A DNA stretch of 39,488 nucleotides from Granulicella sp. (GTDB lineage: Bacteria; Acidobacteriota; Terriglobia; Terriglobales; Acidobacteriaceae), in NCBI GenBank assembly GCA_003138795.1, contig PLHC01000046.1, positions 1 through 39,488 of the forward strand, read 5' to 3'. The number at the start of each line of letters is the position of its first letter. Position 1 is the first letter of the stretch. The notes under the pieces were generated by a model. The model ran no database searches. It saw only the letters and a list, made by a program, of their open reading frames with translations, and was not told the origin of the DNA. Below are positions 1 through 39,488 of the stretch, in pieces. Made by a program: the position numbers and the translations under genes.

Positions 1-20
1 CGCTAGTTTCTGGACAGGTT

Positions 21-587
21 CTAAGGAATGTAAGGGCGGCGAAGGAAGGCAGGGATATCGGTGGGGAGTGCGCGCGATTTGGTGGGGCCGGTTTTGACTG
101 GCTTAGCCACGGGGGCTCGCTTGGCGCGGGTGGTTGCGGGAGGCGTGGTTCCCGGTGAGTCGTTTGCCGTGGCGGCGGCAATGTCCTCGGTGAGGTCTTC
201 TTCCACGTTGAGGTACTTGCGGAGATAGCGGAGTGGATCTTCGGCGAGGGCCATCTCGCGGAGGTGGTAGCGCCATGCGTCGCGGCGGGCAGAGCGACGC
301 ATGAAGGACTTGCGCTGGATCGTCTTGAGCGTGCCGTCGGGCATGGGGCGCTGGAAGGTTTGGGCGGGAACGCTGAAGGTGATCTCTTCGCCAGCCTTCC
401 AGAAGGCGTTGGCGAAGTCGTGGGAGAAGAGCAGAGCGTAGTAACGGCGCTGCTGATCGAGCAGCGTAAGGGCGGCTTCGGCGCTTATCCAGGGGAGATC
501 GAGGCGGCTGGTGTACCAGCGGCGGAACTCGAATCCGTTGCTGCGGGCGCGACCGACGACAATCGTGAGGAGTTCGAGGCGGGTCAT
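21..587 (-). CDS. Conserved hypothetical protein, last gene of the ccm operon
   Basis: A 188-residue basic protein I do not recognise. The first 130 residues look like a folded globular domain rich in Trp, Tyr and Arg (WYTSRLDLPWIS, RRYYALLFSHDFANAFW). The last 50 residues are a low-complexity Ala/Pro/Thr/Lys tail that is probably disordered. There is no signal peptide and no membrane segment. It starts 33 bases after the ccmH stop on the same strand, so it is probably co-transcribed with ccmF-ccmH. That position suggests, but does not prove, a role connected to cytochrome maturation. It does not show the TPR pattern of CcmI. No strong ribosome binding site precedes the ATG. Confidence 0.7.
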   Translation of the reverse strand: MTRLELLTIVVGRARSNGFEFRRWYTSRLDLPWISAEAALTLLDQQRRYYALLFSHDFANAFWKAGEEITFSVPAQTFQRPMPDGTLKTIQRKSFMRRSARRDAWRYHLREMALAEDPLRYLRKYLNVEEDLTEDIAAATANDSPGTTPPATTRAKRAPVAKPVKTGPTKSRALPTDIPAFLRRPYIP

Positions 588-620
588 CGTGGATTCGAGG
601 GTATCAGCCTGGAAGCTGGG

Positions 621-1097
621 TTATTCGCCGTACTTGGTTTCGTTGCGAATGCGGTCGCGGAGGGCGTCGGCGTCGGGTGTCGGAGGTGCGCTGGGCAAGG
701 CCGCCGCGAGCCTGGCATCGCGGCGCTGCCAAAGGCGAAGCAGCAGAACGATACCCAGGATGCCGAGGATAAAGACGGCGAAGGGAACGATCCAGGCAGC
801 GTTGTCGAAGCCGCCGCGCACGGGTGATGCCAGGACGGTGGGGCCATACTTGGCAGCGAAGAACTTGAAGATGCCGGCATCAGAGACACCGGCATCCATT
901 TGGGTGTGGAGGTCGGCGATCTCTCCGGTGGAGTTGGGGCAGCCGACGTGGTTGCACTCAAGCAGGATCTCGCTGCAGCCGCAGGTGCACATCAGCTTGT
1001 GGCCGAGGTGGTCGAAGCGGGTGGAGGGGGCGCCTGCGCCGAGCATCGTGAAGGCAACGACTAGGATGAGAACGAGTTGGAGCGAGCGCTTATACAT
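621..1097 (-). CDS. ccmH: Cytochrome c maturation protein CcmH/NrfF-like
   Basis: A 158-residue thiol-oxidoreductase subunit of system II-like/system I cytochrome c maturation, working with CcmF to keep apocytochrome CXXCH thiols reduced for haem ligation in the periplasm. It has an N-terminal hydrophobic signal/anchor (residues 5-20), the cysteine segment LMCTCGC (Cys37, Cys39, Cys41) followed by LLECNHVGC, and a C-terminal membrane helix at about 96-120. Classical CcmH has LRCxxCQ; here the motif is CxCGC with two further cysteines, a variant worth noting. The start used is the ATG at 1097, which overlaps the end of ccmF by 8 bases (ATGTATAA). A longer reading frame from 1154 would lie inside ccmF and hide the signal sequence. 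Confidence 0.88.
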   Translation of the reverse strand: MYKRSLQLVLILVVAFTMLGAGAPSTRFDHLGHKLMCTCGCSEILLECNHVGCPNSTGEIADLHTQMDAGVSDAGIFKFFAAKYGPTVLASPVRGGFDNAAWIVPFAVFILGILGIVLLLRLWQRRDARLAAALPSAPPTPDADALRDRIRNETKYGE

Positions 1098-3222
1098 GGG
1101 GCCCCTCGGGGGCGATAGGAACCGTGCTGCGAGCGAAACCGCCAAGAGCTGCATCGGGCGTGAGTGGAACCGCTGTAAGAGGTGAGGGAACTTCTACCCG
1201 GCGAGTGGCGGTCTTGAGAGGCGGAACCAAAGCCACTAGAGTGCCGAAGATGACGATGACGATGCCGCCCCAGATCCAGTTCACGAGCGGATTGATGAAG
1301 ACCTTGATGATGGGCTTGTCGTTGGCAGGGTTGGTGCCTTCGAAGACAACATACAGGTCGCTTGCGAGGGTGGAGTGAATTGCGACGATGGTGGAGGGTT
1401 GAGCGTGGTCGGTATTAGCGAAGTAGACGCGGCGCTCCGGGGCGAGGCGCGTGATTTTCTTGCCGTTGTGGAAGACGTCGAGCAGCGCGAACTCTGAGTC
1501 GTAGTTGGCGTTGGAGTCCTGGGAGTAACTCTGGCAGACGACATTGTAGCCGTTGAGTTGCATGGAGTCGCCGAAGCTCATCTCGGCTTCTTTGGATTGG
1601 TTGAAGGCTGAGCCGGCGAGACCGATGAACATCACGACGATGCCGAAGTGGATGAGATAGCCGCCATAGCGCCGGGTGTTGCGGCGGGTGAGAAGAAGTG
1701 TGGAGGCGACGAGGTTCTTACCGGTCTGGGTGCTGACAACGCGGGCTCCACGGAGGAACTCGGCGATGATGGCGGTGATGACTCCTGCGCTGAGTGCAAA
1801 GCAGACAAGAGCATAGATGCCGGAGGTGGCGTCATCGTCGCGCCACGGGCGAACGCCGCAGAGCATGAGAGCAATGGCAGTGACGAGGATCACGCTGCAG
1901 GGAAGGATGAAGTTGCGACGGATGGCGCGGAGCGAGGTGGAACGCCACGCGAGCAGCGGGCCGACGCCGGTGAGGAAGATCAGGAAGAGGCCGATTGGGA
2001 CGGTGACGCGGTTATAGAAGGGCGCGCCCATGGTGACCTTGGAGCCCTGAACGAATTCTGACAGGACGGGGAAGAGCGTTCCCCAGAGAACGGTGAAGCA
2101 GGCGGCGAGAAGGACGAGGTTGTTGAAGAGGAAGGAACTCTCGCGGGAGACGAGGGACTCAAGGTGATTCTCAGCACGCAGGTGGTCGCGCTGGTAGAGG
2201 AAGGTGAACAGGCAGACGGCCAGGGTGAGGACAAGGAAGCCGACAAACCAATCGCCGATGGAGCTCTGAGCGAAGGCGTGAACCGAGCTAACCAGGCCGG
2301 AGCGCGTTAGCAGCGTTCCGAGGATGGTCAGCATGAAGGTGACGAAGATGAGCCAGACATTCCAGCCCTTCATCATGCCGCGCTTCTCCTGCATCATGAC
2401 GGAGTGAAGGAAGGCGGTACCGGTGAGCCAGGGCATGAGCGATGCGTTCTCGACCGGATCCCAGCCCCAGTAGCCACCCCAGCCGAGCACGGCGTAGGCC
2501 CAGTGCATGCCGAGGATGATGCCGCAGGTGAGGAAGAGCCAGGTGACCATGGTCCAGCGGCGAGTGATTTGAATCCACTTCTCACCGGGATAGCGCATCA
2601 TGAGGGCGCCGAGGGCGAAGGCGAAGGGAATGGAGAATCCGACGTAGCCGAGGTAGAGCAGCGGCGGATGGATGACCATCTCGGCGTACTGCAGGAGCGG
2701 ATTGAGGCCGAAACCATCGGCTGGCGCGACGCCGCCGGGGACAAGGGCGAACGGCGGAGCGACGAAGACCACCAGCAGGACGAAGAATATCTGGATGGCG
2801 GAGAGGATGGTCGAAGCGTAGGCGGTGAGCGTGATGTCGGTCTTGTGGCGGAGGCGAAGGACGAAGCCGTAGCCGGCGAGTAGCCAGGCCCAGAGAAGGA
2901 GTGAGCCTTCCTGTCCGGACCAGAGGGCGGAGAATTTGTAGTACCAGGGGAGGGCGCGACTGGTGTGGTGGAGGATGTAGTCGACGGAGAAGTCGTTGGT
3001 GAAGGCTGCCCAGATAAGCGCAAAAGCGGCGCAGGAGACGGCGATGAAGCTGGCAAGGCCGGCGCGGCGGGAGGTTTCGCGTAGACGTTCAGGCGCAATC
3101 GCAAGAACACGGCCATGGGCGATTGCCCAGAGCGAGAGGGCACCAGACAAGAGCGTGTAGATGCACAGCACCAGGGCCAGGAGAAGAGAAAAGCTGCCGA
3201 ACAACGGCATGGGGTGAGACAT
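1090..3222 (-). CDS. ccmF: Haem lyase subunit CcmF (cytochrome c-type biogenesis)
   Basis: A polytopic inner-membrane protein of about 710 residues that attaches haem to apocytochrome c with CcmH. The WWD-family signature is present as GGYWGWDPVENASLMPWL (about residue 250), together with conserved histidine-containing loops (HPPLLYLGY, LTRSGLVSSVHAFAQ) and many membrane helices. Length fits the family (630-720). The ATG at 3222 is chosen (MSHPMPLFGSF) because AAGGA lies 11 bases before it; ATGs at 3234 and 3210 are also possible. It heads a minus-strand operon with ccmH and the 188-residue hypothetical protein. The decaheme cytochrome at 35.8 kb in this window is the kind of client it would serve. 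Confidence 0.95.
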   Translation of the reverse strand: MSHPMPLFGSFSLLLALVLCIYTLLSGALSLWAIAHGRVLAIAPERLRETSRRAGLASFIAVSCAAFALIWAAFTNDFSVDYILHHTSRALPWYYKFSALWSGQEGSLLLWAWLLAGYGFVLRLRHKTDITLTAYASTILSAIQIFFVLLVVFVAPPFALVPGGVAPADGFGLNPLLQYAEMVIHPPLLYLGYVGFSIPFAFALGALMMRYPGEKWIQITRRWTMVTWLFLTCGIILGMHWAYAVLGWGGYWGWDPVENASLMPWLTGTAFLHSVMMQEKRGMMKGWNVWLIFVTFMLTILGTLLTRSGLVSSVHAFAQSSIGDWFVGFLVLTLAVCLFTFLYQRDHLRAENHLESLVSRESSFLFNNLVLLAACFTVLWGTLFPVLSEFVQGSKVTMGAPFYNRVTVPIGLFLIFLTGVGPLLAWRSTSLRAIRRNFILPCSVILVTAIALMLCGVRPWRDDDATSGIYALVCFALSAGVITAIIAEFLRGARVVSTQTGKNLVASTLLLTRRNTRRYGGYLIHFGIVVMFIGLAGSAFNQSKEAEMSFGDSMQLNGYNVVCQSYSQDSNANYDSEFALLDVFHNGKKITRLAPERRVYFANTDHAQPSTIVAIHSTLASDLYVVFEGTNPANDKPIIKVFINPLVNWIWGGIVIVIFGTLVALVPPLKTATRRVEVPSPLTAVPLTPDAALGGFARSTVPIAPEGPHV

Positions 3223-3401
3223 TCGCGGGCACATCCTTCGAAATCTATTCTCTCAGAATCGAAAGCATGTGTGGGTGATGTGGGCGAAAAGACGTGCAAT
3301 CCCATGGTTCGAGGCAGGATAGAGATTTGGAGGGGAAATGAGCGGATTCCCGTCAGAGATGAGGTCAAGACGCGCGCTGGAACAAGTCTACAGGCCGTGA
3401 G

Positions 3402-3785
3402 TTAGATCTTGGAGGACGGCTTCGACTCAAGCAGGTGGTGGACGCTGGCGAGGAGGTTATCAGGCAGCAGTGGTTTAAGGCGGAAGTCGACGCTGAGGTT
3501 CTTGTACTCATCTTCCGCCTCGGCCATGCCGCTGATGACGAGCACGGGGATGTCGGGGGCGAATTCGCGGAGCCTGGTAACGAACTCGGAGCCGTTCATG
3601 CACGGCATGATGTGGTCGGTGATGATGAGGTCGACGGCGGCGGGGTATTCGTTATTGCGAAACTGCTCAAGGGCGAGCTCGGGACTGAGGGCGGCGATGA
3701 CGAGGTAGCCAGCACGCTTGAGGATGGTCTGACGAGTCGCGGCCTGAATGGCATTGTCGTCAAGGAGAAGCAGGGTGGGTGGCAT
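3402..3785 (-). CDS. Single-domain response regulator (receiver protein)
   Basis: A 127-residue CheY-like receiver with no output domain. Visible are the acidic pair LLDDN near the N-terminus, the phospho-acceptor Asp in ITDHIMPCMNG, the conserved Ser/Thr region (VLVISGMAE) and the Lys in FRLKPL. It probably passes phosphate or binds a partner; the cognate histidine kinase is not in the window. The ATG at 3785 is preceded by CAGGAACAC, a good ribosome binding site. An upstream in-frame extension to 3869 lacks support. It is transcribed away from the Ser/Thr kinase gene at 4041. Confidence 0.9.
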   Translation of the reverse strand: MPPTLLLLDDNAIQAATRQTILKRAGYLVIAALSPELALEQFRNNEYPAAVDLIITDHIMPCMNGSEFVTRLREFAPDIPVLVISGMAEAEDEYKNLSVDFRLKPLLPDNLLASVHHLLESKPSSKI

Positions 3786-4040
3786 GTGTTCCTGAGATGT
3801 ACCGTCGGGGTTGCGTGGTGCGCTGAGAGGCCTGCCTTCGTGTTTTATGCCCTCAGCGAATGTGTGCACGACTAGCTACGATGCAGGACTGTATGTAAAG
3901 GCTGCCTCCCTGTTTTTAAAAGGCGTTGAAACTCGTGCTTTCGCCTCCATTCGCGGCATGAATGGAGGCCTCCGTCGCATTTTGGGATCGGAAGCATTTC
4001 TTCACAGAGAGGTTGAGAGAGTAGCTGAGATAATGGCGTT
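3786..4040. promoter_or_regulatory. Divergent intergenic region with a 10-bp inverted repeat
   Basis: This 255-base stretch separates the receiver gene (minus) from the kinase gene (plus) and must hold both promoters. It contains a perfect inverted repeat, GCCTCCATTC at 3943-3952 and GAATGGAGGC at 3960-3969, with a 7-base loop. There is no T-tract, so an operator or a 5'-UTR hairpin of the kinase mRNA is more likely than a terminator. I could not assign a convincing -35/-10 pair. Confidence 0.5.
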
Positions 4041-6524
4041 ATGGCACGCCGCGTCATCAAACAATATGAGTTTCTTCGCAAGATCGGGTCGGGTGGAAGC
4101 GGCGTTGTGTTCCTTGCCAATGACACGCTGCTGCAGCGACCCGTGGTGCTGAAGCTGCTGAAGCGCGGCTTGCAGACGCCGGAGCAGGTGAGGGCAACGC
4201 AGTTGCGCGAGGCGCGGCTGGCGTCGGCGATAGATCACCCGAATGTGTGCGCGATCTATGAGGTGGGAGAGTCGGACGACGAAGCCTACATTGTGATGCA
4301 GTACATTCCGGGCAAGAGTCTCGACAAGGTGATCGCGGAGGGGCCGGCGAGTGCGCAGTTGGTGCTTTCGAGCGGGATGCAGATAGCCGACGGTCTGTCG
4401 GCGGCGCATAACCTCGGGATATTCCATCGCGATCTGAAGCCCGCAAATGTGATGCTGACCGATGGCGGGCTGATCAAGATTCTGGACTTCGGTCTGGCGC
4501 GGCAGTTGAAGCGCGAGAACCGCGAGAACATCGATTTCGATCCGTCCATGACGACGCAGCCGGCGACGCCGGCATTTGCGGGCGCGACCTATACGGCCCG
4601 CGGGGGGACGATCGCGTATATGGCTCCGGAGCAATTTGTGACGGGGCAGAGCAGCGTCCAGAGCGATATCTTTGCGCTGGGATTGATTCTGTACGAGATG
4701 GTCAGCGGGCGGCATCCGTTTCATCGGCCAGATGCGCAGGAGTTGCAGAGTATTCGGGCGATCCAGTATGCGGAGCCGCCGTCGTTGCGGGCGATTGTGC
4801 CGGACCTGCCGGTGGAGTTGGAGAGCGTGATTCTGCGCTGCCTGGCCAAGCAACCGTCGGAGCGGTATGCGTCGGCGGCGGAGTTGCGGGAGGGGCTGAA
4901 GACGATTGTGAAGTCGTTGCAGCTGGACTCGATGCTGATGCCGGGTGAGGGCGCGATCAATATGTCCTCGCAGCAGCGACTGGATATGGAGACGCCCGAG
5001 GCAGAGAAGCGCTCCACGGGGATCCTGTCGATGCTGGCGGAGAGGTTTCGCGACAGTACGGCGACGACGCTGTCAAAGGGGCCGAATATTGTCGTGCTGC
5101 CGTTTGTGAATCTGGGGTCGAGCGACTCGAAGCACTTCTATGGCTTTGCGCTGGCGGATGCGCTGGCGGCGAGGCTGGCGAAGGTGCCGTCGCTGATTGT
5201 GCGGCCGTCGAGCGCCCTGATGGATGTACCAACACGGCAACTGGACCCGCTGAGCGTGGGACGGAAGCTGATGGTGGACTTCGTGCTGGCGGGAAGTTTT
5301 CTGCGGTCGGAGAAGGGATTCGATCTGAACTGGCAGCTGCTGGACGTCGCCGGACAGAGCGTGCGGACGGGCGGTGCCATCAGTGTGGGGAGCTTCGATC
5401 TGATTGCGGTGCAGACGGAGATCTGCGATGAAGTGTTTGGGGAGCTGCATGGATTCGGCGGGCTTCAGGTTGGACTTCCCGGGCCGGCCAGCGTAGCTTC
5501 GCTGGGCAATGATGTGTCGGAGGAGTATCTGCAGGCAAGGGCGCTGCTGTCATCGTTCATGTCGAGGACGGGGAGTCGCGATGAACTTGACCGTGCAAGG
5601 GAGTTGTTTGAGCGTGTGGTGAAGCGTGATCCGGCGTATGCGCCGGGGTGGTCGGGACTTGGAATTACTCATCTGCAGTATGCGCGGCATGGGTTGGGCG
5701 GTCAGATGCATGTGCTGGAGGCTCGCCGTTCATTCGATAAGGCACTGGCGCGCGATCAGTCGTCGGTGGAGGCGAATCTATATCGCGTGTACATGCTGTT
5801 GAGCCGCGGCGAGAAGGAGAGCGCGCGGCATGGCATCGAGCACCTGCTGCAGCAGGCGGCGAATGATTGGAATGTGCATCTGGTGGCAGGGCTGACGCTC
5901 CGGATCGATGGGCTCTATGAGGAGGCGCTGGATCAGTTCAATACGTCTTTGCGGCTGAACCCCTCGAATGCGGCGATGATCTATAACCATCGCGCGCGGG
6001 TGTATCAGTATCAGAATCAGCTGGAGTTGGCGGGCGATGAGATTGAAAAGGGATTGACGCTGGAGCCGAGGCAGCCACTGCTGAGGATCTCGAAGGGCTA
6101 CCAGCAGATGCGACAGGGGGAGCTGACAAAGGCGATCGAGACGCTGGAGCAGGTGACGCGGGACGATTCGACATTGCGCATTGTGTTTCCGACGATTGCA
6201 ATGTGCTACGTGCAGCTGGGCGATCGGAAGCGTGCTGCGGAATTTGTGCTGGAGGAGACGCTGGCTGCGGCTGAGGCAGATTGTGAGATGGCCTACCGGT
6301 TGGCGACCTACTTTGCAGTGGAGGGTGATTCGTCCGAGGCGCTGCATTGGCTGCGGCGGGCAATTTATCTGGGGAATGAAAATTATCCGTGGTTCAGCAA
6401 GAATCCGGCGTGGCGTGGAATCGCGGACAATTCGGACTTTCAGCGAATTCTTGAGGATTTGAAGAAGAGCTTCAAGAGGAATCAGAAGAACTGGAAGCGG
6501 TTGCTGGCGCAGGTGATGGAGTAA
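4041..6524 (+). CDS. Ser/Thr protein kinase with TolB-N-like domain and TPRs
   Basis: A protein of 827 residues. The N-terminal Hanks-type kinase (about 9-290) has the Gly loop GSGGSG, the ATP Lys in PVVLKLL (about 38), the catalytic loop HRDLKPAN (Asp about 131), DFG (about 149) and GTIAYMAPEQ. After a linker comes NIVVLPFVNLGSSDSKHFYGFALADALAARL (from about 350), which resembles the FlgO/TolB-N-like module seen in adenylate cyclase and kinase signalling proteins. The rest (about 500-800) is TPR-like helices. I see no membrane helix between kinase and sensor, unlike PknB, so it is probably cytosolic. The architecture is common in Acidobacteriota (family knowledge). Substrates are unknown. 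Weak ribosome binding site; start supported by the kinase N-lobe. Confidence 0.93.
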   Translation: MARRVIKQYEFLRKIGSGGSGVVFLANDTLLQRPVVLKLLKRGLQTPEQVRATQLREARLASAIDHPNVCAIYEVGESDDEAYIVMQYIPGKSLDKVIAEGPASAQLVLSSGMQIADGLSAAHNLGIFHRDLKPANVMLTDGGLIKILDFGLARQLKRENRENIDFDPSMTTQPATPAFAGATYTARGGTIAYMAPEQFVTGQSSVQSDIFALGLILYEMVSGRHPFHRPDAQELQSIRAIQYAEPPSLRAIVPDLPVELESVILRCLAKQPSERYASAAELREGLKTIVKSLQLDSMLMPGEGAINMSSQQRLDMETPEAEKRSTGILSMLAERFRDSTATTLSKGPNIVVLPFVNLGSSDSKHFYGFALADALAARLAKVPSLIVRPSSALMDVPTRQLDPLSVGRKLMVDFVLAGSFLRSEKGFDLNWQLLDVAGQSVRTGGAISVGSFDLIAVQTEICDEVFGELHGFGGLQVGLPGPASVASLGNDVSEEYLQARALLSSFMSRTGSRDELDRARELFERVVKRDPAYAPGWSGLGITHLQYARHGLGGQMHVLEARRSFDKALARDQSSVEANLYRVYMLLSRGEKESARHGIEHLLQQAANDWNVHLVAGLTLRIDGLYEEALDQFNTSLRLNPSNAAMIYNHRARVYQYQNQLELAGDEIEKGLTLEPRQPLLRISKGYQQMRQGELTKAIETLEQVTRDDSTLRIVFPTIAMCYVQLGDRKRAAEFVLEETLAAAEADCEMAYRLATYFAVEGDSSEALHWLRRAIYLGNENYPWFSKNPAWRGIADNSDFQRILEDLKKSFKRNQKNWKRLLAQVME

Positions 6525-6619
6525 GGCAGGGGGTAAGGCAGGGGGTAAGGCAGGGGATAGGGGATAGAGGATAGAGGATAGAGGATAGAGGATAGAGGAT
6601 AGAGGATAGAGAATAGAGA
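6522..6619. repeat. Two adjacent short tandem repeats after the kinase stop codon
   Basis: Three 12-bp units TAAGGCAGGGG(G/A) run from 6522 to 6557; the first unit includes the kinase stop codon. They pass directly into nine heptamers from 6557 to 6619: one ATAGGGG, six ATAGAGG and two ATAGAGA. Arrays like this change copy number by slippage. A related heptamer array is at 8888-8915. An overlapping antisense reading frame repeats Ser-Ile-Leu-Tyr-Pro-Leu-Ser only because of this array. Confidence 0.95.
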
Positions 6620-6643
6620 AAAGCAAAGGCAGGTGCAAAGGCA

Positions 6644-6668
6644 AAGGCCCTCGATGTTCGAGGGCCTT
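6644..6668. terminator. Bidirectional terminator hairpin between convergent genes
   Basis: A perfect 11-bp stem, AAGGCCCTCGA (6644-6654) and TCGAGGGCCTT (6658-6668), closes a 3-base loop. It lies between the convergent kinase gene and the exported-protein gene. The flanks are only moderately T-rich (CAGTGTTT on plus, TTTGCCTTTGC on minus), so termination may be partial. Confidence 0.8.
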
Positions 6669-6689
6669 CAGTGTTTGGGGTGAATGAAT

Positions 6690-7592
6690 TTAGTGGGTGG
6701 CGGGGTTGAGCTGGAGGGAGTCGTTGAGCGTGAAGGCTATTTCGGTGCCAGCGGGCAGCTCCTGCTGACGATCATGGTTGAGCCACCAGATCGTCATGGC
6801 ACCGGCGCCAATACCCAGACCGATGACAGCACCCACGCCGCCGCCAATCATGGCTCCGGCGACGACTGCGCCTGTGGTGACACCAAGGGCTGTGGCGGTT
6901 CCGGGGTGAGTGTCGCCGACGATGGTGCCTTCGTCGTTGACATGCGATGCTTTGAAGTGGTCGAGGTCGATGACTTCGGCATTGAGTTTATAAGTGGTGC
7001 CGTCGGGAAGGCTGACGCTGTCAGGCTGGAGGCGGATGGCCGATGGGCCTCCGATGGTGCGGCCACCGTGGATCTGCGTGATGCGACCGTAGATGAGGCT
7101 TCCGGTGGGGAGTAGAACGACACCGTTGCGGCTGATGTCGGCGGAGAGAGCTGCAGTGAAGGGTGTGCCGGCTACGGTCGCCCCGGTGGAGATGGGCTGC
7201 CGGAGGGTCGCTTTGAGCATGGTGCCGATAGGAAGCTCATTGGGGCCTACGGGAACATCGGTGACGACACCACTGTTGACGTCGTCGGTGACGGCCATGG
7301 TTGGGTCGACGGTGCGCAGCGCGGCGGTTTGGGTCGGAGCCGTCGCTGCGGCATTGCCGCGCTGGTAGAGAACAGGAGCAGGAGTTGAGGCAGCGGGCGT
7401 TGTTACCGTGACCGTTGCCATCGGTACCGCTGGCGAGGGCTTGACGTAGTGCGTTCCGTCGACGGGAACAGTCGGGACGGTGTCGTCGAGGTCTTCGGGG
7501 TGCGAGGTGCCAGTCATCTGGGCAAAGAGTTGTGCGGCCGGCAGAAGGATGAGGGCGGCGGCGGTGAGCGAGATGGAGAGTTTTATCTTCAT
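6690..7592 (-). CDS. Exported protein with a glycine-rich helix, TrbI/VirB10-like fold possible
   Basis: About 300 residues starting MKIKLSISLTAAALILLPAA, a clear Sec signal peptide ending near LFAQ. A Pro/Thr/Ala-rich linker precedes a beta-rich domain: GTMLKATLRQPISTG, VVLLPTGSLIYGRITQIHGG and LPDGTTYKLNAEVIDL. This pattern of a limit on dispersed-gene expression is reminiscent of the TrbI/VirB10 C-terminal fold and related outer-surface proteins, but I am not sure. A Gly/Ala-rich hydrophobic stretch near the C-terminus (TGAVVAGAMIGGGVGAVIGLGIGAG) looks like a glycine-zipper membrane segment. The ATG at 7592 is chosen for the signal peptide and the GGGAG 12 bases upstream; the frame stays open further upstream without merit. 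Function unknown. Confidence 0.8.
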   Translation of the reverse strand: MKIKLSISLTAAALILLPAAQLFAQMTGTSHPEDLDDTVPTVPVDGTHYVKPSPAVPMATVTVTTPAASTPAPVLYQRGNAAATAPTQTAALRTVDPTMAVTDDVNSGVVTDVPVGPNELPIGTMLKATLRQPISTGATVAGTPFTAALSADISRNGVVLLPTGSLIYGRITQIHGGRTIGGPSAIRLQPDSVSLPDGTTYKLNAEVIDLDHFKASHVNDEGTIVGDTHPGTATALGVTTGAVVAGAMIGGGVGAVIGLGIGAGAMTIWWLNHDRQQELPAGTEIAFTLNDSLQLNPATH

Positions 7593-7725
7593 AGATGGTC
7601 GTCTCCCAATGAGGCGTAGATATACCTGACTTGAGGATAGGCGAGGGATGCAGGGTGCGGCGAGATTCGTGGCGCAATGCATCCTCGCGGTTAATACAAG
7701 GGCGGATGCTCTTGAGTGAGAGTTG

Positions 7726-8868
7726 TTAGCGCGCGGGAGCGGCGACGATGCGTTCATAGTAGCGCTCGTAGAGGGGAATGATGCGCGACGAACAGAAGTG
7801 ATCCTGCGCGGTGCGGCGGGCTGCGCTGGCCATTGTCTGGAGGTGAGCGGGATCACTCAGGATGGAGATGGCACCGGCGGCCATGCTGTCGACGTCGCCG
7901 ACGTCGAAGAGGAGACCGTTGACGCCGGAGTCGATGAGCTCGGGAACGCCGCCGACGCGCGTTGCGACAGCGGGGACGCGGCAAGCCATGGCTTCGAGTG
8001 CGGCGAGGCCGAAGGACTCCATCTCACTGGGCATGAGCATGAGGTCGGAGAGCGCGAGGAGCTCGTTGACGTTCTCCTGCTTGCCGACGAAGTCGACGCG
8101 ATCGGCGATGCCGAGGCGCATGGTGAGGAATTCGGCGGCCGAGCGGTCGGGGCCGTCGCCGATGAGGAGCAGGCGGGCGGGGAGGGCCTGGGCGACTCGG
8201 GCGAAGATCTCGATGACATCGAGGACACGTTTGACGGGGCGGAAGTTGGAGAGATGCACGAGGAGGTGTTCGCCTGCGTTTGCAAAGCGAGGGCGCTGCT
8301 GGGCGACGAGAGCGGCGTCGCGCTGATAGAAGTCGCAGTTGACGAAGTTGCGGATTACCTCGATATCGCGGGTGATGCCGAGGTTTTCACGAGTTTTGTC
8401 GCGCAGATGCGAGGAGATGGCGGTGACCCCATCGGATTCATCGATGCCGAAGCGGGTGATGGGGAGGTAGGAGCGGTCGAGGCCGACGAGCGTGATGTCC
8501 GTGCCGTGGAGCGTGGTGATGAACGGAAGATGGCGGCCACGGGCTGCGAGCATCTGGCGGGCGAGCAGGGCACTGACGCTGTGCGGGATCGCGTAATGGA
8601 CGTGGAGGAGATCGAGGGAGTGGAACTCGGCGACCTCGGCCATGCGGGTGGCGAGGGCGAGGTCGTAGGGTGGGTACTCGAATAGCGGGTAGTTCGAGAC
8701 CGAGACCTCGTGATAATGAATGTTGGCCTCGCGACCTGTGAGTCTGAAGGGTGGTGAGTAGGTGATGAAGTGGATCTCGTGGCCGCGTGCTGCGAGCTCA
8801 ATGCCGAGTTCGGTGGCGACGACGCCGGAGCCACCGTAGGTTGGATAACACGTGATGCCGATCTTCAT
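7726..8868 (-). CDS. bshA: BshA, N-acetyl-alpha-D-glucosaminyl L-malate synthase
   Basis: A GT4-family glycosyltransferase of 380 residues that joins UDP-GlcNAc to L-malate, the first step of bacillithiol synthesis. The N-terminus MKIGITCYPTYGGSGVVATELG is typical of BshA, as are HVHYAIPHSVSALLAR, HGTDITLVG, NFRPVKR and the C-terminal EMESFGLAALEAMACRVPAVATRVGGVPE nucleotide-sugar region. Length matches Bacillus BshA (about 377). The ATG at 8868 is chosen over the upstream extension to 9009, because the extension runs through a repeat array. bshB and bshC are not in the window. It lies just downstream of a sugar deacetylase gene of a different family from BshB. Confidence 0.93.
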   Translation of the reverse strand: MKIGITCYPTYGGSGVVATELGIELAARGHEIHFITYSPPFRLTGREANIHYHEVSVSNYPLFEYPPYDLALATRMAEVAEFHSLDLLHVHYAIPHSVSALLARQMLAARGRHLPFITTLHGTDITLVGLDRSYLPITRFGIDESDGVTAISSHLRDKTRENLGITRDIEVIRNFVNCDFYQRDAALVAQQRPRFANAGEHLLVHLSNFRPVKRVLDVIEIFARVAQALPARLLLIGDGPDRSAAEFLTMRLGIADRVDFVGKQENVNELLALSDLMLMPSEMESFGLAALEAMACRVPAVATRVGGVPELIDSGVNGLLFDVGDVDSMAAGAISILSDPAHLQTMASAARRTAQDHFCSSRIIPLYERYYERIVAAPAR

Positions 8869-8887
8869 GAGGCTCGCTTCGCTCGCA

Positions 8888-8915
8888 GAGGGTAGAGGGT
8901 AGAGGGTAGAGGGTA
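8888..8915. repeat. Heptamer tandem array upstream of bshA
   Basis: Four perfect units of GAGGGTA plus a partial one, on the plus strand, in the 58-base gap between the deacetylase stop and the bshA start. The unit is related to the ATAGAGG heptamer of 6557-6619 (shared TAGAGG core). It lies in the bshA leader, so copy number could alter its expression. Confidence 0.93.
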
Positions 8916-8926
8916 GAGAGGTGCGG

Positions 8927-9811
8927 TTAGGTGGCTGCGTTCTGCAGGTCTCTGTAGTTGATGAGTTGGAGACGTGAAGGGTGCGTCGATTGTTTGGATG
9001 TCCCGGCAAAAGCGGCGGTCAGGGCGGCGAGTTCGATCTCGCGTGTGGAGCGCAGACGGGTGGTTATGGCGTCGAGGTCGCGGTCGTTGTAGCCGGGGTG
9101 GCAGACGAGTTCCCAGAGACCGTCGGGCATAGCGTCGAGGGTGGCGCTGAGCGTGGTGGTGTTGAGATGGCCGGTGGCGGAGATGCCGAGGGTGCCATCG
9201 GTTGTGATAACGCGACCGTTTCGGATCTGCGGAAGGGCAAGAAAGCGCGGGCGGAGGTGATGGATGATGCGAAGTTGCAGACGGCGGAGTAGAGAACTTT
9301 TGCCGAGAGCTAAGCTCCAGGGTTGTTCGAATGGGTTGCGGATGGCGGGGATTCCGGCGTGCTCTGCGGCGGCGAGAAGTGGCCGCGCAACCCTGGGCAG
9401 GATGTGGGTGTGCTTGTGGGTGTCGATGTGGGTGATGGCGATGCCGTGCTGCTGGAGGCGCGCGATCTGGGCCTGGGCTTCGCGGGCTATGTCTGCTTCG
9501 CTGATCTTGCCGCGGAGCACGGCGATGAGAAAGGCGGGAAGTGAGGTGCGGAAGCTCTTGCCGTCGGGGCCGAGAAGCGTGGGGATGGTGTGGGGTGGGG
9601 AGACAGGTATGCCGTCGGTGAGGACGATGTGGCAGCCGACACCGAGAGTGGGGTGGGCATGGGCGATGGCTACGGCGTCGTCGAAGGCTGGGCCGTTGGC
9701 CATGAGTGTGGCAGAGGTGAGAGCTCCGAGGGCGTGAAGCTCAGCGATCGCGCGGTTGATGCCGCAGGTGAGGCCGAAGTCGTCGGCATTGAGTATGAGG
9801 CGCGGAGGCAT
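8927..9811 (-). CDS. ChbG/HpnK (YdjC-like) carbohydrate deacetylase
   Basis: A 294-residue metal-dependent deacetylase. The family marks are visible: LILNADDFGLTCGINRAI at the N-terminus (paired Asp metal ligands), GVGCHIVLTDG, and HIDTHKHTHILP (His ligands), then LWELVCHPGYND. Family members remove acetyl groups from chito-oligosaccharides (ChbG) or act in hopanoid lipid tailoring (HpnK). Substrate here is not known. It is 58 bases upstream of bshA on the same strand and probably co-transcribed. BshB, the bacillithiol deacetylase, is of the LmbE/PIG-L family, so this is not BshB by sequence, though the pairing is suggestive. Confidence 0.87.
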   Translation of the reverse strand: MPPRLILNADDFGLTCGINRAIAELHALGALTSATLMANGPAFDDAVAIAHAHPTLGVGCHIVLTDGIPVSPPHTIPTLLGPDGKSFRTSLPAFLIAVLRGKISEADIAREAQAQIARLQQHGIAITHIDTHKHTHILPRVARPLLAAAEHAGIPAIRNPFEQPWSLALGKSSLLRRLQLRIIHHLRPRFLALPQIRNGRVITTDGTLGISATGHLNTTTLSATLDAMPDGLWELVCHPGYNDRDLDAITTRLRSTREIELAALTAAFAGTSKQSTHPSRLQLINYRDLQNAAT

Positions 9812-10122
9812 CGTGAGGGCTAGGGGACTTCCATCAAAGAGTTCTGGAGGTTCAGAGGACGCGCGCGGCGAAGGCTCTAAACCGGTTCGAGGTCTGCACC
9901 AAGTATAGGGACTTCAAAACATTCCACACGCAACAGGCTGTCGCCTTCAAGAAGCACCTTGCTGAGCAAAAGGCCCCGGTGAAAAACAAAACACCCCAAA
10001 AGTACCCACCGCAGGGCTTGGCTTCCATCGCACGCCTTCGGACGCAGGAACACGAAATATCCAGTATTTACTGGGATTTATGGGATATGTCGGATGGTAT
10101 TGGATGTCCTGAAACAATGGAA
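9812..10122. other. Mobile debris outside the left attachment repeat
   Basis: This stretch holds the integrase remnant and then about 130 bases of no recognisable coding content. A 14-bp perfect palindrome, CCAGTATTTACTGG, is at 10061-10074. A frame continuing to 10185 crosses the attachment repeat and is not considered a gene. Confidence 0.55.
9817..9990 (+). pseudogene. Remnant of a tyrosine recombinase N-terminus
   Basis: One open frame reads ALNRFEVCTKYRDFKTF, then the segment QQAVAFKKHLAEQKAP, which matches the SAM-like core-binding domain of phage/ICE integrases (inferred from family pattern). No catalytic domain follows: after about 9980 the frame reads unrelated sequence to a stop at 10185. 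There is no good start codon. It lies just outside the left attachment repeat, so it is probably left by an older integration at the same site. Confidence 0.6.
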
Positions 10123-10141
10123 TGGTGGGCAGAGAGGGACT
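10123..10141. repeat. Left attachment site core (att)
   Basis: Exact 19-bp copy of the tRNA-Val 3' end (TGGTGGGCAGAGAGGGACT). The match breaks on both sides, with a weaker likeness continuing as GTGAATCC against CGAACCC of the tRNA T-arm. Confidence 0.88.
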
Positions 10142-10201
10142 GTGAATCCAAGCGTATAAAACCTCAATGTTTATGCATGGTTTGAAGGGTCATATCTTTC
10201 A

Positions 10202-10223
10202 TTGTCAGATTTTTGTCAGATTT
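10202..10223 (+). repeat. Tandem 11-bp repeat, possible integrase arm site
   Basis: Two head-to-tail copies of TTGTCAGATTT, 61-82 bases inside the left attachment core and just upstream of the integrase start. The sequence CATTGTCAGA (10200-10209) recurs twice near the right end, at 17879-17888 and 17898-17907. This placement fits arm-type binding sites of a tyrosine integrase; autoregulation of int is another possibility. Confidence 0.6.
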
Positions 10224-10228
10224 GGCGG

Positions 10229-10234
10229 TATACT
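10229..10234 (+). promoter_or_regulatory. Putative -10 box of int (leaderless type)
   Basis: TATACT ends 8 bases before the integrase ATG at 10243, a spacing seen for leaderless transcripts. No clear -35 is visible. Confidence 0.4.
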
Positions 10235-10242
10235 GCTGGGGC

Positions 10243-11442
10243 ATGGCTAACAAAAAGGTAACACTGATGCGACTCTGCAAGACGCCTACAGGCTGGCGGC
10301 GTCTGCCTATTGTTATGGGTGCGAATGGCAAGGTTCGGCCTGGGTACGCGCTACTCAATGGCAAACCTGTACTGCTAGAGGGCCACTATGAACTGCGAGC
10401 GTACGAAGGAACGAGAACTGTCTACCAGAACGTAGGCAACAATGCAGCCGATGCGCTGGCGGCACAACAGCGCGAATCCCATCTGATGATCGCCAGAGAT
10501 GCAGCATCGTTGGCTGGTGCAGAAGTCATTGCCCCAGAACTGAAGCGAGTCAACCTGTTGGTCAAGAAAGATGAGTTCATACAGCGCCATCTTGATAGAG
10601 GGCAGATCCGCGCGTCGGAGACATCTACGATAGCGATTGACGGCTTCCTAGAGGCCACAGGCATCGCTTACGCCGATCAGGTGACGGAAGCATCCATCCT
10701 CGCGTTCTACAAGCACTTGAGGAAGCGGGGCAACCAAGACAGAACGATTTACAACAAGCACGCAAGCCTATTTGGTTTCTTCAAGTGGCTGGGCCTAGAC
10801 ACTAAAAAATTAGCAGATCGACCGCCAAGCTACACAGAGCGGGAAGTCGAGACGTTCCATGCTGACGACTTGCGAACGTTGTTTGCATCCTGCACCCCGT
10901 ACCAACGGGTTGTATTCGAGACATTGCTAAAGACTGGCCTCAGGATGCAGGAAGCTATGCACTTGACATGGGCAAACGTGGACTTTCGCAGGGGGATGAT
11001 TTATGTACGCGAGACAATGAACAATGAACAGGGCGGCGACGTTCGTATCAAGGATCGTGCAGAAAGATCAATGCCTCTGCCGGATGATCTTGCTGTCACG
11101 CTGAAAGATTGGAGGGAGCGTCACCCAAAGACGAAGCTAGTCCTAGGCACGGCCAACAATACCCCAAACTCAAAATGGCTACTCTCGCTCAAGCGCGTCG
11201 TGAAACGGGCTGGACTCAACTGTGGGCGCTGTCAGGGTTGCAGAAAATCCAATGAGTGCTCCCACTGGTGGATTCACAAATTCAGGGCAACGTACACTAC
11301 GACTCTCTTGCAAAATGGGGTTGATGTGCGCACGGTGATGGCCTATACGGGCCATGCAGATATGCAAACGGTGCTGCGTTATCTGTCCCCAGCCGAAGAT
11401 GCGCCCATGCAGAAAAAAATCAGTGGCATCAAATGGATGTAA
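10243..11442 (+). CDS. int: Tyrosine recombinase/integrase of the element
   Basis: A site-specific recombinase of 399 residues. Catalytic residues are visible: Arg234 (TGLRMQEAMHLTW), His345 and Arg348 (IHKFRAT), His371 (YTGHADMQT) and the nucleophile Tyr380 (VLRYLSPA). A SAM-like core-binding domain lies at about 100-185. Between the two catalytic halves is a Cys-rich insert, CGRCQGCRKSNEC (Cys327, 330, 333, 339, with His341 nearby), that could bind zinc. It sits next to the left attachment core, 101 bases inside it, and its 3' end overlaps the convergent xis-like gene by 14 bases. The ATG at 10243 is preferred to a TTG at 10213, because the TTG lies within the repeat. Confidence 0.93.
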   Translation: MANKKVTLMRLCKTPTGWRRLPIVMGANGKVRPGYALLNGKPVLLEGHYELRAYEGTRTVYQNVGNNAADALAAQQRESHLMIARDAASLAGAEVIAPELKRVNLLVKKDEFIQRHLDRGQIRASETSTIAIDGFLEATGIAYADQVTEASILAFYKHLRKRGNQDRTIYNKHASLFGFFKWLGLDTKKLADRPPSYTEREVETFHADDLRTLFASCTPYQRVVFETLLKTGLRMQEAMHLTWANVDFRRGMIYVRETMNNEQGGDVRIKDRAERSMPLPDDLAVTLKDWRERHPKTKLVLGTANNTPNSKWLLSLKRVVKRAGLNCGRCQGCRKSNECSHWWIHKFRATYTTTLLQNGVDVRTVMAYTGHADMQTVLRYLSPAEDAPMQKKISGIKWM

Positions 11443-11743
11443 AACCACGCTGCACCCATGCCGCTATAGCAGCAGCGGGGAATCGAATCATCGAACCTAG
11501 TTTGATATACGGTATGCGGTTGGTTTTGACCATCTCATAAATTTTCCCCTTGGAGCAGGAGAATAACTCGGCCAATTCCTCTGCCTTCCAAGCGGTACGC
11601 CTATTGCGAATTTCAGAGGCGAGTGCTTCCAGACCGTCAGGGGCAGCAGCGGCTTGCAGATCAATGGTGAGGTCGAAGGGGTCGCTGTCGTCGATGCCAA
11701 AGGCGGGTTGGCCGTAGGCGAGGGTGGTATAATTCTCTTGCAT
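11429..11743 (-). CDS. Excisionase-like helix-turn-helix protein
   Basis: A protein of 104 residues with a C-terminal winged-helix/MerR-like HTH (about 52-98): WKAEELAELFSCSKGKIYEMVKTNRIPYIKLGSMIRF. This is the AlpA/excisionase-type pattern, with the typical wing of a conserved Gly before an Arg-Phe. The N-terminal half is acidic and unrecognised. CTGGAGACTC gives a good ribosome binding site for the ATG at 11743. It is convergent with and overlaps int by 14 bases, which favours a role as recombination directionality factor, although regulation of the element's genes is possible. Confidence 0.82.
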   Translation of the reverse strand: MQENYTTLAYGQPAFGIDDSDPFDLTIDLQAAAAPDGLEALASEIRNRRTAWKAEELAELFSCSKGKIYEMVKTNRIPYIKLGSMIRFPAAAIAAWVQRGFTSI

Positions 11744-11822
11744 GAGTCTCCAGTGTTGAGTTGTGTTACAATGTCTCGCCTTTAGGCTCTCAGAGGCTCT
11801 AGGACGAATTGAAGGATATAAA

Positions 11823-11922
11823 AACCCCCGCGCGAATGTCCAGCGACAGCACCACGGGCCAGCCAGCGTCAGGGCTAGTGCATCTGGTGAAGGCGAGTCG
11901 CTAACATTCGCAGCAGGGGGTT
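11823..11922. repeat. Long imperfect inverted repeat (about 100 bases)
   Basis: Nested arms: AACCCCC 11823-11829 with GGGGGTT 11916-11922; GCGAATGT 11832-11839 with ACATTCGC 11904-11911; AGCGAC 11842-11847 with GTCGCT 11897-11902; CACCA 11850-11854 with TGGTG 11885-11889; AGCC 11861-11864 with GGCT 11873-11876. About 30 pairs in total. The size and form resemble a single-strand origin or a structured RNA. Confidence 0.85.
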
Positions 11923-12004
11923 CTATTCGGGGCTATTCGGGGTTGAACCCCCTTCTAGGGCGAGGTTTCAAACCTGAACTGCCAATAGGTACGGGATAAG
12001 TGCT

Positions 12005-12123
12005 TTGTTATCAGCACTGTGTGATGTGTTGCTGTGAAAGTTTTATTATGGCGTCGGTGCTGGCGGTCGAAGACCTGTGGGAAGTTACTCACCCCTACCA
12101 GTGCATTATGTAGTTGATAACAA
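12005..12123. repeat. Second long inverted repeat
   Basis: TTGTTATCA at 12005-12013 pairs with TGATAACAA at 12115-12123, and GCACTG at 12014-12019 pairs with CAGTGC at 12099-12104. The apical part is about 80 bases without obvious pairing. Confidence 0.75.
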
Positions 12124-12150
12124 ACAGCTTACATGCTTAATGTGATACGG

Positions 12151-12798
12151 CTAGGCGGCTTCGGCTGCTTCGTCCTGGCCTTCATCCTGCGATGCATCCT
12201 GTCCTGTATCGCGTTCTGCCTCAGCGTCGATACCGCCGTGCTGTGGTTCATAGGTGGACTTGGCGGCGCGATACCGCGTCTCTTCAGCACGGCCAATGCA
12301 TACACCTGGGCGACACTCAAGTTCTGCCCAACGTTGCAGCGCCTTCAATTCCTCGGAGTCGGGTTGCAGCAGCGTCCACCGAACATTGAACCTTCGGAGT
12401 TGTTTCTTCAGTGGGCGGCTTTCATCGGCGATGGTTGCAGGTTCCTCGCGCAGATACGTCGCGGCTTCGATCAAACTGGGATTGTCGGTGCGTATTTCAA
12501 TGGTCAACAACGTTGGCTCTTCGTGGCCTTCGGCTGCTGCCCAACGTTGGCAGATCAGCAGTTCGGCTTCTGTCGTTCGGGTGGACAGCGAGCATAACCC
12601 GCGCGTGGTCGCAGCGACCAAGGCATTATCTCCGCCAAGGTCGCAGGGCGCTGCGGACCTGTGGCAGATTGCCATTTGTTTCGATGTGAGGCCGTAGATG
12701 CTGAGATGATCGGAGGCCGTTACGGTGATACTGATTGGTTCAGGCCGTGATGGTGGGGCTGGTGCTTCTAGGTTCGTGGTGGGTACTTTGATAAGCAT
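12151..12798 (-). CDS. Hypothetical protein downstream of rep
   Basis: About 215 residues, not recognised. Visible are a Pro-rich N-terminus, a middle region with short helices (SLIEAATYLREEPATI, LKKQLRRFNVRWTLL), several cysteines (PCDLGGD, LECRPGVC) and a strongly acidic Gln/Asp/Glu/Ala tail. It follows rep on the same strand. The start is uncertain: the ATG at 12798 has AAGAAAG upstream, whereas a GTG at 12912 would put the start 15 bases after the rep stop. Its position suggests a partner of Rep or an element maintenance function. Confidence 0.6.
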   Translation of the reverse strand: MLIKVPTTNLEAPAPPSRPEPISITVTASDHLSIYGLTSKQMAICHRSAAPCDLGGDNALVAATTRGLCSLSTRTTEAELLICQRWAAAEGHEEPTLLTIEIRTDNPSLIEAATYLREEPATIADESRPLKKQLRRFNVRWTLLQPDSEELKALQRWAELECRPGVCIGRAEETRYRAAKSTYEPQHGGIDAEAERDTGQDASQDEGQDEAAEAA

Positions 12799-12927
12799 TT
12801 GAGGATCTTTCTTGGTGGTGGTGCTGTCCACTCGCGCAGAGTATGCAAACGGTGGACAGCGGGGATGGATTACAACGTAACGATTGCTTCTAGGGTGTTC
12901 CGTGGGGATCACATGTCGGCTGGCATA

Positions 12928-13743
12928 CTATGCAGCGACGGCAAGTTCAATCACTGCCTCAGTGGTCACTGCCCTTGGTTTGGGACGCTGGCGGTGTAGT
13001 GGGCCAAAGAAGCGAGTTGTTCCTTGCAAGTCCGCTACACGGTCGATGAACATGCTCGGGTCTAGGAGTTGCTGGCGATACTCTGCTACGGCGTCACTGG
13101 TCAATGAGCCTTTGCAGACATAGCGCGTGACACGCTCCAGATCGTCGATGCATCGTGGGACTCGCAGCATTACGGCGCTCAAGTCCCTTGCGGGGTGCCT
13201 GGGGTTCTGCCTCTTGAGTGAGAAGTTCGGATTGCGCTTACGAGCGAGTGAACAACACTCTTCCCAAAGGTTGACCCAACCACCTTGACTGATGCGGTGT
13301 CGGCCCTGATCCATCGGACGGGTGACAAGGATCGCGTGCGTGTGGACGCACGGTGGCGCGTTGAGATGCTTCGTCGCAACCTCGGCAACTGCGAAGTAGG
13401 CAACGACGCGGCTGGCAATCCGTGGGTGTCGAAGTAGGCGGCGGGTTGCTGCTACGGCTGCCCTTGCTGAACTGTGAACGTCGGCGCTGTCCTCGGTGGC
13501 AAGGGTCAGGAACCAAAGTTGTAGGTCTTCATCGGTTGCCAACAATGCGGATAGTGTCTCGGAGAGGTGCTGGTATTCGCGCCACGCTCGGCGGCTGTTG
13601 CATCGTGGACAGAATGGAGACTTGCACCATTGGAAGCCGTAGCAGTGACGAATCTTTATTGCGTCTTTGTACAGATTGAACCTGTGCAAAACTGTTGATA
13701 CATCGGCTGAAACGCGCTCCAAAGAGGGGTAGAATTTACTCAT
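12928..13743 (-). CDS. Rolling-circle replication initiator (HUH, Rep_1-like)
   Basis: A protein of 271 residues with the three motifs of the pC194/pUB110 Rep superfamily: motif I LWFLTLATED (about 77-86), motif II CVHTHAIL with metal ligands His134 and His136, and motif III LERVTRYVCKG with catalytic Tyr208 and Lys211 (YxxK). An N-terminal Cys cluster, WCKSPFCPRCNSRRAWR (Cys40, 45, 48), also occurs in Rep_1 proteins. Such enzymes nick a double-strand origin and start rolling-circle replication. Finding it inside a tRNA-integrated element implies a circular replicating stage. About 950 non-coding bases precede it. Spacing of the weak TGGAAAC ribosome site to the ATG at 13743 is acceptable. 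Confidence 0.83.
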   Translation of the reverse strand: MSKFYPSLERVSADVSTVLHRFNLYKDAIKIRHCYGFQWCKSPFCPRCNSRRAWREYQHLSETLSALLATDEDLQLWFLTLATEDSADVHSSARAAVAATRRLLRHPRIASRVVAYFAVAEVATKHLNAPPCVHTHAILVTRPMDQGRHRISQGGWVNLWEECCSLARKRNPNFSLKRQNPRHPARDLSAVMLRVPRCIDDLERVTRYVCKGSLTSDAVAEYRQQLLDPSMFIDRVADLQGTTRFFGPLHRQRPKPRAVTTEAVIELAVAA

Positions 13744-14409
13744 ATTTTTATTGTTTCCATTGGGGTTTAGACATACCTGGTTCTCTAAGTTGTTGATAGT
13801 AGATATGTTTGTATGTGTGGGGTAATTCTTGAAAATGGTTAGGTGTGCAGACGTGTTTGTACGAAAGGAATAGATACGGCCTAAATCTTCCGAGGCACTA
13901 TCTAACGTCCTTGTTATAAATCACTTACCGCAATACTTTCAGGTAGGCCCGTCAAGTCAAAATTACAAGGCAATTGGGTCGCCAAACGGCGGTGGTTGCC
14001 CTGTGTAAAAACAGGGACAATTCAGGCATAGGATTCCTTAGGTGCGAACCTCCCAACAACCGCAGGTGTGCTAGAGGTCGCAATAGTGGATGCAGCAAAG
14101 GGGAGAACAGCGTCAGGAATGCACACTGCAAGACCAAGCGATGTGAACATCACCGGTTTCTGTCTGAATGGGATTGTGGGGTGTGCCTGATATTTCGAGT
14201 CCGGGCTAGGACGATGGAGCATACTGCGGGGAGCGCCAAGGGAAGAACAGCACCGGGGTCGGTGCTTCCAATTTAGAGTCTTGGTATCGACTTGCAGCCT
14301 ACTCACATTGTTGTTCAGTGGGTGCCCGTTCTAATGGCGTCCTACTTCTGACTTCAATGTTCTGGCTGCGTCCTGCGGTGTTGCTCTTGTGATGGTGGAA
14401 AGGGTAGGA

Positions 14410-14425
14410 ATGGCAAAGTTGCCAT
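14410..14425. promoter_or_regulatory. Perfect 16-bp palindrome, possible operator
   Basis: ATGGCAAAGTTGCCAT. The core TGGCAAnnTTGCCA is also found at 18942-18955, upstream of the metallophosphoesterase gene outside the element. Confidence 0.5.
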
Positions 14426-14530
14426 ACTGCAAAATCAGGGACACAGTTGTTCTTGACTCTGAATGTAATACTATAGTCCGATGGCCTCTTTGTCAAGCAC
14501 TGAGGCCCAGACTGATGTATAGTGCAGCAG

Positions 14531-14580
14531 CGTACAGGGAGTGCAGGGAGTTGCATTTAGGTGCAGGGACGCGCAGGGAA
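14531..14580 (+). repeat. Five phased 10-bp repeats (iteron-like)
   Basis: Five decamers in tandem: CGTACAGGGA, GTGCAGGGAG, TTGCATTTAG, GTGCAGGGAC, GCGCAGGGAA. The shared core is GCAGGGA; the third unit is degenerate. One unit per helical turn puts all copies on the same DNA face, as expected for cooperative protein binding. They end 117 bases before the serine recombinase ATG. Confidence 0.75.
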
Positions 14581-14642
14581 GTACAAACACAACAAAAGCC
14601 CTCCTCCAGCGAAAGAAGTGGGCCTTGACATGGGTCAGCTAG

Positions 14643-14686
14643 CCTGTTACATTGACCTCATCGAACGTAGCAGAAAACGTAACAGG
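14643..14686. promoter_or_regulatory. Inverted repeat before the serine recombinase
   Basis: CCTGTTAC (14643-14650) and GTAACAGG (14679-14686), 28 bases apart and ending 10 bases before the ATG. This could be an operator for autoregulation or a resolvase subsite. Confidence 0.45.
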
Positions 14687-14696
14687 GGTGGATGAG

Positions 14697-15374
14697 ATGG
14701 CAAACGGCAAGTTTGTAGGGTACTTCAGAGTCAGCACAGCGAAGCAAGGCGCATCTGGACTAGGGCTGGAAGCGCAGCAGCAAGCGGTGAGCAACTACCT
14801 GAACGGCGGACACTGGAAGATGGTTGGTGAGTTTGTCGAGATTGAAAGCGGCAAGCGGAACGACCGTCCGAAGCTGGCAGAGGCCCTGGCACTGTGCCGC
14901 CTACACGGTGCAACGTTGATCATTGCGAAGCTGGACAGACTGGCGAGGAACGTCAATTTCATAAGCAATCTTATGGAATCAAGTGTTGAGTTTGTCGCTG
15001 TTGACTTCCCACAAGCGAACCGCCTTACTGTTCACATTCTCGCAGCAGTAGCAGAGCATGAGGCAAGTATGATCTCCGCACGCACCAAGGCTGCTCTAGG
15101 CGCTGCCAAGGCTCGCGGGGTGGTGTTAGGTGGTGATCGCGGCAACATCGCAGCAGAGGCCGTCAAGGGTGCAAAGGCAAGTGCTGTAAAGCGTGGTGCC
15201 AAGGCTGCGAACCGCGCCAGCGACTTACTCCCCGTCATTCGGACTGCACAAGCAAACGGCGCATCGTCATTGCGCCAGATTGCCGAAGTCCTAAATAGCA
15301 AGGGGCTAACGACCGCGCGGGGTGGCGAGTGGTCGGCTGTGCAGGTACAGCGGGTGATGAACAAAGCGTCGTAG
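14697..15374 (+). CDS. Serine recombinase (resolvase/invertase family)
   Basis: A protein of 225 residues. The N-terminal catalytic domain has YFRVSTAKQ with nucleophile Ser13 and Arg11, AKLDRLARN (Arg81, Arg84) and EHEASMISARTKAAL, the start of the long E helix. A C-terminal resolvase-like HTH is visible as SLRQIAEVLNSKGLTTARGGEWSAVQVQRVM. It probably resolves multimers of the replicating circle, or recombines at the repeats upstream of it. The ATG at 14697 is preceded by AGGGG and GGATGAG; a TTG at 14652 is less likely. It is the only plus-strand gene in the right half of the element. Confidence 0.92.
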   Translation: MANGKFVGYFRVSTAKQGASGLGLEAQQQAVSNYLNGGHWKMVGEFVEIESGKRNDRPKLAEALALCRLHGATLIIAKLDRLARNVNFISNLMESSVEFVAVDFPQANRLTVHILAAVAEHEASMISARTKAALGAAKARGVVLGGDRGNIAAEAVKGAKASAVKRGAKAANRASDLLPVIRTAQANGASSLRQIAEVLNSKGLTTARGGEWSAVQVQRVMNKAS

Positions 15375-15535
15375 TCTATGTCAACAAGTCACTGAATAGC
15401 GTGACAAGTAGACAAGACGAGACGCGGCCCGCAGCAGCAAGCGGGGACAGGAACAGCCATCCTGCGGGACTTGCACCCACTGTTGACCAGCGCCTTTGCA
15501 CGGCGCACATGAAACACGCTCTATGCATTCAGGCA
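15375..15535. other. Spacer between convergent recombinase and cargo genes
   Basis: No gene is seen. On the minus strand a T-arm-like hairpin (GTGGG, loop, CCCGC at about 15469-15485) follows the cargo stop. I cannot assign it to a known RNA family. Confidence 0.4.
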
Positions 15536-17113
15536 TTACCGTCGGCTGCGATGGAGCCAATATTTCATTCCGAGAAGAGTAACTTCGAGTTTGAATCTCC
15601 AGGTCGATTGATAGCTCAAAGACATGTCTACGCCGTGATGACAGTGACACCTAGTGTCCCTGATCGTTTTTCTCAGGGCCTTGGCCGTATCGCTCGCCAA
15701 TAAGCTATGGATATTGTAGTCGAACTCTCTAATATTGCCCATTTTCCATCTATCCTGATCGAGCCCCTCCGGGTATCCAAGGTTCTCGCATGGAAACACG
15801 TCTCCCTCTGGTGACATAACCACGCGCAGTTTCCCAGACTGGCAGGGAACATAGAACTTCGGATTTTGATAATATCGCGCGATCTTCATTCGAATCAATT
15901 CGCGATAGGCTCTAATAAAGGGATTGTGTGACTTGGATTCACAATGAAGTTGGTGATTTAGCTCTTCGAATTTCTGGAGATCAAGCTTTGGGTGATAACT
16001 TTTATGCGGCCTGACTAATGCAAAGCTAATGTCATCGGGTCTGACTCTATTTCTTATGTAGGACATCAACTCATCAATTTTCGATTGATTGTAATCGCCA
16101 AAAGTGGTGATGACGCATAAGGATATATTCTTGAACCTTTTGACATTTTCCTGAACCTTTATTACTGTGCCTTCCCAAAGCTGAAACGCCTTTGGATGAA
16201 CGCTAAACTCATTCATTTCCTGACCTAATGCATTCAGCGAAAAGTGAAATCTAAGGTACTTCTTGCTTTTCTCCCCAAATAGTTGCACGACCTTGGTGGC
16301 GTTCTTTTCCTGGGAGCCGTTCGTTGGAAGACAGACGGTCTCTGTGTTCCAGTCCTGCGCCACGGAAAGAACAAGTTCAGAGATGTCGTTGCGCATCAAT
16401 GGCTCGCCTCCGCCTATATGCACCCTTTGCATTGAATGAATGTGCTTACCCATCTCTTGAACCTCTTCAACAGACAAAAACTTTGTCTTTTTCACGTTGA
16501 GTTTGTCCAACAGAAAGCAATGCCTGCATCGAAAGTTGCATTTATCAGTCACAAAGAAAGTCATCTCCAACAGGCGATTCTTGAATATCAAGCCGTCGAT
16601 ATTGCGAAACACGTTGTACCCGCTCTTCCTATCCGGGCGCGTCTCTAAGACGGAGATTCGAGAGATGGCAGGAGCTACTTCATTCTGAATGGTCAGGTTT
16701 GGTTCGAACGATTCAGCGTCTTTCAGTTTTTCAGTAAGATTTGCAACATCATACAACGCAAGAATTCTTCCATGGATTTCAAGATAGCGTACCAATTCAG
16801 TCTGCCCCAATCCAGAATCAAGCGCTTCTCCCTCCTCTTTCAGGCGAGGAACAGCAATCACTTTCTTCTTCAGCTTTAGGCATTCGTAAATACTTCCGTA
16901 ACCGCCATGCGTGACAACTATTCGGGCATCCCTAATCTTGCGTTCGATTTCGCTGTGGGACATAAACCTGAAATATGTTGCGTGCTTCGGCAATGTCGTA
17001 GAGTTCCCGAGTTGCACCTCTACCCGATCTTCGCTCGACTCCGCATAAGTATCAATTGCCTCGATAAGTCTTCGGAAATCGTAGGGATTGGTTCCTAGTA
17101 ACACAAGTACCAT
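15536..17113 (-). CDS. Alg13-like glycosyltransferase fused to radical SAM/SPASM-like enzyme
   Basis: One polypeptide of 525 residues. Residues 1-160 resemble the GT28 C-terminal/Alg13 fold, with RFMSHSEIERKIRDARIVVTHGG, GSIYECL and a VPR...E...GQ..L UDP-sugar loop. Residues 183-420 are a radical SAM domain: CNFRCRHC (Cys192, 196, 199), GGGEP (234-238), LPTNGS and RFHFSLNA. The C-terminus has Cys424, Cys442 (SPEGDVFPC), Cys489 and Cys491, a SPASM-like set that could bind an auxiliary cluster. The ATG at 17113 overlaps the Alg14-like stop by one base (TGATG), so translation is coupled and a complex is likely. Expected chemistry: the Alg13/14 pair transfers a sugar to a lipid-linked or protein acceptor, and the radical SAM part modifies the acceptor or sugar. 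Substrate unknown. AT-rich relative to its neighbours. Confidence 0.85.
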   Translation of the reverse strand: MVLVLLGTNPYDFRRLIEAIDTYAESSEDRVEVQLGNSTTLPKHATYFRFMSHSEIERKIRDARIVVTHGGYGSIYECLKLKKKVIAVPRLKEEGEALDSGLGQTELVRYLEIHGRILALYDVANLTEKLKDAESFEPNLTIQNEVAPAISRISVLETRPDRKSGYNVFRNIDGLIFKNRLLEMTFFVTDKCNFRCRHCFLLDKLNVKKTKFLSVEEVQEMGKHIHSMQRVHIGGGEPLMRNDISELVLSVAQDWNTETVCLPTNGSQEKNATKVVQLFGEKSKKYLRFHFSLNALGQEMNEFSVHPKAFQLWEGTVIKVQENVKRFKNISLCVITTFGDYNQSKIDELMSYIRNRVRPDDISFALVRPHKSYHPKLDLQKFEELNHQLHCESKSHNPFIRAYRELIRMKIARYYQNPKFYVPCQSGKLRVVMSPEGDVFPCENLGYPEGLDQDRWKMGNIREFDYNIHSLLASDTAKALRKTIRDTRCHCHHGVDMSLSYQSTWRFKLEVTLLGMKYWLHRSRR

Positions 17114-17559
17114 CACATTACCCTCAAGAACTTTGCCTTTGGATAGAAAGCGAAGAGATTTGGCGATTGAATGAAAAAATGATCGGAAAAGTGATAAAGC
17201 AGCCTCCCCGTCTTTGAGGGGAATTGGATTCTTGATCCGCTTTCAACGAATATGGTCTTACATCCCAGAATCTTGCCGATCAAGAACAGAGCAATACTCT
17301 GACCACCACCAGTGGAGAGAATTATTTCCGGCGTTGTTTTTCGATAAATAGCAAATGATTGGACGATATTAAGAATATATTTATGAAGGCTTCGATGCGG
17401 ATCAACAATAAAGATCATGTTTGGTGAGGCGGTTTCCAACAAATGAGGGAGACGTGTGGTCACGTAAACCACATCAGACCCGCTGACCAACTCAAGCGCA
17501 ATCCTAGCTTCGCGCAAGTGCCCGCCACCTGGGGCGACAGCTAGAATTCTAGCTTTCAA
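17113..17559 (-). CDS. Alg14-like membrane partner of the fused glycosyltransferase
   Basis: A protein of 148 residues with the Alg14/EpsE-type pattern: RILAVAPGGGHLREARIALE at the N-terminus, STGGGQSIALFLIGKILGCKTIFVESGSRI (nucleotide-sugar site) and FSDHFFIQSP at the end. In the family, Alg14 anchors and activates the soluble Alg13 catalytic half; here the Alg13-like half is fused to a radical SAM domain in the next gene. The start is a TTG at 17559, the only in-frame start after an upstream TAA TGA; AAAGGA lies 13 bases before it. It has lower GC than the chromosomal genes around the element, which suggests transfer. Confidence 0.85.
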   Translation of the reverse strand: MKARILAVAPGGGHLREARIALELVSGSDVVYVTTRLPHLLETASPNMIFIVDPHRSLHKYILNIVQSFAIYRKTTPEIILSTGGGQSIALFLIGKILGCKTIFVESGSRIQFPSKTGRLLYHFSDHFFIQSPNLFAFYPKAKFLRVM

Positions 17560-17603
17560 GGAGGAAATCCTTTCGAGAAAAACACCGAGTCTATCTACTC
17601 ATT

Positions 17604-17804
17604 ACACTCCACAAGATACTCCACAAGCTGATTTGGCCTATCTCGGTGCAGTGCCGGGTGCTGCTGGTGAGCGTCTCTGGCTATCATCAACACCTGGCGC
17701 GATGCGTGCATATTGCCCAGCGCCGTCACCTCAGCGACGAAGCACTGCTGGTTCACATCAGCGCCGTCTATGCGGAGAATCGCGGCGCATACCTATCGCC
17801 GTAG
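17604..17804 (+). pseudogene. Remnant of an IS3-family transposase (OrfB)
   Basis: One frame reads WPISVQCRVLLVSVSGYHQH, then HLSDEALLVHISAVYAENRG, which is the N-terminal part of an IS3 OrfB (family knowledge). It stops at a TAG at 17802 with no integrase core after it. It has no start or terminal repeats, so it is a decayed insertion next to the cargo. Confidence 0.72.
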
Positions 17805-17955
17805 GCGCTTGGCGGGGTGGAACGCGCTTACATACTATGCGCTGGGCCGTCGGCGCGAGGTGGGCGCTGGTGGCTGGCCATTGTCAGAAAACTTTGCCAT
17901 TGTCAGAAAAAACATGAGAAGGAACCCAATTCCTTCAACAATCTGAACAAAATGA

Positions 17956-18004
17956 ACAAAGGCAAACTGTCCATAAGTGTTTATTCTGGACTGTTTACCT
18001 TTGT
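17956..18004. terminator. Large hairpin beyond tRNA-Val, possible terminator
   Basis: Arms of 18 bases at 17956-17973 and 17987-18004 pair at 16 positions around a 13-base loop. On the minus strand it lies about 24 bases after the tRNA-Val CCA end and is followed by TTCATTTTGTTC. It may be the tRNA terminator brought by the element. An att-binding role is also possible. Confidence 0.55.
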
Positions 18005-18027
18005 TTTCTTATACCTGCGGGAGTGAT

Positions 18028-18104
<77 letters not shown>

Positions 18105-18217
18105 ACTCCGGGCATGAACCTAAGTGTAGGCGATAGCAGGAAACGGAGCAATCATTTAGATGGGCACCGAGTCGGCCGAGAGATGGTCTGCGAGAGCATA
18201 GGGATCACGGTTGACGT

Positions 18218-18925
18218 TTATACGGCCTCCTTCGCGCTGAGACCGCCAGTTTCGAGGGTGCGAATGAGGTCTGCTTTTACCGGATCCGAGATCGGCATCA
18301 TTCGGATGTGCGACTCCGTCTCGGCCACCGGATAGACATACGGGCGAAGTTCAAGCCGTCCATCTTCCCAGATCGCATAACAAGCGTCGGGTGTACCGGT
18401 CTTGGGCTGTCCGATGCTGCCATGATTGATGAGGGTTTGATCGCCAACACCGCGGATCAAGGGAACATGCGTGTGCCCAGTGACGACAATCTTCGCCCCC
18501 GTGGAAGCGACCTCGGAATCCCACCGGGATGCGTCTTTGTCCAGATATCCGAAGAGAGGATCCGATGGAGTCGCGTGACAAAGATAGAACGTGTGCTCGC
18601 CGAGGCGTCGCTCAATCGTCAATGGGAGCCGTTCGAGATAGCGCTTGGCGTCTGCAGAGAGGACATTGTCCGTGAATGCGCCTGTCTCTGCCGCCATTGC
18701 CCGGTACGGCGGGGAACACCGTGGGTCAACCGAGAACCCTATCGCGTGATCGTGATTGCCTCGCACGACGCAATGAGCGTGGGTGCGAACCCAATCCACA
18801 ACCTCGCATGGATTCGGTCCATAGTTGACCAGATCGCCGATCACCCAAAGCTCATCCCAGTCCTCGTGAAAAGACCGGAGAGCAGGGAAGTTGGCGTGAA
18901 TGTCAGAAATGATTGCAATTTTCAT
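18218..18925 (-). CDS. Calcineurin-like metallophosphoesterase (YfcE-like)
   Basis: A protein of 235 residues with the full motif set: SDIHANFPAL (D-x-H), GDLVNYGPNP (GD), RGNHDHA (GNHD) and GHTHVP (GHxH), plus LCHATP. These proteins are cytosolic phosphodiesterases or phosphatases with two metal ions; the substrate cannot be inferred. The ATG at 18925 (MKIAIISDIH) has GGGGA just upstream. A perfect palindrome lies 16-31 bases before the start. It is next to tRNA-Val, outside the element. Confidence 0.9.
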   Translation of the reverse strand: MKIAIISDIHANFPALRSFHEDWDELWVIGDLVNYGPNPCEVVDWVRTHAHCVVRGNHDHAIGFSVDPRCSPPYRAMAAETGAFTDNVLSADAKRYLERLPLTIERRLGEHTFYLCHATPSDPLFGYLDKDASRWDSEVASTGAKIVVTGHTHVPLIRGVGDQTLINHGSIGQPKTGTPDACYAIWEDGRLELRPYVYPVAETESHIRMMPISDPVKADLIRTLETGGLSAKEAV

Positions 18926-18940
18926 GCGTTCCCCAGAGCA

Positions 18941-18956
18941 CTGGCAACATTGCCAG
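18941..18956. promoter_or_regulatory. Palindrome upstream of the metallophosphoesterase
   Basis: CTGGCAACATTGCCAG, a perfect 16-bp palindrome 16 bases upstream of the ATG at 18925 (minus strand). It shares TGGCAAnnTTGCCA with 14411-14424. It may be an operator or an mRNA 5' hairpin. Confidence 0.5.
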
Positions 18957-19028
18957 CGCAAAAAATCTGAACTCGATCGCCCAGACTATCCATCAAATGC
19001 CGGAACTAAACATCCAGGTTCCCATGCG

Positions 19029-20630
19029 TTACTGCTGCTCCTCGCGCGAGTCCGAGGCATAACCGCGCTTTTCCGCGATTGATTTGGCCTGGGTAAACAA
19101 CGTCAGGTAGTCTGGGCCGCCAGCCTTGGAGTCCGTTCCGCTCAGGTTGAATCCGCCGAATGGATGCGCTCCCACCATTGCCCCCGTGCACTTGCGATTG
19201 AAGTAGAGATTGCCAACGTGGAACTCGTCGCGCGCACGATCGAGCTTCTTGCGTGAGTTGGAGTAGAGCGCTCCCGTCAGGCCGTACTCCGTGTTATTTG
19301 CAATAGCGAGCGCTTCGTCGAAGTTCCCCGACCGAATCACCGCGAGTATCGGACCAAAGATCTCTTCCTGCGCGAGCTTTGCCGTGGGTGCCACATCGAT
19401 GAATACCGTCGGCGCAATGTAGTAGCCGTTGCCGGGCATTTCGACTGCAGAACCGCCAGTGAGAAGCCTGCCCTCGCTCTTGCCGATCGCGATGTAGTCC
19501 AGCACTCGCTTCTTCGCAACCTCATTGATCACCGGACCGGTCTGGAAGTTCTCGGCGGGCGTGCCGATGCTCAGAGCCTCTACGCGCTCTTTTAGACGGT
19601 CGCAGAAGATGTCGTAGATCGGAGATTCGACGATGACGCGCGAGCAGGCCGAGCACTTCTGGCCATTGAAGCCGAAGGCCGAGGCGGTGACACCGTCGAC
19701 CGCCGCATCCAGGTCGCAGTCGGCGTCCACGATGATGGTGTCCTTGCCGCCAAGTTCCAGGATGGTGCGCTTGATGAAGTGTTGACGGGGTTGCGTGCGT
19801 GCCGCGCGCTCGTGGATCTCGAGGCCGACTTTCTTCGAGCCGGTGAAGGCGATGAAGCGGACCTGTGGGTGCTCGACCAGGGTGCGCCCGACCTCGGGAC
19901 CGCCCTGCACGAGGTTGATGACGCCATCGGGAAGACCGGCCTCCTCCATCAGCGCGAGAAAGCGTGCCGCGATGGTCGGGGCGTCGGGTGAGGGCTTGAG
20001 CACGACGGTGTTGCCAGAGACGATGGAGGCCGCGGTCATGCCCGCCATAATTGCCAGCGGGAAGTTCCAGGGTGGAATGACAGCTCCGACGCCGAGCGGG
20101 ACGTAGTGGAACAAGTTACGCTCACCGGGATATTGGATGGGTGTGGTTGCAGCGTCAAGACGCAGAGCCTCGCGCGCGTAGAACTCCAGAAAGTCGATGG
20201 TCTCGCCGACATCCGCATCGGCCTCGGCCCAGTTCTTTCCGACCTCGAGCGTCAGCCACGCGCAGAGGTCGAAATGGCGCTGGCGAATGAGCTCGGCTGC
20301 GCGCACCAGCAGAGCGGAGCGCTCGGCGAAGGGCGTCTTTCTCCAGGCAGCAAAGGCCGATTGGGCGGCGTCGACGGCCGCGTTGGCTTCTTTCGCGCTT
20401 GCGACGTAGTGGATCCCGATGATCTCGGAGGGGTTGGCGGGGTTAACGGAGTTGAAGGTCGTGGCCGTCTGGAGATCGCTACCCGCGATAATCAGGTCAT
20501 AGGTATGGCCGAGTTCAATACGGACGCGATCGAGCGCCTCGTGCATGGCGCGCTTGTTTTCCATGCTGGAAAAGTCGGTGAAAGGCTCGTTATGAAAGGC
20601 CGACAGGTTGCTGGGGGTGCTGGAGCGCAT
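19029..20630 (-). CDS. pruA: L-glutamate gamma-semialdehyde (P5C) dehydrogenase
   Basis: An NAD-dependent aldehyde dehydrogenase of 533 residues that oxidises glutamate semialdehyde to glutamate in proline and arginine breakdown. The catalytic Cys326 is in FNGQKCSACS and Glu292 in ILELGGKD; PPWNFPLAI and FTGSKKVG (NAD binding) are present. The N-terminal YDLIIAG segment and length fit the RocA-type P5C dehydrogenase rather than general aldehyde dehydrogenases. No proline dehydrogenase domain is fused. The start MRSSTPSN at 20630 has AGAGG upstream; an ATG at 20648 is the alternative. Confidence 0.92.
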   Translation of the reverse strand: MRSSTPSNLSAFHNEPFTDFSSMENKRAMHEALDRVRIELGHTYDLIIAGSDLQTATTFNSVNPANPSEIIGIHYVASAKEANAAVDAAQSAFAAWRKTPFAERSALLVRAAELIRQRHFDLCAWLTLEVGKNWAEADADVGETIDFLEFYAREALRLDAATTPIQYPGERNLFHYVPLGVGAVIPPWNFPLAIMAGMTAASIVSGNTVVLKPSPDAPTIAARFLALMEEAGLPDGVINLVQGGPEVGRTLVEHPQVRFIAFTGSKKVGLEIHERAARTQPRQHFIKRTILELGGKDTIIVDADCDLDAAVDGVTASAFGFNGQKCSACSRVIVESPIYDIFCDRLKERVEALSIGTPAENFQTGPVINEVAKKRVLDYIAIGKSEGRLLTGGSAVEMPGNGYYIAPTVFIDVAPTAKLAQEEIFGPILAVIRSGNFDEALAIANNTEYGLTGALYSNSRKKLDRARDEFHVGNLYFNRKCTGAMVGAHPFGGFNLSGTDSKAGGPDYLTLFTQAKSIAEKRGYASDSREEQQ

Positions 20631-20681
20631 GAAAACCTCTTGCATCATTTTAGGCCGGGAACTCAGGGCTTAGGGATATGG

Positions 20682-23600
20682 CTAATCTTCGGTGAGGCGT
20701 TCGGTCGACTTGGACATCAGCGCCGTGCGCTCGAGTTTGTCCCAACTGAAGCTCTTGCCATCGATGGCGCGCTTTACCGTTCGAATGAGCACCCAGGAGA
20801 AGAGTTGGCGATAGGTGAAACGTTGAATCCAGATGTGGAAGAGCAGCCACGCATCGCCTTTGCTGGCTGGGTGCTTACGCTCGAGCATGAACGCCAGCGC
20901 CGAGGCGGCGAAGTCGATCAGCAGGAAGGCAAGGAAAAACGTTAGCAGCTTGTAGAGGTCGGACGGGCTGGTGGTATCCGGGTGGAAGTGCTTATCGATG
21001 AAGTAGTGGATGACGCCCGCGACGAACATCAGGTCGATGAGCGGCGAGACGAGCGGAAGAAGTATCTGGAAGATCAGAATATTTGGTAATGCGAAGAGTC
21101 CCATGGCGCGGCGATTGGCGATGGCTCCGCGGTGTTTGAAGATTGCCTGCAAGATGCCGAAGGACCAGCGGAAGCGCTGGCGCGCCAAGCCATTGGCGTT
21201 GACAGGAGCCTCGGTGAAGGCTAGCGCCTGATCTTCGTAGATTACGGCGTATCCCTGCTCGAGCAGGTTCATCGTGAGATCTGCATCCTCGGCTACGGTG
21301 TCCGGATGATAGCCGCCGCCGGCTTTGACCGCGGCGGTCCGCCACGCGCCGATGGCCCCGGGAACGACCATGACGACGTCGAACAAATCCAGCGCCCTGC
21401 GCTCAAAGTTCTGGCTGGTGATGTACTCGAGCGCCTGCCAGCGGGTCCATAGATTCACCCGGTTGCCCACCTTCGCGTTCCCTGCAACGGCGCCGATATG
21501 TGGGTTTGCGAAGTGGCAGACGAGTCGCGAGATTGCGTCATGAGCGATGACACCATCGGCATCAATGCCAACGTAAATCTCCTCGTCGGTCTGGTTTAGT
21601 GCAAAATTGAGCGCGTCTGCTTTGCCGCCGTTCGGTTTCGTCAGCACCGTAACGCGACCGGCGGCGATCTCTTTCGCGTAGGTCTCGGAGGCTATCTGGA
21701 ACGTCTTGTCTTTGGAGCCATCGTCGATGACGATAATGCGGATGTTCTTGTAGTTGGACATCAGCACCGAGCGAATGGTTCGGACGATGACCTTCTCCTC
21801 GTTATAGGCGGGGATCAGCACAGCTACCCGCGGCTGGTAGTCGGGCGTGGCGAAGTTCTTGCGGTGGCGGAATCGGTCGATCGTAGCGAATAGGCCGATG
21901 ATGATCAGGCGGCCGCTCATCAGAACGTCACCGATGAAGAAGACGCCAATAACGAAGTGGTTGAAGAAGGAGATCAACAGAAACGCAATGGAGTCGATCG
22001 CCGCGTAGTAGCGCTGTCGTCCCTTTAGCGGCGGCATTACCTGGTCGCGTGTTTGGCCGATGAGCTGCGATACCGGGACGATCGTATACCCCTGCGCGCG
22101 GAGTGCCTTGATCAGCTCCGGCAACGCGGCGACTGTGGCAGAACGGTCGCCGCCGCCGTCGTGCATCAGGATGACCGAACCCTTCATCCATGGCTTTGTG
22201 TCAAATTGCGCAATCTGCTCGAAGACGCTGTTGATGACCGCCTGCGGTGTCTTGCGCGGATGCTCATCCCAGTCATTGGTGTCGATCTTGTCGCCGACGA
22301 TTACGTAGCCGAGGTGCTGAATGCGGTCGACAGGAGCAGCCTGGTCGTTCGTGTCCGGTTCCTGGTCAATTGAGTACGGTGGCCGGAAGTATACGGGCTG
22401 AACCCCCAGCTCCGCCGCAAACAGCCGCTCGGTGAGGTTCAACTGCAGGTCCACCTGGCGGTCGGAGATCTCGGAGATGTCGGGATGCGTGTAGGTGTGA
22501 TTGCCGATCTCGTGGCCCTCACGGTAGACGCGCTTTATCAGGCCGATATTGTCCTGCGCCTCCTCGCCAATCATGAAGAACGTACCCCTCACGTTGTACT
22601 GCTTCAGGATGTCGAGGATCTTCGGGGTCCACTCAGGATCCGGACCGTCATCGAAGCTGAGCGCTACTTCCTTGGGGTGATAGCCGTACTGCGAGAGGGT
22701 GTAGGGCAGGGGATAGGAGTCCATCGACTCGGACATCACACTGAGATACTGCGGCGGAATCGTCGTGTCGTCGTCCATCGTCAGAGTGCGATGGCCATTC
22801 TGCGGCTGGCTGGTGACGCGGAGAATGTCGCCGTCGCCCTCGGTGTCCACATCCTGGCCTGGAGCGACCTCCGCGAGTTCCTTCACGGGATCCGACTTGA
22901 GTGGATTGTCCCAGATCTTCCAGAGTGAATCGTCTTCCAGTCCCAGCCGCCACAGGGCGAAGGTCTGGATGCCAAGCGCGCGCGCGACGCGCATCTGGTT
23001 CAGCGCCGTCACAGCGTCGAGAAACCACACCTGATGTTGTACTTTCGCATCGACATCGTCATACGCGAAGCGTGGGTTCAGGGAGTCGCCGTCGAGGCTG
23101 ATCTTCGCTTCAGAGTCTGACGCCTCCTGCCAGGCCTCCTGCGTAGAGAGCATGGTCGTGTTCAGAATCACGTGGTTTGTGGGCGGCTTCGGCGCGCGAT
23201 GGCCCTTGCGCAGGTTCGGCGGGGCGGGTGGCAGCGCCGTGGTCCAGTCGTAGCCGTAACTGCCGATGGAGCAGATGATCTTTTCGCGCGGCACAACCTT
23301 CATCACCGTGCGCAGGTTGTTCGCAAACCAGTCCTGGCTGGCGATGGGGCCAGGATCGCTCTCGGTCTGATGCTCACCATAATTCATCAGCACAAGACCA
23401 TCGGAGTGGTTGGCGAGGAACTTCAGGTCGAGGCTGCCGAGGGTCACCGGGACATTGATATATAACCGCAGATTGCGCGGATGGAAGTCGTCGTATAAGG
23501 CCTGTACGAGCTGGCTATAGGCGACCTGAGCGTCCGGAGGAAGGCCCTGAAAGTCGAGCGTCAGCCCACGATACCGCGTGTTGGCGGCAAGAAACTGATC

Positions 23601-24236
23601 GACCTGGTGAACGAAGTTGGCTCGCGCCGCTCCGTTAAGAAGGAACTGCTCGACGCTCGGCTCGAAGGCCCCGTCGATGGGACTGTAGTTGTTCACCATC
23701 GGGAAGATTTCCGTATCTTCCTTGGCTGCAGTGATGGTACGGACGATCTTGTTCTCCCGGTCGACGCCATGCACGCCGGTCGAGTCGACGACGGCGAACG
23801 GGATATTGTCCGAGGTGTAGGCCGTCAACGATCCATTTGGCGTCACCACGTGCAGCCACTCGGGGAAGAGCAGATCGATCTGCTTCACGTGTTCTTTGAA
23901 CGAGGCGTAACTGGCCGGGTCCAGGTCGGTATAAAACGCCGCACGGAGGCCTTCGCCCTGGTTCAGGACCACGTCGGAAGGTTTGACGTCGGTCTTACGA
24001 TGGGCGGAGCGGTTGAGCTTCTCGCGTGGGTTGAGCTCAGGCGCAGGGGGATTAGAGAGAGCTCGATAGCGCTTTGTCGCGGAACGGAGATCGAGGCCCC
24101 GCATGGGCTTCATTCGTACCAGCCCGACGACGAAAAACACGCCTACGACAGCGCCTAGAAGAGCCAGCACGTCGAATATTCGCCGCAGCCGCTTCCAGCG
24201 TTTGCGTTGCGGATCGTAGAAGACTTGTTTGCGCAT
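20682..24236 (-). CDS. GH18-like / NodB deacetylase / GT2 synthase fusion protein
   Basis: About 1184 residues, with three modules and several membrane helices. A signal-anchor helix is at about 23-40. A GH18-like domain (100-440) has LTLDFQGLP, where the catalytic Glu of the usual DxE is Gln230. A NodB (CE4) deacetylase (520-720) has SFDDGPD (Asp529, 530), NHTYTHP (His580, 584), FRPPYS and LMHDGG. A GT2 synthase (802-1040) has IPAYNEE, DADG (892-895), EDADLT (983-988) and RQRFRW (QxxRW), and is followed by membrane helices. It resembles poly-N-acetylglucosamine deacetylase/synthase (PgaB/PgaC-like) in one chain. Likely role: synthesis and deacetylation of an exported polysaccharide. The ATG at 24236 is the start; divergent from the GT39-like gene. 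Confidence 0.9.
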   Translation of the reverse strand: MRKQVFYDPQRKRWKRLRRIFDVLALLGAVVGVFFVVGLVRMKPMRGLDLRSATKRYRALSNPPAPELNPREKLNRSAHRKTDVKPSDVVLNQGEGLRAAFYTDLDPASYASFKEHVKQIDLLFPEWLHVVTPNGSLTAYTSDNIPFAVVDSTGVHGVDRENKIVRTITAAKEDTEIFPMVNNYSPIDGAFEPSVEQFLLNGAARANFVHQVDQFLAANTRYRGLTLDFQGLPPDAQVAYSQLVQALYDDFHPRNLRLYINVPVTLGSLDLKFLANHSDGLVLMNYGEHQTESDPGPIASQDWFANNLRTVMKVVPREKIICSIGSYGYDWTTALPPAPPNLRKGHRAPKPPTNHVILNTTMLSTQEAWQEASDSEAKISLDGDSLNPRFAYDDVDAKVQHQVWFLDAVTALNQMRVARALGIQTFALWRLGLEDDSLWKIWDNPLKSDPVKELAEVAPGQDVDTEGDGDILRVTSQPQNGHRTLTMDDDTTIPPQYLSVMSESMDSYPLPYTLSQYGYHPKEVALSFDDGPDPEWTPKILDILKQYNVRGTFFMIGEEAQDNIGLIKRVYREGHEIGNHTYTHPDISEISDRQVDLQLNLTERLFAAELGVQPVYFRPPYSIDQEPDTNDQAAPVDRIQHLGYVIVGDKIDTNDWDEHPRKTPQAVINSVFEQIAQFDTKPWMKGSVILMHDGGGDRSATVAALPELIKALRAQGYTIVPVSQLIGQTRDQVMPPLKGRQRYYAAIDSIAFLLISFFNHFVIGVFFIGDVLMSGRLIIIGLFATIDRFRHRKNFATPDYQPRVAVLIPAYNEEKVIVRTIRSVLMSNYKNIRIIVIDDGSKDKTFQIASETYAKEIAAGRVTVLTKPNGGKADALNFALNQTDEEIYVGIDADGVIAHDAISRLVCHFANPHIGAVAGNAKVGNRVNLWTRWQALEYITSQNFERRALDLFDVVMVVPGAIGAWRTAAVKAGGGYHPDTVAEDADLTMNLLEQGYAVIYEDQALAFTEAPVNANGLARQRFRWSFGILQAIFKHRGAIANRRAMGLFALPNILIFQILLPLVSPLIDLMFVAGVIHYFIDKHFHPDTTSPSDLYKLLTFFLAFLLIDFAASALAFMLERKHPASKGDAWLLFHIWIQRFTYRQLFSWVLIRTVKRAIDGKSFSWDKLERTALMSKSTERLTED

Positions 24237-24323
24237 CGATAGCAAAACGTTCTTCTAATGATACTACCCATGCGCTTATGGCACCGGGGGCAGGGGGGCG
24301 TGCGAGAGAGAGCCGATGCCTCG

Positions 24324-24329
24324 TATGAT
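24324..24329 (+). promoter_or_regulatory. Putative -10 box of the GT39-like gene
   Basis: TATGAT ends 8 bases before the ATG at 24338. The mRNA would be leaderless or nearly so; GCAGAGAA in between could still act as a weak ribosome site. Confidence 0.4.
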
Positions 24330-24337
24330 GCAGAGAA

Positions 24338-25729
24338 ATGGATGAACGGCGAGCAGGATATGGCGGGTGGGCGGCGTTGGTGGCTGGTGGAATCTTGCGC
24401 CTGCTTTTTCTCCACTTCCACCCGCACGTTTTGGGCGACGGGCTAACCTATAGCGACCTTGCACACAATATGGTTGCACACCACATCTTCGGCTTCACCG
24501 GGAACATCATCCGTCCGACGTTGATTCGCCTGCCGGGATACCCATTGTTTCTTGCCGCGTGTTTTGTGGTCTTCGGTAACGCTAACTACCTCGCGGTGAT
24601 TTGGGTACAGATGGCGATCGACCTCGCGAGCTGCGCACTGCTGGGCGTATTGGCCTGGAGGCTGGCGGGCAGGCGAGCTGGCTTGATTACAGTGTGGCTT
24701 GCGGCGCTTTGCCCGTTTACCGCAAATTATTCGGTAGCTGTGCTCACCGAGCCTCTTAGCATCTTCTGCGTCGTTCTCGGATTCTTTTCGCTCGAGCGAT
24801 GGGACGCACACTGGCGGGCCGGACAGCGAGGGCTCGGTTGGGCTGTCGCGACTGGCTTCGCACTGTCGTTTGCCGTTCTGCTGCGGCCCGACCAGGGGTT
24901 GCTCACTGCTGCGATTGTTCCCGTGATGCTCTGGGCGGGCCTGAGGCATAGACATCAAAGCCTGGCGAACCGGTTGCTGCCAGCCACCGTGGCCTCTCTT
25001 GTCGTCCTGTTGCCGCTCCTAGTCTGGGCGGGGCGCAATTGGCGGACCTTTCACGTCATTCAGCCACTTGCACCGCGCTATGCCAATGATCCTGGCGAAA
25101 CCGTTCCTTATGGTTTTCAGCGCTGGTATCGCACCTGGGCGATCGACTATACGTCCACACTCGACGTCTACTGGAACTATGACGCTAGCCCACTGGATCT
25201 CGCGGATCTGCCGCCCAGGGCCTTCGACAGCGCCGAGCAGCTTGCTCAAACGCGCGCGCTTTACGCGCAGTACAACGAAGAAACCAGCGCTACACCGGCT
25301 TTCGATAAAGTATTCGCTCAAATAGCCGAGGAACGGATCGCCGATCACCCGTTCCGTTATTACGCAGTAATGCCGATGGCGCGAGAGTTAGACATGTGGC
25401 TGCGACCGCGGACGGAGCTGCTGCAAATGCCCATCGACTGGTGGGCGATTAGCTCGCATCCGAAACAATCTGCAGCGGAGATTGCCTACGCGCTGCTGAA
25501 CGCTGCCTACCTTGGATTGGCTATCGCAGGCATCTTCTGCTGGCGCGCGCGCAAATGGAGCGGGCGACGCGCTCTGGCATTTGCGATGCTCAGCTTTGCA
25601 GGACTTCGCTGCCTGCTGTTGTTGACGCTCGACAACTCTGAGCCACGCTACACTCTGGAGTGCTTTCCCATCGTGATTCTGCTGGCCAGCTTCGCGCTAG
25701 CTGGCAGGCGAATGCACTCTAGTGATTGA
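24338..25729 (+). CDS. GT39-like polytopic membrane glycosyltransferase
   Basis: A protein of 463 residues with about ten membrane helices. HPHVLGDGLTYSDLAHNM after the first helix resembles the acidic loop (D..Y..) of the ArnT/PMT family that uses polyprenyl-linked sugars. NIIRPTLIRLPGYPLFLA and RPDQGLL are typical of this group. The C-terminal part has short periplasmic loops (YNEETSATPAFDKVF). It lies divergently from the fused polysaccharide synthase, so it may add a sugar in the same envelope polymer pathway. Its stop overlaps the LolA-like gene by 11 bases, convergent. Exact donor and acceptor unknown. Confidence 0.78.
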   Translation: MDERRAGYGGWAALVAGGILRLLFLHFHPHVLGDGLTYSDLAHNMVAHHIFGFTGNIIRPTLIRLPGYPLFLAACFVVFGNANYLAVIWVQMAIDLASCALLGVLAWRLAGRRAGLITVWLAALCPFTANYSVAVLTEPLSIFCVVLGFFSLERWDAHWRAGQRGLGWAVATGFALSFAVLLRPDQGLLTAAIVPVMLWAGLRHRHQSLANRLLPATVASLVVLLPLLVWAGRNWRTFHVIQPLAPRYANDPGETVPYGFQRWYRTWAIDYTSTLDVYWNYDASPLDLADLPPRAFDSAEQLAQTRALYAQYNEETSATPAFDKVFAQIAEERIADHPFRYYAVMPMARELDMWLRPRTELLQMPIDWWAISSHPKQSAAEIAYALLNAAYLGLAIAGIFCWRARKWSGRRALAFAMLSFAGLRCLLLLTLDNSEPRYTLECFPIVILLASFALAGRRMHSSD

Positions 25730-26447
25730 CGACTGTAGTGTTGCGGTCTTTCTTGATAGCAAAGGCACCTTTGTTAATATTGCCGTTCACTTTGATGTGG
25801 GAGTAGTAGGCCGTTCTGTAGTCGCCTGACGCGGTGTAAAACTCCTGCTTGAGCGAGATGGCACGGGTGGGATCTACCCAGATGGTTATGTGCGTAAACA
25901 TGCTGTTGCCATCTGTGTTGCGGCTGGTGAGATCGAGCTTCTCTGTCATTACAGGTTGGCCGTCGTCAGACAACTTTTCGGGACCGAGATCCTTGATGTG
26001 CCAGGCGTGGTCGAGGTCGCTCCCTCTGCCGCCAAAGCCGAGCGTTAGAAACCCCTCGTACTGTGCCTGGTTGGCGCCTGCCTGCAGCACCGTAATCTGG
26101 TCAATGCCAGGGTCGAACATCTGAAGAGTGGCCGCCTTGTACTGGATGACCTTATCAATCTTCGATTTCGATGCGGAATTTGGATTCAAGACGATTGCGC
26201 CCATGTTGATTGAGGTTCCATTGCGCTCGAAATAGATGGATCCATTCTGAGTGCTGGTGTCATGAACGACTCGTTCATAGTAGTCCCAGCGGAAGTCGGC
26301 GCGGGCGTTCACAAAGCGCTCGCTGGCAGCGTCCAGCTGCTTTAGCAGCACAGTCAGCTGCGGCGAGTTCGCCTGCGCGGACATCGAGTGAGGAAGGGCT
26401 GCTGTGAGCGCGAGGATTACGACCAGCAAGCTACGATGATGCTTCAT
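25719..26447 (-). CDS. Secreted LolA-like outer-membrane lipoprotein-sorting protein
   Basis: A protein of 242 residues with a signal peptide (MKHHRSLLVVILALTAALPHSMSAQ). Body: LLKQLDAASERFVNARADFRWDYYERVV, then NGSIYFERN and beta strands such as ITIWVDPTRAISLKQEFYTASGDYRTAYYSHI, which resemble the half-barrel of LolA/LppX-type lipid carriers. It has no lipobox. Likely a periplasmic protein that carries lipids or lipoproteins; not proven. CAGGAGTTCCATTTC places AGGAG well before the ATG at 26447. Confidence 0.78.
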   Translation of the reverse strand: MKHHRSLLVVILALTAALPHSMSAQANSPQLTVLLKQLDAASERFVNARADFRWDYYERVVHDTSTQNGSIYFERNGTSINMGAIVLNPNSASKSKIDKVIQYKAATLQMFDPGIDQITVLQAGANQAQYEGFLTLGFGGRGSDLDHAWHIKDLGPEKLSDDGQPVMTEKLDLTSRNTDGNSMFTHITIWVDPTRAISLKQEFYTASGDYRTAYYSHIKVNGNINKGAFAIKKDRNTTVVNH

Positions 26448-26518
26448 GAAATGGAACTCCTGAATAGGTTCATTTAGATGGCGCAGCTCCGCAAACGTCG
26501 CCTGAAAGGCGGGCGATC

Positions 26519-26896
26519 TTAGCGGATAACAGTGGCATCGTAGGCGACGATGTGCCCTTTTGTGTCCAGCACGGGTGTGTACTTCTGCAAGGTGACTTCT
26601 CCGCCAATCGGTTCGACGACATTGAGAATGGCGGCCTTGATTTCGGGGTCGGTCTTGGCGCCATGCAGGTCGTCTACGCGAATCTCATAGACAAAGCGCG
26701 CCTCATTTTCGGGGCCTTGCTGCACTTTGACGAGCACCTCGCTGTGCTGCAGCGGGACTATCTTTACCGGTTTCTCTTTGAAATCGATGAAGCGCGGCGA
26801 CACAAAGAGGAAGAGCAGAATCAGCGTCACCATGATGTCGTAGTGAAAGCTGCCACGCTCATATGTCCAGAAGAAGTAACTGCGTAAAAGCTTCAT
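26519..26896 (-). CDS. Conserved membrane-anchored protein linked to serS
   Basis: A protein of 125 residues with one N-terminal hydrophobic segment (IMVTLILLFLFVSPRF, residues 21-36) and a following soluble domain (VKIVPLQHSEVLVKV, AAILNVVEPIGGEV). The first 20 residues, KLLRSYFFWTYERGSFHYD, are basic and aromatic. Function not recognised. Its ATG overlaps the serS stop by four bases (ATGA), so it is translationally coupled to serS. Confidence 0.75.
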   Translation of the reverse strand: MKLLRSYFFWTYERGSFHYDIMVTLILLFLFVSPRFIDFKEKPVKIVPLQHSEVLVKVQQGPENEARFVYEIRVDDLHGAKTDPEIKAAILNVVEPIGGEVTLQKYTPVLDTKGHIVAYDATVIR

Positions 26897-28224
26897 AGCG
26901 CACGCCCCAGCGACTGCCTGGTAATTACCGTTGCTCCGTTCATGTAGGGCTGTAACGCCTCGGGAATGCGCACCGAGCCGTCCGCTTGCTGGTAGTTTTC
27001 GAGGATCGCCAGATAGGTGCGACCGACCGCCAGTCCGCTGCCATTGAGCGTGTGGACGAACTCCGCCTTCTTTGCGCCCTCGGGCTTGTACCGGATATTC
27101 GCACGGCGTGCCTGGAAGCTCTCAAAGTTCGAGCACGAAGAGATCTCGCGGTAGGTCTGCTGGCCGGGAACCCATACTTCGAGGTCGTAGGTCTTCGCGG
27201 AGGCAAAGCCCATATCACCGGTGCAGAGCAGCATGCGCCGGTAGGGAAGTCCAAGCCGCTCGAGCACCGTTTCGGCGTGACGCGTCAGCAGTTCGTGCTG
27301 CTCGTAGGAATCTTCCGGACGTGTGAACTTTACCAGTTCGACCTTCTGAAACTGATGCTGGCGAATCATGCCACGCGTGTCCTTGCCGTGGGATCCGGCT
27401 TCGGAACGGTAGCAGGACGTATACGCGGCAAATGAGATCGGGCCTGCGGAGAGATCGATGGTTTCATCGCGAAAGATATTGGTTACGGGAACTTCGGCCG
27501 TAGGAATCATCCAGTGGTCGTTCTCCTGCAACTGGCCCGGTATATAGGGCCCCTTGTCATCGCAGTGGAAGAGGTCTTCGGCGAATTTTGGCAACTGGCC
27601 TGTGCCGAAGAGAGAGCGGGAATTCACCAGGCTTGGCGGCAATACTTCGACGTATCCATGCTCGCGGGTGTGCAGGTCCAGCATGAAGTTTGCCAGCGTG
27701 CGCTCCAGTTTTGCGCCCGAACCGAACTGGAGGACGAAGCGTGCTCCGGAGATCTTGGCTGCGCGCTCGAAGTCGAGGATCCCGAGTTGCTCGCCGATCT
27801 CCCAGTGCGGCTTGGCAGGGAAGTCGAAGGCGGTAGGCTCTCCCCAGGTCTTCTGGCAGACGTTGTCGTGCTCGGAGGTTCCGGCGGGAACGTCGTCGTG
27901 GGGAAGGTTGGGAATGGACGCCAGCAACTCGCGCAGCTTGAGGTCGGCATCGGCGGCGAGCGCTTCGAGTTGCTCGGTCTTCTCCTTCAGCGCGGAGGTT
28001 TGCGCGCCGATGAGCGCGACGTCGCCGCCCTCGCGCTTCAAGCGTCCGAACTCGGCAGAGAGCGCGTTGCGCTGGGACTTGAGCGTCTCAGCCTCGGTGA
28101 TGGCCGAACGCCGCTCGATATCGAGGCTGTAGAATCCGTTGAGCAGCGACGGGTCTGCGCCGCGCAGACGGAGTTTTTCTTCGACAAGCGGGAAATTCGC
28201 CCGGACAAAAGCCAGATCGTGCAT
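26893..28224 (-). CDS. serS: Seryl-tRNA synthetase
   Basis: A class II synthetase of 443 residues. The N-terminal coiled-coil tRNA arm (about 28-100) is visible. Motif 2 reads FAAYTSCYRSEAGSHGKDTRGMIRQHQFQKVE and motif 3 reads GLAVGRTYLAILENYQ. The serine-specific TAEVP is present as IPTAEVPVTN. Length is normal. A TAAAAT box ends 8 bases before the ATG at 28224, suggesting a leaderless transcript. It is divergent from the PafA-like gene. Confidence 0.97.
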   Translation of the reverse strand: MHDLAFVRANFPLVEEKLRLRGADPSLLNGFYSLDIERRSAITEAETLKSQRNALSAEFGRLKREGGDVALIGAQTSALKEKTEQLEALAADADLKLRELLASIPNLPHDDVPAGTSEHDNVCQKTWGEPTAFDFPAKPHWEIGEQLGILDFERAAKISGARFVLQFGSGAKLERTLANFMLDLHTREHGYVEVLPPSLVNSRSLFGTGQLPKFAEDLFHCDDKGPYIPGQLQENDHWMIPTAEVPVTNIFRDETIDLSAGPISFAAYTSCYRSEAGSHGKDTRGMIRQHQFQKVELVKFTRPEDSYEQHELLTRHAETVLERLGLPYRRMLLCTGDMGFASAKTYDLEVWVPGQQTYREISSCSNFESFQARRANIRYKPEGAKKAEFVHTLNGSGLAVGRTYLAILENYQQADGSVRIPEALQPYMNGATVITRQSLGRAL

Positions 28225-28232
28225 ATTTGTTT

Positions 28233-28238
28233 ATTTTA
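28233..28238 (-). promoter_or_regulatory. Putative -10 box of serS (leaderless type)
   Basis: TAAAAT on the minus strand, ending 8 bases before the serS ATG. No ribosome binding site lies in the AAACAAAT between them. Confidence 0.5.
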
Positions 28239-28281
28239 GCTTGGCGCGATGGATTGAGACGTCCGGGTCACACTTCGCGGC

Positions 28282-28287
28282 TATACT
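28282..28287 (+). promoter_or_regulatory. Putative -10 box of the PafA-like gene
   Basis: TATACT on the plus strand, ending 7 bases before the ATG at 28295. The gap CTTGCGC lacks a Shine-Dalgarno sequence. Confidence 0.5.
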
Positions 28288-28294
28288 CTTGCGC

Positions 28295-29956
28295 ATGAAC
28301 AAGCGCTTCCTCCCGCTCCTCCTCACCGTTGCCCTGGCTGCGACAGCATTCACCCCCACCGCCTTTGCCAGTGCCTACGATGCGAAGCCCAAGCTCGTGG
28401 TGATTCTCGTACTCGACCAGTTTCGCGGAGATTATCTCGACCGTTTCCGGGCGGACTTCAAGACGCCGAACGGCTTCAACCTCTTTCTGAAGCGCGGCGC
28501 CTACTTTCCCGAGTGCTACTACGACTACGCGAACACCATGACCGCACCGGGGCACTCAACGATTGGCACCGGAGCCTATACCAATGGGCACAATATCGCG
28601 GTCAACGACTGGTGGGACCTCAGCCGGTCGGCCAAGCACTCGTTTTCCTCGGTGGACGATCCCGACTATCCGTTGGTGGGCGCATCGAGCGGAGCTGAAT
28701 CAGGGGCCTCGCCGCGCAATGAGCTGGCTTCGACGCTGGGGGATGAAGTTGTGCTTGGGACTGCAGGCAAAGCCAAGCTCTTCGGGATATCCCTGAAAGA
28801 CCGCGCGGCCATCCTTACCTCTGGCCATGCGGCGCAGGGCGCGTACTGGATCGACCATGCTACGGGGCACTTCGAGAGCTCGCAGTACTACATGAAGGCG
28901 CTGCCAGCGTGGGTGGCTCAATTCAACAGCAAGGGGCGTCCCGAGCAGGCGCGCAAGGAGGCGGGAGCTGCTGAGGGCGACTTTTACGCGAAGGTCGGCG
29001 ACTCGCCGGCAGCCGTCAGCTACCAGCTCGACTTCGCAAAGGCCCTGATCGCCAACGAAGGTTTGGGCAAGGATGATGTCACCGATGTGCTGACGATCAG
29101 CATCTCGTCGACGGACATTCTCGGCCATGAGGTTGGCCCGGACTCCCCCCGGCAGCGCCAGATGATCGACGCCGTGGATGTGGATCTGAACGACTTCTTC
29201 AACTTCCTGCAGGAGCACGTGGACGGCGGGCTGGACAACGTCTGGGTGTCGCTGACCGGCGATCACGGCGTTGCTCCCTCGCCCTCGCTGGCCGCACGGG
29301 AGGGAATGCCGGCGGCGTCGTTTTCCTCCGGTGCGCTGGACGCCGAGCTTGATCGCGAGCTTAGCGCGCGATTTTCGCCGAAACAGCCGGAACAGTTCAT
29401 TCTGGGCGGCGAACTGCCGTACATCCAGCTCGATGCGAGGGCGTTTCAACGGTTCTCGGTGAATGAAGGCGACGCCGAGGCGCTGGTTGCGGAGATCCTG
29501 CCCGGGGCGCTCGACGCTACCCAGCCGGCCGCGCTGAAGGCCGATCCCAACAGCCGCGCGCTCAGGCCGGCAACCTTGCGGCGCATCTACACGAAGGTGC
29601 AGATCGCGGCCGGCAGCCTGCCCGACACCGAGGAGGGCCGGCTGATTCTGCACAGCTACACCACAAATGGAGGCTGGTGGGTGATGGTGTCGCCGGGGAT
29701 GTATCAGATGTCCGGCTTCGCGTCCGCAGGAACCACGCACTACAGTCCCTACTCGTACGACCGGCACGTTCCGCTGGCGTTCTTCGGCACGCCGTTTGTG
29801 CCGGGAACGTACCTGGAGCGGACGGCCCCGGTGGACATTGCGGCTACGTTCGCGGCGCTGCTGCGGGTGAACCAGCCGTCGGCGTGCGTGGGGCGGGTGG
29901 TGACGGAGGCACTGAAGCCGTCGGAATCGGCAACGCCGCAATCCGCGGGCCGGTAG
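28295..29956 (+). CDS. Secreted PafA-like alkaline phosphatase/phosphodiesterase
   Basis: A protein of 553 residues with a signal peptide (MNKRFLPLLLTVALAATAFTPTAFAS). Alkaline phosphatase superfamily: metal Asp41 in LDQFRGDYLDR, candidate nucleophile Thr83 in NTMTAPGHST (T-x-x-G-H as in PafA), SSTDILGHEVGPDS and GDHGVAPSP carrying the other Asp/His ligands. It is periplasmic or secreted and hydrolyses phosphomonoesters or diesters. A longer frame upstream would overlap serS. Separated by 50 bases from purH. Confidence 0.92.
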   Translation: MNKRFLPLLLTVALAATAFTPTAFASAYDAKPKLVVILVLDQFRGDYLDRFRADFKTPNGFNLFLKRGAYFPECYYDYANTMTAPGHSTIGTGAYTNGHNIAVNDWWDLSRSAKHSFSSVDDPDYPLVGASSGAESGASPRNELASTLGDEVVLGTAGKAKLFGISLKDRAAILTSGHAAQGAYWIDHATGHFESSQYYMKALPAWVAQFNSKGRPEQARKEAGAAEGDFYAKVGDSPAAVSYQLDFAKALIANEGLGKDDVTDVLTISISSTDILGHEVGPDSPRQRQMIDAVDVDLNDFFNFLQEHVDGGLDNVWVSLTGDHGVAPSPSLAAREGMPAASFSSGALDAELDRELSARFSPKQPEQFILGGELPYIQLDARAFQRFSVNEGDAEALVAEILPGALDATQPAALKADPNSRALRPATLRRIYTKVQIAAGSLPDTEEGRLILHSYTTNGGWWVMVSPGMYQMSGFASAGTTHYSPYSYDRHVPLAFFGTPFVPGTYLERTAPVDIAATFAALLRVNQPSACVGRVVTEALKPSESATPQSAGR

Positions 29957-29990
29957 ACCCAGAGCCCAGTCGTCCACAGGGTCATTAGCG

Positions 29991-29996
29991 TAAAAT
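29991..29996 (+). promoter_or_regulatory. Putative -10 box of purH
   Basis: TAAAAT ends 9 bases before the purH ATG at 30006. A GGAAG in between also gives a weak ribosome site. Confidence 0.42.
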
Positions 29997-30005
29997 CGGA
30001 AGAAT

Positions 30006-31625
30006 ATGAGCGATTTAAAGGCTATTCGACGTGCCCTGTTGTCCGTGACCGACAAGACAGGGGTAGTGGAGTTTGCAGGAGTACTGGCCGGTCTTGGCGT
30101 GGAACTGGTGTCGACCGGTGGAACGGCCAAGGCGTTGCGCGACGCGGGCCTTACGGTGCGCGATGTCGCCGAGCTGACGGGCTTTCCCGAGATGCTCGAT
30201 GGCCGCGTGAAGACGCTGCATCCGGGTGTCCATGGGGGGATTCTGCACCGCCGCGACCATCCCGATCATGTTGCTGCGGTGGCTGAGCACGGCATCGCTC
30301 CGATCGACATGGTGGTTGTAAACCTTTATGCGTTTGAAAAAACGGCGGCGCGCGAAGGTGTGACAACGCCCGAGCTGATCGAGAACATAGATATCGGTGG
30401 CCCATCGATGCTCCGTTCTGCGGCGAAGAATTTTGCCGACGTGGCCGTGGTTTCCAGTGCAGCGGACTACCCGGCACTCACCGAAGAACTCAAGGCGAAT
30501 GGCGGCAAACTGAGCCTCGAAACGCGCTGGCGTCTGGCGCGTGCAGCCTTTGCAACGACCGCGGCATACGACTCTGCAATTGCTACGACCCTCGAGGCTC
30601 TACCCGCCGATCCCGCTGCTCTACCCGCCGATCCCGCCGCGCTACCCGATGATTCCGCTGTTGCGACTGCGGCGCCGGCTCTGCCAGGGGTGCTGCGCAT
30701 CTCGGCGACGCTCAAGAACTCGTTACGCTATGGGGAAAACCCCCATCAGGCTGCCGCGGTGTACACCGATGGCTCCAGGAAGGGCATTGCGAATGCCGAG
30801 CAGTTGCAGGGAAAAGAGCTTAGCTACAACAATCTGGTCGATCTGGATGCATGCTGGGCGCTGGTAAGCGAGTTCGAACAGACTGCCGTAGTGATCATCA
30901 AGCACACCAACCCCTGTGGTGTAGGCCAGGGCACTACCGTCGAGCAGGCGTATCTTCGCGCCCTCGAAGCCGACCCGGTGTCGTCCTTCGGCGGTGTGAT
31001 TGGCGTAAACCGCGTGGTTGACGGTCCCGCAGCGATCGAGATGGCCAAGTTGTTCGTGGAGGCCATTGTCGCTCCGGGATTCACCCCCGAAGCCCTGGCA
31101 GCGCTCCGTACAAAGAAGAATTTGCGCGTCCTTCGTATCGAGCCCACATCGCCGGCCAGAGTTCTCAAACAGATATCCGGCGGTTTTCTACTGCAGGATG
31201 AGGATCGCGCGCCGGTTACTGCCGGCACGCTTACCTATCCCACCGCGCGTAAGCCTACGCCGGATGAGACAGCCGCCCTGCTCTTCGCCTGGAAGGTCTG
31301 CAAGCATGTGAAGTCGAATGCCATCGTCTACGCGCGGCTGCAAGAAGGATTCGGACAGACGGTCGGCATCGGTGCCGGGCAGATGAGCCGCGTCGATGCG
31401 GCTCGCTTTGGAGCGATGAAGGCCGCGCTCCCGCTGGTGGGCACAGTTGCCGCCTCGGACGCCTTTTTCCCCTTCCCGGATGGGGTTGAGGCCATTGCCA
31501 ATGCAGGCGCAACGGCCATTATCCAGCCTGGCGGTTCGGTGCGGGATGCCGAGGTGATTGCGGCAGCGGATCGGCTTGGCATAGCCATGGCATTCACCGG
31601 AATCCGCCACTTCCGACACGGATAG
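30006..31625 (+). CDS. purH: Bifunctional AICAR transformylase/IMP cyclohydrolase PurH
   Basis: A protein of 539 residues that catalyses the last two steps of IMP synthesis. The N-terminal MGS-like cyclohydrolase domain has [20 protein letters not shown] and [14 protein letters not shown]. The C-terminal transformylase has [19 protein letters not shown] and SFGGVIG; AFFPFPD occurs near the end. Between the two domains is an Ala/Pro/Asp insert with tandem ALPADPA repeats (residues 198-220) that is slightly unusual. It is a little longer than the common 510-529 residues because of this insert. Confidence 0.96.
30597..30655 (+). repeat. In-frame tandem repeat inside purH
   Basis: About three 21-bp units with the pattern GCTCTACCCGCCGATCCC encode [21 protein letters not shown]. 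The third unit has diverged. The frame is kept, so copy number changes add or remove seven residues in the linker between the two enzyme domains. Confidence 0.85.
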
Positions 31626-31730
31626 CTCACTGCTGGACTGTCGCGTTCGCACGTTCGCATCCAAACCCTGTAATGTACCGTCTAAGGTGATAGAACGAGC
31701 GATGCCAACGCGTCTTTCCAGGACCCATCC

Positions 31731-33785
31731 ATGAGCCGAATCCGCCGCACAACCCTCCTGTCTCTAGCCGTCGCCGCACTCTGTGCGCCGATGACCGGGG
31801 GTGCGCAGTCCGCTACTTCCGCTCAGCCCGCCGACCACGCAGCGTCCTATTACCACTACGGCCTGGCAAAGATCTATGAGAACCAGGCTGAAGCGTCGGG
31901 CCGACAGGACACGGCGACACAGGCTATCGAGCAGTACAAACTGGCCCTTGATGCGGATCCTGACTCTCGCATTCTGCAGGACGGCATCGCGAACCTGTAT
32001 TTTCGGCTCGGCCGAATCCGCGAGGCGGTCGCGGCTGCTCAGGATCAGATAACCAAACACTCCGATGACATTGATGCCCACCTGCTGCTCGGTCGCGTCT
32101 ATCTCCGGACGCTCGGGGATGGTCAAGGCCCGCAGGCGGCCCAGATACTCCAGGCAGCGATCAAGGAATATGAAACGATCGTGCAACTTAAGCCCGGCGA
32201 TCTGGAGAACAGGCTGCTGCTCGGTCAACTGTATGGCCTGAATCATGACTCTGCCAAGGCCGAGGAGCAGTTCAAGGCAGCGCAGAAGATTGATGGTAGC
32301 AACGAGGAGGTTGTGCTCAACATCGCACGTCAATACTCCGAGCAAGGCGATCTCGATCGCGCCGCGAAGGTGATCGCCGATGTGCCCGAGGGCGATCGCA
32401 CGGGTCGCATGGACTTCGCGCTTGCAGAGTTGTACGACCAATTGAAGCGGCCCAAGGATGCAGCGGCGGCTTACCAGGCTGCGCTCGACGAAGATCCGGA
32501 CAATACCGATGCAAAGCGCGGTCTTGCTGCGGCCCTCGCGGCGTCGGGACAGGTCGATGCCGCGGCGAAGATCAACGCGGAGATTCTGGGAACAGACCCG
32601 CAGGATACGCAGGCGCTTATCCGCGAGGCTGAGATTCAGAGACAAAAGGGCGAATATGAGCAGGCTCTGGCGACTTTGAAGAAGGCCGAGGCGCTTGTCT
32701 CTGATGGCGGCGATCCGGAGCTCACTTATAACGAAGCACTGGTGTACGACGCTCTGGGCCGTTTCGATGATGCCATCAAGACGCTGAAGCAGTTGCTGGT
32801 TGCAACGGCATCGCCGGACGGGAAGTATACGGCCGGGGCCCAGGGCAATCGCTCTGTCTTTCTCGGCCTGCTTGGAAATATTGCGCGCCAGGCGGGCGAA
32901 ACTGGGCAGGCCATCGTCGCCTATCAGCAGATGGCCGATCTGGGTGGTGACTATGTGTCGCGTGCGAGCGATTCGGAAGTGGATGCCTATCGCGACGCAC
33001 ATCAGTGGGCGAAAGCCCTGCAGGTTGCAGCGGATGCCGCCAAGGCGATGCCCTCCAATCATGACGTTCAACTCACCTATGCGCGTCAGCTAGCGGACTC
33101 CGGCAAGGTAGAGGAAGGCCTCAAACTAGCTGCGGCACAGTTGACCGGAACCCCCGACGATCGTGAGGTCTATTTCGATCTGGCGGATATGGATGTGCGC
33201 GCCAAGCGTTGGAAGGACGCCTCGCTCGCGTTTGACAAGGCAGAGGCCCTGGCAACCAAACCTGAAGACAAAGTCTTCCTGTACTACTTCCGTGGCGACG
33301 CCGCACTGCGGGAGAAGCTCTACGATGAGGCTGAGCTGGAGTTTCGCAAGGGCCTGGCGATCGACCCCGATAACGCATCACTCGAAAATGATCTGGGCTA
33401 CATGTACGCCGACCGTGGAATTAAGCTTGACGATGCAGTTGCCATGCTCAAGAAGGCCGTAGCCTTCGATCCGCAGAATTATGCTTACCTCGATTCACTC
33501 GCCTGGGCTTACTACAAGCAGGGGCAGTATGCGATGGCCGAAGATTACGAGCGCAAAGCCGCCCTCCGGATGCCGAACGACCCAACGCTACTTGACCATC
33601 TGGGTGAGATCGAAGCCCGGAATGGGAAGCTGCAGCAGGCCATTGTGGACTGGCAGAAGTCGTTGCAGGAATACTCGACATCTCTTGCTCCCGACGCTGA
33701 CCCGGCCGACGTCGCGAAGGTCCAGCACAAACTCGAGAGAGCCCGTGTACGGTTGGCCCACTCCGGCAGCACGCCGGCAAAGTAA
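31731..33785 (+). CDS. Secreted TPR-repeat protein
   Basis: A protein of 684 residues. A signal peptide (MSRIRRTTLLSLAVAALCAPMTGGAQS) is followed by at least ten TPR-like helix pairs throughout (for example GLAKIYENQAEASGRQ, KDAAAAYQAALDEDPDNT, DLGYMYADRGIKLDDAV, EHLGEIEARNGKLQQAI). It is probably a periplasmic or outer-membrane scaffold. AGGA lies 9 bases before the ATG at 31731. It is 105 bases after purH, on the same strand. No enzymatic motif is seen. Confidence 0.88.
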   Translation: MSRIRRTTLLSLAVAALCAPMTGGAQSATSAQPADHAASYYHYGLAKIYENQAEASGRQDTATQAIEQYKLALDADPDSRILQDGIANLYFRLGRIREAVAAAQDQITKHSDDIDAHLLLGRVYLRTLGDGQGPQAAQILQAAIKEYETIVQLKPGDLENRLLLGQLYGLNHDSAKAEEQFKAAQKIDGSNEEVVLNIARQYSEQGDLDRAAKVIADVPEGDRTGRMDFALAELYDQLKRPKDAAAAYQAALDEDPDNTDAKRGLAAALAASGQVDAAAKINAEILGTDPQDTQALIREAEIQRQKGEYEQALATLKKAEALVSDGGDPELTYNEALVYDALGRFDDAIKTLKQLLVATASPDGKYTAGAQGNRSVFLGLLGNIARQAGETGQAIVAYQQMADLGGDYVSRASDSEVDAYRDAHQWAKALQVAADAAKAMPSNHDVQLTYARQLADSGKVEEGLKLAAAQLTGTPDDREVYFDLADMDVRAKRWKDASLAFDKAEALATKPEDKVFLYYFRGDAALREKLYDEAELEFRKGLAIDPDNASLENDLGYMYADRGIKLDDAVAMLKKAVAFDPQNYAYLDSLAWAYYKQGQYAMAEDYERKAALRMPNDPTLLDHLGEIEARNGKLQQAIVDWQKSLQEYSTSLAPDADPADVAKVQHKLERARVRLAHSGSTPAK

Positions 33786-33841
33786 TAAGAGGATTTCGAT
33801 TAGGCTGCATCCAGCAATGGCTCATGCCGGCGGAATCACGC

Positions 33842-33847
33842 TAAACT
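33842..33847 (+). promoter_or_regulatory. Putative -10 box of the HD-domain gene
   Basis: TAAACT ends 8 bases before the ATG at 33856. AAAGGT in between may be a ribosome site, so leaderless status is uncertain. Confidence 0.4.
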
Positions 33848-33855
33848 CAAAGGTA

Positions 33856-35025
33856 ATGGTTCACAATCTGCATGCTTGTGGTGTCTTCGGAGAAGAGGAG
33901 CGCAAGCTCTCTGTGCGTGCTTTTCCAGCACCGTTTAACGATGATCGCACTGCCTTCGAGCGTGACCGTGACCGCGTCGTACAGGCACGCGCATTTCGCC
34001 GCCTCGCAGGCAAGACACAGGTCTTCACAAGTCGCGCCTCGGATCACTTCCGCAGCCGATTGACGCACACGATAGAGGTCGCGCAGGTAGCGCGCCACAT
34101 TGCTTCAGCGCTCAACCTCAATGTCGATTTAACTGAGACGCTGGCCTTGGTCCATGACATCGGCCATCCACCCTTCGGACATGCCGGCGAGCGCGCGCTG
34201 GACGATTGTCTGCGACGGCATGGTCTGCGTTTCGATCACAACCTCCATGCACTGCGCATCGTGGAGCGCTTCGAGCAACGCTATGCAGGGCATCGCGGTT
34301 TGAATTTGACGCTGGGATCACGAGAGGGAATCATCAAGCACTCACGTGATTACAGCGCGCAAGATCATCCGGAGCTGGCCGAATACTTTCTAAGCCAGCG
34401 TCCGCCGATCGAGGCTCAACTGATCGACCTGGCCGATGAAATCGCGTATCTCACCGCTGATCTTGACGACGGTGTTGAGTCCGGGCTACTCGAGATTGGT
34501 CACATTCGAGAGCACGTAGATATTCTTCGTCGCAGCTATATTGCGGTGGAGCACGCCCACCCCGAGGCCGAGGAAAAGTATGTCTTCCACGACGCTCTAC
34601 AGGCGATGCAGAAGAGACTGATTCTCGATCTCATCCAGACGACAGCGGCGAATGTCTCGCGGGCGGGCGCGAAGTCGCTCGCTGACATCCGCGAGCTTGA
34701 CCATCGCGTGGCAGTCTTCTCGGCTGAAGCGGAGGCGGAACGCCTCCAGGAGAAGCGTTACCTTCACGAGACGCTCTATACCTGCCCTGCGCTTGAACTT
34801 GAGCACGCAAAAGCGGAAGAGGTGGTCAAGGAGCTCTTCGCGTTTTGGCTCAATGAGCCCGAGGAGTTACCGGAAGCGTACTTTGAGGACGTGAAGACCG
34901 AGGGCTTGGCTCGGGTCGTTGCCGACTATATTGCGGGCATGACCGACAATTTCATTTTGCTGCAGTACGCTGAGGTTCGCCGCGGAGTTCGATTGGGTCG
35001 TGTGCCATTCCCTGAGCACCTTTGA
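33856..35025 (+). CDS. dGTPase-like HD-domain triphosphohydrolase
   Basis: A protein of 389 residues. The HD motif ligands are visible: His71 in RLTHTIEVAQVARHI, then His100-Asp101 in LVHDIGHPPFGHAGE, and a later Asp in DLADEIAYLTADLDDG. FRRLAGKTQVFT and DHFRSRLTHT match the Dgt family. It hydrolyses dNTPs to the nucleoside and tripolyphosphate (family knowledge). The longer frame from 33481 overlaps the TPR gene; the true start is the ATG at 33856. It ends 88 bases before tRNA-Glu. Confidence 0.9.
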   Translation: MVHNLHACGVFGEEERKLSVRAFPAPFNDDRTAFERDRDRVVQARAFRRLAGKTQVFTSRASDHFRSRLTHTIEVAQVARHIASALNLNVDLTETLALVHDIGHPPFGHAGERALDDCLRRHGLRFDHNLHALRIVERFEQRYAGHRGLNLTLGSREGIIKHSRDYSAQDHPELAEYFLSQRPPIEAQLIDLADEIAYLTADLDDGVESGLLEIGHIREHVDILRRSYIAVEHAHPEAEEKYVFHDALQAMQKRLILDLIQTTAANVSRAGAKSLADIRELDHRVAVFSAEAEAERLQEKRYLHETLYTCPALELEHAKAEEVVKELFAFWLNEPEELPEAYFEDVKTEGLARVVADYIAGMTDNFILLQYAEVRRGVRLGRVPFPEHL

Positions 35026-35113
35026 GTTGCAACCGTAATGCGTCAAGTCTTTGACATGCCCGTCTTGTATTGTTAGCGTTAGAGATGCGTCTATGTTTCT
35101 CGGTAGACGGCGC

Positions 35114-35188
35114 GTCCCCGTCGTCCAGCGGTTAGGACACCGCCCTTTCACGGCGGTAACACGGGTTCGAATCCCGTCGGGGACGCCA
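35114..35188 (+). tRNA. tRNA-Glu(UUC) with encoded CCA
   Basis: A 75-base cloverleaf. The acceptor GTCCCCG pairs with CGGGGAC, discriminator G, CCA encoded. The anticodon stem CCGCC/GGCGG has loop CTTTCAC with anticodon TTC. The T-arm is ACGGGTTCGAATCCCGT. Confidence 0.96.
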
Positions 35189-35806
35189 AGCATTCTAAAG
35201 GCTTTAGTCGAAACCGAGCCAAAATCTGATGGCTTGAAATGGTTTGATAAGAAAAAGCCCGCCGTCAGCCTCCATCTTCCTTCCTTTGCTCCCCATAATT
35301 ATTTGCCTCGCGACGCGAGTGTGTGCTGTCCGGCTCACGTCAGAGACGGCCTGCGTGTATATACACGTTCATCATGATGATCTTGAATTTGGCCTGGCGG
35401 AGAAGTTCCTGGATCGTCTTTCCGTCCTCACCGTAGGCATCCCCTTGATGTGCTCAGCATGAATGGGTAAAAGAGATTCGTGCTGGCTCAAATTTGTTCA
35501 CCATTCCGACCCCGATACGATTCTTCATCGTTGCTGATTCATAGTCCAAATGACCGATTAGCGATCAGATAAGCCGGATATCGGCTCAATTTCATGGACC
35601 CAATTAATACGATAACTACTGTATTTTCAGCTAGATGCAATTATCCGTTATGGTCACTGTAACAGCTCTGTCATCTTTATTTTGAGTTTGTGATAGGCGA
35701 CACATCTGCTCCTGTGATTCTCCACTAACTTTATCGACATTGATGGTTTGGCCGACCGCAAGCAATAGATTAAACAAACTAACGCGCCAAATAGAGGTGT
35801 TACAGT
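35189..35806. other. Intergenic region upstream of the cytochrome gene
   Basis: 618 bases with no gene-like frame, AT-richer than the neighbours. A short hairpin, CTAAAGGCTTTAG (about 35195-35207), follows the tRNA. The last 200 bases probably hold the promoter of the cytochrome operon; I could not fix a -35/-10 pair. Confidence 0.5.
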
Positions 35807-36730
35807 ATGTGGCATTTGCCCCGTAGAATATCGATGTTCTTCCTTGTGGTTGCGCTGGTCGGGGTTCTGACCACATGCGGTACTCGCATGGCGACCGCAC
35901 AGACCTTGCAGCATTCGTCCTCCGCGACGGTGCAAAACCCCGACGATTACGTTGGCAACGACACGTGCGCCACTTGTCATCAGGATGTAGCTGATGGCTT
36001 GGCCAACAATCCCCATTCCAAGCTGGCGCTCAAGCATGGCGGAACTGGCGCCACCTGCGAGAGCTGCCACGGTGCAGGCAAGGCCCACGTCGATGGCGGT
36101 GGCGATGTCACCAAGATCGTCCGCTTCGACAAGCTCACGCCCAAGCAGATCGATGAGACCTGCCTTGGCTGCCACGCCAATACTCATCCCAACTTCCTCC
36201 GTTCCCCCCACGCCAAGGCAGGCGTGAGCTGCCTCAGCTGCCACAGTATTCATAAATCTGTGCCGCAGACGACGCTGCTGGTCGCCACGCAGCCGAAGCT
36301 CTGCTATCAGTGCCATACCGACATCAAGCCGTCATTCGCTATGCTGTTCCATCACCCGGTTAACGAGGGCGTGGTCAAATGCAGCGATTGTCACAACGTG
36401 CATGGCACCTTCGAAAACAACAACCTCCGGGCCACCGCGGATCAAGACGCAATCTGCACCAAGTGCCATACGGACGTTCGTGGTCCCTTTGTGTTTGAGC
36501 ATGCGCCGGTGAAGGGTGAAGGCTGCATGTCGTGCCATACGCCGCACGGCTCGGTGAACGCACGCCTGCTGAACATGCCGAACATCAATGTGTTGTGCAA
36601 TCAGTGCCACAGTGGTGTCAGTCAGGACACGGTGCACGGGATGAGCTCGGGATCATCGGACAGCGTGCCGTGTACGAGCTGCCACACCTACATTCATGGT
36701 TCGAACATGAACGCGGCGTTCCTTCAGTAA
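35807..36730 (+). CDS. Decaheme c-type cytochrome, MtrA/DmsE-like
   Basis: A protein of 307 residues. A signal peptide (RRISMFFLVVALVGVLTTCG...ATAQ) precedes ten CXXCH haem sites: CATCH, CESCH, CLGCH, CLSCH, CYQCH, CSDCH, CTKCH, CMSCH, CNQCH and CTSCH. MtrA/DmsE are decaheme proteins of about 310-335 residues that sit inside the MtrB barrel and carry electrons across the outer membrane. The following gene is the expected barrel partner. AGAGGTG lies 8 bases before the ATG. The cytochrome maturation genes at the start of the window could supply its haems. Confidence 0.93.
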   Translation: MWHLPRRISMFFLVVALVGVLTTCGTRMATAQTLQHSSSATVQNPDDYVGNDTCATCHQDVADGLANNPHSKLALKHGGTGATCESCHGAGKAHVDGGGDVTKIVRFDKLTPKQIDETCLGCHANTHPNFLRSPHAKAGVSCLSCHSIHKSVPQTTLLVATQPKLCYQCHTDIKPSFAMLFHHPVNEGVVKCSDCHNVHGTFENNNLRATADQDAICTKCHTDVRGPFVFEHAPVKGEGCMSCHTPHGSVNARLLNMPNINVLCNQCHSGVSQDTVHGMSSGSSDSVPCTSCHTYIHGSNMNAAFLQ

Positions 36731-36736
36731 TGTGCG

Positions 36737-36768
36737 CCGCGCCGTCCGTTCACAATCGGACGGCGCGG
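36737..36768. terminator. 12-bp perfect hairpin between cytochrome and barrel genes
   Basis: CCGCGCCGTCCG (36737-36748) and CGGACGGCGCGG (36757-36768) pair perfectly around an 8-base loop. There is no T-run, so it may be an mRNA processing or stability hairpin that sets different levels of the two proteins. Confidence 0.65.
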
Positions 36769-36846
36769 TCCAGATCCCGCACCAACAGTTACGCCCAAAA
36801 TTGATGGGTCCAACGCTAGCAATGTTTACTTCAAGTGAGGCTTGAG

Positions 36847-39483
36847 ATGACAAAAAATAACTGGTTTTCTCGGCTGCCCAATGAACACCCCGTTCGTACA
36901 AAGACCCGTCGGGTCGCTGGGGGCATTGGAGTCGCCGTACTGCTGCTGATGACAGGAATCGCAGCCGCTCAGGGTTCAACCCCTACAACTGCGGATAATT
37001 CCAACGCGCCACTGGCCCCAACGCCGGTAGTCCAGGATGGGTACTTGATCCATCAGAGTGCGGATCTGGGTGGTCACTACGCCGATATCAATGGAAGCGG
37101 CGCCATGTACGACACCCTGGTCAATATCCAGTCCGGTCCTCGGGTGTTGGGCCAGACGTTTACGATGCAGGCAGTTCCGGGCAGCAAGCACGGTCTGCTT
37201 GACGAGCTGTCGGCCTTCAGCACGGGCTTCGGTGGAGACCCCAACAACTTCGCCAAACTGGACTTCTCCAAGGGCAAGCTTTACGAGTTTTCGGGTCAGT
37301 TCCGGCGCGACCGGCGGTACTTTGACTACGATCTATTGGGCAACCCGGGCATCCCCCGCGGGGAGACGATTCCCATCGGCCCGTCGACTGCCCCCACGGG
37401 TGAGTATGCATGGCCGCAGGTGACGGACTCGCCGTTCATGTTCAATACGGTGCGCCGCATGACGGACACCAAGCTGACGCTGTTTCCTCTGTCCAAGGTG
37501 ACGATCCGCGTCGCGTACTCGCAGAACATCTTTCAGGGGCCGAGCTTCACCCCGAGCGGTGATTCGGTGGCTGGAACTTCTGTAATCCTTGAAGAGATCC
37601 AGCGCAACAGCACGGACGACTTCACGGGAGCGGTCGATTGGAAGCCAGTTCAGCAGACCAAGTTCACCTTTGAGGAGCAGGTCGACCACTACAAAGGCGA
37701 CTCCTACTTCATCATGGATCCCGCTTACAACCGCGTGCAGGAGTCGGACGGAACCAGGGTTGCCCTGCTGGACATCTACCATAGCTCGTTGCCGTATGGC
37801 TATAACAGCACCACGGGAGCATTTGCCGCTAGCAGCAACTGCAATAGCACCAGCATGATTAACCCGTCCACGATTCTGTATGCCAATCCCACAGGCGGCC
37901 CGCCGATCATCGATCCGGCGTGCAACGTGATCAGCAGCTATACCCGCACCCAGCCGACGCGCGAGATCTTCCCCACCGAGATCTTCCGGTTCCAGAGCTC
38001 CAGCATCAGGAACATCGCCATGAACGGCAACTTCCGTTACACCAACGCGAATATGAACCTGCCGAATTTCAACGCGCAGTTCCAGGGCCTGGACGGAGCG
38101 GCTCGCTCAATCACCTATGCGGGCTATGCAAACGCCAAGCGGCAAGTGGTTGCTGCCGATTATGGCATCACCTGGCGGGCGACCAGGACCTTCAGCGTCT
38201 CCGATCAGGTGAGCTTCTCGCATGCTCACCAGCCGGGAACCAGCGAGTTCACGAGCGCACCTGAGCTGTCGACGCCCACGACGGCCGGCGCTGAAACCAT
38301 CAACCACTTGCCGCTGACACCGAGCACAGCCAGTCTTCCTGAAGGTGGCGCGGCTCTCGGCGTCAAAGCGTACAACTACTTTGGCCAGAAGTTCCTGACC
38401 AATAACGCGACTGCGACCTGGGATGCCTCGGATCGCGCCACCCTCTCGCTCACCTACCGCTACCAAAATCATGTCATCGCCGAGGACTCCGGCAACATGA
38501 GCACCGGCACGTCTTTTGAGGGGGGTCTGGAAACCTACACGATCAATGAGAACGGAGGGATCTTCAACGTAGCTCTGCGTCCCACCGACAAGTGGGATAT
38601 CAACGGTAGCGTCGAGGCTCTCTACAACGACAATGTCTTCACCCCGGTTGGCGCACGGCAGGAACAACACTACCGGGTACATACGATGTACAGGCCAAAT
38701 TCGTGGGCAACGCTTTCCGCGGCCTTCAACGACAAGGAACAGCACAACAACACCAACAATACGGGTACCGTCTCTCTCACTCCCACCGGTGCCCCCATTG
38801 CCCTGGATCGCGTCGCTCACACGCGGATCATAAGCCTGGGCGCGGACCTGATGCCCAACCAGCACTACGGCCTGGACCTCAACTACGCGTACAACGACGT
38901 GTACACGTCAACCAATGCCTGCGCCCAAAGTGCGATTAGCGTCCTGCAAGGCGGCGCCATCTACCCTGGCATTGCAACCCCGACTGGAACCCTTTGCGCC
39001 GCCGCCACTGGACCTACCCGTCCGGCCATCCTCGCCGGACCGTTCAAGGACTTCGAGGACGCTCCGACCCAGTACGGATCGATCGCCCTGGCGCTGATTC
39101 CGACTAACAAGATCCACTCGGCTCTTGGCTACCGCGTCAGCTCTGTGAACGGCACCCGGGCCTTCACCGATACGGCCGACGTCAATGGTTCATTGGTCTC
39201 CACGTACCAGACTCCCTTTGTGAATATTGCATGGACGGTTCACCCAGGGTTGATCTGGAAAGGCGAGTACGACTACTACGGTTATGGAGAGGGCGAAGGT
39301 CATTCAGGTGCGCAGTGGTGCAACGTCAGGGCTGTTGCGCCAGGCATAACTTCAGTGACCCCTGTAGCGTGCAGTACGATCGCGGGTACCGCGATGAATG
39401 CGAGCACGCCTTATTACGGGGATACCGCTCCGCGGAACTTCCATACCAACGTTCTAACCCTATCACTGCACTACGAGTTCTAA
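36847..39483 (+). CDS. MtrB/PioB-family outer-membrane beta-barrel
   Basis: A protein of 878 residues. N-terminal signal helix (GGIGVAVLLLMTGIAAAQ), a plug-like N-terminal part (GYLIHQSADLGGHYADINGSGAMYDT) and repeated amphipathic strands ending in a C-terminal Phe (LTLSLHYEF), the typical barrel signal. Content resembles the MtrB/PioB decaheme-associated barrel family, which shelters the MtrA-type cytochrome. No CxxC is seen in its N-terminus, unlike Shewanella MtrB. GTGAGG precedes the ATG at 36847. The window ends 5 bases after the stop, so an outer-surface cytochrome partner may lie beyond. Confidence 0.85.
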   Translation: MTKNNWFSRLPNEHPVRTKTRRVAGGIGVAVLLLMTGIAAAQGSTPTTADNSNAPLAPTPVVQDGYLIHQSADLGGHYADINGSGAMYDTLVNIQSGPRVLGQTFTMQAVPGSKHGLLDELSAFSTGFGGDPNNFAKLDFSKGKLYEFSGQFRRDRRYFDYDLLGNPGIPRGETIPIGPSTAPTGEYAWPQVTDSPFMFNTVRRMTDTKLTLFPLSKVTIRVAYSQNIFQGPSFTPSGDSVAGTSVILEEIQRNSTDDFTGAVDWKPVQQTKFTFEEQVDHYKGDSYFIMDPAYNRVQESDGTRVALLDIYHSSLPYGYNSTTGAFAASSNCNSTSMINPSTILYANPTGGPPIIDPACNVISSYTRTQPTREIFPTEIFRFQSSSIRNIAMNGNFRYTNANMNLPNFNAQFQGLDGAARSITYAGYANAKRQVVAADYGITWRATRTFSVSDQVSFSHAHQPGTSEFTSAPELSTPTTAGAETINHLPLTPSTASLPEGGAALGVKAYNYFGQKFLTNNATATWDASDRATLSLTYRYQNHVIAEDSGNMSTGTSFEGGLETYTINENGGIFNVALRPTDKWDINGSVEALYNDNVFTPVGARQEQHYRVHTMYRPNSWATLSAAFNDKEQHNNTNNTGTVSLTPTGAPIALDRVAHTRIISLGADLMPNQHYGLDLNYAYNDVYTSTNACAQSAISVLQGGAIYPGIATPTGTLCAAATGPTRPAILAGPFKDFEDAPTQYGSIALALIPTNKIHSALGYRVSSVNGTRAFTDTADVNGSLVSTYQTPFVNIAWTVHPGLIWKGEYDYYGYGEGEGHSGAQWCNVRAVAPGITSVTPVACSTIAGTAMNASTPYYGDTAPRNFHTNVLTLSLHYEF

Positions 39484-39488
39484 CCCTG

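Follow-up and report, generated by a model that had tools for sequence, protein, structure and literature searches.

We analyzed a window of 39,488 nucleotides from Granulicella sp. (contig PLHC01000046.1) and focused on two adjacent reverse-strand genes, the first encoding a PssD/Alg14-like protein and the second a fusion protein in which a PssE/Alg13-like glycosyltransferase domain continues into a radical SAM barrel and a Twitch-type domain. Both genes are carried by an integrase element of 7.9 kb lodged in a tRNA-Val gene. The features of the locus are:

10123..10141: left att core, 19 bp, identical to 18028-18046 and adjoined by the integrase gene
10213..11442, (+) strand: tyrosine integrase (Pfam Phage_integrase, 4.2e-24)
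11429..11743, (-) strand: excisionase-like HTH protein (NCBIfam excise, 8e-11)
12928..13743, (-) strand: Rep_1-type replication protein (Pfam Rep_1, 2.3e-16)
14652..15374, (+) strand: serine recombinase/resolvase (Pfam Resolvase, 1.8e-28)
15536..17113, (-) strand: fusion protein, PssE/Alg13-like plus radical SAM plus Twitch-type, 525 aa, ATG at 17113
16685..17113, (-) strand: fusion residues 1-143, the C-terminal, nucleotide-sugar-binding half of a GT-B fold, with GGYGS at residues 70-74
16577..16684, (-) strand: fusion residues 144-179, linker with pLDDT below 50
15863..16570, (-) strand: fusion residues 182-417, radical SAM barrel and following region
15614..15862, (-) strand: fusion residues 418-500, Twitch-type domain with Cys424-x17-Cys442 and Cys489-x-Cys491
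17113..17559, (-) strand: PssD/Alg14-like protein, TTG start, 148 aa
18028..18104, (-) strand: tRNA-Val (tac), the integration target, with the right att core in its 3' end

The stop codon of the PssD-like gene (TGA) and the start codon of the fusion gene (ATG) overlap by one base (TGATG); an alternative in-frame GTG at 17116, one codon upstream of the ATG, would give a fusion protein of 526 aa. An earlier, sequence-only reading of this DNA had described this overlap and an Alg14-like upstream partner, and both agree with the coordinates and with the Pfam Alg14 match of the 148-aa protein (48.0 bits against a cutoff of 27, E 1.9e-12). In the fusion protein (526-aa numbering), Pfam recognized Glyco_tran_28_C at residues 3-95 (34 bits against a cutoff of 22), Radical_SAM at 189-351 (50.5 bits against 29.5, E 3.6e-13) and SPASM at 425-492 (23.1 bits against 21.5, E 9.2e-05). 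The GT28/Alg13-like domain that had been assigned to residues 1-160 is present, but it is shorter than proposed, with the glycosyltransferase fold ending near residue 143 and giving way to a low-confidence linker. The radical SAM motifs lie where they had been reported, CxxxCxxC at residues 192-199 (Cys192, Cys196 and Cys199) and GGGEP at 234-238, as do the four C-terminal cysteines, so that the CxxxCxxC motif, GGEP and a score above the Pfam gathering cutoff, which together mark the radical SAM superfamily, are all found in the fusion protein.

The sequence-only reading had also placed the pair in an AT-richer block of a tRNA-integrated element. The 19-bp core repeat, the adjoining integrase and near-empty sites in two same-genus genomes bear out the integration. 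Across seven same-genus loci (L086-L092) used for site comparison, the distance from the left flank to the tRNA match is 85 bases in L090 and 27 bases in L092, versus 8.2 kb in the window. The same distance is 980 bases in L088, L091 holds about 4.1 kb at the tRNA site, the same tRNA in L086 harbors a different insert, roughly 5.1 kb long and with a 25-bp repeat, and in L087 and L089 we found no match to the left flank. As for composition, the block holding the pair has a GC content of about 45%, versus 48-58% for the remainder of the element and 56-64% for the left flank, and GC3 is 0.46-0.52 for the pair, 0.60-0.61 for three other genes of the element and 0.62-0.78 for three chromosomal genes. 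The pair is thus AT-richer than its surroundings and low in GC3, indicating that it was acquired from elsewhere.

By sequence, the nearest bacterial family of the pair is PssD/PssE (Cps14F/G), which is a more exact description than Alg13/Alg14. The best NCBIfam matches of the two proteins were PssD (NF041549; 105.7 bits against a cutoff of 110) and PssE (NF041548; 110.7 bits against 120), and since both scores fall slightly under the cutoffs the pair sits just outside the curated families. As in PssD/PssE (Cps14F/Cps14G), there are two small overlapping genes, the Alg14-like one first and the Alg13-like one second, with conserved motifs of the same GGGHL and GGxGS types. Unlike the three PssE relatives that we aligned, which stop within about 160-200 residues, the fusion protein continues into the radical SAM and Twitch domains. 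The PssDE enzyme of R. leguminosarum is reported to be a two-subunit enzyme that transfers glucuronic acid to lipid-linked glucose (PMC7589315). In the same-phylum sample, one locus (L046) has a PssD/PssE pair surrounded by genes that, annotated by eye, are glycosyltransferase-like. The 148-aa protein probably supplies the acceptor side of a split GT-B glycosyltransferase. A model of the glycosyltransferase half alone (residues 1-149, two-row alignment; pLDDT 70.8, pTM 0.72) matched GT-B donor domains; EspG2 and GtfA came first, and the matches included domains of human UGTs that bind UDP-glucuronic acid.

In order to characterize the radical half, we aligned it in 12 rows that included ten standalone relatives, 22-26% identical to the fusion protein. 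Invariant across the alignment are the CxxxCxxC cysteines, GGEP and the four C-terminal cysteines (C-x17-C and C-x-C in the fusion protein). The SPASM layout comprises seven cysteines (CX9-15GX4C-gap-CX2CX5CX3C-gap-C; PMC6231123), whereas Twitch is its truncated, one-cluster form (PMC9012708). The tail that the sequence-only reading had called SPASM-like does score as SPASM in Pfam, yet the seven-cysteine pattern is absent, the C-terminal cysteines being 424, 442, 489 and 491 only. Its cysteine layout makes the tail Twitch-type, with ligands for one predicted auxiliary cluster and a CXC motif as in SkfB. An AlphaFold2 model of the whole fusion protein (6-row alignment) had a mean pLDDT of 74.7 and a pTM of 0.60. 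Most of the glycosyltransferase half and the barrel are well folded in it, and the Twitch region is partly weak (pLDDT below 50 at residues 419-424, 443-451 and 491-500), so fold matches depend mainly on the barrel.

Among the 50 Foldseek matches listed against the PDB, the lowest E-values belonged to sactipeptide enzyme and anSME structures and the highest TM-scores to BlsE (0.45 by query, 0.69 by target), with DesII, AbmM, BtrN, SpeY, SuiB, SkfB, MoaA and viperin also listed. By sequence profile the closest solved structure was SkfB (1.3e-18), BlsE (2.1e-06) matching the radical half more weakly than SkfB or MoaA did, and in a single-sequence search against solved structures the best match was MoaA, a nucleotide enzyme (4e-08). 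SkfB, BtrN and MoaA share with the fusion protein the CxxxCxxC motif, GGEP and the cysteines for one auxiliary cluster, and SkfB shares the CXC as well, but identity to these three in the listed fold matches is only 13-17%. BlsE decarboxylates the glucuronosyl residue of cytosylglucuronic acid (PMC3715490), and glucuronosyl is the residue that PssDE transfers; its identity in the fold alignment is nevertheless 14%, and cytosylglucuronic acid is a small molecule. Because function within this radical SAM subfamily is described as hard to predict from similarity (PMC6231123), we did not take the fold matches as a basis for function. In a fold search of BFVD, none of the 50 matches listed was named as a glycosyltransferase fusion, and those with names were mostly radical SAM or Fe-S proteins.

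Since SkfB, the solved structure to which the radical half is closest by profile, modifies peptides, the main rival to a role in glycan chemistry is a peptide-modifying one, in which the radical/Twitch domain would cross-link or epimerize a ribosomal peptide and the glycosyltransferase pair would glycosylate it. SkfB is a sactisynthase whose Twitch domain is also described as having a CXC motif, and the presence of a sactipeptide enzyme, anSME and SuiB among the best of the 50 folds listed points the same way. We nonetheless regard this explanation as unlikely. SkfB, CteB and SuiB are described as having an RRE ahead of the barrel (PMC6231123), a position occupied by the glycosyltransferase domain in the fusion protein. 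Neither of the two hallmarks of a RiPP maturase, an RRE and a precursor peptide gene, was found. The Pfam listing, which ran to an E-value of 1 in a search where HMMER filters drop most weak matches, contained no RRE-type family. We compared small ORFs of 15-120 aa from the element (159) and from around L033, the second locus that encodes the fusion (211), and obtained no convincing precursor candidate: at an E-value of 0.01 the matches were limited to shadows of the fusion gene in other frames and one match over 11 residues (E 0.008). This fits the sequence-only reading, which had seen no obvious precursor peptide nearby.

Profile matches, together with the location of the genes as mobile-element cargo, also bring up a viperin-type anti-phage or nucleotide-modifying enzyme. 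PADLOC viperin models match the core of the radical domain (4e-12), but the NCBIfam viperin score of 40.4 lies far from the cutoff of 180, the matches span the barrel without the Twitch domain, and the glycosyltransferase half would be left without a role; we consider such an enzyme highly improbable. A defense system was likewise discarded as a description of the locus, the fusion protein having given weak viperin-core matches only.

The sequence-only reading had proposed searching sequence databases for the fused domain order, and the order does recur. Scanning genome contigs with the fusion protein as a single query matched seven stretches, one of which encodes a relative: L033, from a Bacteroidota MAG, is a full-length fusion matched over residues 1-525 at 63% identity. 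The gene upstream of it (9561-10001) encodes a PssD/Alg14-like protein 50% identical to the 148-aa protein from residue 2 onward, and the two genes have the same one-base overlap, there TAATG. The two fusion proteins are 53% identical over the glycosyltransferase half, 67% over the barrel and 75% over the Twitch region, and beyond the seven cluster-type cysteines they have Cys78 and Cys261 in common. In NCBIfam the L033 pair scores 109.1 bits for PssD (cutoff 110) and 95.6 bits for PssE (cutoff 120). With the entire domain order present again in another phylum, at 63% identity, the fusion is more than a chance product. A frameshift or assembly error and decay of one half had been named in advance as findings that would undo the original interpretation, and neither was borne out: the full-length L033 relative in another phylum rules out an assembly or frameshift artefact as the source of the fusion, and the motifs are intact in both proteins.

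A chance or decayed fusion, with one half active and the other a relic, would accord with the great rarity of the fusion in the genomes sampled and with two L033 Pfam scores slightly under their cutoffs (Glyco_tran_28_C, 18.3 against 22; SPASM, 18.4 against 21.5). Against it stand the same order and one-base overlap in two phyla with intact motifs, and the retained identity in every part of the protein. Values of pN/pS between the two fusions are below 0.5 throughout (0.41 in the glycosyltransferase half, 0.24 and 0.22 in the radical parts), although only indicative because pS, at 0.80-0.97, is close to saturation. With that proviso both halves look constrained, and a relic half seems very unlikely to us.

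The L033 locus includes a third gene, of 284 aa, which we considered as a conserved part of the module and set aside, as no matches beyond the locus were found. It had no match in the Granulicella genome (E <= 1), none among 246 other genomes of the L033 phylum (E <= 1e-6), and none in Pfam, NCBIfam, PADLOC or PHROGs at the limits used. No polysaccharide cluster was seen around the pair at either the Granulicella or the L033 locus.

Copies of the fusion are very scarce across the genome samples. A search of 396 same-phylum genomes (E <= 1e-15, at most three candidates scored per genome) listed 54 matches in 52 genomes, of which only the Granulicella fusion itself extends over both halves, the other matches falling within the radical half (50) or the PssE half (three). 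At E <= 1e-40, 398 genomes of the taxonomic family of the Granulicella genome returned only the Granulicella fusion itself, and 395 genomes of the L033 phylum and 64 of its order each returned only L033 itself; these four genome samples overlap. In viral contigs, the fusion protein as query matched one stretch, which was not confirmed, a two-row alignment query found nine relatives with every match confined to residues 169-362, and of 30 stretches fitting the pattern of PssE relatives none was confirmed. Among plasmid and phage records with a match (the best 20 of 56 for plasmids, and seven for phages), no place covered 80% of the query. Further copies may exist, as a single-protein scan reaches close relatives only and the samples covered genomes rather than metagenomes. 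We found no paper on radical SAM enzymes with Alg13, with Alg13 plus Alg14 or with PssE in a literature search that covered few subscription papers and no bioRxiv preprints; one paper that mentions radical SAM along with a fused glycosyltransferase domain deals with a different topic.

Standalone relatives of the radical half are found beside glycosyltransferases more often than control segments are. When at most about 1.5 kb to either side of the radical SAM match is included, 13 of 29 same-phylum loci (L004-L032) have a GT2- or MGDG/GT28-type gene, versus one of 31 controls (Fisher p 1.4e-4), the controls being segments of similar size, 3.9 kb each, taken from same-genus loci and from the right flank in the window, and not matched radical SAM loci. 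Without the four loci whose own glycosyltransferases trained the profiles, the counts are 9/25 and 1/31 (p 0.003); by the same profile test, 16 of the 29 loci have no glycosyltransferase. By Pfam, L056 and L057 carry MGDG_synth genes next to their radical SAM genes, and L050, L055, L060, L065 and L067 have GT2 genes at or close to theirs. In the viral contig L067 the GT2 gene overlaps the radical SAM gene, and in another viral contig, L068, one 652-aa protein joins GT2 to the same radical SAM type. In the L068 protein, as in the Granulicella fusion, a glycosyltransferase precedes a radical SAM domain with a CXC tail, but the glycosyltransferase is GT2 instead of GT-B. GT2 enzymes adopt the GT-A fold, which is unrelated to GT-B, and the difference in glycosyltransferase families points to separate fusion events. 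In a 19-row tree, the Granulicella fusion and L033 form a pair with 100/100 support and L068 falls outside it; a tree with L068 inside that pair's group was disfavored at an AU p of 0.038, a value obtained with long branches and for a group named after an earlier tree had been seen.

Some of these neighbors would suit a different target, namely that the radical domain acts on the acyl or polyprenyl part of an acceptor lipid that the glycosyltransferase glycosylates. The MGDG-synthase-type GT28 genes beside standalone relatives L056 and L057, the fatty acid desaturase near the radical SAM relative in L050 and a weak NCBIfam similarity to tetraether lipid synthase, far below cutoff, are in keeping with this. 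On the other side, PssDE as described in PMC7589315 acts on a lipid-linked sugar and not on an acyl chain, and the C-terminal helix, rejected as a membrane-binding element, is non-amphipathic (hydrophobic moment 0.05 and 0.06). Editing of the lipid itself is in our view rather unlikely.

The sequence-only reading had left the choice between a glycan and a peptide module open. As standalone relatives often adjoin glycosyltransferases, a glycosyltransferase is fused to a radical SAM domain in a second case, and neither an RRE-type family nor a shared small ORF turned up, the balance tilts toward a glycan or lipid-linked glycan, with substrate and reaction both inferred. At the sequence level the locus offers intact domains and motifs, a recurring fusion, a mobile setting and a radical family associated with glycosyltransferases. 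As a function we propose, with about an even chance of being right, that the pair works as a split GT-B glycosyltransferase, placing a sugar on a lipid-linked acceptor, while the fused radical domain chemically alters the sugar or the acceptor. The PssD-like and PssE-like halves would assemble into the glycosyltransferase, the PssE half binding a UDP-sugar, for which UDP-glucuronic acid is a guess by analogy with Rhizobium PssDE, and the PssD half presenting the acceptor, probably a membrane lipid-linked sugar. The radical SAM/Twitch domain would generate a 5'-deoxyadenosyl radical from SAM and use it to edit the transferred sugar or the acceptor, for example by dehydrogenation (oxidation), epimerization or decarboxylation. 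There are parallels for such chemistry: NeoN epimerizes a sugar within neomycin, and HpnJ alters the hopanoid sugar after glycosyltransferase action. A more specific proposal, which we hold tentatively and put at somewhat below even, is that one complex would transfer the sugar from its UDP donor and then edit that same sugar by SAM-radical chemistry on the lipid-linked acceptor, that it has been spread by a small integrative element, and that it represents one of at least two separate fusions of a glycosyltransferase to a Twitch radical SAM enzyme.

If both halves share one substrate, the fusion would link glycosyl transfer and radical glycan editing directly within one protein. Beyond this locus, the finding directs attention to a broader class of CXC Twitch radical SAM enzymes that neighbor glycosyltransferases, both in a bacterial phylum and in viral contigs. 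The fusion indicates a likely partner of this class of radical enzymes and thereby makes the substrate testable, and the naturally fused, mobile version may serve as a convenient entry point to the class.

The tRNA-Val gene in which the 7.9-kb integrase element resides (window 18028-18104) looks like an integration hotspot, because a same-genus genome (L086) carries a different insert of ~5.1 kb at this site, with a 25-bp repeat and a DDE transposase inside. Between the tRNA-Val gene and the pair, which consists of the PssD/Alg14-like gene and the PssE/Alg13-like-radical SAM-Twitch fusion gene, the window contains a 52-aa frame (17646-17804, plus strand) that is without a Pfam match and that, judged by eye and unconfirmed, resembles part of an IS3-type transposase. 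Two further proteins of the window, one within the element and one outside it, are as follows:

12151-12912, minus strand: element protein of 253 aa adjoining the Rep_1 protein, with no family match in Pfam, NCBIfam, PADLOC or PHROGs at the limits used
20682-24245, minus strand: protein of 1187 aa with GH18, polysaccharide deacetylase and GT2 domains, outside the element

Immediately 3' of the full-length relative of the fusion gene in the Bacteroidota locus L033 is a gene (11621-12475) encoding a 284-aa protein, which had no Pfam or NCBIfam match and no relatives among 246 other genomes of our sample of that phylum.

Genes of the MGDG-synthase/GT28 type directly adjoin the standalone radical SAM relatives in L056 (4720-7158) and L057 (5913-8364), and a local profile also detected such a neighbour in five same-phylum loci with a radical SAM match (L022, L024, L025, L027 and L032). 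The viral contig L067 (1155-2946) has a GT2 gene and a radical SAM gene with the CXC motif of the Twitch-type C-terminal tail, which overlap by a few bases; another GT2 gene lies just downstream. A GT2 glycosyltransferase and a CXC-tailed radical SAM domain form one 652-aa protein in another viral contig (L068, 3041-4996), which is a second kind of glycosyltransferase-radical SAM fusion.
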